From positions 1 through 64,000 of the forward strand of contig JAUIKM010000034.1 in NCBI GenBank assembly GCA_030430495.1: a stretch of 64,000 bases of DNA, written 5' to 3'. Each line of letters opens with the position of its first letter. The stretch's first letter is position 1. This DNA comes from a bacterium. GTDB taxonomy: Bacteria; Bacteroidota; Ignavibacteria; Kapaibacteriales; UBA7675. Shown piece by piece: positions 1 through 64,000 of the stretch. The notes under the pieces were generated by a model that made no database searches, had not been told where the DNA came from, and was given only the letters and a program-made list of their open reading frames with translations. The translations under genes were made by a program, and so were the position numbers.

Positions 1-641
1 CACGGACGTGCGGACCCTGTCAAATTCTCGTCAGCACCGACAGGGTCCGCACGTCCGTGTTTACCAGCAGCGACACGGGCCGGACATGGACGCCGCACGA
101 CTACCGATTTGACGACACGCCGAGCGGTAAGATCCGCAGCATTCTCGTTGACCGTTTTGACAACTTTATTGTCGGCATGAATGGCGAAGTCTGGTACACG
201 GCAGATTTTACCGAGACATGGACTCAACTTTCCGGTTATCTGGAGTTTCAGGAAACGATTTATTCAATGTGCCTCGACTCATCCGACTATCTCTACGTCG
301 GAACGCAGCAAGGACGCATCTACCGCAGCCGCGAACCCATTTACTCCATCACCAGACTAAACACTTCCGAATCAACCGACTCTGAGTTTAACTTCTCACT
401 GTCTCCAAACCCGACGACGGGAGACTTAACACTGGACTTCACACTTGAGACTCAGGGACTTGTGACTGCTGAGCTGTTCGACATGCGCGGCACGCTGGTT
501 GAACAAGTCTTCTCACGGCAATACTCCGCCGGTTCTCACCGCGTGACTAACAAGATGGATTTTGTTGTGGCGGGTGTGTATGTGCTGCGGTTAAGTGTGG
601 GGGCGCGAGTTTCAAACAAAATGATCGCGATAGTTCGTTAA
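1..641 (+). CDS. T9SS-sorted beta-propeller (BNR/Asp-box) surface protein, 5' partial
   Basis: The frame is open from the window edge, so the start is missing; a GTG at 57 is internal to it. Two Asp-box/BNR-like blades are visible (SSDTGRTW near the beginning, then TADFTETW). The last ~80 residues are a Por-secretion (type IX) C-terminal sorting domain: SLSPNPTTGDLTL, a LFDMRGTLV strand, GVYVLRLSVG and a basic end (MIAIVR). Such proteins cross the inner membrane by Sec and are exported by T9SS. The ligand or enzymatic role cannot be read. The first 59 bases form a perfect inverted repeat, so the extreme 5' translation is suspect. Confidence 0.75.
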   Translation, partial: RTCGPCQILVSTDRVRTSVFTSSDTGRTWTPHDYRFDDTPSGKIRSILVDRFDNFIVGMNGEVWYTADFTETWTQLSGYLEFQETIYSMCLDSSDYLYVGTQQGRIYRSREPIYSITRLNTSESTDSEFNFSLSPNPTTGDLTLDFTLETQGLVTAELFDMRGTLVEQVFSRQYSAGSHRVTNKMDFVVAGVYVLRLSVGARVSNKMIAIVR

Positions 642-899
642 GCATTGCGCCCAATCCCTTCGGCGGGAGGCATTGAACTTCCGACGACACACCATGTACA
701 AATGGGCGGCCTTACACGAAAGGCCGGCGGGCTGGGCGCCCCGCCTCCCAACACTGCCCAAAACCTCAAACCCCGGCGTCACACGACATACAACAAGAAC
801 AACACAAGCCGGAATCCATCGAACGGCGAAGCGCTCGGACGCACGTCAATACATCGGCGAGGAGAGCTCAACAAACAGCGGAGCCATGTGCGAATCGAC

Positions 900-1625
900 T
901 TAAACAGAAGCCTCGCGTTCGCACATGAGTTTAAAGCCGATGCCGTGCACGTTGAGAATGCGAAGGGACTCGTCGTCCTTGAGCAACTTGCGCAGCTTGG
1001 TGATATACACATCCATGCTGCGCGCGTTAAAATAAGTATTCTCGCCCCAGATGCGCTCCAGCGCCACCTCGCGTTTAACAGTGGAATTCATGGCCGAACA
1101 AAGCATCGCCAGCAGCTCCGACTCGCGGGCGCTGATGGTGCGCACCTCGCCGTTGATCTTCAGCTCGCGCGTCTCGCTGTCGAATTCGTAGCGGCCGATG
1201 TTAAACGTGCTCTCGCTGGATTCGGCGGGGTTGTACATTCTTGTGCGACGCAGAATTGCGTGCACGCGCAGCAGCAGTTCCTCAATGCTGAACGGCTTGG
1301 TGATGTAGTCGTCCGCGCCGATGGTAAAACCCTCGACTTTGTCTTCTTTCATCGATTTGGCCGTGAGGAAGATCAGCGGCACGGAACTGCTCCGGGCGCG
1401 AATTCGACGGGCCAGCGAAAAACCGTCTTCCTTTGGCAGCATGACGTCGAGCACACAGAGGTCGTATTCGGCATTCTGAAAAGCCGCCCAGCCGGCCAGA
1501 CCATCCTTAAACAAATCGACGTTAAACGCGCCCTTTAACTCCAGAAACTCGCGCAGGACTTCGCCCAGGTTGGGGTCGTCCTCCACCAGCAGAATGCGAG
1601 CCGGATTGTCCGAAGCCTGCTTCAT
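900..1625 (-). CDS. OmpR/PhoB-family response regulator
   Basis: 241 aa. Receiver domain at residues ~10-125 with acidic pocket E15-D16-D17, phospho-acceptor D60 (CVLDVMLP), T88 and K110 (ITKPF). A winged-helix Trans_reg_C DNA-binding domain follows (~140-236, with the ISARESELLAML motif). It acts in the cytoplasm as the output of the kinase encoded immediately upstream. The kinase TGA and this ATG overlap as ATGA, so the two are translationally coupled. The target genes cannot be inferred. Confidence 0.95.
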   Translation of the reverse strand: MKQASDNPARILLVEDDPNLGEVLREFLELKGAFNVDLFKDGLAGWAAFQNAEYDLCVLDVMLPKEDGFSLARRIRARSSSVPLIFLTAKSMKEDKVEGFTIGADDYITKPFSIEELLLRVHAILRRTRMYNPAESSESTFNIGRYEFDSETRELKINGEVRTISARESELLAMLCSAMNSTVKREVALERIWGENTYFNARSMDVYITKLRKLLKDDESLRILNVHGIGFKLMCEREASV

Positions 1626-3478
1626 ATTTTTTCCTCCTGCGGCTTGTCGGTCGCCTTGTTGACATCCCCGGCGGCGTTCAGAGCGACATCGTGTTTACCG
1701 GGCGGCGGACCGTCAACCGGAAAACTTAAACAGAACGTCGAACCCGCTCCGCTCTCGCTGCGGACGTCGACGCTGCCGCCATGCGCCAGCACGATGTCGC
1801 GCACATAACTGAGGCCCAGGCCGAAACCCTTGACGTCGTGAACATTACCGGTGGGCACGCGGTAAAATTTGTCAAAGATGCGGCGGCGCGCTTCGCGTGA
1901 AAGGCCCAAACCTTTATCGCTGACCTCAACGAGCAGGATGCCCGGCCGGTTAAAGGTGCGCACGGTGATGCGCGGCTTTTCCGGTGAATATTTCTCGGCA
2001 TTGTCGAGCAGATTGTAGATGACGTTGGCCAGGTGAACCTCGTCGCCGACAATATTAAACTCGTTCGCATCCAGTCGCAGATCCAACTGACCGCCGACTT
2101 GCTCCAGCCTGACGCCAAGCGTTTCCGCGGCGGCGCGCACGAGGCGGTGTATGTCAAATCGCTGCAGGTGCAGGTTTAACTCGCCGCGGTCCATAATGGC
2201 GGCCTGCAGAGCGCGTTCCACCTGGTGCTCCAGCCGTTTGTTTTCGGCAAAAATGACGGAGGCAAAACGTTGTACCCGATCGCCGCGGTCTGCCACCGTC
2301 GGCTCCAGCAGCGCTTCGCTGGCCAGCGAAATTGTGGAGATCGGCGTTTTAAACTCGTGCGTCATGTTATTGATGAAATCGGTCTTGATATCGGATATCT
2401 TTTTCTGGCGGATCAGAGCATGCAGCGTGAAAGCAAAACAGGCGATCAGCAGGAGCAGAAAAAGCAGTGAAGCGCCGAGGTTAAATCCCATCGACATGAG
2501 AATGTGGTTCTGTTGGTCGGGAAATTCCACCGTCAGAAACTCGCTGGGACGCAGCACGTCCCTCGGAAACAGCACCGCGCGATAGGCCTTGCCTGTGGTT
2601 GCCGCGTCGGCCTGATGCAGCGGCTCGATCGACATGTTGAACGGCATGTCGATGCCGCGGCGAGTAAAATCATCGTTGAGGCGACTGCGCAGAACACTTG
2701 TATCGATGCGTTGATCGGCCGTCATCGCGGTCGTCGTGAGCTCCCGCAGCAGGCGGTCCGAGGTGCGTGCAATTGCGCGCACGCGTTTGTTGGCGCGATG
2801 CGAATACAGCTCGGTCGTGTCATCGCTTTCGGGCATTCCGACAATCAGCCGCACATTGCTGTCGAGACCTTCCAGATGATCGAGGACGGCCGCCGACGGA
2901 AGGGCCGAATCGCCTGAATCGGACTGCCAGGTAATGTTGATTTCCTGATCGATGCTTCCCGGCAATTCAGCGCCAATTTCAAATGATGATTCGTCCGACA
3001 AACGAATCTGCGTGGTGCGCACGTGCGTCTGCATATCGAGGTCGACGTTGACCGAATCGGCCGTGCCGCCGCGGTACACCTGAACGCGCACATCGCTGCC
3101 GCCGTCATAATCATCGTCATCGGCAAGCCTATCGGTGCGGAACTCACCCAGCTCGGTGGTAATCAGTCTGAGGTATTGCAGCGCCGCGGCGGCCCCGCTG
3201 TCCCGCAACAGCTGATCTTCGCCGTTGATCGTGTCGGTGTTGACGATGATCGTATGCCCCATCAGACTGTCCGCGGCGATAAACTGCACGATGTCCGCCG
3301 CCATTTCGGTCTGCTCGACGTTATCCACCGCGTCCCGCAGAACGTCCTGTACCTGACGGGCAAAACGCGACTCTTCAAGCTCGACGGCCGCCGCAATCCA
3401 GGTGAGTTGCATTGCGATCAGCCCAAGCAGGGCGATGCCCGCCGAAGCGATTATCCATGGAAATGTTCGTTTTGACAT
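1622..3478 (-). CDS. Membrane sensor histidine kinase
   Basis: 618 aa from the ATG at 3478, which follows a GGAG Shine-Dalgarno; the frame stays open upstream but that part is not kinase-like. TM1 is at ~8-28, followed by a ~300-residue extracytoplasmic sensor region with an Asp-rich segment (RLADDDDYDGG), then TM2 at ~326-355. Next come the HisKA H-box (NNMTHEFKTPIS, H374), N-box (NLLDNAEKYS, ~489), G1 (DKGLGLS, ~521) and G2 (GFGLGLSYV, ~551). It partners with the downstream OmpR regulator (4-bp overlap). The large sensor domain was not recognised, so the signal is unknown. Confidence 0.93.
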   Translation of the reverse strand: MSKRTFPWIIASAGIALLGLIAMQLTWIAAAVELEESRFARQVQDVLRDAVDNVEQTEMAADIVQFIAADSLMGHTIIVNTDTINGEDQLLRDSGAAAALQYLRLITTELGEFRTDRLADDDDYDGGSDVRVQVYRGGTADSVNVDLDMQTHVRTTQIRLSDESSFEIGAELPGSIDQEINITWQSDSGDSALPSAAVLDHLEGLDSNVRLIVGMPESDDTTELYSHRANKRVRAIARTSDRLLRELTTTAMTADQRIDTSVLRSRLNDDFTRRGIDMPFNMSIEPLHQADAATTGKAYRAVLFPRDVLRPSEFLTVEFPDQQNHILMSMGFNLGASLLFLLLLIACFAFTLHALIRQKKISDIKTDFINNMTHEFKTPISTISLASEALLEPTVADRGDRVQRFASVIFAENKRLEHQVERALQAAIMDRGELNLHLQRFDIHRLVRAAAETLGVRLEQVGGQLDLRLDANEFNIVGDEVHLANVIYNLLDNAEKYSPEKPRITVRTFNRPGILLVEVSDKGLGLSREARRRIFDKFYRVPTGNVHDVKGFGLGLSYVRDIVLAHGGSVDVRSESGAGSTFCLSFPVDGPPPGKHDVALNAAGDVNKATDKPQEEKI

Positions 3479-3754
3479 GTACACTCCGTGCGTCCTTTTG
3501 CACCGCAAAGCGACCCTTTGTCGGCCGGACGACGCTGCTAGATACGCATCAGCCATAAAATAGGTGTTCGACCGCGCCGGAATTAACATTTTTTAACAGG
3601 TGGGCGCCGCGACTTGTTCGCCGAACAGATTCATCGTATTTTGGTTATCTGTCGTAAATTGGCTCAATGTGCGGCGTCGCGTCGGCGCGTTTCTCAGGCG
3701 ACGTCCAGTATAGTATCGGAAACACAGACTTTCAGCGCACTGCAGATTAGCTGT

Positions 3755-4957
3755 ATGTCCAACGCTCCCAAACCCCTCTCGGTTTTGCTGGTCGATGACG
3801 AGCCGGAAATCCTCGCGTTGACGGCCGAGTTCCTGTCCGAGGAATTCGATGTCCGCACAGCCGAAGACGGCGTGTCGGCGCTGGCGGAGTTTGAGCGCAA
3901 CCCCGCGGACATCATCATCAGCGATCAACGCATGCCCGGCATGACGGGTGTGGAGTTGCTGCGGGAGAGTCTGAAAATTGCACCCGATGCCGAGCGCATC
4001 ATCCTGACGGCGCATGCCGAACTCCAGCTGGTGATAGACTGCATCAACGAAGCGCACGTCAGCCACATCCTGACCAAACCGGTCAAACCCGAACAAATCG
4101 TCCTGACCGCGCGCAAGGCGTCCGAATCACTGCGTTTGCGCCGTGAAAACCGCCAGCTACTCCGGTCGCTGCAGAAGCGCAATCAGGACCTGCGCGCCGC
4201 GGTGGAAGCGCGCACCGAGGAATTGCAGCAGGCCAATGCCGCGCTCCGCACGCTGCAGGAAGCACGCGAGCAAATGGTCAGAATCGCCGTGCACGACCTC
4301 AAAAACCCACTGTCCAACCTGCACCTGGCCCTGGGCGTGCTCGTCGATTCCGATCAGCGCGACGACCGCCGCGAGTTCGGCGAGCTGGCGCAGGACTCCA
4401 TCAATGCCATGGACACGCTTGTTTCCGACATGCTGAGCATCGCCGAGCTGGAGAAAGGAAGCAGGTCAGGCGACCATCGCGTACTGATGACTCCGGTGGA
4501 CATTCTACACGCCAGCGTGCAGGCCTTTCAGCCGGCGGCGCGGCGCAAGAACATCGAACTCCGCCTGGAGTTGCCTGAATCGCTGCCGCTCGTCAATGTC
4601 AACGAAACGCAGATGCGCGAGGCCTTTGACAACCTCATCAGCAACGGCATCAAATATACGCCGCGCGGCGGCCAGGTGATCGTGCGAGCCTGCCTGTCCG
4701 ACGACGGCCTGGAACTGGCAGTCTGCGACAACGGCCTGGGCATGACGCCCGAAGACATCGACAATGCCTTTGGAGAATTTCAGCGGCTTTCCGCCCGACC
4801 GACCGAGGGCGAGAGCAGCACCGGACTGGGGCTTTTTATCGTTAAACGCATCGTCGAGATGCACGACGGCAGGATCACGATTCACAGCGACGGGCGCGAC
4901 AAAGGAACGAGTTTCATCGTAACGCTTCCGGTTTTACAGCCGACCAACGGAAAATAA
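3755..4957 (+). CDS. Hybrid receiver-histidine kinase (RpfG/Hik-like layout, soluble)
   Basis: 400 aa from the ATG at 3755 (MSNAPKPL), where the receiver fold starts; the 47 codons of open frame before it look non-coding. Receiver at 8-122 with D57 (IIISDQRMPG) and K108. A coiled coil follows at ~125-170 (RRENRQLLRSLQKRNQDLR). The kinase core has H180 (RIAVHDLKNPLS), N-box N298 (NLISNGIKYTP), G1 (CDNGLGM, ~324) and G2 (TGLGLFIVK, ~356). There is no membrane segment. Because the receiver precedes the kinase, an upstream phosphate donor probably controls it. It is divergent from the kinase/regulator pair across a 276-bp shared promoter region, so crosstalk with that pair is plausible but inferred. 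Confidence 0.92.
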   Translation: MSNAPKPLSVLLVDDEPEILALTAEFLSEEFDVRTAEDGVSALAEFERNPADIIISDQRMPGMTGVELLRESLKIAPDAERIILTAHAELQLVIDCINEAHVSHILTKPVKPEQIVLTARKASESLRLRRENRQLLRSLQKRNQDLRAAVEARTEELQQANAALRTLQEAREQMVRIAVHDLKNPLSNLHLALGVLVDSDQRDDRREFGELAQDSINAMDTLVSDMLSIAELEKGSRSGDHRVLMTPVDILHASVQAFQPAARRKNIELRLELPESLPLVNVNETQMREAFDNLISNGIKYTPRGGQVIVRACLSDDGLELAVCDNGLGMTPEDIDNAFGEFQRLSARPTEGESSTGLGLFIVKRIVEMHDGRITIHSDGRDKGTSFIVTLPVLQPTNGK

Positions 4958-5078
4958 CGGCAACAGGCGCGCAGAGCGTTGTTTTTCGCGTGAAATTTTG
5001 CTAGTTACAAGCGCAACGACGGTCTCCGGGCATACGACCGCACACTCAAGCATTAATCAGTATTTTGGCGAGGCAACA

Positions 5079-5723
5079 ATGGCAGCTCAGATATTCGACA
5101 TCCACTCGGAAACGCCACAGCAATTCCGCATTACAAAGATTGCACACGACATTCGCGAAGGCGCGGTGATACTCTACCCCACCGACACGGGGTGGGCGCT
5201 TGGCTGTAATCTCTCCAACAAACAGGCCATCAAACGGGTGCGCGATATCCGCAACATCAGTGAAAAACACCCGCTGACCTTTTTGTGCGAATCGCTGACC
5301 AACATCTCCGAATTTGCCAAGGTTTCCAATTCCGTGTACCGCGCGGTGCGACGTCTGATACCGGGTCCTTACACCTTTATCCTGCCGGCTACACGCAATG
5401 TGCCGCGCTTTGCGCAGGACCCCAAACGCAAAACCACGGGCATCCGCGTTCCCGACGCGACGATCGCCATGGCGCTGCTGCGCGAGCTGGGGCACCCCCT
5501 GATTTCCATCAGCGCCAAAATCGGCGACGAAGCGGTTGACGACCACGACATGCTCATCGGCTCGCTTGAATCGCGCGTGGACATCGTCGTTACCTCGCGC
5601 TCCTATTCTTTCCAGGGCGAATCGACCGTAATCGACATGACGGGCGACGAGTTTGAAATTATGCGTGCCGGCGCGGGCGTCGAAACTGTCGTGGAACAAC
5701 TGGGCATCGCCGTGCCCGCATGA
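5079..5723 (+). CDS. YrdC/YciO/Sua5-domain protein (L-threonylcarbamoyladenylate synthase family)
   Basis: 214 aa. The ATG at 5079 (MAAQIFDIHS) is preferred over an upstream in-frame codon at 4998. The YrdC fold is recognised by YPTDTGWALGCN (~35-46), KRVRDIRN..KHPLTFLC (the K-x-R basic patch and SxxxP-like loop, ~55-75) and PGPYTFILPAT. The length and YPTDTG wording fit the YciO branch, whose physiological role is less certain than that of TsaC/Sua5, which makes threonylcarbamoyl-AMP for tRNA t6A37. It stands alone, with no tsaB/D/E neighbours. Confidence 0.9.
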   Translation: MAAQIFDIHSETPQQFRITKIAHDIREGAVILYPTDTGWALGCNLSNKQAIKRVRDIRNISEKHPLTFLCESLTNISEFAKVSNSVYRAVRRLIPGPYTFILPATRNVPRFAQDPKRKTTGIRVPDATIAMALLRELGHPLISISAKIGDEAVDDHDMLIGSLESRVDIVVTSRSYSFQGESTVIDMTGDEFEIMRAGAGVETVVEQLGIAVPA

Positions 5724-5837
5724 GCCGGCGGGAACTAAGAACTCAGACCGTTCGTCTTTAGGCGGCACATGGGAATTTGCGGTTAGCGATCCGCACCCAC
5801 ACAGCTCAATCTTTTTTCTTAACCGGAGAATTTTCCG

Positions 5838-6236
5838 ATGACATTACTTCAATGGACCGCCCGCGGAATCGCCATGGGCGCACTGGTTTTCTCGATTTCC
5901 GCTTGCGGCCAGGAAGGCGCAGACATGGAGAAAGAAGCGGATCAAATGGAACAGCCGGCCGAACAAGCCGAGCACATGGACCACGCTGAACAAGCCGACC
6001 ACTCCGCAACGGCGATGCACGCCAAAACCGTTAAAGTCTCGATCGACGGCATGACCTGCTCCAGCTGCGTCAAAAGCGTCGACGAAGCGCTCGCAGGAAT
6101 CGACGGCGTCTCCGAAAAGAACGTCAGCCTCGAAGACAACCAGTGTACGGTCACCTTCGATCCGGCCAAAACGGACGAAAAAAGCATCGTGGCAGCGATC
6201 GAAAAACTGGAATACAAAGCCGAAGTGATGAACTGA
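5838..6236 (+). CDS. Exported lipoprotein with heavy-metal-associated (HMA) domain
   Basis: 132 aa. The signal peptide ends in a lipobox (SISAC, C23). An acidic, His/Met-containing linker follows (~24-62; repeated EQAEHMDHAEQADHS-type units). A complete HMA ferredoxin-like domain (~64-130) carries GMTCSSC, giving metal-binding C74 and C77, with LEDNQCTVTFDPAKT downstream. HMA domains bind Cu(I), Zn or similar soft metals. Most are cytosolic chaperones or ATPase N-termini, so a membrane-anchored exported one suggests periplasmic metal capture or hand-off. SD CCGGAG precedes the ATG, and a strong terminator follows. Confidence 0.9.
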   Translation: MTLLQWTARGIAMGALVFSISACGQEGADMEKEADQMEQPAEQAEHMDHAEQADHSATAMHAKTVKVSIDGMTCSSCVKSVDEALAGIDGVSEKNVSLEDNQCTVTFDPAKTDEKSIVAAIEKLEYKAEVMN

Positions 6237-6263
6237 CGCTCGACCGTTTGTACTGACCGCAAA

Positions 6264-6302
6264 AGAAAAAGACCGCCCCTGCAAAGAGGCGGTCTTTTTT
6301 TA
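6264..6302. terminator. Bidirectional intrinsic terminator
   Basis: Perfect 12-bp stem (AAAAAGACCGCC paired with GGCGGTCTTTTT) with a ~10-nt loop and T-runs on both strands. It lies between the convergent HMA lipoprotein and the unknown lipoprotein and can serve both. Confidence 0.93.
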
Positions 6303-6323
6303 TTCTGCTGGTTTTAACCAGGA

Positions 6324-7388
6324 TCAGTTGAGCGAAAGCGATTCAACGGCCTTGTCAAAGACAGGACGCCATTTGTCCGCCTCGGGCGCGAAGTAATACA
6401 CGCTCACGCGGTACATGTTGTCGCCTTTGATGGCAAAGTAGATCGTGCCGTTGACTTTGTTGGCCTTGATCGCGCTGCGTTCATCGCTGATTTTGCGCGC
6501 GTCCAGACCGGCCAGTTTGGCGTTCTGAATACTGCCCGCCTTGTAGAGCTTCTGGTTTTCAGCGGCGATTTTGTCGAGGTCTTTCTGTTTGGAGGCGTCG
6601 AACACTTCTACCTGCACGTAGCAGTCCTTCGGTGCGTTGTCGCCGTCGCCAATATACTTTGCGCCCTGTTTGGCGCTCGCGCTGCGCTCTTTCACGCTTT
6701 TGAAGTTGGCCGGCAGCATCATGCTGTAGCCGTTGCCGCCCATGCGTTTGCTTTCCGCATCAGGAATAAAGGCGTCGCCCGCTTCGTAGATCGTGTCCAC
6801 GCGCTGCTCCGTCGGCAATTCGTAGGCCAGGCTGACCGAGTTGACAATCTCGTTGAATTTCGGCTCCAGCTCGGCAAAAGTATTGCCGAAGGCCAGCACT
6901 TCGACAATCGTCACGACCGAGTCGTCTTTGACGCCGAAGTAACGACGGCCTTTGTATTCACCGTCGGGATAACCGGGATAGATCACTTCGTACATCTTGC
7001 CGGTGTCGCCTTCGGCAAACAGGTGCTGCTGCACGGGCGAATATGGTTCCGGTACACTGTATTCCTTGGTCTCTTCGATCACCTGATCCAGAGTCATCGT
7101 GGAATCGATTTGAGTAACGCGAATGGCGACCTTCGCGCCGGTCTCGCCGTCCTGGAAGCGAGTGAAGCGCGCAATCACGCCGTCGGAGGAATAGTAGTTG
7201 GCCTGATCGCCGACCTTGCGGCGCTCGATCCAATTGCCCGGCACCTTCATCTTGAAGTTCATAGCGCCGTCTTCGAGCAAAGCCAGAGTATCGATCGACA
7301 CCTTAGGTTTCGGTTTTTCGGAGCCACAGGAAGACAGAACAAGGACCAGACACGCCAAAGCGAGAATGGGCACGCTGCGAACAGTCAT
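6324..7388 (-). CDS. Lipoprotein of unknown function
   Basis: 354 aa from the ATG at 7388, chosen because it gives a clean lipoprotein signal (MTVRSVPILALACL..LSSC, C21); the ~93 codons upstream of it in frame are not signal-like. The mature part has two similar halves, each with a 'dAMNFKMKVPGNW' or 'GYSMMLPANFKSV' opening and an FNEIVNSVSL or FDKAVESLSLN ending, so it is probably an internal duplication of a PsbP/LpqN-like alpha/beta module. That resemblance is from pattern only. It is monocistronic, ends at the shared terminator and carries no catalytic motif. Confidence 0.8.
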   Translation of the reverse strand: MTVRSVPILALACLVLVLSSCGSEKPKPKVSIDTLALLEDGAMNFKMKVPGNWIERRKVGDQANYYSSDGVIARFTRFQDGETGAKVAIRVTQIDSTMTLDQVIEETKEYSVPEPYSPVQQHLFAEGDTGKMYEVIYPGYPDGEYKGRRYFGVKDDSVVTIVEVLAFGNTFAELEPKFNEIVNSVSLAYELPTEQRVDTIYEAGDAFIPDAESKRMGGNGYSMMLPANFKSVKERSASAKQGAKYIGDGDNAPKDCYVQVEVFDASKQKDLDKIAAENQKLYKAGSIQNAKLAGLDARKISDERSAIKANKVNGTIYFAIKGDNMYRVSVYYFAPEADKWRPVFDKAVESLSLN

Positions 7389-7540
7389 ACGGAGTTCCCG
7401 AGAAGTTGGTAAGCGGAAATGATAAATTTGACAGGATAAACGAAAAATTACGCAAGCCGCAAGGAGTAGCCAAACCTTTTGTCGCGATTCGACCGCCCCG
7501 GACGTGTAAAATATCTGTAAAATCGCCCCGACGCCGCCCG

Positions 7541-8017
7541 TTACAAGGCTGCCAGCCGCCTGATAGCCTCGCTCTCCATGCGATAAATGAACCAGTCGTC
7601 CAGCTTGAACGCGCCGATTGACTCGTAAAAATTCATCGCCGAGCGGTTCCAGTCCAGCACCACCCACTCAAAGCGAGTGCACTCGTTCGCGGCGGCGTGC
7701 TGCGCCAGGCGGATCATCAGCCCCTTGCCGATGCCGCGACCGCGAAATGGTGGATGCACAAAGAGGTCTTCGAGATACAAACTCGGACGCCCTTCCCAGG
7801 TCGAAAAGGTGAAATAATACAGGGCAAAGCCCACCGGACGGCCATCCCACTCCGCGATAAAACATCCAAAACGCGGATTCGGACCAAAGCCGTACTTGCG
7901 GATATCCTCCACCGTCACCCGTACTTTTTCCGGTTCGCGCTCGTACTCGCCCAGGTCGCCAATCAGTTCCACAATTGTCGCCGCGTCACTTTCCACGGCG
8001 GATCGAATGTTTAACAT
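7541..8017 (-). CDS. GNAT-family N-acetyltransferase (diamine acetyltransferase-like)
   Basis: 158 aa from the ATG at 8017 (MLNIRSAVES), where the GNAT fold starts. The acetyl-CoA loop is FRGRGIGKGL (R92-x-x-G-x-G), preceded by YLEDLFVHPP. WVVLDWNRSAMNFYESIGA, with Y131 as probable general acid, is the pattern of the spermidine/spermine acetyltransferase (SSAT) branch. Polyamine or thialysine acetylation is therefore likely but not proven. It is a single gene. Confidence 0.9.
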   Translation of the reverse strand: MLNIRSAVESDAATIVELIGDLGEYEREPEKVRVTVEDIRKYGFGPNPRFGCFIAEWDGRPVGFALYYFTFSTWEGRPSLYLEDLFVHPPFRGRGIGKGLMIRLAQHAAANECTRFEWVVLDWNRSAMNFYESIGAFKLDDWFIYRMESEAIRRLAAL

Positions 8018-8531
8018 AATGTCGGTAATTGTGCGGCTGCACCGCGTTTGCACCACGTTGGTATTTGTCGGACGCACGGCCCGAGCCGGCTTTTGTTCAA
8101 CGTCCGCTCGCGACGGCATCACAGCCTGCCGGCAGATACAATTAGCACTATTTTGCCACGAGGTCCAAGCGCGGGTTTCGGTTGCAATTCCCTTCCGCCC
8201 GTACGTTGCGCTTCCGCTGCACACCTGGTTTGTCACTTGAAATTCCAACCAGAGCGCTGCGCCGCTTCTTTGCATTCCGCGGCTTACTCTTCCTCTTGTT
8301 TGTCAGCGGGTGCGAATCGTCCGGCTCCCGAATACTTCAGTCTCCCCTGACTTGACCTTGTATAGCGGCAATGCGTGAGCGGCATCAGGCGCGTGATTAA
8401 ACAACAAAACCCGAGGTCGGCAAACCAGCCTCGGGTTTTGAAGGGTGTGAGTGCGCAGTGGTAAGTGGGACATCGGCTTTCCGGACTGTTGACGGCCGAA
8501 CTCCGCTGCAAACCGTGGAATCAGAAAGGGA
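8018..8531. other. 514-bp intergenic region
   Basis: No supportable gene. It holds the promoter side of the GNAT gene, a copy of a weak intergenic motif (TCTTGTTTGTCAGCGGGTG near 8289-8311) and the terminator of the T9SS gene at 8406-8439. Confidence 0.6.
8406..8439 (-). terminator. Intrinsic terminator of the downstream T9SS propeller gene
   Basis: 11-bp perfect stem (AAAACCCGAGG with CCTCGGGTTTT) and a 12-nt loop. On the minus strand it ends in TTTTGTTGT. It lies 92 bp after the stop at 8532. Confidence 0.88.
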
Positions 8532-9749
8532 CTATCGTTCCACAACAAGTTTCTGCTGAACCGTGTGTGCGCCCGCCTGCAGGCGCACAAAGTACATGCC
8601 GGCCGCCAGATCGCGTACGTCGATTGTCATCGTCGACCTCGTGCCCGTAAAGCCGGACTGTAGTCGGCGCACAACAGCGCCCGACGGCGTCAGCAGATCG
8701 ACATCCACAGCTTCGTGCGTCGGATTCTCGATTGTTAACATGGATTGCATCGCCGCGGGATTGGGATGCACGTGCAGGGCCGGAGCATTAACAGCGGGCT
8801 GCTCGGTTACGTCCGTGGAAGCACTGCCGCGGAAGATTCCGTCCGAGGTTCCAACCAGCAGCGTTCCGGCATTTGTTTTAAACATGGCGCGAACAAATCC
8901 TTCAAAACTTGCACCCATCTGCTCCCAGTTCGCGCCTTTGTCGACAGATCGATACACACTTTTGGCGCTGCTCATATACACCGTGTTTTCAACAAGCAGG
9001 AAACCCGATGCTGAAGCCGAAAAGCTCGTCACAGGTGTCCAGGTTGCGCCGTTGTCCACCGACCGCAGGACGCCCTTGTCGTAAATTCCCACAAGCATAA
9101 CATCTTCGGCCGCGCCAAGCGCCTCGATGTCAAAGTTAACGCCGGCCCAGTGCAGGCTTGTCCAGCTCGAGCCGTCGCTCGACGCAAACACACCGCCGCC
9201 GGTAAGTCCACCGGTGCCGCAAAGCATGCGGTTGTCGGCCGTGTTGATAATTGTGCTGACATCCGGAATGGACGGCAGTCCCGTATTGCCGCGGGCCCAG
9301 GTTTCGCCGCGATCCCAGGAGTAAAACACATCGCCTGTTGTCGTAAGGATAAAGGTGCCGTCGGGACCGATGTGTCTGTTCCAGATGCGATCAACCGGGG
9401 CGGGCAGACTCAGCGCCGTCCAGCTGTCGCCATTGTCTTCGGACTTCAGAAGCTCCGTGCCGTTGTACAGCAGCATAACGCCTGTGGGGCCGATTACAAT
9501 GATTGAATAGGGCTCGTTAAACTCGGACATGCTCCAGGTGAGCCCATCGTCCGTGGATTGATAAATCCCCTCGTCTGTTGCCGCGTACAAAAGCCCGTCC
9601 GACTTTTGACGGATGTTAATTATTGCCACATCCTCCAGACCGCCCGCTTCCCATTGCGCCGCGGCGAAAGCGCCGGGAATGACTGTCATTACAAGCAGCA
9701 ATGCAATTGTGTGAATGGACCGCCTGCAAACAGCAGTAGAAAAGTTCAT
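8532..9749 (-). CDS. T9SS-sorted beta-propeller (BNR/YCF48-like) protein, paralogue 1
   Basis: 405 aa. The start at 9749 gives a Sec signal peptide (MNFSTAVCRRSIHTIALLLV..AFAAAQW). Repeated Asp-box blades follow (STDDGLTW, SEDNGDSW, SWDRGETW, SSDGSSW, SVDNGATW, SVDKGANW). A linker at ~315 leads to the type IX sorting domain (HVHPNPAAMQSMLTI, LLTPSGAVVRRL, GMYFVRLQAG, basic terminus VVER). It is predicted to be secreted or surface attached. It is colinear with its neighbour at 9957-11180, so the pair arose by tandem duplication. The binding partner or activity is unknown; sialidase catalytic residues were not seen. Confidence 0.88.
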   Translation of the reverse strand: MNFSTAVCRRSIHTIALLLVMTVIPGAFAAAQWEAGGLEDVAIINIRQKSDGLLYAATDEGIYQSTDDGLTWSMSEFNEPYSIIVIGPTGVMLLYNGTELLKSEDNGDSWTALSLPAPVDRIWNRHIGPDGTFILTTTGDVFYSWDRGETWARGNTGLPSIPDVSTIINTADNRMLCGTGGLTGGGVFASSDGSSWTSLHWAGVNFDIEALGAAEDVMLVGIYDKGVLRSVDNGATWTPVTSFSASASGFLLVENTVYMSSAKSVYRSVDKGANWEQMGASFEGFVRAMFKTNAGTLLVGTSDGIFRGSASTDVTEQPAVNAPALHVHPNPAAMQSMLTIENPTHEAVDVDLLTPSGAVVRRLQSGFTGTRSTMTIDVRDLAAGMYFVRLQAGAHTVQQKLVVER

Positions 9750-9904
9750 GAGATACTCCAGGAGATTAACAGGGTGTTTTACGGTCCGGGCATGGAACCG
9801 TTTGTGTCGATGCCGCACAAAACCTCGCTTCAGCGACGGCCGGAGACACCGACGGCTCCGCGGGCATGCAGAGCCGATGATGTGTATTGAGGGGGGCAAC
9901 CTGT

Positions 9905-9935
9905 GTTCGAACCCGCAGTCAAAGGTTCGAACCCG
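9905..9935. repeat. Two direct repeats of a palindromic 11-mer, 20-bp period
   Basis: GTTCGAACCCG occurs at 9905-9915 and 9925-9935, exactly two helical turns apart. The core GTTCGAAC is itself palindromic. It sits between the two T9SS paralogues, upstream of paralogue 1. It could be an operator or chance. Confidence 0.4.
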
Positions 9936-9956
9936 TTAAACACAAACCAGATGAAA

Positions 9957-11180
9957 TCAGGGCAGCACAATCAATTTCTGCAGGATGGCGTGGTCTGCCG
10001 TCCGCACTTTAACAAAATATGCACCCGCCGGAAGTCCTTCGAGATCCAGCGAAAGGTTCGCTGCGGCCTGCGACGGGGCAAGTTGCAGGCGGCGAGCCAC
10101 ATTTCCCGCTTCGTTGATAAATTCGACATTTATCCGACCGGCGCCGGCTTTGTCGATGTTCATGGTCGTCTGCGTCCTCGCCGGATTCGGGTACAATTGC
10201 ACAGTCGGCATGTTTAAGTCGCCGCCGTCGGCCACATCCGTGACGCTGCCGCCGGGACGACGCAGGACGCCGTTGTTCGTGCCGAGCAGGATTGTGCCAT
10301 TGTTGGTCTTGAAGATATCGCGCGAATAGTCGTCCAGGCCTTCGTTCCACAGCTGCCAGTTGGCCGCATTATCAGTGGAGCGATAGACCTTTTTGCCGCT
10401 GATCAGATAGGCCGTGCTGCCGTCGATCAGGAAATCCGATGCGACGGTGGCATCGATGTTAACGGAATACCAGTTGGCTCCGTCATCCAGCGAACGGGCG
10501 ATGCCCATGCCGGTAACGGCGGCCAGCAGCAGGCCGTCCGACGCGCCGAGAGCCTGGGCGTCTGAATTCGCGCCGGCCCAGAAAACCGACGTCCACGAGG
10601 CGCCGTTCGTCGAACGGAAAATTCCGCCGCCGCTGACGCCGCCGGTTCCGCACAACAAACCGCCGTCGGCCGTGCTGACAATTGCATTGACATCGGGGAC
10701 GCTGGGAAGGCCGGTATTGCCGTTCGCCCAGGTCTGGCCCTTGTCCTGCGAGTAATACACCACCGGCGTGTTAATCGCCAGAAAGGTGCCGTCCGGTGCA
10801 ATGTGCACGTACCAGATGAAGTCGATCTGGTCGGGCGGAGTCAGCGTCGTCCAGGTTGCGCCGTCGTCGTTTGACGTCGCCAGACGCGTGTCGGTCAGAA
10901 TTAACAGATCACCGTCCGGACCGACCACGATGGAATGCGTCGGTTCAGTAACGTCCGTCGCAACCCAGCTTTCGCCGTCATCCGTCGACCGAAAAATGCC
11001 GGTTTTGCTCGCCGCGAGTATGGAGCCGTCCGAGGCATGACAGAATCTGTTAACACGGGTATCGCCAAGACCACTGGCTACCCATTGAGCGGATGCGCTC
11101 GAAACACAAAACAACAAGAGCAAAGCGCCCAGTGCCATTCCGGAAAGCCCAGCTCCGGAGCAGGTAAATACTCGATACAT
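9957..11180 (-). CDS. T9SS-sorted beta-propeller (BNR/YCF48-like) protein, paralogue 2
   Basis: 407 aa. The ATG at 11180 follows GGGGAC and gives a signal peptide (MYRVFTCSGAG..FCVSSASAQW). The blade order is the same as in paralogue 1 (STDDGESW, SNDDGATW, SQDKGQTW, STNGASW, SLDDGANW, STDNAANW), with shared phrases such as NTGLPSVPDV and LLCGTGG. It also has the same C-terminal sorting domain (QLYPNPARTQTTMNI, FINEAGNVARRL, GAYFVKVRTA). Transcribed first, with paralogue 1 207 bp downstream, and co-transcription is possible. Extracellular role unknown. Confidence 0.88.
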   Translation of the reverse strand: MYRVFTCSGAGLSGMALGALLLLFCVSSASAQWVASGLGDTRVNRFCHASDGSILAASKTGIFRSTDDGESWVATDVTEPTHSIVVGPDGDLLILTDTRLATSNDDGATWTTLTPPDQIDFIWYVHIAPDGTFLAINTPVVYYSQDKGQTWANGNTGLPSVPDVNAIVSTADGGLLCGTGGVSGGGIFRSTNGASWTSVFWAGANSDAQALGASDGLLLAAVTGMGIARSLDDGANWYSVNIDATVASDFLIDGSTAYLISGKKVYRSTDNAANWQLWNEGLDDYSRDIFKTNNGTILLGTNNGVLRRPGGSVTDVADGGDLNMPTVQLYPNPARTQTTMNIDKAGAGRINVEFINEAGNVARRLQLAPSQAAANLSLDLEGLPAGAYFVKVRTADHAILQKLIVLP

Positions 11181-11821
11181 AAAACGTCCCCACAATACAT
11201 TAAAGAGAAAATGGTTCCGCGCCGCGTGAAGGATCACGCAGCAACGGCGACTGAGAGAGCGGGCGCCATGAATGGACGTGCAATAAATCCACGTTGTCAG
11301 AGGTGAGCGGCTGACAATTTTCCTTAGAACATGACCTCAAGTCGAATTAACAAAAGGGGCAACAACGCAAGTCAGAAATCGATACAGGCATTATTCAAAA
11401 AATATACAGATAATTTTTCAGCGACGTCGAAGCGACATGAAGCTCAAAATCATTCAAGTAGAATACATTCGGTTTAAACCATGGCGCAATTACGCGAGGA
11501 CAGACTTCAAACTGTGCACTTGCGTGCCGTGTCACAGCCCCGGCGGCTTCCCGCCTGACGCTCGGTGACAAACAAAAGAAAAGAGCCTGAGACCGAAGTG
11601 CAAACGAGGGCTCAAAGCGATGCCTTTTGAAGAGTGAAAGACAAGCGCAGAGCCGGGTCCGTCAAACTCCAACGATTCAATGTTAAACAATAGCCGCGAA
11701 CGACTTCTGCAGCGGCCGACCGAAACCACCGCGTTTAAACAAAAAAAAGAGCCGACGCTGACACGTCGGCTCTTTTGCAAACAGATCCTCGAATTTTACT
11801 GCGGGCGCACCCGCGTCGGCA
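11181..11821. other. 641-bp intergenic region between T9SS paralogues and respiratory cluster
   Basis: No supportable gene. The part near 11330-11470 is A+T-rich and is probably the promoter region of the T9SS pair. A copy of the GTTTGTC-CCGAG intergenic motif lies at 11561-11586 (minus). The terminator of the act operon is at 11741-11776. A short minus-strand frame over 11532-11780 overlaps that terminator and is not coding. Confidence 0.6.
11741..11776 (-). terminator. Intrinsic terminator of the respiratory supercluster
   Basis: 13-bp perfect stem (AAAAGAGCCGACG with CGTCGGCTCTTTT) and a 6-nt loop, followed on the minus strand by a run of eight T. It lies 46 bp after the actF stop. Confidence 0.95.
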
Positions 11822-13060
11822 TCAGCTAATCAGGTGAACCGATTCTTCCAGGAAGGGATCGTTCACCGCCACGGCCTTTTTGGACTTAAACTGGGAAGCC
11901 GCCATCCAGACGAACATTCCGGCAAAGAACAGGAAGAGAGAAATCTCCTGCAGGCCGAATGTGAAGTGTCCGTGGTAGAGGCTTGGGTTCACGTACCAGG
12001 CCAGGTCGATAAAGTGCATCAGGATAATCAGCACGGCCACGCCGCCGAGAATTTTGGGATTGCGTTTATTCGCCTGCGGTAAAAGCAGGATAAACGGCAG
12101 AGCAAAATGCAGGACGATGATGGCGTAGAAGAAGTATTCAAATCCGCCGACGAGACGATAGTCCATGAAGTAGACTGTTTCCTCGGGCAGGTTGCCGTAC
12201 CAGATCAGCATGAACTGCGAGAACGACACGTAGGCCCAGAACACGTTGAAGGCAAACATCATTTTGCCGAGGTCGTGATAGTGTTCCGAGGTCACCTGCG
12301 GCAGATAACCGCCTTCCTTCAGGAAGACCGTGAACAGCGCGATGATCGAGAGCGTCGCCACAAACGAACCGCCGAAGAACTGAACGCCGAACATCGTACT
12401 GTACCAGTGCGGGTAGAGCGTCATTACCAGATCGATACCGGCGAAGGAGATCGTCAGGGCGTAGAGGATTACCATGGGAGCGGCGAGCGTCTTGTTTCGG
12501 CGCGTCGGCGTATGGTCGTCGCCCGCTTCATCCTGGCGCAGAGAGTTCTTGACGATTGTCTGGTACATCAGGAACCAGACTACGCAGTAGAATATCACGC
12601 GCCCGACAAAGAAGGTGGGATTGAGGAACCAGTCTTTGCCCTTCAGGATCGGGTCGAAGTTCGCTGCGTTGGGATCCATGACTCCGGCATGCGTCCACTC
12701 AAAGAGCTGATGCGTAGAAAAGACGTCGATCACAATCGGTATAAACCCGAGTATGATTACAAATATGAAAGGTGCAAACATCTCGGCTATGCGGCGCACG
12801 AGGGCGCTCCAGCCGGCGTTGACCAGGTATTGCAAGGCGGAGAAGAACATGGCCGTCACGGCCACGCCCAGGAAGTACGTGTAGGCCAGCAGGTAGCTGG
12901 AGAAGAAGCGCTTCAGCGGCTCGTGGTCGGCATCCATCAGGAGGAAAGAAGCCACGCCGGCTACCACCCCGATAATCAAGAGAGCAAAGCCGACGGTTTC
13001 AAGCGACTTGACAAATTTTGTATCGCGCAGCATGAAGTTGCGCTCGGTCATTGTACTCAT
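11822..13060 (-). CDS. actF: Alternative complex III subunit F (quinol:cytochrome c oxidoreductase membrane subunit)
   Basis: 412 aa, all-helical membrane protein with about ten TM segments, of the NrfD/PsrC-like fold. ActC and ActF form the two quinol-facing membrane subunits of alternative complex III, which oxidises quinol and reduces a cytochrome c or the oxidase directly. Identification rests on the TM pattern, phrases such as PTFFVGRVIFYCVVWF and FSQFMLIWYGNLPEE, and its last place in an intact actABCDEF order. The ATG overlaps the actE TGA by 4 bp. Confidence 0.93.
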   Translation of the reverse strand: MSTMTERNFMLRDTKFVKSLETVGFALLIIGVVAGVASFLLMDADHEPLKRFFSSYLLAYTYFLGVAVTAMFFSALQYLVNAGWSALVRRIAEMFAPFIFVIILGFIPIVIDVFSTHQLFEWTHAGVMDPNAANFDPILKGKDWFLNPTFFVGRVIFYCVVWFLMYQTIVKNSLRQDEAGDDHTPTRRNKTLAAPMVILYALTISFAGIDLVMTLYPHWYSTMFGVQFFGGSFVATLSIIALFTVFLKEGGYLPQVTSEHYHDLGKMMFAFNVFWAYVSFSQFMLIWYGNLPEETVYFMDYRLVGGFEYFFYAIIVLHFALPFILLLPQANKRNPKILGGVAVLIILMHFIDLAWYVNPSLYHGHFTFGLQEISLFLFFAGMFVWMAASQFKSKKAVAVNDPFLEESVHLIS

Positions 13061-13749
13061 TGTTGTTCACCCTCCGCGTTCGCATCGGTCATATCTTCAC
13101 CCTCGTTCATCGCCATATCGGCTTCCGGTTGCGCGTGCGCCTGCTGCAGGGCATCTTCCCCCAGGTGCTTGCGTTGCAGAGAACGAACATAGTTGATAAC
13201 CGCCCACCGATCAACCTCTTTGAGTTTGTCGCGGTAGCCGGGCATAATGTTTTGTCCCATGCTGATAATGTGGAACAGGTGCGCGTCCGTGTAGCCCAGG
13301 GTCAGGGCGCCCGGCGCAATCAGGCTGGGCGGCTTGAGCGTCGCGGATCGTTCGCCGATCGTTCCGTCGCCGGCGCCTTCGGCTCCGTGGCACACGGCGC
13401 AAAAGGTTTCAAAGCGGTTTTTACCGCGGGCCAGGATCCACTCGGAGGAGGGCAGCGAGTTGCTGTACATCTCCTCGGCTTCGGCAATGCTCGTGGCTCG
13501 ATAGAACTCCGCATAGCGCGGAATTGTGTATTCGAGCGGCGCGCGATCGGCCGAGCGGTCGGCAAAGTAATTGACCTGCTCCTGCGGCGACACCTTGGAC
13601 TGGTTGTCCATGTCGGGTATCACCATCAGTGGCGGCTGGTCAGAGGTCCACATGATGGACCCGCTCAGCAGACCCACCCAGAAGACGATAAATACGCCTG
13701 CGATAATCACTAGAAAGATCGGCAGACGGCGTTTGCTGGAAGTTGCCAT
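13057..13749 (-). CDS. actE: Alternative complex III subunit E, membrane-anchored monohaem cytochrome c
   Basis: 230 aa. N-terminal TM anchor (~10-31). The single CAVCH haem site is C117/C120/H121, followed by GAEGAGDGTIG; GQNIMPGYRD supplies the probable Met ligand. The tail is acidic (AQPEADMAMNEGEDM). ActE passes electrons within alternative complex III towards the oxidase. Same order as in known act operons; overlaps actF by 4 bp. Confidence 0.93.
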   Translation of the reverse strand: MATSSKRRLPIFLVIIAGVFIVFWVGLLSGSIMWTSDQPPLMVIPDMDNQSKVSPQEQVNYFADRSADRAPLEYTIPRYAEFYRATSIAEAEEMYSNSLPSSEWILARGKNRFETFCAVCHGAEGAGDGTIGERSATLKPPSLIAPGALTLGYTDAHLFHIISMGQNIMPGYRDKLKEVDRWAVINYVRSLQRKHLGEDALQQAHAQPEADMAMNEGEDMTDANAEGEQQ

Positions 13750-13791
13750 TGTGTCGGTTCAAATATGAGAGAATGTCGAAATCGTCAGTTC

Positions 13792-14397
13792 TCAGGCCGT
13801 AACCACGCGGACGTCGTCCGCTCCGAGGCGACCGAGCAGGGCCGTCGCCGATTCCACCGTAAAACGAGCGTCCGCCGCTTCGATGGATACCACGTGCGTG
13901 TCGTCGACAGCTTTGCGGAATCCTTCGTCGTCCTGCAGCGGGTGCCACCATTTGGGCAGTCCGCACATAAGGCCGAACATGACGAAGACCGTCGTCAGCG
14001 CGCAGAGCAGCACCGTCAGCTCGAACATGACCGGCATGCCGAACCAGGGTGAGAAGTACGGCTTGCCGCCGATGTTCAGCGGGTACTGGATTGTAGCCGT
14101 CCACCACTGCAGGAAAATGGCGTTCGCCAGACCAAAGGCGGCACCGCCGATCGAAAACAGCGGAAGTTTGGTTTTAGGCAGGCCCATGGCCTTGTCGAGG
14201 CCGTGCACCGGATACGGTGTATAGATGTCGAAGTCGACGAATCCGGCCGCGTGGATTTCCTGCGCGGCGTGCGTCAACTTGTCGGGATCCGTAAAGTTGC
14301 CCAGAACGGCGATCACGTCGTCTTTGTTCACGCCTGCGGCGTCGGCCGCGGCGATAGTTCTGGTTCCGGATTCCTGGGTCAGAGTTTGCTCATCCAT
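13792..14397 (-). CDS. actD: Alternative complex III subunit D (DUF3341)
   Basis: 201 aa. Soluble alpha/beta N-terminus beginning VIAVLGNFTDPDKLTHAAQ with the conserved FDIYTPYPVHGLDKAMG and LPLFSIGGAAFG phrases of DUF3341, then two TM helices (~85-105 and ~125-150), then a short soluble tail. It is a structural membrane subunit of alternative complex III without cofactors. The start follows a 94-bp spacer after actC. Confidence 0.93.
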   Translation of the reverse strand: MDEQTLTQESGTRTIAAADAAGVNKDDVIAVLGNFTDPDKLTHAAQEIHAAGFVDFDIYTPYPVHGLDKAMGLPKTKLPLFSIGGAAFGLANAIFLQWWTATIQYPLNIGGKPYFSPWFGMPVMFELTVLLCALTTVFVMFGLMCGLPKWWHPLQDDEGFRKAVDDTHVVSIEAADARFTVESATALLGRLGADDVRVVTA

Positions 14398-14491
14398 ATG
14401 GTCATCTGAACGGAGTTCATTAACACCAGAGAGTTATGGAGCGGCGGGCGTCAATTGTTGGACCGCCGCTCAATCAGATCGGTCCGGGGCT

Positions 14492-15919
<1,428 letters not shown>

Positions 15920-15983
15920 AAGCACTTATCGCACGAATGTGTTGGTTAGTCCCGATCTGTAAGCCGCCTTGGCGGCCGGATAC

Positions 15984-18900
15984 TTAACTCAAAAATCCTT
16001 CTTTGTCTGCCCGCACTTTAGCCAGATAGGTAATCTGCGGTTTGACGTTCAGCTGGCGCAGCACAAGATAGCCGCGGTCGTGTTGACGCATTGCGGAAAC
16101 CGCGCTGTTCGGGTCATTTGTATCGCCGAACAGAATAGCGTCGGCCGGACAGGCCTGCTGGCATGCCGTTACAACGCCGCCGTCCTGCACGCGGGCCCGG
16201 CCCTGATCCTTGGCTTCCCATTTTGCTTTGTTGATGCGCTGGATGCAGAAAGTGCATTTCTCCATAATACCGCGCATCCGCACCGTCACATCGGGATTGA
16301 ACGCCATTTCGATCGGCGAACGCTCTCCTTTGTGATAGTTGAGGAAGTTGAATCGGCGGACTTTGTAGGGGCAGTTGTTCAGGCAGTAGCGCGTACCGAC
16401 ACAGCGGTTGTAGGTCATTTCATTCAGACCTTCGGGGCTGTGCGTCGTAGCGGCCACCGGGCAAACATTTTCACAGGGAGCGTTTTCGCAGTGCTGACAG
16501 GTCATGAGCTGTACAGCCGACTGCGGCGCTTCCGGATCGCCGGAGTAGTAGCGGTCCAGGCGGATCCAGTGCAGTTCGCGTCCGGCCAGAACCTGATCCT
16601 TACCGACCACGGCGATGTTGTTTTCCGCCTGGCAGGCCACAACACAGGAGTTGCAGCCGGTGCATTTGGAAAGGTCGATCGTCATGCCCCAACGGTGGCC
16701 CTTGTATTGGAAGGGCGGATTGGCGGTAACCGGCTCGGTAAACAGGTCTGCGTCTTTTTCCATACCGGGCACGTGCGGCATGTGGAAGAGATCTTCCTCG
16801 CGCGGCCCTTTCATTTTTGAGAGCGTCGTTTCCTGCAGGATTTCGCGGCGTTCGAGCACTTTGGGTTTGCTGCCCTTCGGCACGTCCTGGTTGTAGGTCT
16901 CGGCGTTGTACTCGTTGCGCCAATCCGCATCCTCGGCCTGATACAGCGTGTGATGCTGCTGCGTCGTGGCAATCGGATGTTTGCGGTCCGCCTTCGTCAC
17001 ATTGACGTTGATGGCGCCGACGGCCTGACCGGGAGCGAGCAGCGTAAAGGCATTCGCCCCGACGCCTTCCTGCACCACGCCGCCACGCGTACGGCCGTAG
17101 CCGGTCGTCGTGTGGATCACGTTGTCGACCATACCCGGCTGAATGTGCACCGGAAGCTCGATCGATCCGTTGGCGTTTTCGATCGCAATGACGTCTTCGT
17201 TGTCGACGCCGAGGGCGGCGGCCGTTTTAATGCTGACGGCTGCGACGTTGTCCCAGGTAACTTTGGTGACGGGATCCGGCAGCTCCTGCAACCAGCCGTT
17301 GTTGGCCAGCGCACCGTACGCCAGTTTGGGGTCGGGCGCTACAACACAGGTCATTGCACCCTGCGTGGCGCTCGGGTTGCGACCGTCGCGCAGCACCGTC
17401 GCAAATCCGTCCGGATTGAACATCGGTGCAACCGCTTCGGGACTGCGGCGATAACGCACGGGCTGATAGGCTCCGTGGCGCAGCGCCAGTTCCCATTGAC
17501 GGCTGAAGGTATCGGCCAGCACGTCGTCGGAATTCCACCACTCTTCTTCCCAGCGCGCACGCACGAAGTGAATGTAGGAATCGACATCATAGCTCAACTC
17601 ATTAGCGAGTTTAATGTTTTCGAGTTCGATGGCCAGCGCATCGTCCATGTTTTTGGCCAGCGACATCAGGAAGTCGCCCATGCTCATGCTGGAAGAATTC
17701 AGCGGCGCGATCATCGGCTGCTGGATGGCCAGCGTGCCGTCGCAGGTCAGCGCGTCGCCCCACGATTCCAGGCTGTGCGCCGACGGAATGTAGAACTCGC
17801 ACATTCCGGCCGTTTCATCTTCATGCGAGGTGAACGCCGCGCGCGTCGGAACCTTTTCGAGTCCGTCGCGCAGTTCTTTGTCGCCCCAGTAGAAGGGGTT
17901 GACGTCGGCAAAGATCACAGCGCCGATGCTGCCGTTTTTGAGGTCGGCGCGGAATTGCGCCTGCTCTTCGGCTTTGCTGGAGCTGAACGGGAACACGCGG
18001 AAGGGGTCGAGCGCTTTTTCCTCACCCACCGCGCCGACGGCCAGGTTGATGGCCAGAGCCATGGCATGCGCGGCGGCGGAGTGATGCGCGCCGAGCGAGA
18101 CAAGGCCGCGTTTGCCGGGAGCCGTCAACTCGCCTGCAACCGATTTGGCGTGTGCAGCCAGATCGCCGCCGAGGTTGTCGGGTACGCGGCTGGCGGCCTG
18201 AGCCACCACCGGGTCGACACTGCTGCCCGCGACGCTTTTCAGCACGGCGGCCAGGAATTTTTCAACGTCATCCGGTCCGATTTTGATGCGGTCATCCGCA
18301 TTCATGCCGGTAAGCGACATGATGGACTCGGCAACGATCAGTCGAGACATGACGGGATTTTCCCGCGTAGGCTGGCGGTTGGCCGCAAACTGGCGCGTAT
18401 TGACGGCGGCGTATTTGTCCGTTCCAAGGAAGTCGGAATCGACAGCCAGGATGACATCCGCTTTGGAGTAGTCGATCGCCATTTCGGCGTCGACGCCCAA
18501 TACGTCGCGGGCGGCCTGAGCGGCGCCGCTGGTGTGGCCCGGAGTCATTGTCACAAATTTCAGGTCAAACACGGCGGTTTCGAGCAGACGCATCAGCGCA
18601 TCAAGGCTGGGCGAAGCGTGCTCACCGACGAGGATGCGAACACCCTTGCCGTTGTTCAACGCAGCCTGTGCGCCTTCGGCTACCATCTGCAGCACGCGAT
18701 CCGGCGGCAGCTGGGAACTGGTGCGGGCGCCCACCGGGTGGCGGCGCGATCCGTTCATTCGATCCGGATCGTACAGAGCCAACAGAGCCGCCTGCATTGC
18801 AGCGGACGACTTTCCACCGAGAACGGGGTGCTCGGCGTTGCCCTCGATTTTTACGGGGCGGCCTTCGCGTGTTTTTACTTCGATACCGACTGCGGCATTG

Positions 18901-19208
18901 CCGTCGGAATACACCGAGGTATAAAAGTTGGGAATACCCGGTTTGATGTATTCCACGGCGCGAACCGACGGAACGATCTTGTAATCGGGGCGACGGCAGG
19001 CTGCCGCCGTAAGCGCCATCGACGCCGTCAGGAGCCCCATGAATGTCCGGCGCGTCATGCCGTTCGCTGTGGGCAACGGGCGGTCGTAGTTTTCCGGGAA
19101 CTCATTTTTCGCCTGTTTGGACAGGAGATCCATGAATTCCGGTTCGCCGGAATATTCCTTGATGCTTTTCCAGTAGCGTTTCTGTTCCGCCATCGGTTTA
19201 TCCGCCAT
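15984..19208 (-). CDS. actB: Alternative complex III subunit B (molybdopterin-like + iron-sulfur fusion, TAT exported)
   Basis: 1074 aa. A Tat-type motif (MTRRTFMGLL, from ~51) precedes a molybdopterin-oxidoreductase-like domain (~75-760), which in characterised ActB lacks the Mo cofactor. A ferredoxin-like C-terminal half (~845-1035) holds four cysteine groups: CTGCNSCVVAC, CQHCENAPCENVC, CVGTRYCLNNC and CTFC..ACQQAC. The family carries three [4Fe-4S] and one [3Fe-4S] clusters. It is the extracytoplasmic electron-transfer core between quinol and ActA. The length matches the family. Start at 19208, 71 bp after actA. Confidence 0.95.
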   Translation of the reverse strand: MADKPMAEQKRYWKSIKEYSGEPEFMDLLSKQAKNEFPENYDRPLPTANGMTRRTFMGLLTASMALTAAACRRPDYKIVPSVRAVEYIKPGIPNFYTSVYSDGNAAVGIEVKTREGRPVKIEGNAEHPVLGGKSSAAMQAALLALYDPDRMNGSRRHPVGARTSSQLPPDRVLQMVAEGAQAALNNGKGVRILVGEHASPSLDALMRLLETAVFDLKFVTMTPGHTSGAAQAARDVLGVDAEMAIDYSKADVILAVDSDFLGTDKYAAVNTRQFAANRQPTRENPVMSRLIVAESIMSLTGMNADDRIKIGPDDVEKFLAAVLKSVAGSSVDPVVAQAASRVPDNLGGDLAAHAKSVAGELTAPGKRGLVSLGAHHSAAAHAMALAINLAVGAVGEEKALDPFRVFPFSSSKAEEQAQFRADLKNGSIGAVIFADVNPFYWGDKELRDGLEKVPTRAAFTSHEDETAGMCEFYIPSAHSLESWGDALTCDGTLAIQQPMIAPLNSSSMSMGDFLMSLAKNMDDALAIELENIKLANELSYDVDSYIHFVRARWEEEWWNSDDVLADTFSRQWELALRHGAYQPVRYRRSPEAVAPMFNPDGFATVLRDGRNPSATQGAMTCVVAPDPKLAYGALANNGWLQELPDPVTKVTWDNVAAVSIKTAAALGVDNEDVIAIENANGSIELPVHIQPGMVDNVIHTTTGYGRTRGGVVQEGVGANAFTLLAPGQAVGAINVNVTKADRKHPIATTQQHHTLYQAEDADWRNEYNAETYNQDVPKGSKPKVLERREILQETTLSKMKGPREEDLFHMPHVPGMEKDADLFTEPVTANPPFQYKGHRWGMTIDLSKCTGCNSCVVACQAENNIAVVGKDQVLAGRELHWIRLDRYYSGDPEAPQSAVQLMTCQHCENAPCENVCPVAATTHSPEGLNEMTYNRCVGTRYCLNNCPYKVRRFNFLNYHKGERSPIEMAFNPDVTVRMRGIMEKCTFCIQRINKAKWEAKDQGRARVQDGGVVTACQQACPADAILFGDTNDPNSAVSAMRQHDRGYLVLRQLNVKPQITYLAKVRADKEGFLS

Positions 19209-19279
19209 ATCGAATACGAATTCGGATGTTGGGAAAAAGGTAAAGTCGAAATTCGGTCAGCCGCGCTGCGGTTTTCTGC

Positions 19280-20122
19280 TCAATAGTGGCAGGAACCGCA
19301 GTTCTCGGGGCCGAGTGCCGGCTTCTTCGGAACGGACATGCCGTCCGCTGCCGGACCGTCCGCCAGGAATGTGTGCTGTGTAACGCCCACGCCAAGGAAG
19401 CCTTCTTCGTGCGCCTGCATTGCCGCCTGAATAGCGGCCGAGTCGAGTTCGCTCGGCGCTTTCCACGTCAGCATGCGTTTGTCCGGCGTGCGCCAGGTGC
19501 TCAGCCACTTGCCGTCACCCCAGGTGGGCGGCTCGTTGGCCCACATGTCCGCCACTTCTTCATAGGTTTTCATCCCCATGAAGATACCGGAGATTTCGCG
19601 TGCCGGGACGACCATGTTGACAGGGTCGCGGTGGCAGTCGAGGCACCAGCCCATGTTGAGCGGATGCATCTGCGTCACGACGCCCATTGTTTCAACCTCG
19701 CCATGGCACGATGCGCAGTCGATGCCCGCGCGTATGTGACCGGAGTGATTGAAGTTGACGTAGTCGGGCAGCTTGTGCACGCGACGCCATTCAATGGGTT
19801 TGCCGCTTTTGGAGCTCTCACGCACCTGCTCCAGCCTGGGACTTTCAGGTAGAACGGCCGTATGGCAGTTCATACATGTACTGGTCGAGGGGACGGCGCT
19901 GTGGCCGGCCTGTTCGACGGTATTGTGGCAGTACATGCATTTGACGCCCAGATCACCTGCGTGCAGTTTGTGAGAAAACGGCACCGGCTGTTCCGGACGG
20001 TATCCCACATCGCTTACGCGCGGATGGAGACCGAAATAGGCGCTCAGCCCGGTAACGGCCGCAAGTGCTCCGAACAGGATGAAGGTTGTCTTCAGGCGTT
20101 TGTCGATTTGTCTGGTAAACAT
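19280..20122 (-). CDS. actA: Alternative complex III subunit A, pentahaem cytochrome c
   Basis: 280 aa. N-terminal membrane anchor (~12-30) and five CXXCH sites: CMYCH (62-66), CMNCH (83-87), CASCH (136-140), CLDCH (160-164) and CGSCH at the extreme C-terminus. PFSHKLHAGDLGVKC and MGWCLDCHRDP are family-typical. ActA is the pentahaem electron conduit of alternative complex III. First act gene, 86 bp after the small CPNC protein, so probably part of the longer transcript. Confidence 0.95.
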   Translation of the reverse strand: MFTRQIDKRLKTTFILFGALAAVTGLSAYFGLHPRVSDVGYRPEQPVPFSHKLHAGDLGVKCMYCHNTVEQAGHSAVPSTSTCMNCHTAVLPESPRLEQVRESSKSGKPIEWRRVHKLPDYVNFNHSGHIRAGIDCASCHGEVETMGVVTQMHPLNMGWCLDCHRDPVNMVVPAREISGIFMGMKTYEEVADMWANEPPTWGDGKWLSTWRTPDKRMLTWKAPSELDSAAIQAAMQAHEEGFLGVGVTQHTFLADGPAADGMSVPKKPALGPENCGSCHY

Positions 20123-20208
20123 ATGCTAAGCCGCGTATGCTCTGTATCGCTGAGAAAATCCGAACAGTCGGCCGAACGCACCGTTTGCGCGTCGGTTCTT
20201 GTTTGCAT

Positions 20209-20460
20209 TTATGCAGTCGGGCTGGAAACTTTGGCGTTGCGCATTACACGTGCAATGCGCATGGCAATGAATCCCACCAGCAGGATCGGCAAGAACAACA
20301 TCATGTAGATCGATGCCGAGTAAGCCTCTCCAAGTGCCGCAGCCTCGGAGGACTTATCAAAACCCGCCTTGCAATTGGGGCAGGCCAGCACGTTCTGCGC
20401 CGTCGTCAAAAGAGCAGCAATGACGAGGGCCGCTACCGTCTTCCATGTTTTCTGCTTCAT
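20209..20460 (-). CDS. Small membrane protein with exported CPNC motif, unknown function
   Basis: 83 aa from the ATG at 20460 (MKQKTWKT); a longer in-frame start at 20505 would spoil the signal peptide. Hydrophobic signal (~8-25), then CPNCKAGF (C27, C30), a short loop, a TM helix (~50-68) and a basic cytoplasmic tail. Predicted topology puts the cysteine pair outside the membrane. It lies between the Sco-type copper chaperone and actA, so a role in cytochrome, copper or redox assembly is inferred from place only. No family recognised with certainty. Confidence 0.75.
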   Translation of the reverse strand: MKQKTWKTVAALVIAALLTTAQNVLACPNCKAGFDKSSEAAALGEAYSASIYMMLFLPILLVGFIAMRIARVMRNAKVSSPTA

Positions 20461-20501
20461 TTTATACCTCGTCAAAAATGAATTCGAATGGACGTGCTCA
20501 A

Positions 20502-21122
20502 TCATGAGTGCGTCGTTTCACCGTCTGCAAGACTTCGCAAAGCCTTGCGCAATTTTTGCATGGCCTCATCATCCAGGCCGTCGAAATACCCTCTGATCTT
20601 CCCTTGGCCATCCACCAGCGCAAAGCGCGAACTGTGCATTGCCGGCGAGTCGACGTTGCCGAGCAGAAAACCCTGCGCGGAAAGTTTGGCCACCGCTTCT
20701 TTGGGCATGTTGACAAACTGCCAGCGCCCGTCGCGCGCACCGTACCTGGCGGCGTAGCTCTTGAGCACGGAAACGCTGTCGCGCTCAGGATCCACCGTGA
20801 ACGATACAAAGGTCAGGTTTTCAATGTCGGCAAACTCGTCCTGGAGTTTGGCCAGGTTGGAATTCATGACCGGGCAGGATCCGCCGCAGGAAGTAAACAT
20901 AAATGAGGCCACCCAGATCGAGCCTTCCAGCTCCGCGCTGCTCAGGGCAACGTTATTGTGGGTCACGCCTTCAAATGCCGGCGCGTCGGCCAGAACATGC
21001 AGTTGGTCTTCATTGCTGTCCAGTCGGCGTCCCGCTGCGTCATCGGACGTACAGGAAAGCAGGTGCGCCGCCAGCACGGCAAAAATTGTCCACGCAATTT
21101 TTATGCTTTTGGAATCCATCAT
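20502..21122 (-). CDS. Sco1/SenC-family copper chaperone for CuA assembly (lipoprotein)
   Basis: 206 aa from the ATG at 21122. Lipobox HLLSC (C24). Thioredoxin-like fold with the Sco metal motif C78-x3-C82 (FTSCGGSCPVM) and the third ligand H162 (MHSSRFALVD); VDPERDSVSVLKSYAARYG is the usual Sco helix. It delivers copper to, or reduces, the CuA site of oxidase subunit II, encoded in the same cluster. A longer start at 21155 would overlap ctaF. Confidence 0.94.
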   Translation of the reverse strand: MMDSKSIKIAWTIFAVLAAHLLSCTSDDAAGRRLDSNEDQLHVLADAPAFEGVTHNNVALSSAELEGSIWVASFMFTSCGGSCPVMNSNLAKLQDEFADIENLTFVSFTVDPERDSVSVLKSYAARYGARDGRWQFVNMPKEAVAKLSAQGFLLGNVDSPAMHSSRFALVDGQGKIRGYFDGLDDEAMQKLRKALRSLADGETTHS

Positions 21123-21129
21123 CCGGCAA

Positions 21130-21411
21130 TCATATACCCAGAACTTTGAACGCAAAGATCATGATGCACAGCAGGAACAGCGGCACGATGACCATAATGC
21201 GAAGGTAGGGATGATCGAATTTCAGGTGCATGAATATGTACATGACCATCAGCGTCTTGACCGCAGCAATCAGCAGGCCAAGCGTGATGCCGATGGGACC
21301 GTGCAGCGGCAGCATCGCCGCCAGTACGGTTAAAACCGAAAGCCCCATCAGCGCACCGAATACTTTCATGTATTCGCGCTGCATCGATTCGTAGGAATGA
21401 CCTTCCGCCAT
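21130..21411 (-). CDS. ctaF: Cytochrome c oxidase subunit IV (prokaryotic COX4 type)
   Basis: 93 aa, three TM helices, with YIFMHLKFDHPYLRIMVIVPLFLL typical of bacterial subunit IV (CtaF/CyoD-like). It is an accessory membrane subunit that stabilises the oxidase. It lies between subunit III (50 bp upstream) and sco. Confidence 0.9.
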   Translation of the reverse strand: MAEGHSYESMQREYMKVFGALMGLSVLTVLAAMLPLHGPIGITLGLLIAAVKTLMVMYIFMHLKFDHPYLRIMVIVPLFLLCIMIFAFKVLGI

Positions 21412-21461
21412 ACGTTTATCCTCTATTTAGCGCAGCCGCACAGTGACCGCGAAACCTGGAA

Positions 21462-22091
21462 TCAGTGTCCGCCCGCCGCAGCCGCAGCGCCCCATACCAG
21501 ACTCGGGTTGTAGAGCAGGTAGAAAACGGGAAACAGGAAAATCCACACAAGGTCGACAAAGTGCCAGTAGAGACCGAGCACTTCAACGCGTCCGGCATTC
21601 GTATATCCCTTTTTGGAAAAGGACTTGCCGAGCATCCAGATCATGGGGATCATTCCCGCCACAACGTGGACTCCGTGGAAACCCGTCATCAAAAAGTAGA
21701 TGCCGTAGAAAACATTCGTATCAGGACCGATACCGTGCGAGAATTTCCCGCTGTACTCAATGGTCTTGATAATGAGGAAGCCACATGCCCCCAGCAACGT
21801 CAGGCCGAGAAACATGCGAAACTTGCCGGTGTCTTTGCGCTCCAGATTCAGGATGGCAAGCGCCATCGTCAGCGAACTGCAGATCAGAATGATCGTATTC
21901 GTCAGCGCCAGCTTCCAGTTGAGCGCCGTCGCCGTCGCTTCGAACAGACCCGGATTGGCCGCATCCATCACGATGAACGTCGCAAAAAAGCCCGAAAAGA
22001 ACATAATTTCCGTCGCCAGGAAAATCCACATTCCCAACTTGCCGTGGGAAATCCCGGTGACCGGTTCGTGAGCCAGGGATAGACTGCCCAT
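21462..22091 (-). CDS. ctaE: Cytochrome c oxidase subunit III
   Basis: 209 aa with five TM helices, the short bacterial form. Family signatures: GMWIFLATEIMFFSGFF, the conserved Glu in IKTIEYSGKF, FLMTGFHGVHVVAGMI and GLYWHFVDLVWIFLF near the C-terminus. It supports stability and proton entry of the aa3/caa3-type oxidase. Follows ctaB by 58 bp. Confidence 0.95.
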   Translation of the reverse strand: MGSLSLAHEPVTGISHGKLGMWIFLATEIMFFSGFFATFIVMDAANPGLFEATATALNWKLALTNTIILICSSLTMALAILNLERKDTGKFRMFLGLTLLGACGFLIIKTIEYSGKFSHGIGPDTNVFYGIYFLMTGFHGVHVVAGMIPMIWMLGKSFSKKGYTNAGRVEVLGLYWHFVDLVWIFLFPVFYLLYNPSLVWGAAAAAGGH

Positions 22092-22149
22092 AAGCCGAAT
22101 TAAACCTTGTATTGAATGTTATGTCTTTTGTTCAAGTTTTACTGCGACG

Positions 22150-23091
22150 TCAAGCCTTGTCGGCGAACATCAGTATTATGACTCCCAGCAGGAAGACATA
22201 AGAAGAGAGCAGCACCTTGCGCGCATTCGGCGAGGAGACCTCGCGCGTGAAGCGCAGCGCATTCATCAGCATGTACCCGACGAGCAGCATGGAGCCGACG
22301 GCATAGACAATGCCCGTGGCGCCCAGCACAAAGGGCATGATAACCGCCGCCGCCAGACAGATCGTGTAGAGCACGACGTGACGCGCAACAATCGCCCCGC
22401 TTTCATCGCGCACCGCCAGCATCTTGAATCCCGGAACGGCATAGTCCTGGCGATACATCCAGGACAGCGACAGAAAGTGCGGCAACTGCCAGAAAAACAC
22501 GATGGCGAACATGGCCAGCGATCCGAGCGTAACATCGCCCGAAACTGCAACCCAACCACCCATCGCGGGCAGAGCGCCCGGAACCGCCCCAACGAGCGTA
22601 TTCAGCTCCGTACGCGTCTTCATCGGCGTATACACGGCGACATAACCTACCAGCGTAATCAGCGCCAGCAGCACCGTCGTCATATTGATAAAACACAGCA
22701 GACCGATGCCCAGGATGCAAAGCGCAAGCCCGTAAATCATCGCTTCCGACGGCAGCAGCTTGCCCGAAGGCAGCGGACGCCGCGCGGTGCGTTTCATCAT
22801 CCGGTCATAGTCGCGCTCAATAACGTGATTGATCGCGCAACTCCCGGCGGCAACCATCGTTGTGCCCAGAATCGTGAACAGGAAATGCACGATGTTCCCC
22901 ACCTGCGCAAAGAAGGCAAGGGGCGAATCCACCGCAAGAAAGTACCCGGCCGACGCCGTCAGAACAACCATCTTGGTTATTCCCGGTTTGGTCAGCTCGT
23001 AGTAAGCTTTCCAGCGTTCGCTGCGCACTTCCAACTCGTCGAGCGGAACCTGGATGGCGTCTTCGATATTTTGTGTTTCGATCGTCGACAT
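22150..23091 (-). CDS. ctaB: Protohaem IX farnesyltransferase (haem O synthase)
   Basis: 313 aa UbiA-fold prenyltransferase with nine or so TM helices. NHVIERDYDRMMKRTARRPLP carries the N-x3-D-x2-x-D-R motif that binds the prenyl diphosphate-Mg complex; YTPMKTRTELNTLVGAVPGALP is CtaB/CyoE-specific. It converts haem B to haem O for the adjacent haem-copper oxidase. Haem A synthase (CtaA) was not seen in the window, so haem A versus haem O in the oxidase is undecided. Confidence 0.95.
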   Translation of the reverse strand: MSTIETQNIEDAIQVPLDELEVRSERWKAYYELTKPGITKMVVLTASAGYFLAVDSPLAFFAQVGNIVHFLFTILGTTMVAAGSCAINHVIERDYDRMMKRTARRPLPSGKLLPSEAMIYGLALCILGIGLLCFINMTTVLLALITLVGYVAVYTPMKTRTELNTLVGAVPGALPAMGGWVAVSGDVTLGSLAMFAIVFFWQLPHFLSLSWMYRQDYAVPGFKMLAVRDESGAIVARHVVLYTICLAAAVIMPFVLGATGIVYAVGSMLLVGYMLMNALRFTREVSSPNARKVLLSSYVFLLGVIILMFADKA

Positions 23092-23176
23092 AGTTCAGTC
23101 AACTCCGCTCATTCCGCGGAGTCCCTGCCACGCCGGATTTCATTCCAACGCAGCGTAATAAGTCAGGATTTCAGGT

Positions 23177-25015
23177 TCAGGCCTTAGTCGATTCGCCCGC
23201 TTCCGTCTTCTGCGCCGTCACCGGCGTTTCGGCCGGTTTTTCTTCCAGCTTTTTCCACTGCGGCAGATAATCCTTCTTCGTCAGAGGCGAAGAGAATTCA
23301 TAGGGGCCGCGATACACGTGGATCTGGCGGTCGAAGTTGCCGTGCCCCACCGGAGGCGAAGGACAGGCCCACTCCAACGAGTTGGCGCGCCAGGGATTGC
23401 GCGTGGCTTTTTTGCCGAATTTGAGCGAGAAAATGATGTTGAACACGAGGATCAGCTGCGCAAAGCCCAGACCGATTGCCGCCAGCGTGATGAATTCGTT
23501 CATGTCCTGGAACGGAGCGAGGAACTCATACACCGTCGGATCGGAAATCCGGCGCATGTGACCGCCGATGCCCAAAAGGTGCATCGGGAAGAAGGTCAGG
23601 TTAAACAGGATGAAACTCGCGAAGAAGTGGATCTGGCCCCAGGCTTCGTTCATATGACGCCCGAAGAGTTTGGGAAACCAGTAGTAGATGCCTGCAAAGA
23701 TTCCGAAGAGCGAGCCGCCGAACAGCACGTAGTGAATGTGCGCCACGATGAAATAAGTATCGTGGATGAACACATCGGCCGGCGCGGCCGCCATAAAAAT
23801 ACCGCTGAGACCGCCGACGACAAAAGTCGTCAGGAAGCCGAGCGCCTGCAACATCGGAACCGAAAAGCGAATGCTGCCGCGCCAGAGAGTGCCAAGCCAG
23901 TTGAAGGTCTTGATCGCGGAAGGCACGGCGATAACAATCGTAGAAAGCATGAAAGTCGTGCCGAGCAGCGGATTCATGCCCGACTGGAACATGTGGTGCC
24001 CCCAGACGATGAAGCCGAGACCGCCGATCGCTCCCATGGCAAAAACCATCGCCTTGTAGCCGTAGATCGGACGACGCGAGAAGGTCGACATCACGTCGGA
24101 AACAACGCCCATGAGCGGCAGCAGCATGATGTATACGGCCGGATGCGAGTAGAACCAGAACAAGTGCTGGAACAGAATCGGCTGACCGCCGCCCGTGTGC
24201 ACGTTGTCGGCGTACAGCATGCCTTCCGGAATAAAGAAGCTCGAATGGAAAAACTGGTCGAAGAACAACACGGCAAGATCGGAGGCGAGCACCGGCGTAC
24301 CGAGTGAAATCAGCACGGCCGTGATGAAGAGCGCCCAGACCGTCAGCGGCATGTCGAACATGCCCATTCCGGGAGCGCGTTTATTCAACACGGTCACGAT
24401 GTAATTCAATCCGCCGAGGATTGAACTGAAGCCCGCGAAGAACACACCCACAGTCCACATGGTATGCCCGGCGCCGGATGTTACACTCAAAGGTGGATAG
24501 TGCGTCCAGCCCGCGGCCGCCGCACCTCCATCCATAAAGAATCCCGACATTACACACATTGCCGCCGGAGGCACCAACCAGAAGGAGAACATATTGACCA
24601 TTGGAAAGGCCATATCGTCCGTGCCTATCTGGAGCGGAATACAGAGGTTCCCGAAGAAACCGACCGCCAGCGGAATAATCACGAAGAAAATCATGACCGA
24701 AGCGTGCATCGTCGTCATCTGCATGAAAAAGCCAGGCTGAACGACGCCGTCCGTCACGAAGCTATCCGAAAGCAAATGGCCGATCAAAGGCAGCGGCTGG
24801 CCTGGATAGGCCAGTTGCCAACGCAGGATCAGCGCCATTCCCCCGCCGACAAACAGGAAAATCAATGCGCTGAGCAGAAATTGCTTCGCAATGGTTTTGT
24901 GGTCGGTTGAGAAAATGTATTTGCGGATAAAGGACTCGTGATGCGCGTGATCGTGGTCATGACCGTGATCGTCATGTGCCCCGTGATGCGCTTGAGTGAG
25001 AACTTCAGTTGCCAT
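23177..25015 (-). CDS. ctaD: Cytochrome c oxidase subunit I (A2-type haem-copper oxidase)
   Basis: 612 aa from the ATG at 25015. A His-rich cytoplasmic N-terminus (AHHGAHDDHGHDHDHAHH) precedes ~12 TM helices. Haem and CuB ligands: H104 (TMHASVM), H291 with cross-linkable Y295 (WFYSHPAVY), H340-H341 (WGHHMF) and the HIHYVLFGG His pair. The YSHPAV wording replaces the helix-VI glutamate of A1 oxidases, which defines the A2 subtype as in Rhodothermus and Thermus caa3 enzymes. It reduces O2 to water and pumps protons. Confidence 0.97.
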   Translation of the reverse strand: MATEVLTQAHHGAHDDHGHDHDHAHHESFIRKYIFSTDHKTIAKQFLLSALIFLFVGGGMALILRWQLAYPGQPLPLIGHLLSDSFVTDGVVQPGFFMQMTTMHASVMIFFVIIPLAVGFFGNLCIPLQIGTDDMAFPMVNMFSFWLVPPAAMCVMSGFFMDGGAAAAGWTHYPPLSVTSGAGHTMWTVGVFFAGFSSILGGLNYIVTVLNKRAPGMGMFDMPLTVWALFITAVLISLGTPVLASDLAVLFFDQFFHSSFFIPEGMLYADNVHTGGGQPILFQHLFWFYSHPAVYIMLLPLMGVVSDVMSTFSRRPIYGYKAMVFAMGAIGGLGFIVWGHHMFQSGMNPLLGTTFMLSTIVIAVPSAIKTFNWLGTLWRGSIRFSVPMLQALGFLTTFVVGGLSGIFMAAAPADVFIHDTYFIVAHIHYVLFGGSLFGIFAGIYYWFPKLFGRHMNEAWGQIHFFASFILFNLTFFPMHLLGIGGHMRRISDPTVYEFLAPFQDMNEFITLAAIGLGFAQLILVFNIIFSLKFGKKATRNPWRANSLEWACPSPPVGHGNFDRQIHVYRGPYEFSSPLTKKDYLPQWKKLEEKPAETPVTAQKTEAGESTKA

Positions 25016-25110
25016 ATTTCGCAAAAGTATCAGTTTGTAGAATTTTTCTCGATGTTCGCCCTTCCCTGCCTGCGAGCCGTGCGCGGGAACGCGCACCATC
25101 GCTCAGCGCC

Positions 25111-25959
25111 TCAGTGGCCTTGCTCTGCCTGTGTCGGCTCTTCAACAATCTCCGTTCCGTCGCTCATTTCGTCGCCGGCGTCCATCATGTCGTCGGCGCT
25201 CGCCGCTTCTGCAGGTTGTTCAATACTCGCGAGGATCGCGTCGTATTTGCCCTGCAGCCATTCGTTGTAGGCATCTTCGGACAGCATGCGCAGCTCGCCG
25301 CGCATGCTGTAGTGGCCGCTGCCGCAAAGTTCGGCGCAGGCCAGTTCGTAGTCGCCGGCTTTGAAACAATCGAACCACACGTCGATTTTCAGGCCGGGAA
25401 CGGCGTCCTGTTTGATGCGAAAGTTGGGCAGGAAGAAACTGTGCAGCACATCAACGGATGAGAGATGCACCACAATCGTTTTATTGATGGGCAGGTAGAA
25501 AACGTTCGACATCGTCAGGTCGTCCTTGCCGGCCGGATCTTCCGGGTCGATCGCAAAAACGTTCTCGCTGCTGCGCAGCGAGGGAATCGTACGGCCAAAA
25601 ACGCCGTCGGGCCCCGGATAGCGGTAGTGCCACAGGTACTGCTGCCCAAGCACTTCCACTTCCACATCGGCCACCGGCACGGCGTCCTGATATTTCATGC
25701 GCGTCCACAGATCGTCGCTGTAAAAGCCGAGACCGGCAAACAGCAGCGTCGGCAGTAACGTCCAGGTAAACTCCACGAGGTTGTTGCCGTGGAAGTAATA
25801 CGCCTTGACGCCGCGACGACGACGGTACTTGATAAGAAAGTAGACAAGCGTGATATTCACGAGAAAAAAGATACCGACGCAGAGATAGTAGATAATTGCG
25901 AACAGATGGTCGTGTTCAATTCCGATGGAAGACACGTTCTCAGGAAAGTACTCGAGCAT
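25111..25959 (-). CDS. ctaC: Cytochrome c oxidase subunit II (CuA)
   Basis: 282 aa. Two TM helices (~20-43, ~65-82) and a cupredoxin domain with all CuA ligands: H173 (VLHSFFLPNF), then C208-x-E-x-C212-x3-H216-x2-M219 (CAELCGSGHYSM). An acidic C-terminal tail follows (DDMMDAGDEMSDGTEIVEE). It has no CXXCH, so it lacks the fused cytochrome c domain of classical caa3 subunit II; a separate anchored cytochrome c is encoded just upstream. Receives electrons and passes them to ctaD. Confidence 0.96.
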   Translation of the reverse strand: MLEYFPENVSSIGIEHDHLFAIIYYLCVGIFFLVNITLVYFLIKYRRRRGVKAYYFHGNNLVEFTWTLLPTLLFAGLGFYSDDLWTRMKYQDAVPVADVEVEVLGQQYLWHYRYPGPDGVFGRTIPSLRSSENVFAIDPEDPAGKDDLTMSNVFYLPINKTIVVHLSSVDVLHSFFLPNFRIKQDAVPGLKIDVWFDCFKAGDYELACAELCGSGHYSMRGELRMLSEDAYNEWLQGKYDAILASIEQPAEAASADDMMDAGDEMSDGTEIVEEPTQAEQGH

Positions 25960-26106
25960 ATCGGTAGAATTCGCTTTTGGTTAAACCTCTCTGAGCATCG
26001 CGGGATCCGCGATGGACGTTCAATCGTCGTTTGTCACGTTGGTCTCGTAGTCCGTTGTCCCCGGTTTCGGCGAGCCCGAAACCTGCGCAGCGCCTGCGCC
26101 TGAAGT

Positions 26107-26679
26107 TTATTGCTCGGCGGACGAATCGCCGCCGGAAGCGGCCGCAGTCACTTCAGCCACGACTTCGTCAGGCTGGTATGCGCCGAGCTTGTTCGCCGTT
26201 GCCGCGCGAACTTCAGCTACGTAGTCCGCAGCTATTGTCGATCCGCTGTTTCCCCATGCGGCGCGAACATAATTCAGTACATCGGCGATTTCCTGGTCGT
26301 CAAGAACCTCTCCCCAGGCCGCCATGACGCCACTGTATTGAACGCCGTTGCGTTCGATTGCACCCTGAAAGCCGTGCAGCACCAGCCGCACCGGAATTCC
26401 CGGATCGCCCTGCGCCCACTCGGAGCCCGCCAGCGGCGGATAAACGCCCTCAAGCCCGGCGCCGCTTGCCTGGTGGCAGGACTGGCACACGCGCTGATAA
26501 ACAGCCAGGCCAGGTCCGCCGGGACCGCCGTTAGTACTGCCGGCAGCGTCCGCCGCAGCTACGTCAACCCAGGCCGGGTCGTCGGAAGGCGACACAAAAA
26601 ATCCGTTGACGTTCGCCACGAGTATCAAAAACACGCACGAAACGACCACTCCGAAAGAAACGCGTACGATAGGGTACAT
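26107..26679 (-). CDS. Membrane-anchored monohaem cytochrome c
   Basis: 190 aa from the ATG at 26679 (MYPIVRVSFG); an in-frame upstream extension is not signal-like. N-terminal TM anchor (~5-26), Gly/Ala linker, haem site CQSCH (C65, C68, H69) in YQRVCQSCHQASGAGL, and Met ligand in QYSGVMAAWG; a C-terminal Ala-rich tail follows. It lies immediately before ctaC, which lacks a haem domain, so it is the likely electron donor of the oxidase and a functional substitute for the fused caa3 domain (inference). Confidence 0.9.
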   Translation of the reverse strand: MYPIVRVSFGVVVSCVFLILVANVNGFFVSPSDDPAWVDVAAADAAGSTNGGPGGPGLAVYQRVCQSCHQASGAGLEGVYPPLAGSEWAQGDPGIPVRLVLHGFQGAIERNGVQYSGVMAAWGEVLDDQEIADVLNYVRAAWGNSGSTIAADYVAEVRAATANKLGAYQPDEVVAEVTAAASGGDSSAEQ

Positions 26680-26804
26680 AAAGATGTCTGTAGATTCGTC
26701 TTTGACAAGCTGCGCCGCCCTTTTCAGGTGGCTGCAAAAATACAGATTTCCACGTGGACGCAAAAAACAAATGTGGCAACCTCGCCTGAGATTGCCACCA
26801 ATTA

Positions 26805-27326
26805 TCAGATCAACGCCGCCTCTGCAACCCCTGTAACCGGGTCGGGGTCAATGATCGTCGGCTTTGTGCGGTCGATTTTATCCTGAATCGTCATCAGCGC
26901 TTTTACCAGCGCTTCCGGACGCGGAGGACAACCGCCCACGTACACGTCGACCGGCAAAAAGGTATCGATGCCCTGCACAACCGGATACGAACGGAACATG
27001 CCGCCGGTGGATGTGCACACGCCCATCGCGATCACCCATTTCGGATCGGGCATCTGATCGTAAATCTTGCGCACCACCCAGGACATTTTATACGTCACCG
27101 TCCCGGCCACGATCAGCAGGTCGGCCTGACGCGGGGAAAATCGAAATACTTCGGACCCAAAACGGGCTACGTCGGTCCGCGGACCGGCCAGCGCCATCAT
27201 CTCGATGCCGCAGCAGGAAATTCCAAGAGGCATCGGCCATACGGCGTTTTTCTGGCCCCATTTGATCATGGCGTCTATCGTTGTCGTCACAAAGCCGTCG
27301 CGCTCGAGCGTTTCGTTCAGTCCCAT
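26805..27326 (-). CDS. nuoB: NADH-quinone oxidoreductase subunit B
   Basis: 173 aa. The ATG at 27326 is preceded by AAAGGAG. N2 [4Fe-4S] ligands are C38-C39 (SCCGIEMMA), C104 (GVCTSTGG) and C133 ([11 protein letters not shown]). NuoB is the peripheral-arm subunit that passes electrons to quinone. It overlaps nuoA by 10 bp. No nuoC-N follow; the next gene is a cytochrome c 125 bp downstream, so the rest of complex I must be elsewhere. Confidence 0.96.
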
Positions 27327-27682
27327 TCGAGGGCTCCTTTCTTGACTACGTAGATATAACCTGCAAACAGCATCACCATGAACAGCATCATCGCGATGTA
27401 GCCCTGCACGCCCAACTCCTGGAACTGCACCGCCCACGGATACATAAAGACAATCTCGATGTCGAACACAATGAAAAGCATGGTCACGAGATAAAACTTG
27501 ACCGTAAACCGTTCATGCGCCGACTTGATCGGCTTCATCCCGCTTTCGTAGGTCGAGCGTTTTTGCGCGTTGCTGCGCTTCGGTCCCAGCCACTCGTGCA
27601 GCTTCAGCATCAGCGTGCCGAATACGAGGCCGACGACTATCGTAACCAGAATCGGGAGATATTGTGTGCCGAGTGTTTCCAT
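27317..27682 (-). CDS. nuoA: NADH-quinone oxidoreductase subunit A
   Basis: 121 aa from the ATG at 27682 ([10 protein letters not shown]); the 46 codons of open frame before it are not NuoA-like. Three TM helices, with YESGMKP and [21 protein letters not shown] diagnostic of NuoA. It is a membrane subunit near the quinone site. Its end overlaps the nuoB start. First gene of the minus-strand respiratory cluster; the promoter is presumably in 27683-27881. Confidence 0.95.
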
Positions 27683-27881
27683 AAGCGCGAGATCGCCTGC
27701 CACCGGAACAAGTGGAACTGAATGGGCTGGACTTACCAGGGATGTTCGTCGAATATGCCGCAGGTCGAAGGCGAACTGCAACAATTCCACGAATTTACGG
27801 CGGGTCCTTGTGATTTGCAATGATTACGGAAATGATACCCGCTTTAAAAGGCCGCTCTTGTTTGGCCCGCTGCGCTGCGCG

Positions 27882-29276
27882 TTACCAGTCCCGCATCGGC
27901 GCGACGGCCCGATGGAAGCGCGTTCGGATGCGCTCGCCGTCGACGTGTTTCCCGTTCTCAACGACTGTTCCGCCGCGCCGAAAAACAGCTTTCAACATTC
28001 CCGAATCTCCCGCATACACCAGCGCGGACAGACGGCGCGCCGCCGGCAGACCGTACAAAACCGGTGCGGAGTCATCGATTTGCACCGCGTCGAAGGGCAT
28101 TCCCGGCTCAAGCCCGCCGCCCACCGTTCCGGCCGCAGGCATCCCGCCCGCAAGCGCCGCGCGCACAGCCCTTTCGCCGCTGTCGTCGCCACCCTTCAGA
28201 CAGAGTACGTTCCTGCGCCTGTCCGACATGCGCCGCCCGTAATCCAGCCAGCGCAACTCCTCCAGCGGGCTCAGCCCGACGTGGCTGTCGCTGCCGATGG
28301 CCCATGCGCCGCCCGCCGCGGCGTACTCGCGCAGGTTAAAAAAGCCGTCGCCCAGATTGCCCTCGGTGCTCGGGCACAGCACGGCCACCGCGCCGCTCTG
28401 CGCCAGACGCCGCGTTTCCGCCGCCGTCATATGCGTTGCGTGCACCAGCGAACAGTGCGATTTCAGCTCGACGTTGTTCAGCAGCCATTCCACGGGTCTT
28501 GCGCCCCAGATTTCGCTGCAGCGATCAATTTCGCGCACCTGCTCGGCCACGTGAATGTGCACGGGCCGCTCCGCCGCTCCGCGGCTGAAAACTTCCTTCA
28601 CTTCGGCGCGTGCGGCGGCGCGTAGCGAGTGCACGCCCAGCGCCGCCACCGCATCCGGCAGGCCGTTCAACGCCGCCGCCGAAGCGTCCAGCAATTTGTC
28701 GTAGTCGTCCAGCGATGAAGAGATGAAGCGCCGCTGGCGCGGCTGCGACGGCGCGTCAAAGTCGCCGTTGCGGTAGTACATCGGAGCAAGCGTCAACGCG
28801 ATGCCGCTCTGCTGCGCCGCCGCGGCCAGGCGCTGCGCCATTTCACCGCGATTGTCGTAGGGCCGCCCGTCGGCGTCGTTGTGCAGATAGTGAAACTCAA
28901 CCACGCGCGTATAGCCGCGCCGCAGCATTTCGCTGTAGAGCATGCAGGCGACGGCTTCCAGCTCGTCGGGACTGATTCTGAGCGCCAGACCGTACATCGT
29001 CTCGCGCCAGGACCAGAAGTCGTCATCCGCCGCGCCGGGCGCCAGGTGCTCGGCCAGCCCGGCCATGGCGTATTGAAAAGCATGCGAATGCGCATTGATA
29101 AAACCGGGCAGAATCCACCCCGTTATATGTTTTGGCGCCGAGCCCGGCGGCAGGTCCGCGGCATCCGCTGTAATTGTGTCGATAATTCCATCGGCGTCCA
29201 GGCCGACAAACGCCGGTTCAATCCATGCGCGGCCGTCCCACAGGGCCTCACATTTCAACCACTGCACGGCGCTCAT
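27882..29276 (-). CDS. hutF: Formimidoylglutamate deiminase
   Basis: 464 aa amidohydrolase-superfamily enzyme. Metal ligands H63-x-H65 (NAHSHAFQYAMAGLAE), HIHVAEQ and the SDSH Asp/His motif are present; FWSWRETMYG and CPSTEGNLGDG are HutF-specific. It hydrolyses N-formimino-L-glutamate to N-formyl-L-glutamate plus ammonia in the five-step histidine degradation route. The ATG overlaps the hutG TGA by 4 bp. HutH, HutU and HutI are not in the window. Confidence 0.95.
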   Translation of the reverse strand: MSAVQWLKCEALWDGRAWIEPAFVGLDADGIIDTITADAADLPPGSAPKHITGWILPGFINAHSHAFQYAMAGLAEHLAPGAADDDFWSWRETMYGLALRISPDELEAVACMLYSEMLRRGYTRVVEFHYLHNDADGRPYDNRGEMAQRLAAAAQQSGIALTLAPMYYRNGDFDAPSQPRQRRFISSSLDDYDKLLDASAAALNGLPDAVAALGVHSLRAAARAEVKEVFSRGAAERPVHIHVAEQVREIDRCSEIWGARPVEWLLNNVELKSHCSLVHATHMTAAETRRLAQSGAVAVLCPSTEGNLGDGFFNLREYAAAGGAWAIGSDSHVGLSPLEELRWLDYGRRMSDRRRNVLCLKGGDDSGERAVRAALAGGMPAAGTVGGGLEPGMPFDAVQIDDSAPVLYGLPAARRLSALVYAGDSGMLKAVFRRGGTVVENGKHVDGERIRTRFHRAVAPMRDW

Positions 29277-30082
29277 GGCAGCTCCTTCAACGCATTGATC
29301 AGAGCTTCAAAGACGTTGCGCAGACGCGCGCGCATCCGTGCGGCGCGCTCCTCGTCGTAGCGCGTCGTTGTTTCATTCATATACATGTGCTGGGTCATTT
29401 CAAGCTGCAGCGCGTGAACGCCTTCGTCCGGACGGCCAAAAGACCGCGTGATATAACCGCCCTTGAACGGCGTGTTGTGCGCCACCGGAAATTCCGCATC
29501 ACGGCGCAGATGCTCCAGCGCCGTGGCGCTCAGTATCGGCGCGGCGGACGTGCCGTCGGCGTCGCCCAGAATCAGGTCGGGAAAGGCTTCCGGCCGGATC
29601 GTCGGCACAAAGTGTTTAATCGAATGGCAGTCCCACAGCAGCACGTGTTTAAACCTGGTCCGCAGGCGTCGCAGCTCGGTCGCCAGACAATCGTGATAGG
29701 GCCTGAAGTACTTGTTTAATCTGCGGCCGCGTTCTGCGGCGTCGGGGAGCGCGCCGCTGTACAGCTCCTCGCCTGCAAAACTCGTCGTCGGCAGCACGTC
29801 GGTAATGATCCGGCCGTCGCCGTAGAGCGCCGCGCCGCCGGGATTGCGATTGAGGTCGACGACGTAGCGACTTAAACGCGCGCTGACGAGTTTCACACCC
29901 ATTTCGGGTGCAAAGTCGTAGAGATCGTGAACAAACCAGTCGGTATCGACCGGCTGCCGCACAAACTCCGGTTTAAACACTTCGTGCAATTCGGCGGGGA
30001 AATCCGTCCCGGCGTGCGGCACGCTCACGAGCAGCGGCTGCTCCTCCCCGCGCGCGTCGCGAACGGAATAAATTTCAGACAT
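29273..30082 (-). CDS. hutG: N-formylglutamate deformylase
   Basis: 269 aa. The ATG at 30082 (MSEIYSV) has GGGATG at good spacing; another ATG two codons upstream is too close to the SD. Family signatures: SVPHAGTDFPAEL, DTDWFVHDLYDF, RYVVDLNRNP, DCHSIKHFVP and NTPFKGGYITRSFG. It hydrolyses N-formylglutamate to glutamate and formate. It lies 12 bp after a formate-dehydrogenase-like molybdoenzyme and overlaps hutF, so the three form one operon in which product formate could be oxidised at once. Confidence 0.95.
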   Translation of the reverse strand: MSEIYSVRDARGEEQPLLVSVPHAGTDFPAELHEVFKPEFVRQPVDTDWFVHDLYDFAPEMGVKLVSARLSRYVVDLNRNPGGAALYGDGRIITDVLPTTSFAGEELYSGALPDAAERGRRLNKYFRPYHDCLATELRRLRTRFKHVLLWDCHSIKHFVPTIRPEAFPDLILGDADGTSAAPILSATALEHLRRDAEFPVAHNTPFKGGYITRSFGRPDEGVHALQLEMTQHMYMNETTTRYDEERAARMRARLRNVFEALINALKELP

Positions 30083-30094
30083 ACACATCCCGTA

Positions 30095-32290
30095 TTAAAC
30101 AACAGACTGCATCCGGCCGTCCGCGGCGTGGACGCTTATCCTGATATTTTTGAACGCCGGCGTGCGGCTGCGTTTATCCAGAGCCGCGGGCACGAGCACG
30201 TTGGCTTCCGGAAAGTACATCATGGCATTGCCCGCGGCCATGTTAAACGGCCGCACGCGCACATTGTGCATCTCACCGGCCCTGGACCGCACGTCGACCA
30301 GCGCGTTGTCCTGCAGCCCCATGCGCGCGACATCGACTTTGCTCATCATGATAATCCAGCGTTCGTGCTGGCCGCGCCAGGCGTCGTCTTCCTCGTAGAC
30401 AATAGTGTTAAACTGCCCTTCGCTGCGCACGGTCATCATGCGCAGCTCGTTGGACGCCGGCTTGTCTTCGGTGGGGATCGGCACAACTTTGAACAGGGCG
30501 CGTCCATCCGGCGTGTTAAACTTCGGCTCGTGGAAAGTGCGTCCGCCAATCTGGAATTCCTGCCCGGTCGCGTTAATCTCGCCGATCTTGCCGAAACCCG
30601 GCACGGTGCGCGCGATTGCATCGCGAATGGTGTCGTAGTTTTTGAACGCGGCAAAGTCGAGCGGCGCTGAAGCGCCCAGCACCTGCGTCGCCAGGTCGCA
30701 GATAATGTCTACCTCCGAGCGCACATTGTCCAGCCGCACAATGCCGCCGTCGCTCAGGCGCACAAAGTTAAACATCGACTCCTGCGTCGTGCGTTGCAGT
30801 TCTTCGTCGCGCGCCGCCACCGGCAGGATGACGACCTCGCCGTCCACACCGTACACATGCCCTTCGTTCAGAGTGGTATTGAGGAAGACTTTAAACGGCA
30901 CGTTGTTCAGGGACCGGTCGGCGTAATCGCGATCCGGATTGGATCCGAACAGGTTGCCGCCCAGCATAAACGCCACGTCGACGCGGCCCTCGGCGGCGGC
31001 GTCCATGCATGCCATCGTGTCCATGCCGGGCGTCTGCGGCAGTTTGACATCCAGTTCGCGCTCGATTGCGTCAAAAATCGCCTGTTTAAGTTGCGGCGTC
31101 ACGCCGACGGAACCGACGCCCTGCACGTTTGAGTGGCCGCGCAGCGGCAGCAGGCCGGCGTGCGGACGGCCGATCATGCCGCGCATCAGCGCCAGGTTAA
31201 CAATCATCTCGACATTGCCGACGCCGTGTTCGTGGTGCGTGATGCCCATCGCCCAGGTAAAGATAACGTTGCGGGCCCCGGCATAGACTTCGCCCACCTG
31301 TTCTATCTCTTGACGCGAAAGCCCCGAGGCGGACTCAATCTCTTCCCAGGTGACGGCGTTCAGTTCCTGCTCAAAGGCTTCATAACCTTGCGTGTGATGA
31401 CGAACAAAATTGGCATCGGCTTTCCCCCGCGCCAGCACGGTTTTGGCAACCCCCTTTAACACGGCCGTGTCGCTGCCGATATTCGGCTGCAAATAATGCG
31501 ATGCAATGTCGGAGCCGCCCGCCAGCATGGAGCGCAGGCTGCTCGGAACGTTAAAGCGCTGGAGGCCCGGCTCCAGTGCGGGGTTGATCACAACCACGTG
31601 GCCGCCGCGCTGTCGGCAGCGCAGCAGATCGCTCACAAAACGCGGGTGATTGGACGCGGGATTGGCTCCGATGACAAAGATGAGGTCGGCGTGTTGGACA
31701 TCTTCCAGCAGAACGGTGGCCGTGCCGCTGCCGATAGTCGACGCCAGGCCGACGCCCGAAGCCTGGTGGCAGTAGTACGAGCAGTTGTTAACATTATTGG
31801 TGCCGTAGAGACGCACAAAAAGGTGCAGCAGAAACGCCGCTTCGTTGGAGGAGCGCCCGGAGGCGTAGAAAAAACTGCGGTCGGGCGTGCATTCGCGCAG
31901 GCGCTCGGCTGTTAAACGCAGCATGTCGTCCCAACTGCGCACTTCAAATCGATCTGCGCCGGGCGCCTTGTAGAGCGGAGTGTTAAGTCGGCCGAGGCGC
32001 TCCAGCTCGCGCGGCCGCAATTCCCGCAGTTGCGCCAGCGTCAGCCTGTTAAATTCTTCGGCCGGAATGCCGTCCTGAATATCGGTCAACTGCGCCTGCA
32101 AACTTTTCTTGCAGATTTCGGGGAAGTGCCCGATTTCATTGCGCATGCCGCCGCGCTGGCCGCCCATGCCCAGAGCGCAGGTCTTGCAGGCATTATTGGA
32201 GTTGACCGCCCGCGTCAGGCGTCCTATCCCCACCTCGCGCGCCACGCGCAGAGAATAACCGATCGATTTCATGCCGCCGGGAGTACGCAT
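30095..32290 (-). CDS. Molybdopterin oxidoreductase, FdhF/YdeP family (formate dehydrogenase-like alpha subunit)
   Basis: 731 aa. The N-terminus carries a cysteine motif (ACKTCALGMGGQRGGM with C35, C38; then C60 in PEICKKS), fitting the reduced iron-sulfur site of this family. The Mo/W-bisPGD catalytic domain includes the probable metal ligand C174 followed by H175 (SYYCHQASGVG), GANPASNHPRF and GHSNVQGVGS. C-terminal dinucleotide-binding domain from ~600. FdhF is a proven formate dehydrogenase, but the YdeP branch has no firm substrate. Upstream of hutG in one operon and close to a complete Moco biosynthesis cluster. No FdhD seen. Confidence 0.88.
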   Translation of the reverse strand: MRTPGGMKSIGYSLRVAREVGIGRLTRAVNSNNACKTCALGMGGQRGGMRNEIGHFPEICKKSLQAQLTDIQDGIPAEEFNRLTLAQLRELRPRELERLGRLNTPLYKAPGADRFEVRSWDDMLRLTAERLRECTPDRSFFYASGRSSNEAAFLLHLFVRLYGTNNVNNCSYYCHQASGVGLASTIGSGTATVLLEDVQHADLIFVIGANPASNHPRFVSDLLRCRQRGGHVVVINPALEPGLQRFNVPSSLRSMLAGGSDIASHYLQPNIGSDTAVLKGVAKTVLARGKADANFVRHHTQGYEAFEQELNAVTWEEIESASGLSRQEIEQVGEVYAGARNVIFTWAMGITHHEHGVGNVEMIVNLALMRGMIGRPHAGLLPLRGHSNVQGVGSVGVTPQLKQAIFDAIERELDVKLPQTPGMDTMACMDAAAEGRVDVAFMLGGNLFGSNPDRDYADRSLNNVPFKVFLNTTLNEGHVYGVDGEVVILPVAARDEELQRTTQESMFNFVRLSDGGIVRLDNVRSEVDIICDLATQVLGASAPLDFAAFKNYDTIRDAIARTVPGFGKIGEINATGQEFQIGGRTFHEPKFNTPDGRALFKVVPIPTEDKPASNELRMMTVRSEGQFNTIVYEEDDAWRGQHERWIIMMSKVDVARMGLQDNALVDVRSRAGEMHNVRVRPFNMAAGNAMMYFPEANVLVPAALDKRSRTPAFKNIRISVHAADGRMQSVV

Positions 32291-32932
32291 ACGCTACCGC
32301 CTTTTTTCTGGATGGACCATCCGCGAATGTACAAAAAATGGGGCGGCTAAACGCAGGCGCGACGCAGAATCGGCCGGAAGTCAAAAGGAGCGCGGGACGG
32401 CCGGAGTCGGCGGACGAGCTGTCATGGAATCCACGGCGGCGGCAAAATCCGTTCAAGCCCGAAAAGTGACCGTTTGGCGGAAAAAGACGCTCTTTTGAGT
32501 GAAATCAAGGGCCCCACCCAGTACCCGCCCGTCTCGCCGTCCAAAATTTGCCCTCGCCCGGGCGCAACTCACCCGCCCGGGATTTTCCCGGTTTTTCGAC
32601 CCCGCCGCAGCCCGGCCGGCGTCGCCCAAATACTCGCAGCCGCAGCCTCCGGAGGATGCGGCCCCGTCAATCTGCAACGCCACAACCGGTCAATCAAGCG
32701 GAAAAAATTGAACGCCGCCTCCGCGCCGCTGAACGGTGCATACCACGTGGTTGAACGGGCATTTCATTCCGACAATCGATGTCTTGCCCGCTGCGCGACT
32801 AACAAGAATGTCAGAAAGCAAGCCCGCCAGGGCGCTGCAATCAGGTGCATGTAAAACGAATAACGGGCGCTTTGGGCATCGGCGTGGCGGAACAAACGGC
32901 GGAGTAGCGATCCGGTCGATCGTGCAATGCGC
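32291..32932. other. 642-bp intergenic region
   Basis: No supportable gene. It should contain the promoter of the molybdoenzyme-hutGF operon at its left end. A G+C-rich palindromic patch with CCCGGG repeats (32563-32600) includes a weak plus-strand hairpin followed by five T, facing no gene. Short frames here have no protein-like composition. Confidence 0.5.
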
Positions 32933-33262
32933 CTACTTCTTGCCGGATTTGGGCGGCAGCGACATCACATAGGCATAACTCTCGGCCAGGGTCGCCGCCA
33001 GCAGGTCGATGTCGGTGTGCAGATGCGCCGGAACCAGCACGTAGTCGCGCATGACCGCGCCATATGACAGGAAAGGCCCCGCATCGTGCTTTGCGATAAA
33101 CTCGGCCCCGCGCTCCTTCGGCAGGCGAATCCCGATCTCGCCGGCCTTGTTTAACTGGGAAAACATATAACCGTTGGCGGAGGTGTACAGCATGGTTTTG
33201 CCCTTGCGCTCCACCTCGGGTACGCGTGCGATCATGGCGTCATAGACGTCGAGGTTTTTCAA
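32933..33262 (-). CDS. TfoX N-terminal-domain-like small protein
   Basis: 109 aa. Pattern VERKGKTMLYTSANGYMFSQL, GEIGIRLPKERGAEFIAKH, YGAVMRDYVLVPAHL and ESYAYVMSLPPK match a widespread family of ~110-aa cytosolic proteins usually described as TfoX/Sxy N-terminal-like or hypothetical; the basis is remembered family wording, not a search. No DNA-binding element is obvious. It lies alone between the moaE terminator and the molybdoenzyme promoter. Confidence 0.7.
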   Translation of the reverse strand: MKNLDVYDAMIARVPEVERKGKTMLYTSANGYMFSQLNKAGEIGIRLPKERGAEFIAKHDAGPFLSYGAVMRDYVLVPAHLHTDIDLLAATLAESYAYVMSLPPKSGKK

Positions 33263-33320
33263 CTTTGCTCCGCTTTGATGGTTGATGAAGGTCGGAAAAT
33301 ACGCAGTCCGGGCAATCTAC

Positions 33321-33354
33321 AAAAAGAGCTGCGATCCCCGAAGGCTCACAGCTC
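33321..33354 (-). terminator. Intrinsic terminator after moaE
   Basis: On the minus strand GAGCTGTGA pairs with TCGCAGCTC (9 bp, one T-G wobble; loop CCTTCGGGGA-like), followed by TTTTT. About 107 bp after the moaE stop. It marks the end of the molybdenum cofactor transcript. Confidence 0.8.
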
Positions 33355-33460
33355 GTGAAATAATACCGTGCCAAAAAGTATTTGTTCTACGCTGTCGCGT
33401 GAACGTCCACTCAAACGCGCTGAACGGCAGCAAGCGCTCGACGCGACGCACAAGCGACCG

Positions 33461-33934
33461 TCAATGGTTGCAGCGCACCCAGGCCGAATCGCCGTCCTCG
33501 TATTCCTCTTTTTTCCAGATCGGCAGCTCGTGTTTGATCGCGTCGATAATCTCGCTGCAGGCGCTGAAACACTCGCTGCGATGCCGCGACGAGACAGCCA
33601 CCATAACCGCCGCTTCGCGCAGATCCAGATGTCCCGTGCGGTGCGCCACAAAAATGCGGTGCAGCTCGTGACGCGCACGCGCGCCGGTACAGATTCCGCG
33701 CAGCAGTTCGATGCACATCTCCGGATAGGCCTCGTAGTTGAGCGCCCGCACCACCCGCCCGTCGTTGACGTTGCGCACCGTGCCGAGAAAAATGTCGATG
33801 CCGCCGCTGCCGTCGCTGCGCACAAAGTCAATGCCCGCATTCACATCGATCGGAACAGGCTGAATGGCCAGATGCGTTGCCGCATCCGACCATTCGTGGT
33901 TTTGCTGTTTAACATTACTGTCGGGTCGTTGCAT
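33461..33934 (-). CDS. moaE: Molybdopterin synthase catalytic subunit
   Basis: 157 aa from the ATG at 33934 (MQRPDSN). MoaE signatures: IDIFLGTVRNVNDGRVVRALNYEAYPEM, IFVAHRTGHLDLREAAVMVAVSSRHR and the catalytic lysine region AIKHELPIWKKEEYEDGD. With MoaD it converts cyclic pyranopterin monophosphate to molybdopterin by adding two sulfurs. It starts 8 bp after the ABC permease and so is in that transcript, separated from moaD by the exporter genes. Confidence 0.95.
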   Translation of the reverse strand: MQRPDSNVKQQNHEWSDAATHLAIQPVPIDVNAGIDFVRSDGSGGIDIFLGTVRNVNDGRVVRALNYEAYPEMCIELLRGICTGARARHELHRIFVAHRTGHLDLREAAVMVAVSSRHRSECFSACSEIIDAIKHELPIWKKEEYEDGDSAWVRCNH

Positions 33935-33942
33935 GCTATTCC

Positions 33943-35232
33943 TCAGGCTTCCGCCGTCATCCATCCCCAGACTTTTTTCAGCGTCACTTTGCTGCCGGAA
34001 CTGAGAATGCGAACGCGGTAGATTTTGCCGGCCAGGCGCAGGATGCCGATCAAAACGGCAACGTTAACAAGGAGCGTCAGCCCGACCTGCCAGAACGGCA
34101 CGTCCGAAAGCGCCATGCGCGCCGGCATAACCATGATCGAAGAAATCGGCAGCATTGAACTGATCACCGCCAACTCGGACGAAGGATTCATGCTGATCGA
34201 CATGGCAATGAAAAATGGCACCATGATCAACATGACGATCGGCCACATGCCCTGCTGCGCGTCCTGATCATTGTCGAACATCGCGCCAAGTGCGGCGAAC
34301 ATCGACAGGAATGTCATGATGCCCATCAGGAAGTTAACAATGACGTAGGCCATCAATCCGAGGTTGATCGAAGCCATCACCCGGCTGACCTTGTCCGCAA
34401 TGTCGTCCGGCAAAACCGTCAGCTGGATCATCGACAGCATCAGGATGGGCGAGAACCAGATTAACATCTGCACCAGGCCCGTTATCGCCGTGCCGACCAC
34501 CTTGGCCGTCATTAACTCGCGCGGATTAACCGACGACAGCAGCACCTCGACAATTCGCGAGGTTTTCTCCTGCGTCACCGAGCGCAACAATTGCATGCCG
34601 TTAATAAACAGGGAGATGTACAGCAGGAAGGATACGACAAACGAGACAATGACGCCGCCGCCATCTTCTTCCGACACATCGGCGCCGGCGGAAACCTTGT
34701 AGCTGTCAGTTTTGGTGCCCCCCTGCGCAAACGCCACGTCCTCTTCAGCGATGCCGCGCCCTTCAAAGCGCAGTTCAATCAATGCTTTGTTCACACCCTC
34801 GGACACGCGACTTATGAGCACGAGGTTGTTCGGATTAGCCGAATAAAACTCGATGCGTTTTTTGGACCGCGCTTTGGCGGGAATATAAAACACACCGGCA
34901 ATCGAATCCTGCAGCATGCCGGCCCGGCTTTGCTCCACAAATGCTTCGAGCTGCGCTCTGTCCATCGTGCGGTAATCGATCGTCATGGCGCCGCTTTGCA
35001 CTTCTTCGTTCTCCCGCATCACCTCGCGCAGCAGGTCGTTGACAAAGGGCTCTTCCTCAACAATCACCACGTGGGCTTTGTCGACGACGTTCAGCACCTG
35101 CATCAGACCGATGACCAGGAAACCGCTCATAAACAGCAGCGGCATCAACACGGTCATGACGATGAAGGTCTTGTTTAACATCAAGGCCTTGAGCTCGCGC
35201 TTGATGATGGCAATTGTCCGTGCATTAAACAT
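33943..35232 (-). CDS. ABC-2 type transporter permease (NatB-like)
   Basis: 429 aa. One TM at ~20-45, a ~150-residue extracytoplasmic region (VVIVEEEPFVNDLL..), then five TM helices from ~205. QEKTSRIVEVLLSSVNPRELMTAKVVG is the coupling segment typical of ABC-2/NatB permeases. It pairs with the ATPase just upstream (8-bp overlap). NatAB exports Na+ in Bacillus; here the substrate cannot be read from sequence. Confidence 0.9.
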   Translation of the reverse strand: MFNARTIAIIKRELKALMLNKTFIVMTVLMPLLFMSGFLVIGLMQVLNVVDKAHVVIVEEEPFVNDLLREVMRENEEVQSGAMTIDYRTMDRAQLEAFVEQSRAGMLQDSIAGVFYIPAKARSKKRIEFYSANPNNLVLISRVSEGVNKALIELRFEGRGIAEEDVAFAQGGTKTDSYKVSAGADVSEEDGGGVIVSFVVSFLLYISLFINGMQLLRSVTQEKTSRIVEVLLSSVNPRELMTAKVVGTAITGLVQMLIWFSPILMLSMIQLTVLPDDIADKVSRVMASINLGLMAYVIVNFLMGIMTFLSMFAALGAMFDNDQDAQQGMWPIVMLIMVPFFIAMSISMNPSSELAVISSMLPISSIMVMPARMALSDVPFWQVGLTLLVNVAVLIGILRLAGKIYRVRILSSGSKVTLKKVWGWMTAEA

Positions 35233-36166
35233 GCGAGCCCTCCATCATGTTTGCTTCGCCGCTTTTGGCGTCGTCGCCGGCAACGCGGACAAATATTTCG
35301 TGCAGTGAGATTGTGTGCGCGTCAAAGCGCCTGACCACGATGTTGTTCTCCACCAACACTTTCAGCAGCGTCTGGATATCGTCCTGTTGTTTAACCAGAA
35401 TGCCCGTGGTATTGCCGAAGTCTTCCATCGTCTCCACAATCGGGTTGCCGCGCAGGAAACTCAGGTCGCCCTCGGCCTGCACCGTGACGTTGCGATTGCC
35501 GAACTTGCGGCGTATATCGCTCAGTGGGCCGTTTAACAACGCCTGGCCCTTGTGAATCAGGCAAATATTGTCGCACATCCTGTCGGCAAAATCCATCAGG
35601 TGCGTCGAGAAGATAATGACTTTGCCGCGACGTTTAAGGTCGAGAATCATGTCGCGAATAATCGAGGTGTTAACCGGATCGAGGCCCGAGAACGGCTCGT
35701 CGAGCACCACAAATTCCGGGTCGTGCAGAATGGTTGAAATAAACTGAACTTTCTGCTGATTGCCCTTGGAGAGGTCCGCCAGCTTGGATTTCATGCGGTC
35801 GCCCAGGTCGAACTGCTCCAGATATTCAACCGCCCGCCGTTTAATTTCGGGGCCTTTTTTACCTTTTAATTCGGCAAAAAAGAGGAGCGTATCCATCACC
35901 GTCATTTTCTGGTACAGACCGCGCTCTTCCGGCAGATAACCGACATTCGAGTTAAACTCCTCACCGGCCTTCACACCGCGCAGCAGGACTTCACCTGCGT
36001 CGGGTTTGTAAATATCCATCATCATGCGGATTGTGGTTGTTTTACCTGCTCCGTTCCGCCCCAGCAGACCAAAAATCACTCCTTCCGGAATCTCAAATGA
36101 TACGTCGTCCACCGCCGTAACACTACCGAATTGTTTCCTGAGATTGCGTACCTCAAGTGCATGCAT
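35225..36166 (-). CDS. ABC transporter ATP-binding protein (NatA-like)
   Basis: 313 aa. Walker A LLGRNGAGKTTTIR (~35-48), signature LSKGNQQKVQF (~134), Walker B and D-loop VVLDEPFSGLDP (~154-165), switch His in IIFSTHLMDFADRM. A ~90-residue C-terminal extension follows, as in NatA/CcmA/DrrA-type exporters. It powers the ABC-2 permease encoded downstream. Preceded by a 301-bp gap, so this pair plus moaE probably has its own promoter. Confidence 0.92.
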   Translation of the reverse strand: MHALEVRNLRKQFGSVTAVDDVSFEIPEGVIFGLLGRNGAGKTTTIRMMMDIYKPDAGEVLLRGVKAGEEFNSNVGYLPEERGLYQKMTVMDTLLFFAELKGKKGPEIKRRAVEYLEQFDLGDRMKSKLADLSKGNQQKVQFISTILHDPEFVVLDEPFSGLDPVNTSIIRDMILDLKRRGKVIIFSTHLMDFADRMCDNICLIHKGQALLNGPLSDIRRKFGNRNVTVQAEGDLSFLRGNPIVETMEDFGNTTGILVKQQDDIQTLLKVLVENNIVVRRFDAHTISLHEIFVRVAGDDAKSGEANMMEGSHV

Positions 36167-36467
36167 ACACGCCTCGTCAATAGTTCACATCCCGTAACCC
36201 ACTTCTCTCGCGGCGGCCCGAAGCTCCGTTCTGAACGGCTCGCACCTTCGGTCTCGTCGGCAGGCAGCCCAACGAATTTTGGCCCTGAAAGTTGCGGTTG
36301 CGGCCTTTTTCTTCTTGTTCGTCACCGAGCCCAGAGTCTCAAACCTCCGCGTTCTCAGTCTTCTTGCCGCAAGTCTCCGCGCCGCCCGTGTTAAACAGGT
36401 CGCCGCGCCATCCGTCCGCGAGTTTAAACGCCGTATTTCACCCGCTGCGTCCGAACACACGACGCGT
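36167..36467. other. 301-bp gap between moaD and the ABC ATPase
   Basis: No gene supported. A copy of the TTCTTGTTCGTCACCGAG intergenic motif is at 36306-36330 (plus). Probably contains a promoter for the ABC-moaE genes; none is convincingly visible. Confidence 0.45.
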
Positions 36468-36713
36468 TCAGCCGCCGTTTACCGGAGGAATCAGACTTAC
36501 CTCGTCGCCGTTGTTTAAGTCCGCCGCCCTGTTCAGGTACTGCATGTTCAGCGCCAGACGGCTGTGCGCGCGGTGCGGCGCCAGGCGCGGGTGACGCTCC
36601 AGCAGCAGCACCCACAGGTCTTCCGTCGTCGCCCGCGGCGCCAGTTCCAGGTCTTCGAGTTCACAACCTGTGATTTCACGACTGACAGCAAAGTATCGCA
36701 CTCTGATATTCAT
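36468..36713 (-). CDS. moaD: Molybdopterin synthase sulfur-carrier subunit
   Basis: 81 aa ubiquitin-like protein (MNIRVRYFAVSREITG, LNMQYLNRAADLNNGDEVSLIPPVNGG) ending in the Gly-Gly that is adenylated and thiocarboxylated by MoeB. Sulfur donor to MoaE. Starts 40 bp after moeA. MoeB was not seen in the window. Confidence 0.93.
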   Translation of the reverse strand: MNIRVRYFAVSREITGCELEDLELAPRATTEDLWVLLLERHPRLAPHRAHSRLALNMQYLNRAADLNNGDEVSLIPPVNGG

Positions 36714-36753
36714 AGTCTCCCTCCTGGATCTTGTCGCTTGAATCCCGCCTGTT

Positions 36754-37980
36754 TCAGACCGGGATGACCTCGACGAGTTCGCCTTCAGTTATGCGCGCAC
36801 CGGCCGGCAGCAGCACGATGCCCGTCGCCTCGCTGACGCCGCTCAACATATGCGAACCCTGCTGCCGCAGCGCTTCCACACCAACAAGGCCATTGATTTC
36901 GCGCTGCGCCACGCGCATGAAAACCGCGCGACGCCCGGGATTGTGCAGGTCCTGTAAAACCGGAAACGACCGCGCGGCCGGAAGCGCCTTCCCGGCCGCA
37001 TGCAGCAGCAGGGGCCTGACGTACACGCTGAAACAGACATGCGCCGAAACCGGGTTGCCCGGCAGGCCGAACAAGAGCGTCGAGCCCCGCCGCGCAAACA
37101 ACAGAGGTTTGCCCGGCTTCTGATCGACGCGCCAGAAAATTGTCTCAAATCCGGCGGCCGCCGCACAGCTGCGCACCAGGTCGTGCGGGCCGACGGAAAC
37201 GCCGCCCGAAAACAGAATCAGATCGACTCCTGCCCCGAGCGCCTCGTCCAGCGCGGCGGCGTGCTCTTCCATCGTGTCCCCGGCCAGAAACTGTTTAACC
37301 GTCTCGCCCGAGGCTTCCGTTACAAGCGCGCGCAGCATCGGCCCGTTTGAATCTCGCAGCGCGCCCGGCGGCAGCGCGCCGGCCTGCCAGTGCGGCCGCA
37401 GCTCGGAACCGGTGATAATGATCGCCGCGCGCAGACGCCGGAAGGCCGCCGTCAACGCGTGCCCCTGGCCCGTCAGCACGCCGATGCGCGCCGCGTTGAT
37501 TGTCACGCCGCGACGCAGCAGTTCCACGCCGGCTGTAAACTCCTCGCCGCGCAGGCGGATATTTGCACCGCGTTTGCGGACGCGCAGGACGTACACCACT
37601 TCACCCTCGGCGCGACAGTCTTCCTGCGGAATCACCGTGTCGTATCCCGCCGGCGTCGGCGCGCCCGTGCTGATGCGCACAGCCGTATCGGCGGCGGACC
37701 GCCCCTCGTAGGGCGTCCCGGCGCGGCTCTCGCCGACCTGGCGAAGCGCGACCGATTCCGGCGCAGAGTCTTCGCCTGGATCGTCTACGAGAACGGCCAC
37801 GTCGTCCCAGCGCACGCACCAGCCGTCCATGGCGCTGTTGTCAAAGCGCGGCGAATCCTCGCGCGCCGGCACGTCTTCCGCCAGAACGCACCCATGCGCC
37901 GCTTCCGCCGCCAGCAGCACCGCCTGCGGCGCGGGGTAGTTGGCCCTCACCAGTTCGAGCGCCGTCGCCACGTCAATCAA
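36754..37980 (-). CDS. moeA: Molybdopterin molybdenumtransferase
   Basis: 408 aa from a TTG at 37980 (reads LIDVATALELV), preferred because GGGAGG lies 7 nt upstream and MoeA proteins start here; another TTG at 38010 has no SD. Motifs: PRFDNSAMDGWCVRW, DTAVRISTGAPTPAGYDTVIPQEDC, IITGSEL, LFSGGVSVGPHDLV, QKPGKPLLF and FGLPGNPVSAHVCF. It inserts molybdate into adenylylated molybdopterin. It overlaps the end of the phzF frame by 8 bp. Confidence 0.94.
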   Translation of the reverse strand: MIDVATALELVRANYPAPQAVLLAAEAAHGCVLAEDVPAREDSPRFDNSAMDGWCVRWDDVAVLVDDPGEDSAPESVALRQVGESRAGTPYEGRSAADTAVRISTGAPTPAGYDTVIPQEDCRAEGEVVYVLRVRKRGANIRLRGEEFTAGVELLRRGVTINAARIGVLTGQGHALTAAFRRLRAAIIITGSELRPHWQAGALPPGALRDSNGPMLRALVTEASGETVKQFLAGDTMEEHAAALDEALGAGVDLILFSGGVSVGPHDLVRSCAAAAGFETIFWRVDQKPGKPLLFARRGSTLLFGLPGNPVSAHVCFSVYVRPLLLHAAGKALPAARSFPVLQDLHNPGRRAVFMRVAQREINGLVGVEALRQQGSHMLSGVSEATGIVLLPAGARITEGELVEVIPV

Positions 37981-38820
37981 GGGAAAACCTCCCGAATGTA
38001 TCGGCCTCAAGCGTGCCGCGCAGAAAGGTGCGCGCGCGGCCGGCTATGCACACCCGCTCCCCGTCGACGCGCACGTGCAGCTCGCCGCCGCGCTCCGAAA
38101 TCTGACGCGCCGTCATCTCCGTCTTGCCGAGGCGCGCCGCCCAGTAGGGCGCGAGAATGCACTGCGCCGAGCCCGTCACCGGGTCCTCGTCGATACCCAC
38201 CGAAGGCGCAAACAAACGCACGACGTAGTCGCACGCCGCGCCGGAACGCGGATCATTGCCCGCCGCCGTCACGCACACCGCGCGCGGGTAATAGCCGGAT
38301 AACTTTTGCATGTCGGGTTTGAGCGAGAGCACGGTCGCGGGTGAGTCAAACAGCGCAAGGTTGTAGCTCAGATGATCGTAAAATTCCAGTGGACGAGCGC
38401 CCAGCACGGAATCCAGTCCCTCAGGCAGTTCGGCTTTTGTCGGCGCAAACGCCGGAAAATCCAGCTCCAGGCGGCCGTCTTCCAGCGCCGTCACGGTCAA
38501 CTCGCCGCCGCGGCTCCGGAAGCGCAGGTGCGGCATCGTCATGCCGTGCATCGTTCGCAGCACGTGCGCCGTCGCCAGCGTGGCGTGACCGCACAGGTCC
38601 ACCTCGGTTTCCGGCGTAAACCAGCGCAGCCGCCACGGCTCCGCGTTCAGTTCCACAAAAGCGGTTTCCGACTAAACTCGGCGGCAATGGACTGCATCTG
38701 CTCCTCGCTCAGTTCCTGTTTAAGCACACAGACGGCGGCCGGGTTGCCGGCCAGACCTTCGCCGACAAACGCATCGACGATCGCGGCGGGAATGAGGGCG
38801 CTGCCCTTGGCGGATGCCAT
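37973..38820 (-). pseudogene. PhzF/DapF-fold isomerase-family protein, single frameshift near 38672
   Basis: The downstream frame (37973-38656 and a few codons upstream) gives SETAFVELNAEPWRLRWFTP, DLCGHATLATAHV and DEDPVTGSAQC, the PhzF core. The upstream frame from an ATG at 38820 (MASAKGSALIPAAIVDAFVG, GNPAAVCVLKQEL, MQSIAAEF) is the PhzF N-terminus but stops shortly after. The join EF|SETAF needs one base added or two removed at 38672-38673; in the downstream frame a TAG sits there. The ATG overlaps the moaCB TAA (TAATG). It is either a real broken gene or a single-base sequencing error. Function of an intact protein: isomerase-like, substrate unknown. Confidence 0.82.
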
Positions 38821-39776
38821 TATTTCTCTCCCTGATTTTCTTGTTTGTCATTGTGTTTAATGCCGGAACTGTGGCCCAGGTCGTGCATCATCGGAATGGC
38901 GTGCAACAAACCGGGAAACAGCGCCCGCACGCTTTCGGCCGCACCGGCCGTGCTGCCGGGCAGCGAGACGATCAAGGTGCGGCCGCGCAAGCCGCTGAGC
39001 TGACGCGAAAGCATGGCAAACGGCGTGCGGTCAAATCCGTAGCTGCGCATCTGCTCGGTTATTCCCGGTGCGGTTCTGTCGATCACCTGTGAAATCGCTT
39101 CCGGTGTGACGTCGCGCGCGCCGAAACCCGTGCCGCCGGCCGTAAAGATAAAATCCATCGAGTGATCGTCGGCCAGCTCGCGGAGTCTGCCGGCAATCTG
39201 GGCGGCCTCGTCCGGCAGTATATCGTACGTGGCGACGTCGACGCCCTGTTTAACAAGGAATTCACTGACGGCGCGGCCGGCTTTGTCCTGGCGCGTCCCG
39301 GCATGCGTCGAGTCGGAGATCACCAGCACGGCGGCGCGCGGCGCGCTGTGAAAACGATCGGCAAAGTCGCTCTTGCCGCCGCGTTTCTCTACGAGGCGGC
39401 TGGCGCCGATTGTTAAATTCTCGTCCAGCGGTTTTAACATGTCGTACATGTTGAGCGCGGCGGCCTGCACCGCCGTCATGGCTTCCATCTCGACGCCGGT
39501 TTTCCAGACGGCGCGCACGGTTGCTTCTATGCGAATCTCCGTCTCGCCGAGTTCAAAACTCAGGTCGACGTAGTCCAGCGGCATCGGGTGGCAGAAGGTG
39601 ATCCAGTCCGATGTGCGTTTGGCGGCCTGAATGCCGGCGGCGCGCGCCGTGGCGCGCACGTCGCCCTTGGGCACCGTGCCGTTTTTAACGCGTTCAATCA
39701 CCGCCGCCGCGGCGATAATACTGCCCTGCGCCACCGCCGTGCGCAGGCTCGATTTTTTATGTGAGATGTCGATCAT
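38820..39776 (-). CDS. moaCB: Bifunctional MoaC-MoaB/MogA fusion (Moco biosynthesis)
   Basis: 318 aa. Residues 1-~145 are MoaC (cyclic pyranopterin monophosphate synthase: MIDISHKKSSLRTA, WITFCHPMPLDYVDLSF, KTGVEMEAMTAVQAAALNMYD). Residues ~155-305 are a MoaB/MogA-type molybdopterin adenylyltransferase (AAVLVISDSTHAGTRQDKAG, FIFTAGGTGFGARDVTPEA, GRTLIVSLPGS). The first step after MoaA and the adenylylation before MoeA are thus in one chain. The fusion is known from Bacteroidota. The stop overlaps the phzF ATG. Confidence 0.95.
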   Translation of the reverse strand: MIDISHKKSSLRTAVAQGSIIAAAAVIERVKNGTVPKGDVRATARAAGIQAAKRTSDWITFCHPMPLDYVDLSFELGETEIRIEATVRAVWKTGVEMEAMTAVQAAALNMYDMLKPLDENLTIGASRLVEKRGGKSDFADRFHSAPRAAVLVISDSTHAGTRQDKAGRAVSEFLVKQGVDVATYDILPDEAAQIAGRLRELADDHSMDFIFTAGGTGFGARDVTPEAISQVIDRTAPGITEQMRSYGFDRTPFAMLSRQLSGLRGRTLIVSLPGSTAGAAESVRALFPGLLHAIPMMHDLGHSSGIKHNDKQENQGEK

Positions 39777-39813
39777 CTTTTATCCTCGTGTTTAACCGCG
39801 CCGCAAAGGCGGC

Positions 39814-41097
39814 TCAGTTGTGCGTTTTGCCGCGCGCACCGCTGAATCTGGCGTGCAGGAAGAGCAGCAGGCCGCCCGCCGCCAGCGCAATCATCAGGTT
39901 TTTGGTCAGCAGGCTCAGCAGACCGATTAGACAGGCGACAAATATTTCGAACTTCGAGTCCAGGCGTCGCACAAAGGCGATCATACGCGCCGCGTCGAAC
40001 AGCAGCAGCGCCGCCAGTAAAACAACCGGAATCGCCAGCAGCGCCGCGCGCAGCGGGTCCACCAGCGCCGTCACGACAAAAATTGCGCCGATAATTATCG
40101 CCGCGCCGCCCGTGCGCGCGCCGAACTGCGCGTGGGCCGCCATGCCTCCCGCTCCGTGACAAACAGGAAAACCGCCCAGAAAACCAATCCCGATATTTAC
40201 CAGTCCGATCGACTGCGCCAGCGTCGTCGGGTTGACGCGCCCGCAGCGCTCAGGCCAAAGATCGTGCGCCGTTTCGTCCGCCGCGTAGACGGCGTTGCCC
40301 AGCGTCAGCGGCAGTTGCGTGACGATGAGCAGCAGGACGGCTTCAAACGTCTGCGCCGCACGCCAACTGAAAAGTTGCATCATCTCAACGATGCTGCCCG
40401 TCAGCTCGTCCGTCAGTCGTTCCAACGATGTCGTCGGGCCGCCGAACGCATTTATTCCGCTCTGCCCCAGGGGCAGCTCCGCGCCGTTCATCAAGGCGAT
40501 AATCATCGCGCCGCCGATCAGAATCGGCGTCAGTTTAAATCCGCGTTTAAACTGCACATACCAGATCAGCAGAACGATCGCGGGCAGCAGCGCTGTGTTT
40601 AACCACCAGTTCGGCGGCTCGCTCTGCAGCAGCCAGCCATTTTCGTGCGCCAGGTCCCAGGCTTTGACGGCCAGCAGCAGGCCAATGCCGAGCTGAACGC
40701 CGCGGATTAACGCCGGACGCATGAGTCTGTTTAATCGCCCGATCAATCCGCTGCGCACCAGCAGGACAAACAGCAGGCCGTAGATCATGGCCGCCGCGGC
40801 CAGAACCACGGGCATGTATTCATTCACCAAGGTCAACACGGCCATCGCCTTGAGCGGCTGCACGGAAATCGGAACGCGAAACCACAATCCAACTCCGATG
40901 TAAACAAGTCCCCAGAGCAGAAGCACCTGCGCCGCAAAAAAGCCGCTCGTCATCGCCAGCGCCGCCAGGATCGGCAGGCTCACGCCCAGATCGCCGAATG
41001 CGCCGCTCCACTCGCCCCAGCCAAAGCTGTTGCGCGGCAGATTTTGTTTAACTTCGCGCCGAGCGCCGGCTTTGTATGTTTGTGGAAACCACTTCAC
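39814..41097 (-). CDS. MOT1-type molybdate (sulfate) transporter
   Basis: 427 aa, about ten TM helices. Both MOT1 hallmarks are present: WSGAFGDLGVSLPIL (~30-44) and FPVCHGAGGMAAHAQFGARTGGAA (~310-335), with no STAS domain. MOT1 proteins are high-affinity molybdate importers in plants and algae, with bacterial homologues. The position inside a Moco cluster supports molybdate as substrate. GTG start at 41097 lies one base after the moaA TGA, so translation is probably coupled. No modABC genes in the window. Confidence 0.88.
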   Translation of the reverse strand: MKWFPQTYKAGARREVKQNLPRNSFGWGEWSGAFGDLGVSLPILAALAMTSGFFAAQVLLLWGLVYIGVGLWFRVPISVQPLKAMAVLTLVNEYMPVVLAAAAMIYGLLFVLLVRSGLIGRLNRLMRPALIRGVQLGIGLLLAVKAWDLAHENGWLLQSEPPNWWLNTALLPAIVLLIWYVQFKRGFKLTPILIGGAMIIALMNGAELPLGQSGINAFGGPTTSLERLTDELTGSIVEMMQLFSWRAAQTFEAVLLLIVTQLPLTLGNAVYAADETAHDLWPERCGRVNPTTLAQSIGLVNIGIGFLGGFPVCHGAGGMAAHAQFGARTGGAAIIIGAIFVVTALVDPLRAALLAIPVVLLAALLLFDAARMIAFVRRLDSKFEIFVACLIGLLSLLTKNLMIALAAGGLLLFLHARFSGARGKTHN

Positions 41098-41098
41098 A

Positions 41099-42145
41099 TC
41101 AACCGCCGATAATACTCATGGATTCGTTTTCGCTGCGCGCCTTCAGCGCCGCTTCCGCCGCAAAACCGTCGCGCGCCTTGCCGGCGACCGTACGGCGCAG
41201 CAACGCTTTCAACTCCTCTTCACCGCCGCCGGAACGCAGAGTCTGTTTAACATCGCCGGCGTAGGCGCCGTAGAGACAGGATTTAATCCGGCCGCGCGCC
41301 GTAATCCGCAGCCGGTTGCAGCTGCCGCAAAAGGTGCGGCTGAAACCGGCGATAATCCCCAGGCGACCGCGGAAACCCGGCACGCCGAAACGCTCAACCG
41401 TCGCGTTCGCGGCGCGCCCCAGCGATTCAATGTTGGGGAAGTGACGCCGCAATTCAGCCAGAATGTCCCTGTGATCCCAGTGAGGTTCGGCTGCGTCGCG
41501 CGCGCCGCCGTCAAAAGGCATTTTTTCCAGAAAGCGCACTTCAAGGTCGTGGTCGCGCGCCTGCAGCGCCAGGTCGGCAAGTTCGTCCGTGTTGAGCCCG
41601 GCTTGCACCACCACGTTGATCTTGAGGCGCAACCGCGTGCCTTTCAACATGTCGAGCGCGCGCATCGCCGCGCCGAACTGGTCGCGCCGCGTCAGCGCGT
41701 GATAACGCTCGGCGCGCAGAGTGTCGATACTCAGGTTGATGCCGTCCAGATGCGGAACAATGTCGTCGAACATCGGCGGCAGCAGCACGCCGTTGGTGGT
41801 CAGGTGCACTTCGTCTAATCCCGCGCCGCCTGCGCGCATGGCGCTGATGGACTGAAGCAGTTCGGGGAATCCGCGGCGCACAAGCGGTTCGCCGCCGGTC
41901 AGGCGCAACCGGCGAACGCCGCAGTCCAACGCGGCGCGCAGCAGAACGTCGATTTCTTCCAGACTGAGCAACTCGGCATGCGGCACGTGCGGCACGCCCG
42001 CCGCGGGCATGCAGTAGCTGCAACGCAGATTGCAGTATTCGGTGACGGACAGGCGCAGATAGTCGATACGCCGGCCGAAAGCATCGACCAGCACCGACCG
42101 TGCGCCCGCGTCGTTCTGACGTGGGACGGTGCTTGCAGCGACCAT
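41099..42145 (-). CDS. moaA: GTP 3',8-cyclase
   Basis: 348 aa from the ATG at 42145 (MVAASTVPRQ), preceded by AGGAG; the longer frame is Arg-rich junk. Radical-SAM cluster C38-x3-C42-x2-C45 (TEYCNLRCSYCMP), GGEPL, and C-terminal second cluster TFCGSCNRLRITARGRIKSCLYG; the chain ends in Gly-Gly (MSIIGG), needed for activity in MoaA. First step of Moco biosynthesis. Confidence 0.95.
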   Translation of the reverse strand: MVAASTVPRQNDAGARSVLVDAFGRRIDYLRLSVTEYCNLRCSYCMPAAGVPHVPHAELLSLEEIDVLLRAALDCGVRRLRLTGGEPLVRRGFPELLQSISAMRAGGAGLDEVHLTTNGVLLPPMFDDIVPHLDGINLSIDTLRAERYHALTRRDQFGAAMRALDMLKGTRLRLKINVVVQAGLNTDELADLALQARDHDLEVRFLEKMPFDGGARDAAEPHWDHRDILAELRRHFPNIESLGRAANATVERFGVPGFRGRLGIIAGFSRTFCGSCNRLRITARGRIKSCLYGAYAGDVKQTLRSGGGEEELKALLRRTVAGKARDGFAAEAALKARSENESMSIIGG

Positions 42146-42358
42146 CGTAGGAGTACTCCTTTTCAATGTCGGAAGGCGACGCCGTTTCCCGCGACGCCCT
42201 GGCCGGATTAATTCCGGCGGCCGCACATCGTGCCGCGGGAGCGGGGTAGATGCAACGGCTCGGAGCCAAAAACTATGATCGGTATGTTCAGGCTGCGCCG
42301 CGCAATTGCGTCGACGCGATTCTCGCAGCCGCGAATCTAGTAAATTTGCGGCAGGCGT

Positions 42359-42967
42359 TCAGTCTATATTGTGTTCGCGCATGTAGGCTTTCACGCGCTC
42401 CAGGTCGTCCGGCGTGTTGACGTTCATGAACTCTTCCGCCGGTATGTGCGGCGCTATCTCGCGCAGGTCGACCACTTCCACGCCGCAGCGCTCCGCCAGA
42501 ACCTGCACTTTGAGCTGACCGGATCGCACGCCGGCTTCCAGGCAGTCGGCGCTGCGACGCGGCCAGAGGCAGATCAGATTCTCCAGACCCGCCGCTGAGC
42601 GGATAACAAGAGGGCCTTCCTTCCGGCGGCGTTTGTAGAGAAGCATAAGCACTTCAAAGCGCAGCAGCGGCACGTCCACGGGCAGGAACAGGACAAAAGG
42701 TCGCAGCGAGGCGTTCAGAATGGCGTGAATGCCGCCCGCCGGCCCCCGGTCGTCGTTTATGTCCGGCATGTGGTGGTTGACCTTGTCCACCGGATAGGGA
42801 TCTTCCGCCCCGACGGAAATCAGCACCTCGTCCGTCAACCGCAGGCCCAGATCGATGGCGCGCCGCAGCAGCGTGCGCCCCTTGAGTTCCACCAGGCCTT
42901 TGTCCCGGCCGAACCTGCGACTGTGGCCGCCGGCCAGAACGGAAACGGTAATGTCGCTGTAGCGCAT
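42359..42967 (-). CDS. mobA: Molybdenum cofactor guanylyltransferase
   Basis: 202 aa from the ATG at 42967 (MRYSDITVSV) with AGGGA upstream; the extra 42 codons of open frame are ignored. Nucleotidyltransferase motif LAGGHSRRFGRDKGLV, Mg-binding PVDVPLLRFEV and EFMNVNTPDDL. It converts Mo-MPT to the MGD form used by the DMSO-reductase-type molybdoenzyme encoded at 30-32 kb. 213 bp upstream of moaA. Confidence 0.93.
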   Translation of the reverse strand: MRYSDITVSVLAGGHSRRFGRDKGLVELKGRTLLRRAIDLGLRLTDEVLISVGAEDPYPVDKVNHHMPDINDDRGPAGGIHAILNASLRPFVLFLPVDVPLLRFEVLMLLYKRRRKEGPLVIRSAAGLENLICLWPRRSADCLEAGVRSGQLKVQVLAERCGVEVVDLREIAPHIPAEEFMNVNTPDDLERVKAYMREHNID

Positions 42968-43037
42968 GTGTTTTCCCTGCCGCAATTGATCGGGTGGTTT
43001 CGGCTTGCCGACGGACCGCGCCGCTTTAAAATGTGAC

Positions 43038-43064
43038 GGGCCCGCTTGCGGTGCAAACGGACCC
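43038..43064 (-). terminator. Possible terminator after the cytochrome c gene
   Basis: Minus-strand hairpin GGGTCCG/CGGGCCC (7 bp, one wobble, 13-nt loop) followed by GTCACATTTT. 86 bp after the stop at 43150. The U-tract is weak. Confidence 0.4.
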
Positions 43065-43149
43065 GAGACAGCTTTGGAATCAGGGCGACGCATGGGCTCT
43101 TGCCTGCCGCTCCATCGACCTGTTCCGACTGGAGTTTGATTTGATGTCT

Positions 43150-43641
43150 TTACTTCTTCTTGCGTTTGGAACCGGAGGAAGAAGCCGCTTTCGGCGGACC
43201 TTCGGCGCGCAGCGTCGCAACTTCTTTTTCGGACACGACCGGACCGCGATTGCCGAAGCTGTTGTACACGTAGGTCAGCACGGCCGCGATGTCTTTGTCG
43301 CCGTATTTTTCCGGGACCTTGGGCATGACGCCGTTAAACTTCTTGCCATTGACGGTAATTTCGCCTTCCAGACCAAACAGCAGGTTGCGGATATTGCCTT
43401 TGCGATCTTTTTTCAGGAAGTCGGACTTGGCCAGCGGCGGGTACACGCCCGGCGTTCCTTCGCCATTTTTCTGGTGGCAGGTAACGCAGTATTCGTCGTA
43501 GACTTTCTTGCCGAGGGTCATCATCTCGGTTTTACTTGCCATTGGCGAGGCGTTGAGGGTATCGACATGGCTCATGGAGAAAACGAGGCCGCCAAAAATC
43601 AGGCAGCTTGCTATACCGTACACGATCCGATTGGCTTTCAT
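43150..43641 (-). CDS. Exported monohaem cytochrome c
   Basis: 163 aa from the ATG at 43641 (MKANRIVYGI) with AAAGGAA upstream. Signal or anchor (~5-25), haem site CVTCH (C52, C55, H56) in YDEYCVTCHQKNGEGTPG, and Met ligand in FNGVMPKVPEKYGD; ends in a basic tail (GSKRKKK). The class-I cytochrome fold with GVYPPLAKSDFL resembles electron carriers that feed cbb3 oxidases or nitrite/NO reductases. An FNR-like box ~142 bp upstream and the nearby cbb3 cluster favour a microaerobic donor role (inference). Confidence 0.9.
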   Translation of the reverse strand: MKANRIVYGIASCLIFGGLVFSMSHVDTLNASPMASKTEMMTLGKKVYDEYCVTCHQKNGEGTPGVYPPLAKSDFLKKDRKGNIRNLLFGLEGEITVNGKKFNGVMPKVPEKYGDKDIAAVLTYVYNSFGNRGPVVSEKEVATLRAEGPPKAASSSGSKRKKK

Positions 43642-43782
43642 GGCATTAAATTCCTTTCCACTGTGTTCAAGCGCGCCCGTCCGGGAAATCGTCAGGCGCA
43701 GCTCAATGACGTTCGCCTCAAATAACGATACAAAAATACGGCTCAAAACACGCGGCGTATATGATGCTGCTCAGCCTGAATC

Positions 43783-43796
43783 CTGATTTTTATCAT
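43783..43796. promoter_or_regulatory. FNR-like box upstream of the cytochrome c gene
   Basis: CTGAT-TTTT-ATCAT matches TTGAT-N4-ATCAA at 8 of 10 positions. It lies ~142 bp before the start codon of the exported cytochrome c. Two Crp/Fnr genes are adjacent. Confidence 0.5.
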
Positions 43797-43970
43797 GTAT
43801 TGAATCACACTCGCCGGCACAGCTCCCCGCGCTCGATTTACGGGGCCGCATCGCTTCTTCACACGTCGTAGTACACGCAGAATTTTCCCTGAGCGCTTGC
43901 CCTGCGGGCGCTTTTCTGACTTTTTTGTTTGTCGGCGGGTTTGACGTCAAACACAGGGGCATCCGGAGTT

Positions 43971-44094
43971 GAGCTGTGCGGTGCTTTGGGCTCACAGCAC
44001 GTACGTAGTTTTACGTATTTTCACGCGCGAACGTCAGTTTCCCGGTTTCTGGCACGCAAGATTTTTGAGCGTGAGCCCTTAGGGCACACAGCTC
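43971..44094. repeat. Small element with imperfect terminal inverted repeats
   Basis: Left end GAGCTGTG-N9-GGGCTCAC (43971-43995) and right end, read on the other strand, GAGCTGTG-N8-GGGCTCAC. Two exact 8-mers pair across ~70 bp. Resembles a small palindromic repeat or MITE-like sequence; no second copy was found in the window. Confidence 0.45.
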
Positions 44095-44180
44095 CGACGT
44101 AGTCCAGGCTTCAAAACACCAACAACTCAATCTCCGACGCCGCAAGCGAGGTCAGGCAGTGCAATAATTACAGGAGGGGT

Positions 44181-44861
44181 TTAATACTCGCCGGAGACGC
44201 GGCGCAGGCCGGATTCGTCCAGAACTTCAATTCCCACGTCGCTGCGTTTAATGAGGGAGCGGCGCTCAAAGTCGCGCAGCAGTTTAACGAGAGTGCCGTC
44301 GGCGCAGGTGGAAAGCGCACTGATATCGCTGACCGCCAGACGCGGCTCGACGGTGTAGTCGCTCAGGAGCGCTTTGCGCAGTTTTAACAGCGCCCAGGCG
44401 ACGCGGCGGCGCGCCGACTTGGTGGAGATGCTGACGAGTTTGGATTCGACGTCTTCGATGCTGCGGCTCAGCATGCCGAAAATTGTTAACTGCAGCGAAG
44501 GGTTCTGCTGTAAAAACTCTCTGAATTCTTCGCGTTCAATGCGCAGGGCATCAACCGGGCCGATGGCCACGGCGCCGCTCGAATACTGCGCAAACAACAT
44601 CACATCGCGAATGCCAAGGAACTCGCCGCGGTTGGACAGTCCCACGATGCACTCGCCGCCGCGGCAGCTGCGGATTTGTTTAACAACGCCGTTTTCCAGC
44701 AGATAGATGGCTTCGCCCGCATCGTTTTCGCGGTACAGCGCCGCACCGGGTTCAAAACGCACCGACTCGGAACCGTCCAGCAACAGAGTCAGCCCCTGGC
44801 GCAGGCGCGCCGCGTAGCTGAGTCCGTCTGTTAACGCCCTATGTTCGACAGCCATTGTCAT
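44181..44861 (-). CDS. Crp/Fnr-family transcriptional regulator (no FNR cysteines)
   Basis: 226 aa from the ATG at 44861 (MTMAVEHRAL). Cyclic-nucleotide-binding beta-barrel at ~25-125 (EPGAALYRENDAGEAIYLLENGVVKQI, GLSNRGEFLGIRDVML), dimer helix, and a C-terminal winged helix at ~160-220. The recognition helix (CADGTLVKLLRDFERR) lacks the E-x3-R pair of FNR and CRP, so its target half-site is probably not TGA. No N-terminal cysteine motif. A 10-bp inverted repeat lies 66 bp upstream of the start. Confidence 0.88.
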   Translation of the reverse strand: MTMAVEHRALTDGLSYAARLRQGLTLLLDGSESVRFEPGAALYRENDAGEAIYLLENGVVKQIRSCRGGECIVGLSNRGEFLGIRDVMLFAQYSSGAVAIGPVDALRIEREEFREFLQQNPSLQLTIFGMLSRSIEDVESKLVSISTKSARRRVAWALLKLRKALLSDYTVEPRLAVSDISALSTCADGTLVKLLRDFERRSLIKRSDVGIEVLDESGLRRVSGEY

Positions 44862-44926
44862 GATGCGGGTCGGCAAATGAATTCGTCTGGTTTGACGACA
44901 AAAATGCCGACAGCCGCCGCTTTAAA

Positions 44927-44953
44927 CAATGACAAATATCACGTTTGTCATTG
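44927..44953. promoter_or_regulatory. Perfect 10-bp inverted repeat between two Crp/Fnr genes
   Basis: CAATGACAAA, 7-nt spacer TATCACG, then TTTGTCATTG. Lies upstream of the 44181-44861 regulator and 59 bp after the stop of the 45012-45722 regulator. It could be an autoregulatory operator or a U-poor terminator. Confidence 0.5.
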
Positions 44954-45011
44954 ACGGCTTGCCCGGTCGCGTGGCGACAGAACTATCAATAAACACAGTA
45001 TTAACCGGCGA

Positions 45012-45722
45012 TCAGTCGACGACGTTGGCCAGGCGGATCAAGGCCTGTTTGTCCGTAATGGCGATCTTTTTACCGTTGAGCTGCACAAGGCCTTCCTTGC
45101 GGAATTCGGAGAGCAGGCGTATGCAGCTCTCGGTCGCCGTGCCGACGATGTTGGCCAGGTCCTCGCGCGTCAATTGAATATCCAGCGTAGCGCCGTCGTC
45201 GGCCGTGCCGAAGGTGGAATTGAGCATCAGCAGCGTCTGGGCCAGGCGCTCGCGGACGGGCAGTTGCGAGAGTTCAACCATACGCTCTTCGGCCTCGCGA
45301 AGGTCGTGCGTAAGCAGCTGCATAAGGCGGTTCATCAGCTGGTGATCTTCCGCGAGTATTTGCAGGAAGGTGGCCTGCGGTATGTGGCAGAGCACGGTTT
45401 CCTCCAGTGCTTCGGCCGTGGCGGAATACAGCTCGCCGCTGAGCAGAGCGCGATAACCGAGGACGTCGCCGTTTTTGGCCAGGCGCACGATGTGCTCGCG
45501 ACCGGATTCGCTCGACTTGTAGATTTTGACTTTACCTTTGAAGATGCAGAAGAGGCCGGAAGGGCGGTTGCCTTCGTAGAAAATGATTTGCCCGCGCTTG
45601 TATGAGTTGGTATTTTTTGAGCCGTCGATCTGCAGCACGCCCGAATGGCTCAAATCGCAGAGAATGGAGTTCTCGCGCGAGCCGCAGGTTTCGCACTGTG
45701 GTGACTCGAACCGCTTTTTCAT
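45012..45722 (-). CDS. FNR-like Crp/Fnr regulator with N-terminal cysteines
   Basis: 236 aa from the ATG at 45722 (MKKRFESPQC). N-terminal C10-x2-C13-x8-C22 plus C112 resembles the four-cysteine set of oxygen-sensing FNR with altered spacing. Effector-barrel fold at ~40-125 (RGQIIFYEGNRPSGLFCIFKGKVKIYK), C-terminal helix-turn-helix LTREDLANIVGTATESCIRLLSEF with the E-x3-R contacts used by FNR to read TGA half-sites. Encoded next to FNR-like boxes before ccoI; a likely activator of the cbb3 genes (inference). Confidence 0.9.
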   Translation of the reverse strand: MKKRFESPQCETCGSRENSILCDLSHSGVLQIDGSKNTNSYKRGQIIFYEGNRPSGLFCIFKGKVKIYKSSESGREHIVRLAKNGDVLGYRALLSGELYSATAEALEETVLCHIPQATFLQILAEDHQLMNRLMQLLTHDLREAEERMVELSQLPVRERLAQTLLMLNSTFGTADDGATLDIQLTREDLANIVGTATESCIRLLSEFRKEGLVQLNGKKIAITDKQALIRLANVVD

Positions 45723-45859
45723 TGCTGTACCTTTTGCCTTTCCGACGAGCGCAGTCGACACCGACCGCATTCAAATCGCTTTAAGCGATTTTTTCAACTA
45801 CCGTCGGCGCAAAAATACAAAATGCCCGGACCGCATTCCAGCTAATCGGACGCATATGC

Positions 45860-45873
45860 CTGACTTTTATCAG
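45860..45873. promoter_or_regulatory. FNR-like half-palindrome upstream of ccoI, site 1
   Basis: CTGAC-TTTT-ATCAG, a near-symmetric site sharing the TTTT spacer with the box before the cytochrome c gene. Its centre is exactly 22 bp from site 2. Confidence 0.4.
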
Positions 45874-45881
45874 GTTTTGGC

Positions 45882-45895
45882 TTGATTTGCATCAT
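45882..45895. promoter_or_regulatory. FNR box upstream of ccoI, site 2
   Basis: TTGAT-TTGC-ATCAT matches the FNR consensus TTGAT-N4-ATCAA at 9 of 10 positions. It is 121 bp before the ccoI ATG, in the 294-bp divergent region shared with the FNR-like gene. Confidence 0.6.
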
Positions 45896-46016
45896 TTAGA
45901 GCACTGACGTCCGGTCGTAATTTGCCGTTAAATCAACGAGTTCAGGCCGTAAAACTTGCATCCGTGCCGTCGATTCCCCGACGACACAACAGGCACACAC
46001 ACTTCTGCGGAACGCC

Positions 46017-48497
46017 ATGAACAGCCCGGCAACATCTTCCGTCGCAGCCAAAGAGCAATGCGCGCACTGCGGACTCGACTGCCCGGACAACGGGATTGCG
46101 CTCGACGGCGCGGCTTTCTGCTGCGAGGGTTGCCGGATCGTCTACCAGATGCTGGCTGAAAACGACCTGGACTCGTATTATTGTGCCGCGCCCACCGACG
46201 GCAGCCCCGGCAACCGCGCCGCCGCCGAGATCGACCCCGGCGATTTCGACTACCTGGAAGACGAGAGTTTGCTGGCGCGCCTGCTGGATTTCCGCAGCGA
46301 CACGCTGGCAATCGCCCGCCTGAACATCCCCGGCATACACTGCGCTTCCTGCGTGTGGCTACTTGAGAACCTGCACAAACTCGATCCCGGCGTCCTGCAG
46401 TCGGAAGTCAATTTCATGCGCAAGGAGTTGCTCCTGCGTTTTGATCCGCGGCGCAGCAGCCTGCGCGCGGTCGTTGAGTTGCTGCACAAAATCGCCTATC
46501 CGCCGGACATCCGGCTGGCGGCGGCACGCAGCGCGGAGCCTCCCAAAACGCCGCGCATCGAATGGCTGCGCCTGGGCGTGGCAGGTTTCTGTTTCGGCAA
46601 CATTATGCTCTTCAGTTTCCCCGAGTATCTGGCGGGCGCGCAGGGTCTGAGCGGCGAATTCGGGCAACTGTTTGCCTGGCTCAATCTGGCTTTGTCCCTG
46701 CCGGTGCTGCTGTTCAGCGCCGCGCCGTTCTTCCGCTCGGCGCTGACGGGTCTGCGCGGCGGCAACGTCAACATCGATGTTCCGATCGCCCTCGGCATCG
46801 TCGTGCTGTTTTTGCGCAGTCTGGTAGACATCGCAGTACTGGGCGCGCCCGGATTCCTCGACTCCATGGCCGCGCTGGTTTTCCTCCTGCTGCTGGGACG
46901 CATGTTTCAGCGCAAAACCTACGACCGCCTGGCCTTTGACCGCGACTATGCCGCCTACTTCCCTCTTTCGGTGCGCATAGAAACGACGGAGGGGCGGACA
47001 ACGACGCGCAGCCTGGACCAACTGGAGGTAGGCGATATCATCGTGGTGCGCAACGGCGAGCTGATCCCGGCGGACGCCCTGCTGCTCTCCGACTCGGCAG
47101 CGCTGGACTACAGCTTTGTGACGGGCGAATCAGCGGCGCAGCACAGCGCCAAAAACGATCTGGTTTACGCCGGCGGACGCCTGACGGGCAGTCCGGCGCG
47201 TTTTCAAACGATCAAACCGGTCTCGCAGAGTTATCTGACGGACCTCTGGAACAACGGCATTTTCGCGGACGAAAAACACGCCGGCTTCAGCGATCTGACG
47301 AATCGATTCAGCAAGTACTTCACTTTTGGCGTTGTTGTCGTCGCGGCGGCGGCGGGACTGTACTGGGCGCTGGCCGCGGGCGACTGGAGCGCCGCGGCGG
47401 ACGCGGTGACGGCCAGCCTGATCGTGGCCTGCCCCTGCGCGCTGGCGCTGGCCGCGCCTTTCACCTTCGGCACCTCGCTGGGTCTGCTGGCGCGGCGCGG
47501 ACTCTACGTTAAAAACTCGGAGACGCTGGAACTGCTGGCGGCGACTTCCGCGATCGTGTTTGACAAAACCGGCACGCTGACCAGCGCCGAGCCGGCGCAG
47601 TTGCGCTACCACGGCCTGGAGTGCACGGTCCAGGAAGCGGCGATGACGCTGAACACGGCACAGGCCTCCAACCACCCGCTCAGCCGCGGCATCGTCAGTG
47701 TCCTGCGCGAGCAGGTGGATGCGGACGACCTGAGCGCCGTCGGCGACGCAATTATCGACGAGGTTGCGGGCAAGGGTCTGCGCGCCGATTTCTACAGCGG
47801 CCACCAGGTCCTGATCGGCGCGGCGGAGTGGCTGCGCGAACAGGGCGCCGACATGAGCGGCGAATTGCCGACGCGCGAGTCGGCCGCGCACATAGCGGTG
47901 GACGGCCGCTACATGGGTGCGTTTGTACAGAAAAACTACCTGCGCCGCGGCATCCGCGCCATGCTGGAGAAGCTGCGCGGCGCATTTAACATTTACCTGC
48001 TCTCCGGCGATACGCCGCAGCAGGAAGCCGACTTTGTCAATATGTTAAGCGGCGCTTTCGGCGGCAAACAACACCTGCGCTTCGGGCGCTCGCCGCAGGA
48101 CAAGCTGGAATTCCTGGACGAACTCGAACGCGGCGGCGCAACCACGCTGATGCTCGGCGACGGATTAAACGACGCGGGCGCGCTGCGCCGCAGCACCGTC
48201 GGCGTCGCCGTGGTGGAAAACAACGCCGCCTTTACGCCGGCCAGCGACGCCATTCTGGAAGCGCGCGCTCTGGCCGGGCTGCCGCAGTTCCTGCAGTACG
48301 CGCGCCGCGGACTGGGAATTGTCAAACTCAGTATACTTCTATCGCTCCTGTACAACGTGGTCGGTTTAACACTGGCGGTGCAGGGGCTGCTCTCTCCGCT
48401 TGTGAGCGCGGTGCTCATGCCGCTCAGCTCCATTACGGTGATTGTCTTCAGCACGCTCAGCGCGCGCCTTCTGGCTCCGCGGGAGGTTAAACAGTGA
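46017..48497 (+). CDS. ccoI: Copper-translocating P-type ATPase for cbb3 assembly
   Basis: 826 aa. N-terminal Cys-rich zinc-ribbon-like part (CAHCGLDCPDNG..FCCEGC, ~15-40), HMA domain with GIHCASCVWLLENL (~105-170), eight TM helices, TGES-type actuator motif FVTGESAAQHSAK, CPC metal site ACPCALALAAP, phosphorylation site DKTGTLTS, nucleotide motif NHPLSRG and hinge GDGLNDAGALRRS. The N-terminal double-cysteine module is CcoI/FixI-specific. It exports Cu+ for the cbb3 oxidase. First gene of the cco cluster; its TGA overlaps the ccoS GTG. Confidence 0.95.
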   Translation: MNSPATSSVAAKEQCAHCGLDCPDNGIALDGAAFCCEGCRIVYQMLAENDLDSYYCAAPTDGSPGNRAAAEIDPGDFDYLEDESLLARLLDFRSDTLAIARLNIPGIHCASCVWLLENLHKLDPGVLQSEVNFMRKELLLRFDPRRSSLRAVVELLHKIAYPPDIRLAAARSAEPPKTPRIEWLRLGVAGFCFGNIMLFSFPEYLAGAQGLSGEFGQLFAWLNLALSLPVLLFSAAPFFRSALTGLRGGNVNIDVPIALGIVVLFLRSLVDIAVLGAPGFLDSMAALVFLLLLGRMFQRKTYDRLAFDRDYAAYFPLSVRIETTEGRTTTRSLDQLEVGDIIVVRNGELIPADALLLSDSAALDYSFVTGESAAQHSAKNDLVYAGGRLTGSPARFQTIKPVSQSYLTDLWNNGIFADEKHAGFSDLTNRFSKYFTFGVVVVAAAAGLYWALAAGDWSAAADAVTASLIVACPCALALAAPFTFGTSLGLLARRGLYVKNSETLELLAATSAIVFDKTGTLTSAEPAQLRYHGLECTVQEAAMTLNTAQASNHPLSRGIVSVLREQVDADDLSAVGDAIIDEVAGKGLRADFYSGHQVLIGAAEWLREQGADMSGELPTRESAAHIAVDGRYMGAFVQKNYLRRGIRAMLEKLRGAFNIYLLSGDTPQQEADFVNMLSGAFGGKQHLRFGRSPQDKLEFLDELERGGATTLMLGDGLNDAGALRRSTVGVAVVENNAAFTPASDAILEARALAGLPQFLQYARRGLGIVKLSILLSLLYNVVGLTLAVQGLLSPLVSAVLMPLSSITVIVFSTLSARLLAPREVKQ

Positions 48498-48712
48498 GCG
48501 TCATTGTCGTGCTGATCGGATGCAGTTTGCTTCTGGCGCTGGGATTTCTGAGCGCCTTTGTGTGGGCCGTTCGCAGCGGCCAGTTTGATGACAGTTATAC
48601 TCCTTCCATGCGCATACTCTTTGACGGCCGCGGTGCAAACAAGGGGATAAGCCAAAGTGAAGCGCAGGAGAAAAATTCAGTTCGACGCAGCGATAAATTG
48701 CACAAACAATAA
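48494..48712 (+). CDS. ccoS: cbb3-type oxidase assembly protein CcoS
   Basis: 72 aa. One TM helix (~3-25) and the family phrase FVWAVRSGQFDDSYTPSMRILFD. Required for cofactor insertion into cbb3 oxidase. GTG start overlaps the ccoI stop (GTGA). Confidence 0.93.
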   Translation: MSVIVVLIGCSLLLALGFLSAFVWAVRSGQFDDSYTPSMRILFDGRGANKGISQSEAQEKNSVRRSDKLHKQ

Positions 48713-48749
48713 ACTGGTTCGTGCCTGTTGAATTATTCAGAGGTGCCCT

Positions 48750-51278
48750 GTGAGTCTTGAGAAGTTTCACTACGACAATGCTATCGTGCGCAACTTTGCG
48801 TATGCCACGGTAATCTGGGGAATCGTTGGTTTCCTGGTGGGTCTGATCGTAGCCCTTAAACTGATTTTTCCGGACTTCCTCGGTTTTATACCGGAGTTGT
48901 CGTACGGGCGTCTGCGTCCGCTGCACACCAATGCGGTGATTTTTGCCTTTGCGGGCAATGCCATTTTCCTGGGTGTGTATTATTCGCTGCAGCGGCTGTG
49001 TAAAGCGCGCATGTACAGCGACGTGTTAAGCAAGATTAACTTCTGGGGCTGGCAGGCGATTATCGTCTCCGCCGCCATTTCACTGCCGATGGGCTGGACC
49101 TCGAGCAAGGAATACGCCGAGCTGGAATGGCCTATCGACCTGGCGATTGCCGTGGTGTGGATCATCTTCGGCTGGAACATGTTCGGCACGATTGCCAAAC
49201 GGCGTGTTAAACACATGTACGTGGCGATCTGGTTTTACATCGCCACCTTCCTGACCGTCGCACTGCTGCACGTGGTTAACTCCTTTGAGTTGCCGGTGAG
49301 TTTAACCAAAAGTTACTCGCTGTTTGCCGGCGTGCAGGACGCCCTGGTGCAGTGGTGGTACGGACACAATGCCGTGGCATTTTTCCTGACGACGCCTTTC
49401 CTGGGCATCATGTACTACTTCATCCCGAAGGCGGCGAACCGACCGGTGTTCTCCTACCGGCTGTCGATCATTCACTTCTGGGCGCTGATTTTCATCTATA
49501 TCTGGGCGGGACCGCACCACTTGCTGTACACGGCGCTGCCGGACTGGGCGCAGTCGCTGGGCGTGGTGTTTTCGGTGATGCTGATTGCTCCGTCATGGGG
49601 CGGTATGATCAACGGTCTGTTGACGCTGCGCGGCGCCTGGGACAAGGTGCGCGAAAGCCCCGTGCTGAAGTTTCTTGTGGTCGGCGTCACGGCCTACGGC
49701 ATGTCGACGTTTGAAGGGCCGATGATGTCGCTTAAAAGCGTGAACGGACTGACGCACTACACGGACTACGTGATCGGCCACGTGCACATGGGCGCACTGG
49801 CATGGAACGGCGGTCTGACCTTTGCGATGCTGTACTTCATTCTGCCGCGTATTTTCAACACGCAGCTGTACTCCAAACGCCTGGCGAACATGCACTTCTG
49901 GGCGGCCACGCTGGGCATCGTGTTCTACGTATTCCCGATGTACATCGGCGGTATCACACAGAGCCTGATGTGGAAAGAATTCGGCGACAACGGCCTGCTG
50001 GCCTATTCGAACTTCCTGGATACGGTAACGCAGATCATTCCGATGTACGCACTGCGCGCCGTGGGCGGCTCCCTCTTTATTGTCGGCGCACTTATCGGCA
50101 CGTTCAACCTGTTTAAAACTGTCGGCAGCGGAACGCTGGTGCGCAACGAAGAGGACGAACATCCGGCGCTGCCGCGCAAAGCGCGCAACGACGGACACAA
50201 ACAGAGCTGGCACCGCGTGCTGGAAGCCAAACCGACGAAGTTTGCCCTGCTGACGCTGCTTGCAGTCCTGATCGGCGGTGTGATAGAATACATCCCGACG
50301 GCCATGGTGGAAGCCAACGTGCCGACGATAGCCAGCGTCAAGCCCTACACTCCGCTGGAACTGGAAGGACGCGACCTGTATATCCGCGAAGGCTGCAACA
50401 ACTGTCACTCGCAGATGATCCGTCCCTTCCGCTCCGAAACGGAGCGCTATGGCGAATACTCCAAAGCGGGCGAATTTGTCTACGACCACCCCTTCCTGTG
50501 GGGCTCGAAACGGACGGGTCCGGACCTGCACCGCATCGGCGGCAAGTGGAACGACGCGTGGCACTACAACCACATGCTCGACCCGCAGTCGACCTCGGCC
50601 GGCTCGATCATGCCTGCCTACCCCTGGCTGGTTGACGATCAGCTGAACTCCTCGCTGATAGCCGATAAAATCGCGGCGATGCGCGCGTTGGGCGTGCCCT
50701 ACGAAGAAGGTTATGAGGAACAAGCCCTGGCCGACCTGGAGATGCAGGCGACGGCGATTGCGACGGGCCTGGCGGAGAACAACATCGACGTTGCGCCCGA
50801 CCGCGAGATCATCGCGCTGATAGCCTACCTGCAACGCCTCGGCACGGACATCAAGGCCAAAGCCGAAGAGGAAGTTGCGATGGACGAGGATGCTGTTGAA
50901 GAACCCGAATGGATCGACGCTTCCGGGCTGGAGTTCCTGACGGACGACGAGAGCATCGCCGCGGGACGCGAGATCTACCTGGGCGCGGGCCAGTGCGCTG
51001 CCTGCCACCGCGAAGACGGCGGCGGCGATGTGGGCCCCAACCTGACGGACAAGTTCTGGATCAGCGACTGCTCGCTGGAAGGCATTATCAACTACTCCGT
51101 GACCGGCTATGAAGGCAAGCTGCACATGCCGGATGCGGCAGGTGAAATGTTAAGCCTTGACGACCTGCACCTGCTGGCGAGCTACGTGTATTCGCTGCGC
51201 GGCAGCAACCCGCCGGATGCCAAAGAACCCGACATGGATATGGAATGGGAATGCTACGAAGAGGAAGGCGACGAGTAA
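48750..51278 (+). CDS. ccoNO: cbb3 oxidase CcoN-CcoO fusion with an extra C-terminal cytochrome c domain
   Basis: 842 aa; GTG start at 48750 with AGAGGTG upstream. Residues ~1-475 are CcoN: LHTNAVIFAFAGN haem-b ligand, WWYGHNAVAFFLT CuB ligand, GPHHLLYTALPDW and HVHMGALAWNGG. A linker and TM anchor (~493-510) lead to CcoO with CNNCHSQMIRPFRSE (~549). After ~720 comes a further class-I cytochrome domain: GREIYLGAGQCAACHRED (CAACH ~749-753), GPNLTDKFW and LHMPDAAGEM. The N-O fusion is known in Bacteroidota; the third module is paralogous to CcoP encoded downstream. High-affinity proton-pumping O2 reductase core. Confidence 0.95.
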   Translation: MSLEKFHYDNAIVRNFAYATVIWGIVGFLVGLIVALKLIFPDFLGFIPELSYGRLRPLHTNAVIFAFAGNAIFLGVYYSLQRLCKARMYSDVLSKINFWGWQAIIVSAAISLPMGWTSSKEYAELEWPIDLAIAVVWIIFGWNMFGTIAKRRVKHMYVAIWFYIATFLTVALLHVVNSFELPVSLTKSYSLFAGVQDALVQWWYGHNAVAFFLTTPFLGIMYYFIPKAANRPVFSYRLSIIHFWALIFIYIWAGPHHLLYTALPDWAQSLGVVFSVMLIAPSWGGMINGLLTLRGAWDKVRESPVLKFLVVGVTAYGMSTFEGPMMSLKSVNGLTHYTDYVIGHVHMGALAWNGGLTFAMLYFILPRIFNTQLYSKRLANMHFWAATLGIVFYVFPMYIGGITQSLMWKEFGDNGLLAYSNFLDTVTQIIPMYALRAVGGSLFIVGALIGTFNLFKTVGSGTLVRNEEDEHPALPRKARNDGHKQSWHRVLEAKPTKFALLTLLAVLIGGVIEYIPTAMVEANVPTIASVKPYTPLELEGRDLYIREGCNNCHSQMIRPFRSETERYGEYSKAGEFVYDHPFLWGSKRTGPDLHRIGGKWNDAWHYNHMLDPQSTSAGSIMPAYPWLVDDQLNSSLIADKIAAMRALGVPYEEGYEEQALADLEMQATAIATGLAENNIDVAPDREIIALIAYLQRLGTDIKAKAEEEVAMDEDAVEEPEWIDASGLEFLTDDESIAAGREIYLGAGQCAACHREDGGGDVGPNLTDKFWISDCSLEGIINYSVTGYEGKLHMPDAAGEMLSLDDLHLLASYVYSLRGSNPPDAKEPDMDMEWECYEEEGDE

Positions 51279-51316
51279 CAACATCTGTCAACAGTTAATC
51301 AACTAACGGGAAAACC

Positions 51317-51532
51317 ATGTACAAAGACGTTCTGAGCTCCATAGAGGGCATCGACATCTACCCGATTATTTCCCTGCTGATATTTGTTGTGTTCTTCGCC
51401 GGCCTGATCATCTGGGTAGCGCGAATGGACAAGAACAAACTGCGGGAACTGGCCGCACTGCCGCTGGAAGCCGATGCATTACGCGAATACAAGCAACAAT
51501 CCAACCTGTCTTCCGGGAGGACATTACGATGA
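51317..51532 (+). CDS. ccoQ: CcoQ/FixQ-like small subunit
   Basis: 71 aa with a single TM helix (IDIYPIISLLIFVVFFAGLI, ~14-34) followed by a charged segment (ARMDKNKLRELAALPLE). Position between ccoNO and ccoP is diagnostic. Stabilises the complex. Its TGA overlaps the ccoP ATG by 4 bp. Confidence 0.88.
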   Translation: MYKDVLSSIEGIDIYPIISLLIFVVFFAGLIIWVARMDKNKLRELAALPLEADALREYKQQSNLSSGRTLR

Positions 51533-52134
51533 GCCAGGATATGCACGACGAGAACCTGCTGGATCACGAATACGACGGCATCCGCGAGCTGGATAATCAA
51601 TTGCCGCGCTGGTGGGTCTACGGATTCTACTTTACCATTATCTTCGGCATGGCATACATGCTCTACTGGCACGGCACCGACGCCGGCCTCAGCTCGGCCC
51701 AGGAGTACGAAGCCGAGCTGCAGGAAGCCTTTGACGTCTACGGCATCGACCCTGAAAAGGGCGCCAACGACCCCGTGCGCATCATGGCCGGGATGACGCT
51801 TGAACTCAGAACCGACGAAGCCAATCTGTCCGCAGGACGCGAGATTTTCAACACGAGCAAAGGCAACTGCTACACCTGCCACCTGGAAGACCTGGGCGGC
51901 AGCATCGGCCCGAACCTGACGGACAACTACTGGATTCACGGTTGTGATCTGGAGTCCATCGTGACGAACATCATCACCGGCTTCCCGGAAAAAGGCATGA
52001 TCCCCTACGGCAGCGGCAACCCGCTGACGGAGGACGAACTGCTGCAGGTGGCCAGTTACGTGATTTCGATGCGCGGTACATCGCCGGCCGACCCCAAACC
52101 GGTCGACATGGAGCGCGCCGTCGAATGTGAATAA
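51529..52134 (+). CDS. ccoP: cbb3 oxidase subunit CcoP, short single-haem form
   Basis: 201 aa. N-terminal phrase LLDHEYDGIRELDNQLPRWW and a TM helix (~30-48) identify CcoP. Only one haem site is present, CYTCH (C114, C117, H118), whereas dihaem CcoP proteins are near 300 aa. The haem domain shares GPNLTDNYW, DLESIV and ASYVISMRGTSPADPK with the C-terminal domain of CcoNO, so one haem domain appears to have moved or been copied. Confidence 0.93.
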   Translation: MSQDMHDENLLDHEYDGIRELDNQLPRWWVYGFYFTIIFGMAYMLYWHGTDAGLSSAQEYEAELQEAFDVYGIDPEKGANDPVRIMAGMTLELRTDEANLSAGREIFNTSKGNCYTCHLEDLGGSIGPNLTDNYWIHGCDLESIVTNIITGFPEKGMIPYGSGNPLTEDELLQVASYVISMRGTSPADPKPVDMERAVECE

Positions 52135-52205
52135 CACACTTGGATTACACGGTTGGTATCTTAGTCGATTAAGGCGGAATTAACACAAGCGCGGAAGGGA
52201 CTGTC

Positions 52206-53657
52206 ATGGCTGATGTGAAAGAACAAGGTGGGGACGAATCGTTTCGCGACCACCTGTACAACGTCGCGGAGGACGGCAAGCGCCTGAAGATCTACCCGAA
52301 AAAACCGGCGGGGCGCTTCTACCGCGGCCGCACCTGGTTCAGCTGGTTGCTGTTGGTCTTGCTGTTCTCCGGCCCGTTCATCAAAATCAACGGGCATCAG
52401 TTGCTGCTGTTAAACATCCTGGAGCGCAAATTTGTCCTGTTCGGCATTCCCTTCTGGCCGCAGGACTTCCACCTGGTGGTGCTCTCGGGACTGACGCTGA
52501 TCGTGTTTATCGTGCTGTTCACGGCAATCTACGGACGGGTCTGGTGTGGCTGGGCCTGTCCGCAGACGATTTTTCTGGAAATGGTATTCCGCAAGATTGA
52601 ATACCTGATCGAAGGCGATGCACCGCGGGCGCGCAGCCTGGATCGCCGCAAGACCGACTTCAACAAGGTCTGGAAAAAGGCGCTTAAACACAGCATCTTT
52701 TTTACCTTGTCCTTTTTGATTGCCAACGTGTTTTTAGCGTACATCATCGGTTCGGACGAACTGATTACGATTATAACCGATCCGATCGACGCGCACATCG
52801 GCGGACTGTTAAGCATTGTGATTTTCAGCCTGGTGTTTTACGGCGTCTTTGCCAAGTTCCGCGAGCAGGCCTGCATCATTGTTTGCCCCTACGGCCGCTT
52901 TCAGTCGGCACTGGTGGATGAAAACACGATTGCGGTTACCTACGACTTTAAGCGCGGCGAGACGCGCGGGCACCTGACGCGCGAAGACAAAAACCGCATG
53001 CAGGAAGGCGCGCCGCTCAAAACGGAACAGCGCGGCGACTGCATCGACTGCCACCAGTGCGTGGACGTCTGCCCGACGGGCATCGACATCCGCAACGGCA
53101 TCCAGCTGGAGTGCGTCAACTGCACGGCGTGTATCGACGCCTGCGACGACGTGATGGACAAAATCAACCAGCCGCGCGGTCTGGTGCGCTACGCGTCCTT
53201 AAACAGCATTAAACACCCCAACAATCGCCTGTTCAGCAAACGCGTGGTTGCGTACAGCGGCGTGCTCGTTGTGCTGATGGGGCTGCTCGGTTATTTCTTC
53301 TCCATCCGCGGCGACGTGGAAGCAACCATCCTGCGCCAGCGCGGCACGCTGACGACCAGACTCGAAGAAGGCGTTTACGGCAACTTCTTCCAGTTTAACA
53401 TTGTCAACAAGACCTTCGACGCAATGGAGTTCGACATCCGCCTGTTGCAACCGAGCGAGGGCAGCCTGCGCATGATAACGGAAGAACGCTCGATAGAAGG
53501 ACAGACGAGGGTCACGGGACGCTTTTTGATCAGCATGCCGGAGACGGCGCTGAAGGGCGTGCAGACGCCGATGAAACTGGGAATATTCAGCGGCGACAAA
53601 CTGCTGGAAGAAGTCAAGATGTCGTTCCAGGGTCCGTCGCAGTCAGGCGGACGTTAG
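52206..53657 (+). CDS. ccoG: CcoG/FixG/RdxA-type membrane ferredoxin
   Basis: 483 aa. Five or so TM helices; CGWACPQTIFLEM and CIIVCPYGRFQSAL upstream of two [4Fe-4S] motifs (GDCIDCHQCVDVCPTGID, ECVNCTACIDACDDVM, ~279-315). Periplasmic Ig-like C-terminal domain (~370-480). Supports copper reduction and maturation of cbb3 oxidase. 71 bp after ccoP. Confidence 0.95.
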   Translation: MADVKEQGGDESFRDHLYNVAEDGKRLKIYPKKPAGRFYRGRTWFSWLLLVLLFSGPFIKINGHQLLLLNILERKFVLFGIPFWPQDFHLVVLSGLTLIVFIVLFTAIYGRVWCGWACPQTIFLEMVFRKIEYLIEGDAPRARSLDRRKTDFNKVWKKALKHSIFFTLSFLIANVFLAYIIGSDELITIITDPIDAHIGGLLSIVIFSLVFYGVFAKFREQACIIVCPYGRFQSALVDENTIAVTYDFKRGETRGHLTREDKNRMQEGAPLKTEQRGDCIDCHQCVDVCPTGIDIRNGIQLECVNCTACIDACDDVMDKINQPRGLVRYASLNSIKHPNNRLFSKRVVAYSGVLVVLMGLLGYFFSIRGDVEATILRQRGTLTTRLEEGVYGNFFQFNIVNKTFDAMEFDIRLLQPSEGSLRMITEERSIEGQTRVTGRFLISMPETALKGVQTPMKLGIFSGDKLLEEVKMSFQGPSQSGGR

Positions 53658-53676
53658 ACGATAACAGGAGCCGAAG

Positions 53677-54201
53677 ATGAGCACTTCACCAAACAAGATA
53701 CCGTTGCAGGACCGCCCCGCCGGCGGCGAGCGCGAGTCCTCCACCTGGAGGCAGGGCGGCAAGTTCTGGATCTATGGGATTTTTGCCGCGTTCGGGATTT
53801 TCATCAGCGGCGTCGGCGTGTTTCTGTTTATCGCCTTTTCGCAAAATTTTGACCTGGTCGAGGACAATTACTACGAGCAGGATCTGGTGTACGACGCCCA
53901 GCAGGAGCGCGCTCAAAACGGTCTGGATTTCGGCCGCGACCTGAAGGTCGAGTACGACCGCCCGAGTAAAAATATCCGTGTGGATTTTGGGGCGGACATG
54001 CGCGGACCGCTGCAAGCCAGGGTGCAACTATACCGGCCGGCGGACGCGAGACTGGACGAGTTCCACACGCTGGAGTTCAACAAAGCGCCGTTGCGCGGCG
54101 AGATCGACGCACGGCATCTGGCCGCCGGCAAGTGGAAGGTAAAAATCACCTGGGAACACGAAGGGCGCGAACACTTTTCCGAAGTTGAGCTCGAAATCTG
54201 A
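53677..54201 (+). CDS. ccoH: CcoH/FixH-like assembly protein
   Basis: 174 aa. One TM helix (~28-52) then a beta-rich extracytoplasmic domain with the FixH phrase LVEDNYYEQDLVYDAQQERAQ. Needed for cbb3 assembly, associated with CcoI. 19 bp after ccoG. Confidence 0.92.
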   Translation: MSTSPNKIPLQDRPAGGERESSTWRQGGKFWIYGIFAAFGIFISGVGVFLFIAFSQNFDLVEDNYYEQDLVYDAQQERAQNGLDFGRDLKVEYDRPSKNIRVDFGADMRGPLQARVQLYRPADARLDEFHTLEFNKAPLRGEIDARHLAAGKWKVKITWEHEGREHFSEVELEI

Positions 54202-54211
54202 CAGGCGCGCA

Positions 54212-54922
54212 ATGAACGAATTCCTCTTCACGGCTCTGAGCGTCGGCTTTATCGGCAGCCTGCACTGCATCGGCATGTGCGGACCGATAGCCCTGGCCCT
54301 GCCGCGCGGCGAGGGCGGCAAAGCGGCGCTGGTGGGCGGACGCCTGCTGTACAACGGCGGCCGCATCATCACCTATGCGGCGCTGGGTGCAATCTTCGGC
54401 GCCGTCGGCGGACTGCTGGACATCGCCGGGATGCAGCAGACGCTGTCGATTGTCATTGGCGTGCTGGTGATTCTGGCCGTTGTGCTGCCGGCGCGCTGGA
54501 AGGCGCGCGTGGGATCGGCGCTGGGCGGCAACCCGCTGGGCAACAGCGTGCGGCGCGGCGTGAGCGCGCTGTTCCGATCGCGCAAGAGCGGCGCGCTGCT
54601 GGGAATCGGACTGCTGAACGGCCTGCTGCCCTGCGGGTTCGTCTACATCGGCATCGCCGGTGCGGTCCTGGGCGACGGCCCGCTGGAAGGCATGCTGTAC
54701 ATGACGGTCTTCGGCCTGGGCACAATTCCGCTGATGCTGCTTACCAGCCTGGCGGGCGACGCTTTCGGCGCGCCGCTGCGGCGGCGGCTTGCGCGCCTGA
54801 TTCCGGCGATGGCCTTCGTGCTGGGCGTGCTGTTTGTGGCGCGCGGCCTGGCGCTGGACATTCCGCTGCTCAGTCCGCCGGCGGCGGGACTGAGCGCGCA
54901 GGAACCGGAGTGCTGCCACTAG
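54212..54922 (+). CDS. TauE/SafE-like (DsbD-type) membrane transporter of the cco cluster
   Basis: 236 aa from the ATG at 54212 (MNEFLFTALSVG). Six TM helices; GSLHCIGMCGPIALALP and GLLNGLLPCGFVYI place it in the 'sulfite exporter TauE/SafE' family usually found after ccoH in Bacteroidota. The paired Cys/His/Met positions in the first helix suggest copper or reductant handling, not sulfite export (inference). Ends in a metal-ligand-like CCH. 10 bp after ccoH. Confidence 0.88.
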   Translation: MNEFLFTALSVGFIGSLHCIGMCGPIALALPRGEGGKAALVGGRLLYNGGRIITYAALGAIFGAVGGLLDIAGMQQTLSIVIGVLVILAVVLPARWKARVGSALGGNPLGNSVRRGVSALFRSRKSGALLGIGLLNGLLPCGFVYIGIAGAVLGDGPLEGMLYMTVFGLGTIPLMLLTSLAGDAFGAPLRRRLARLIPAMAFVLGVLFVARGLALDIPLLSPPAAGLSAQEPECCH

Positions 54923-55135
54923 CAGATTCCCGCCCGACGGCAGCCGGAATGCACAACTGCTTCGCACTGCGAGCGGGGGCGCAGCCGCCGCGGGCAAAAC
55001 AGGAAAATCAGGAGGAAGCTGCCGCGGCAGCGCCCCGTCAGGAAAATTGCAGGTGCGTCCGTGTGTAAAAAGCCGTAGATTTGGCCACGAGTGGTAACTG
55101 GACGATTTAAGCAAACCCCAATGTGAGGATTCAGC

Positions 55136-55561
55136 ATGGCTGCACTGACTTATCTGGTAGCTTACGACTTTTCCGACAATGCCGACAAAGTACTTGACTA
55201 CGCCGTGGATCTGGCACAAAAATGCGACGCGGACCTGAAAGTGGTCCACGTGGTCGACACCCCGACCTTTCCGATCACGCTGGCCAACTACGACGATCTG
55301 GTGATCGAGCTGCAGGAACTCTCGCAGAAAAAAATGGACGAAGTGCGCGAACGGTTGAAGGAGTGTCCCGTGCCGATCCAGACGGTGGTGCTGAACGGCG
55401 TTCCGGGCGAAGAAATCCTGAAGTACGTCGAGAACAACAAAATCGACATGATCTTCCTGGGCACACACGGCCACAGCAAGCTGGAGAACTTCCTGTTCGG
55501 CAACACGGCCGAGGCGATTCTGCGCAAAGCGCAATGCCCGGTCGTTTCCCTGCGCATCTGA
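55136..55561 (+). CDS. Universal stress protein (UspA family)
   Basis: 141 aa. TYLVAYDFSDNADKVLDYAVDLAQ start, and the ATP-loop GTHGHSKLENFLFGNTAEAILRKAQCPV (G-2x-G-9x-G(S/T)) at ~105-130. It is an ATP-binding USP likely involved in low-oxygen or stress response. 213 bp after the cco cluster, so an independent unit. Confidence 0.93.
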   Translation: MAALTYLVAYDFSDNADKVLDYAVDLAQKCDADLKVVHVVDTPTFPITLANYDDLVIELQELSQKKMDEVRERLKECPVPIQTVVLNGVPGEEILKYVENNKIDMIFLGTHGHSKLENFLFGNTAEAILRKAQCPVVSLRI

Positions 55562-55692
55562 ACACCGCGAAACAGGCGGTCGTCAATTGAACAATCAGGC
55601 CGGAACTGACGCGTCGATAGCCGTTCGCAGGTTTTGGCCCGCGGAAGAGCGAAGGCGCCGCCAGGCGCTGCTCCACCGGCGGCCGCATTGCA

Positions 55693-57108
<1,416 letters not shown>

Positions 57109-57197
57109 GCCGTACACCCAGGCAATCCGCTACGTTCAGCGCATAAAACCGACCGTTTAATTTTCTTCGCTTGTTAAGCAGCAGGCGTCGGCGATAG

Positions 57198-57235
57198 TTT
57201 GTCCGCAACACACTGAGACTTGTTTTGCGGACAAA
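57198..57235. promoter_or_regulatory. 11-bp perfect inverted repeat just before an unknown gene
   Basis: TTTGTCCGCAA, 16-nt spacer, TTGCGGACAAA. It ends 12 nt before the ATG at 57248, immediately before the SD CCGGAG. It could be an operator for autoregulation or an RNA hairpin limiting translation. Confidence 0.55.
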
Positions 57236-57247
57236 TCCGGAGCCGAC

Positions 57248-58198
57248 ATGAACTGGGAACGCTTCAAAATCCTGGTGCAGCTACTGTGTAATCTGATGTG
57301 CGCCGGCGGCGCGACGCCGACGGTGCGCAGGCTGCACGGCCTGATGTTTCACATTGAGTTTAATGCCCGCCTCGGCCGGGTGGCCTCACTCAGCGGCACC
57401 CACTTTTTTCAGCAGGGAGACGGGCCGGCCAGCCTGGCGCTGGAGCGCGCGCTGTACGAACTGGAGAACGAGGGCGCAATCAGACGCCGGCCGCAGCGCC
57501 TGTTTAACCCGGACCACAGCGACGCGACACAGGCGACTTCCGACTACGGCATTGAAACTCTGCGCGCCGCGCCGCAGGGTGTATTTGCCCGGGACGAACT
57601 CAGGCTGACACAACGCAGCCTGAACGAGTACCGCGCCATGCTCGACCAGTTTGACCTGGAACTGCAGGACCTCTTGCCGGCGGCGGACGTGGAGACCGGG
57701 CGGCGCATCGACCTGAAGGCGGCCTGCGCGCATCCGGCAAGCGCAGGCCTGGCGGCGGACATCGCACATGCCGCGGCACTGAACCGACTTAAACAGATGC
57801 AATCCGGAGACGAACTGGAGACGTCTCACTTGCGGACTATTATTGAAGAACATCCGGCCACGCGCACCATCGACGCAGCGACGCGCATCAATCCCGCGAC
57901 GCGCACCGTGTATGAGATGCTGCTGCAGCGGCTGACAACACTCCCGGCACTACCCGGCAGCCTGGATCTGGAGGGCAAACACGAAGTGACGGACCGCCGC
58001 AGCATCAGCGGCAACGGCGGATCCGAGCGCCTGCCGCTTCTGCGACTGACGTTCCGCATGACGAGCGAGTTGATTGTAGTGGAAGGCGTAGAAATTGCGT
58101 TGCCCGGGTCCGGTCATTCCGCAGCAGGCGGTGCGGAATTAAACGGAACGGCGGCGCGCGCCGACCCGGCACGAATGTTAAACGGCGCGGCCGCTTAA
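57248..58198 (+). CDS. Unknown protein, N-terminus weakly Panacea/SocA-like
   Basis: 316 aa, soluble. The first ~95 residues (KILVQLLCNLMCAGG.., LHGLMFHIEFNARLG, GTHFFQQGDGPASLALERALYELENEGAIRRRPQRLF) have the helix and 'GP' pattern of Panacea (DUF4065) domains, which occur in antitoxins and phage defence. The match is by eye and weak. The remainder is helical then Ala/Gly-rich with no motif. No toxin partner is adjacent. An 11-bp inverted repeat overlaps its 5' leader. Confidence 0.7.
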   Translation: MNWERFKILVQLLCNLMCAGGATPTVRRLHGLMFHIEFNARLGRVASLSGTHFFQQGDGPASLALERALYELENEGAIRRRPQRLFNPDHSDATQATSDYGIETLRAAPQGVFARDELRLTQRSLNEYRAMLDQFDLELQDLLPAADVETGRRIDLKAACAHPASAGLAADIAHAAALNRLKQMQSGDELETSHLRTIIEEHPATRTIDAATRINPATRTVYEMLLQRLTTLPALPGSLDLEGKHEVTDRRSISGNGGSERLPLLRLTFRMTSELIVVEGVEIALPGSGHSAAGGAELNGTAARADPARMLNGAAA

Positions 58199-58224
58199 AC
58201 ACCCGGATCAGGTTAAACAACAAA

Positions 58225-58257
58225 TGGCAGGCAGCGACCGGCGGGAGCCGCCTGCCA
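58225..58257. terminator. Hairpin between convergent genes
   Basis: 8-bp stem TGGCAGGC/GCCTGCCA with an inner CGGC/GCCG pairing; no clear U-tract on either strand. Placed in the 70-bp gap between convergent stops, so possibly a bidirectional terminator. Confidence 0.5.
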
Positions 58258-58268
58258 CATGCGAACGA

Positions 58269-59447
58269 CTACTTAAACATGCGCACATATTGGTGGCGAC
58301 GCAGCTCCGCGATTGAATAGAGCGTGCCGCGCCATACTATGCCTTTGCGCCGCCAGGCCTGCCAGGCCGAATTGGCGATGGCGACTGCCAACGTCAGCAG
58401 GCCGAGCGGCATCAACATGGCTTCGTAGCCGACGCCGATTACACGGCGACGCGAAACAACGATGCCGGCGAACAAAAACACGGCAACGAGAACACCGGGC
58501 AGCAGGGCAAGAGGCGTGCCGACGGGTATTCCGGCAAACGGCGCGAGCGAGTACAGAACGACAAAAAGCGTCAGCAGGGCGGCGCGCAGCCAGGAAAATC
58601 CTGCGACGGCGGCGAAGAGGTTTTTCTCAAAACCGCGAATCATTTCGATGACGGAGACATACCACTCGACCGACAACATGCGCTGTGCCAGCACGATGCT
58701 TGATCGCGCGCCGTTTTCCGCCAGGTACTTAGCCAGGCCGACGTCGTCGGCCACTTCCAGGCGCAGGCGTTCGAACCCGCCGTGGCGCACATAAGTCTCG
58801 CGGCGCACCATGTTAAACGCGCCGACGCCGATGGCTTCCGGTCTCTCCGGATCGGCCTGGCGGTGCATACCGGCCATAAAATGGACGCCGAAAGCATTGC
58901 AGAGCAGTTTAAGCCAGAAGCTATCAGTTTCGAGGCGCGGCAGCGCAGCCAGATGATCGAGACGGTGCACCTGAAAGTAGTCGACGGAGCGGCGCAGAGC
59001 CTCAGGCTCAAACACGATATCCGCGTCCGTGAACAGAATCAATTCGCCGCGCGCCAGGCCGGCGGCGGTGTGCATCGCATTGACCTTGCCGAGCCAGCCG
59101 TCCGGCAGGGATCTGATGTGCAGGGCGCGAACGCGGGCGTCACCGGCGGCGATTTCATCCACCAATTCACCGGTTTCATCGGTCGAGCGGTCGTTGACGA
59201 GAATGACCTCAAAATTGTCGTAGTCCTGCCCAAGCAATGAAAGCTGCGCATCGCGAAGGGCGGCGGCTTCATTGCAGGCGGGCACTACAATACTGACCAG
59301 GGGCCGCACTTTGACCGGCGGCGCATCGACGGAACCGAGTTCGTCCAGGCGCAGCACGGAAAGCAGCGAACTGCCGCCGATATACATCCACATGATGCTT
59401 CCGGCAAAGGTCCAGGCGATCAACGCGATTTCCCAGCCCTGCTCCAT
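58269..59447 (-). CDS. Family-2 membrane glycosyltransferase (carotenoid CruC/CrtQ-like)
   Basis: 392 aa. TM at ~8-28, GT-A domain (VSIVVPACNEAAALRDAQLSLLGQDYDNFEVILVNDRSTDETG, DxD-like FTDADIVFEPEALRR, VEWYVSVIEMIRGFEKN), three C-terminal TM helices. LPDGWLGKVNAM resembles the PPGWLGKNHA segment of carotenoid glycosyltransferases; the acceptor is not proven. Single gene on the minus strand. Confidence 0.87.
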   Translation of the reverse strand: MEQGWEIALIAWTFAGSIMWMYIGGSSLLSVLRLDELGSVDAPPVKVRPLVSIVVPACNEAAALRDAQLSLLGQDYDNFEVILVNDRSTDETGELVDEIAAGDARVRALHIRSLPDGWLGKVNAMHTAAGLARGELILFTDADIVFEPEALRRSVDYFQVHRLDHLAALPRLETDSFWLKLLCNAFGVHFMAGMHRQADPERPEAIGVGAFNMVRRETYVRHGGFERLRLEVADDVGLAKYLAENGARSSIVLAQRMLSVEWYVSVIEMIRGFEKNLFAAVAGFSWLRAALLTLFVVLYSLAPFAGIPVGTPLALLPGVLVAVFLFAGIVVSRRRVIGVGYEAMLMPLGLLTLAVAIANSAWQAWRRKGIVWRGTLYSIAELRRHQYVRMFK

Positions 59448-59669
59448 AAAATGCCTTCCATGTTTGTCGATGCGACGAAAACCGCCGGAACAGCAACTGC
59501 GTCGGCTAACGTCTCAGCGGCAGATTAATTGACCACTGTCCGCAAAAGAGCGGACGCCCGCTGGCACAACACGCAGCACCGGACTGCTGCGTCTTCGCCC
59601 GCGACTGCCCGGACGCGACAGCCGCGCAGGGCCGCACACCCGTTTATCAATTGCATGCACGGCTAAGTT

Positions 59670-61142
59670 ATGAATACACATTCCGCACAATTCCGACAGC
59701 TCAAGCGCAAACATTGGAACGACCGCAAGGGCGGGCGCGACGTCACCGCATTCGGCTTCGGCTGTTATCGCATTACCGTTGATAATGCGACGCACCAACG
59801 CGCACTTAAACACGCTCTTGCATCCGGGATCAACCTGATCGACACTTCGACCAACTACGGCGACGGCCGCAGCGAGGAACTCGTCGGCCTCGTGCTGGGA
59901 GAAATGCTGGGCCGCGGAGAACTGAACCGCGAGGACGTGCACGTCGTGACCAAAGTTGGTTATATCCAGGGGCGCAATCTGGCGCGCGTGAATGAAAATG
60001 GGCGCTACGCCAACATTGTCAACTACGCCGAACAGCTGTGGCACTGCATCGAGCCGGATTTTATTCACGATCAGTTAACGGAATCGCTGGAACGGCTCAA
60101 ACTCAGCTTCGTCGACACATTGCTGCTGCACAATCCAGAGTACTACCTGATGAAAGCCGCCGCGGACGGCGTCGATGTCGAAGTGGCACGCAGCGAGTTT
60201 TACACGCGAATAGAACGGGCCTTTGAACAGCTGGAACGCGAAAAGGCCGCGGGCCGCATTCGCAGCTACGGCATCTCGTCGAACACGTTTCCGGGCGACG
60301 CCGACAGCGCCGACTTCTGCTCACTGGAGCGCGTGTTTAACATAGCGGAATCGCTGAACGGCGCGCATGGCTTCAATTGTGTGCAGCTCCCGTTCAACCT
60401 GATTGAACATGCGGCGGCGACGCGCAAAAATCAGGTGAAAACAACAGCCGCGGTGCTGGACTTTGCCCGCGAGAAACATTTAAACGTTCTGGTCAATCGC
60501 CCGCTGAACGCCATCACACAGAACAGGCTGATCCGCCTTGCGGCGGCGCAGGAAGTCAGGGACGTATCCGAGTCCGAAATTCGCGCGGCGCTGAATCGAC
60601 TGAAGGTGCTGGAGGAGCGCTTCCGGACGGAGATTCTGCCCGGCCTGCACCTGGCCGACGAGGAAAAAACGACGCTGCACGAATGGTTAAGTCCGGCCGC
60701 GGGCCTGCACAACGGTCTGGACGCCTTCGACGGGCGCGAGCACTGGCAGAGCGCGCGGCAGCGGCACTTTGAGCCGCGCATCAAACACGCGATGGACTTT
60801 CTGGCAAGACTGAAGACCCCGGCCATCGACGCCTGGGCCGGCAGTTTTATCGCCGGCAGTTCGAGCCTGTTTAAGGTGATCGACGACTTCTACGCGGCGC
60901 GCTCGCAGCGCCGAGCGCAGGACTTGCTGAACGTTTATGCGCCGATTTTTGCGCCGGATTCAGACTCGCTCTCACACCTGGCGCTGAACGCCCTGCGCGC
61001 ACATCCGGCTGTGACCTGTGTACTCGTCGGTATGCGCAGCGACGCCTACGTCGACGACTGTCTGGCCGCCTTGCAACTCGACGCACCTGAAGACGGCAAT
61101 GAGGCGGGTTGGCGCGCCGCCGCAGAAGTGGATCTTCCCTGA
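59670..61142 (+). CDS. Aldo/keto reductase with long C-terminal extension
   Basis: 490 aa, against ~320 for ordinary members. AKR core at ~25-310: FGFGCYRIT, LIDTSTNYGDGRSEELVG (catalytic D and Y), HVVTKVGYI (catalytic K), LLLHNPEYYL (His), SYGISSNTF and VNRPLN. A ~150-residue helical extension and a late HPAVTCVLVGMRSDAYVDDCL segment, which matches the usual AKR end, frame an insertion at ~320-440. NAD(P)H-dependent carbonyl reduction is likely; substrate unknown. ATG at 59670 keeps an N-terminal segment of about 25 residues before the fold. Confidence 0.87.
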   Translation: MNTHSAQFRQLKRKHWNDRKGGRDVTAFGFGCYRITVDNATHQRALKHALASGINLIDTSTNYGDGRSEELVGLVLGEMLGRGELNREDVHVVTKVGYIQGRNLARVNENGRYANIVNYAEQLWHCIEPDFIHDQLTESLERLKLSFVDTLLLHNPEYYLMKAAADGVDVEVARSEFYTRIERAFEQLEREKAAGRIRSYGISSNTFPGDADSADFCSLERVFNIAESLNGAHGFNCVQLPFNLIEHAAATRKNQVKTTAAVLDFAREKHLNVLVNRPLNAITQNRLIRLAAAQEVRDVSESEIRAALNRLKVLEERFRTEILPGLHLADEEKTTLHEWLSPAAGLHNGLDAFDGREHWQSARQRHFEPRIKHAMDFLARLKTPAIDAWAGSFIAGSSSLFKVIDDFYAARSQRRAQDLLNVYAPIFAPDSDSLSHLALNALRAHPAVTCVLVGMRSDAYVDDCLAALQLDAPEDGNEAGWRAAAEVDLP

Positions 61143-61158
61143 ATCCCGATTCAGCTGT

Positions 61159-62328
61159 TTAACTCTCCGCGGCCCGTATCACGCAGTCCGCGCATTGCTC
61201 CGCGGCCGCGGCGGACAGTGCCACCCCCATGCCGTTGCAGGCAAAGCCGATCACGTAACCGGGCGCAATCTGTTTAACACAGGGTTGTTTGTCCGCGGTA
61301 AAAGCCATAATACCGGACCAGCGGCCGCTGATTGAGACTTGCGCTCCGGGCAGTATGACAGTGCGCAGATACTCATCCAGAAAAGACTGTATGGACTCGT
61401 TAAGTCCGCGTTGCTGTGTACTTTCCGTGTCAAAGTCGCGATTGCGGCCGCCGCCGAGCAGTACGCGATCACCCAGGCGACGGAAATACACAAAACCGCG
61501 ATCGGCGTGAAACGTGCCGCTGAACTTCAGATCCGGAAGTGTGTCGGTCACAAGCACCTGACCGCGGCCGGGCCGGATGTCCGGCAGCGGCTCCGTCGCC
61601 GCGGAGCCCAGCGTCCGCAGCAGATCCGGCAGAGCGGCGTTGCCGCAGAGCGCAGCCGCGCGCGCGTGCAATACGATCTCCTCACCGCAGGCGTCAACAG
61701 CGCAGACGTCGACGCCGCGATCGCGGCTTTCGAGCCGGTCGACTTCGATGCCGCAGAGCAGCTCTACGTCCGCCGCGCGCAGCTGCCGCTGCAGACTGAG
61801 ACTTAAACGCCCGCTGTCCAGCGCGGCTTCAAAATGCGTATGAACCAGAGCCGCGACGCGTTCGCGCCCAAAACCGTAGCGCTGCAACAGGTCGGGCCGC
61901 AAGCGGAAAACCTCATCGCCAAAAATGTGGCGCAGGTCGCTGTTTAAGTCCTCCAGTGCGGCGGCGTCAACAGCGGAATCCCGCGTCAGCACTTCATGCC
62001 CGCAGTGGTCCTCGATCTGCAGGACCGCGTCTCCATGCCGGGCGCGCAATGCCTGCAAGCCGCGCCAGCGCCGTTCCACCAGTGCCAGCGCGGCGTCGCG
62101 GCCGACGCGTGCAATGTCGTCCAACAGTTCACCCGGACTGCCGAAACAGGCAAAACCTGCGTTCTGCGTGCCGGCGCCGCGCGGCGGTGCATGCCGTTCC
62201 AATATGACTATTCGCGCCTCGGGAGCGCGAAGACGCAGCGCCAGAGCGGTCTGCATACCGACCAATCCCGCTCCGACGACGACAAAATCAATTTTTTGCA
62301 GCGATTGTTGTTCCCAGAAACTCAGCAC
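61159..62328 (-). CDS. FAD-dependent oxidoreductase, DAO family
   Basis: 389 aa from a GTG at 62328 (VLSFWEQQSLQKID) with GGGAG 7 nt upstream; a longer frame lacks an SD. ADP-binding VVGAGLVGMQTALALRLRAPEARIVILER (~15-45), GAGTQNAGFACFGS, and C-terminal FAD phrase GYVIGFACNGMGVALSAAAAEQ. D-amino-acid or glycine oxidase-like deamination is the family activity; substrate not assigned. Stops 16 bp from the convergent aldo/keto reductase. Confidence 0.88.
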   Translation of the reverse strand: MLSFWEQQSLQKIDFVVVGAGLVGMQTALALRLRAPEARIVILERHAPPRGAGTQNAGFACFGSPGELLDDIARVGRDAALALVERRWRGLQALRARHGDAVLQIEDHCGHEVLTRDSAVDAAALEDLNSDLRHIFGDEVFRLRPDLLQRYGFGRERVAALVHTHFEAALDSGRLSLSLQRQLRAADVELLCGIEVDRLESRDRGVDVCAVDACGEEIVLHARAAALCGNAALPDLLRTLGSAATEPLPDIRPGRGQVLVTDTLPDLKFSGTFHADRGFVYFRRLGDRVLLGGGRNRDFDTESTQQRGLNESIQSFLDEYLRTVILPGAQVSISGRWSGIMAFTADKQPCVKQIAPGYVIGFACNGMGVALSAAAAEQCADCVIRAAES

Positions 62329-62973
62329 CCTCGACTCCCGATCACGCCCCGCATGGCATTTAACATTTTGAATAATAGCTATCCCGTTCGCGCCAAGGTG
62401 CAAAATACATATTTACACGCCTTGGGCAGGCCGACGCATAAACAAAACTGCTCCGCCGCGCGGCGTCGGCACGACCTGTTCCGTGACGACGCAGCGCCGG
62501 CACAACCTTCGGGAACGCCGGTGTACACGAAGAGACAATGCAGCCGCAGTTCGGCGCGGAACCCGATGAAACATGAAATGAACCGGAGCAACGCAGGGCC
62601 GCGACCAGTGTTGGAGCAATGACGCAGCACACAAGAAACGGCAGCGACAATATTTCCGGCGTTCAGACAAATGATTCAGTTCTACCGGCGTGATATGATA
62701 TATCGCATCCTGAAGATTTTTAACGCAGACTACCGTCAGCGCGACAAGAAAGACAACAGTAAAACAGACCTGACGGCGAGGGAATGCACCGCATTTTTTG
62801 AGCCTGAAACGTCAAAAACACTTGTCAACCACAGGCAGGCGGCCAAAACAGTTTGTGGATTTTACTGTACTAAAAGAATATCTTTTTGTAGATTATTGTT
62901 TTGTTTCTCCGAAGAGACACTCAACAAGTCGGTCCTGTTCAGATTAACGCAATTTTAACGGAAATCACATCCG
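62329..62973. other. 645-bp intergenic region, A+T-rich on the right
   Basis: No gene supported; a 95-codon frame at 62671-62958 lacks protein-like order. The stretch ~62690-62960 is clearly more A+T-rich than the surroundings and serves as the TetR-gene promoter, including an operator-like palindrome at 62868-62890. Confidence 0.6.
62868..62890. promoter_or_regulatory. Operator-like palindrome upstream of the TetR gene
   Basis: TAC-T-AAAAGA-ATA-TCTTTT-T-GTA: 9 of 10 arm pairs match around a 3-nt centre. It ends 83 bp before the TetR ATG. The size (23 bp) is that of TetR-family operators. Confidence 0.5.
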
Positions 62974-63633
62974 ATGGCACGTGGTAAATCCGCCAGCCGG
63001 GAGCTGAGCTTACGCGAAAAGAAAAGCGCTCGCTTGAAGTTGACGATTCTTGATAGCGCCGTCGAACTTATTGGCAAACGCGAGTTCAAAGATTTGCATA
63101 TCGAAGAGATATGCGAGCGCGCAGAGATTTCGGCGGTAACGCTCTACAAATACTTCCCGCAAAAAGAAGACATCCTGCTCTACTACTTCCGCATCTGGTG
63201 CCTGCACCGCTCGGTGGAACAGGAAGTCAACAATATCAACGGCATTCTTGCTGTTGAACATCTGTTTGAAGCGGCTTCGGCTGCGCTCGAAGAATTACCC
63301 GGCTTGATGTACGGTCTGTTCGGCGTCATGGCTGAACTGCCCGGGCTGCCGGACCACGTCGAGCCCAACTACGCCGAAAAACAGATTCTCTATCCCGATC
63401 ACCCCACAGTAGCGGATCGCCCGGTCCCCGACCTGGCAATGCTCTTCCGCAAGCACCTGACGCAGGCGATTGAGAAGGGCGACATGTCCGACCAGATCGA
63501 ACCGGTCGAAGTCATGAAGATTCTTCAGGGAATTTTCTACGGCGGCGCGATCACGGCACGTTCGCTCAAACTGCCCGTTTGGGATGTCTACGATGCGCAC
63601 CTGCAGGTGATCTTCGACTACTTCCGCAGCTGA
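62974..63633 (+). CDS. TetR/AcrR-family transcriptional regulator
   Basis: 219 aa. N-terminal helix-turn-helix at ~18-65 (ILDSAVELIGKREFKDLHIEEICERAEISAVTLYKYFPQKEDILLYYF) is textbook TetR_N; the C-terminal ligand-binding region is not assignable (ELPGLMYGLFGVMAELP, ILQGIFYGGAI). Likely an autoregulated repressor acting through the upstream palindrome. The regulated transport or metabolic gene is not evident nearby. Confidence 0.92.
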   Translation: MARGKSASRELSLREKKSARLKLTILDSAVELIGKREFKDLHIEEICERAEISAVTLYKYFPQKEDILLYYFRIWCLHRSVEQEVNNINGILAVEHLFEAASAALEELPGLMYGLFGVMAELPGLPDHVEPNYAEKQILYPDHPTVADRPVPDLAMLFRKHLTQAIEKGDMSDQIEPVEVMKILQGIFYGGAITARSLKLPVWDVYDAHLQVIFDYFRS

Positions 63634-63660
63634 CCTCTTTTGCTCGTCTCCACGAGTTCG

Positions 63661-63703
63661 GCGACCGCGCGCTCCGACGTTCATTCACGGGTAGCGCGGT
63701 CGC
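63661..63703. other. 10-bp perfect hairpin between the TetR gene and trpS
   Basis: GCGACCGCGC pairs with GCGCGGTCGC across a 23-nt loop, without a following U-tract. It may act as a transcription stop for the TetR gene or in the trpS leader. No T-box sequence (GGUGG-type antiterminator) was seen. Confidence 0.4.
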
Positions 63704-63796
63704 GGCGTTGTCTATTCCTGCCGCGCGCGTTAAATTGCAGGTTCTTTAGAACTCTGTAACGTATTTCGTACGACTTACCCAGCAGGCGGTGCGGCA

Positions 63797-64000
63797 ATGT
63801 CCAACCAGGAATCTTCAAATACAGCGACAAACAAAAAAGTCATCTTGAGCGGGATGCAGCCCACGGGGCGTCTCATGATCGGCAATTACGCCGGAGCCCT
63901 CCGCAACTGGAATGCCCTGCAACACACGCACGACTGCCTTTTTTGTGTCGTCGACATGCACGCCATCACCGTGCGCCAGAAACCGGCCGACCTGCGCCGG
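63797..64000 (+). CDS. trpS: Tryptophanyl-tRNA synthetase, 3' partial
   Basis: First 68 codons from the ATG at 63797; the frame is open at the window edge. [25 protein letters not shown] is the class-I TrpRS N-terminus (GxQPTG; MIGN replaces HIGN of the HIGH motif), followed by [13 protein letters not shown]. Charges tRNA-Trp. Confidence 0.95.

Follow-up and report, generated by a model that had tools for sequence, protein, structure and literature searches.

The window, a stretch of 64,000 nucleotides from a bacterium of the order Kapaibacteriales (UBA7675; GenBank assembly GCA_030430495.1, contig JAUIKM010000034.1), contains a gene for an FdhF/YdeP-family molybdoenzyme followed on the same strand by hutG and hutF, and this arrangement is genuine and conserved in one family. 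According to its sequence, the enzyme is a member of a separate FdhF/YdeP clade with hundreds of members in at least six phyla. The best single explanation is that it could be an FdhD-independent, cytoplasmic, single-subunit Mo-bis-MGD formate oxidase removing the formate released by HutG, and we put the chance that this is correct at about even. The hut operon gives the first concrete substrate hypothesis for the clade. Three features open to testing set this clade off within the loosely named FdhF/YdeP family: it occurs without FdhD, its Fe-S motif is altered and it retains the Lys44 equivalent. The missing FdhD and the changed Fe-S site are the most interesting part of the case as well as the main doubt about it.

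The molybdoenzyme, hutG and hutF in the window

The three open reading frames of the original prediction were all found at their predicted positions, on the minus strand (Table 1). The molybdoenzyme scores 686.6 bits against TIGR01701 (FdhF/YdeP), above the curated cut-off of 582.15, and belongs to this subfamily. HutF scores 475.7 bits against TIGR02022 (cut-off 413.05) and 343 bits, in a near full-length alignment, against the solved P. aeruginosa protein 3mdu, with which it shares the metal-site motifs HSHAFQ, HIHxAEQ, HATH and GSDSHV. HutG strongly matches PF05013, and its 249.1 bits against TIGR02017 lie slightly below the equivalog cut-off of 278.75. On these sequence matches, the family assignment is firm for the molybdoenzyme and HutF, and good for HutG. 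The 12-bp gap predicted between the enzyme and hutG applies to the second ATG of hutG, the first being only 6 bp from the enzyme stop codon; the predicted 4-bp overlap of hutG and hutF was confirmed as a shared ATGA.

Table 1. Features of the molybdoenzyme-hutG-hutF block and of the upstream molybdenum cofactor (Moco) cluster in the window
Feature	Position	Strand	Evidence or remark
hutF, formimidoylglutamate deiminase	27882..29276	-	TIGR02022 476 bits; match to P. aeruginosa HutF 3mdu
hutG, N-formylglutamate deformylase	29273..30088	-	PF05013 222 bits; TIGR02017 249 bits; match to 2q7s
FdhF/YdeP-family molybdoenzyme, 731 aa	30095..32290	-	TIGR01701; tree; active-site columns; AlphaFold model
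109-aa ORF between moaE and the enzyme	32933..33262	-	no family match
moaE, molybdopterin synthase large subunit	33461..33964	-	PF02391 119.5 bits
ABC transporter permease (33943-35232) and ATPase (35225-36166)	33943..36166	-	inside the Moco cluster
moeA	36754..38010	-	
fused moaC/moaB	38820..39776	-	NF002947 363 bits
MOT1-type molybdate transporter	39814..41097	-	PF16983 114 bits
moaA	41099..42226	-	TIGR02666 298 bits, match from residue 46; the actual start is probably close to 42091
Moco riboswitch upstream of moaA	42140..42277	-	RF01055 76 bits
mobA-like	42359..43093	-	TIGR02665 94.8 bits, below cut-off

A search with PF00384 found only one other match in the window genome, NuoG (L024, G000:C69, 7764-9740), which is not a catalytic molybdoenzyme, and no DMSO-reductase-family oxidoreductase besides these two. 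As far as this family is concerned, the window enzyme therefore seems to be the only one that the Moco cluster supplies. The genes near the enzyme include none for an electron-acceptor subunit. Upstream of the Moco cluster, the window also encodes a cation-transporting P-type ATPase and two regulators of the CRP/FNR type (44181-48497).

Conservation of the block in the family

Together with the window genome (G000), two genomes of the same family, G001 and G002, represent all three known genera of the family. The order enzyme-hutG-hutF behind the Moco cluster is kept in 3/3 genera, with enzymes that are 65% (G002) and about 59% (G001, where the gene is split across two contigs) identical to the window copy. 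The 4-bp hutG/hutF overlap is present in all three genomes, and the gap between the enzyme and hutG measures 6 bp in the window genome, about 20 bp in G001 and about 100 bp in G002. G002 also shows a Moco riboswitch upstream of moaA (72 bits; L017 2956-3082) and the ABC transporter pair, which is absent in G001. The window genome and G002 further share the downstream order nuoA-nuoB-cox, so this pair is not independent and by itself is weak evidence. In G001, however, both flanks have changed, yet mobA-moaA-MOT1-moaC/B-moeA-moaE-enzyme-hutG-hutF is kept, with moaE again directly upstream of the enzyme, as a near-continuous operon from mobA to hutF that continues to a class V PLP enzyme; the genes outside it are different. 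Retention of the block in G002 and in the rearranged surroundings of G001 argues that the co-location is more than chance.

Across the order, hutF was found in 3/123 genomes, and the same three carry the full-length clade enzyme. Another genome of the order (G109) has a 41% partial match at a contig end, whose enzyme type is not settled, and in order-mates of a different family there is only a relative at 33%, without hutG.

The genes hutH, hutU and hutI are present on other contigs in all three genomes of the family, which completes the hut pathway; hutF is single-copy in the window genome, and none of the three has a formate-tetrahydrofolate ligase. As in Pseudomonas-type hut operons, HutF and HutG provide the formylglutamate branch, but in the window genome hutH, hutU and hutI lie elsewhere and hutGF stands behind the molybdoenzyme and Moco genes.

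Active site, Fe-S site and predicted structure

The alignment shows that C174-H175 and R384 are invariant in 78/78 clade members; in E. coli FDH-H we take their counterparts to be Sec140-His141 and Arg333. K62, equivalent to Lys44 of FDH-H and replaced by Asn in E. coli YdeP, is likewise invariant in 78/78. The active-site arrangement supports the original prediction, since the residues that mark metal-dependent formate dehydrogenases, Sec/Cys-His and Arg at the Mo site and Lys between the Mo cofactor and the Fe-S cluster, are all kept. Among six substitutions of Lys44 in FDH-H, only Arg was active, at about 7% (PMC12176258). Second-shell residues differ from FDH-H, with Cys-His-Gln-Ala instead of Sec-His-Gly-Pro and His386 instead of Gln335. 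The Fe-S motif keeps C35, C38 and C60, and the third cysteine position is Met42 in 78/78 members; the four-cysteine [4Fe-4S] motif CxxCxxxC...C is therefore absent from the clade, as it is from YdeP.

The AlphaFold model of the enzyme (mean pLDDT 87, weak at residues 36-41 and 389-400) shows a DMSO-reductase-family fold. It superposes on E. coli FDH-H (FdhF, 1fdo/1fdi) with a Z of 38.5 over 638 residues at 2.9 A. The two proteins are about 24% identical, and the window enzyme has Cys for Sec, three Fe-S cysteines instead of four and a genome without FdhD. Structures of NapA reach the same Z as those of formate dehydrogenase. A NapA-type function is nevertheless less likely, because the sequence, whose best PDB matches are formate dehydrogenases, and the Cys-His pair favour formate dehydrogenase.

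Distribution of the clade and its relation to YdeP-type enzymes

At least 346 relatives were found when 84,980 species genomes were scanned with the N-terminal motif of the clade. The 80 best of these are about 51-59% identical and belong to Planctomycetota, Bacteroidota, Fidelibacterota, Nitrospinota, KSB1, Hydrogenedentota, Alphaproteobacteria and Gammaproteobacteria. Cultured strains with a clade member include Devosia rhodophyticola, Cellvibrio sp. OA-2007 and Thalassolituus maritimus. In the tree, a branch with an SH-aLRT of 90 has the 28 clade sequences on one side; the YdeP-type sequences (100) and a further group, marked by a CDGC motif (100), are separate from them, and the clade was not recovered together with E. 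coli YdeP.

The original prediction described the family as having no firm function, which does not hold for its P. putida and M. extorquens members, genetically tied to formate oxidation: deletions of PP_0256-0257 and PP_4596 reduce formate tolerance in P. putida, the PP_0256-fdhD pair complements, and M. extorquens Fdh4A takes part in formate oxidation (PMC10308882). These proteins are described as YdeP-like (PMC10308882), and on that description they apparently fall in a sister clade to the window enzyme. YdeP-type enzymes (E. coli YdeP, PP_0256, PP_4596 and Fdh4A) resemble the window enzyme in matching TIGR01701, in their similar length, in being soluble and in having Cys-His, Arg and three N-terminal cysteines. 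They differ in clade, with 33-39% identity, in the Asn at the Lys44 position where the window enzyme has Lys, in the adjacent fdhD, which accompanies them always in Devosiaceae and adjoins PP_0256 in P. putida, and in having no link to hut.

FdhD and the clade

A search for FdhD (PF02634) gave no match in the window genome and was negative throughout the carrier genomes (0/28), of which some are complete chromosomes, whereas it was positive in 8/14 control genomes. Devosiaceae show the relation within a single group. Among 101 genomes, 63 have the clade enzyme and 32 have FdhD; YdeP-type paralogs occur in 15 genomes and all (15/15) have fdhD 78-147 bp away, whereas the clade members are not beside fdhD. 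FdhD is present in 7/63 genomes with the clade, all seven of which also have a YdeP-type enzyme, versus 25/38 genomes without it (odds ratio 0.065, p 2e-8, not corrected for ancestry). On this distribution, the clade is independent of FdhD, and the mutual exclusion, uncorrected for ancestry, fits a replacement of FdhD-dependent formate dehydrogenases. In E. coli FdhF, sulfuration by FdhD is essential for activity (PMC10609526); in R. capsulatus formate dehydrogenase the sulfido ligand is essential, yet can be added in vitro without a chaperone (PMC12140954).

A cysteine-desulfurase-like neighbour as a substitute for FdhD was considered and kept as a lead only, because such proteins are 20-26% alike and mostly on the opposite strand. 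The clade gene has a class V PLP enzyme in its vicinity at three of the best 80 loci and in G001, where the gene after hutF (L019 2929-4140) is SufS/EgtE-like, far below cut-offs.

Proposed role and alternative explanations

HutG would free formate at the end of histidine breakdown and the molybdoenzyme would remove it. Formate could bind and be oxidized to CO2 at a Mo ligated by Cys174, with His175 and Arg384 next to it; electrons would leave through the altered Fe-S site (Cys35, Cys38 and Cys60) to an acceptor. Maturation of the Mo centre would need no FdhD, the site staying unsulfurated or receiving its sulfur elsewhere, and the upstream cluster, under its Moco riboswitch, may provide the cofactor.

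The original prediction that the operon enzyme oxidizes the formate of HutG stands in part. It is favoured by the block in 3/3 genera, the co-occurrence with hutF, the full hut pathway with a single hutF, the absence of formate-tetrahydrofolate ligase and of any DMSO-reductase-family oxidoreductase other than NuoG, the invariant formate dehydrogenase residues, the best PDB sequence matches, the related enzymes that act on formate in vivo and the tendency of the clade and FdhD to exclude each other in Devosiaceae. It is doubted mainly because FdhD is missing and one Fe-S cysteine is replaced, and it is weakened by the NapA fold tie and the lack of a nearby acceptor subunit. The expected adjacency to hutG/hutF, constant within the family, fails outside it: neither gene was found beside any of the best 80 of the at least 346 relatives, from other phyla (flanks of up to 10 kb, many contigs being shorter). 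The hut linkage is therefore lineage-specific, and histidine breakdown is not the general role of the clade.

The main rival, to which we give roughly one chance in three, holds that a protein with this fold and a comparable active site carries out another two-electron reaction, on another small carboxylate or an oxyanion. FdhD would then be unneeded because no Mo-sulfido ligand is needed, and the enzyme would share an operon with hutGF because each serves amino-acid catabolism. The 0/28 result for FdhD, the Devosiaceae arrangement in which only the YdeP-type paralogs lie close to fdhD, the second-shell differences from FDH-H and the diverse neighbours elsewhere (aldehyde and alcohol dehydrogenases, xanthine-dehydrogenase-like genes) all agree with it, but all four catalytic residues of formate dehydrogenases are present and no theme among the neighbours points to another substrate. 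It is rather unlikely that the genes share a location without sharing a function, hutGF having landed behind the Moco operon in the family ancestor and the order having persisted. Linkage in one family only, and the long synteny of the window genome and G002, which includes the unrelated nuo and cox genes, would be expected in that case; the changed flanks of G001, the 4-bp overlap in all three genomes and the short enzyme-hutG gap in the window genome and G001 speak against it.

Beyond the family, a formate dehydrogenase clade that spans phyla, matures without FdhD (its Mo site unsulfurated or otherwise sulfurated) and replaces FdhD-dependent enzymes in many bacteria is a tentative proposal, somewhat more doubtful than the role proposed for the window enzyme. 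If the enzyme oxidizes formate, it would be a large exception to the rule that formate dehydrogenases need sulfido-Mo made by FdhD; if it does not, formate metabolism would be wrongly annotated in many genomes.

Gene neighbourhoods of the relatives

Derivation of a substrate from the neighbours of the best 80 relatives was rejected, the neighbours being diverse and lacking a common theme: 57 near same-strand neighbours include four aldehyde dehydrogenases, three Zn-alcohol dehydrogenases and two MoaA. At six Flavobacteriales/Bacteroidetes loci (L042, L043, L045, L050, L051 and L053) the clade enzyme is beside xanthine-dehydrogenase-like genes, judged by eye from sequence starts, and at some of these moaA also adjoins it. 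A Rhodococcus opacus plasmid (L128 3707-6816) carries a gene for a YdeP-type enzyme that overlaps the folP start; folE is also close by, which may indicate a folate link.
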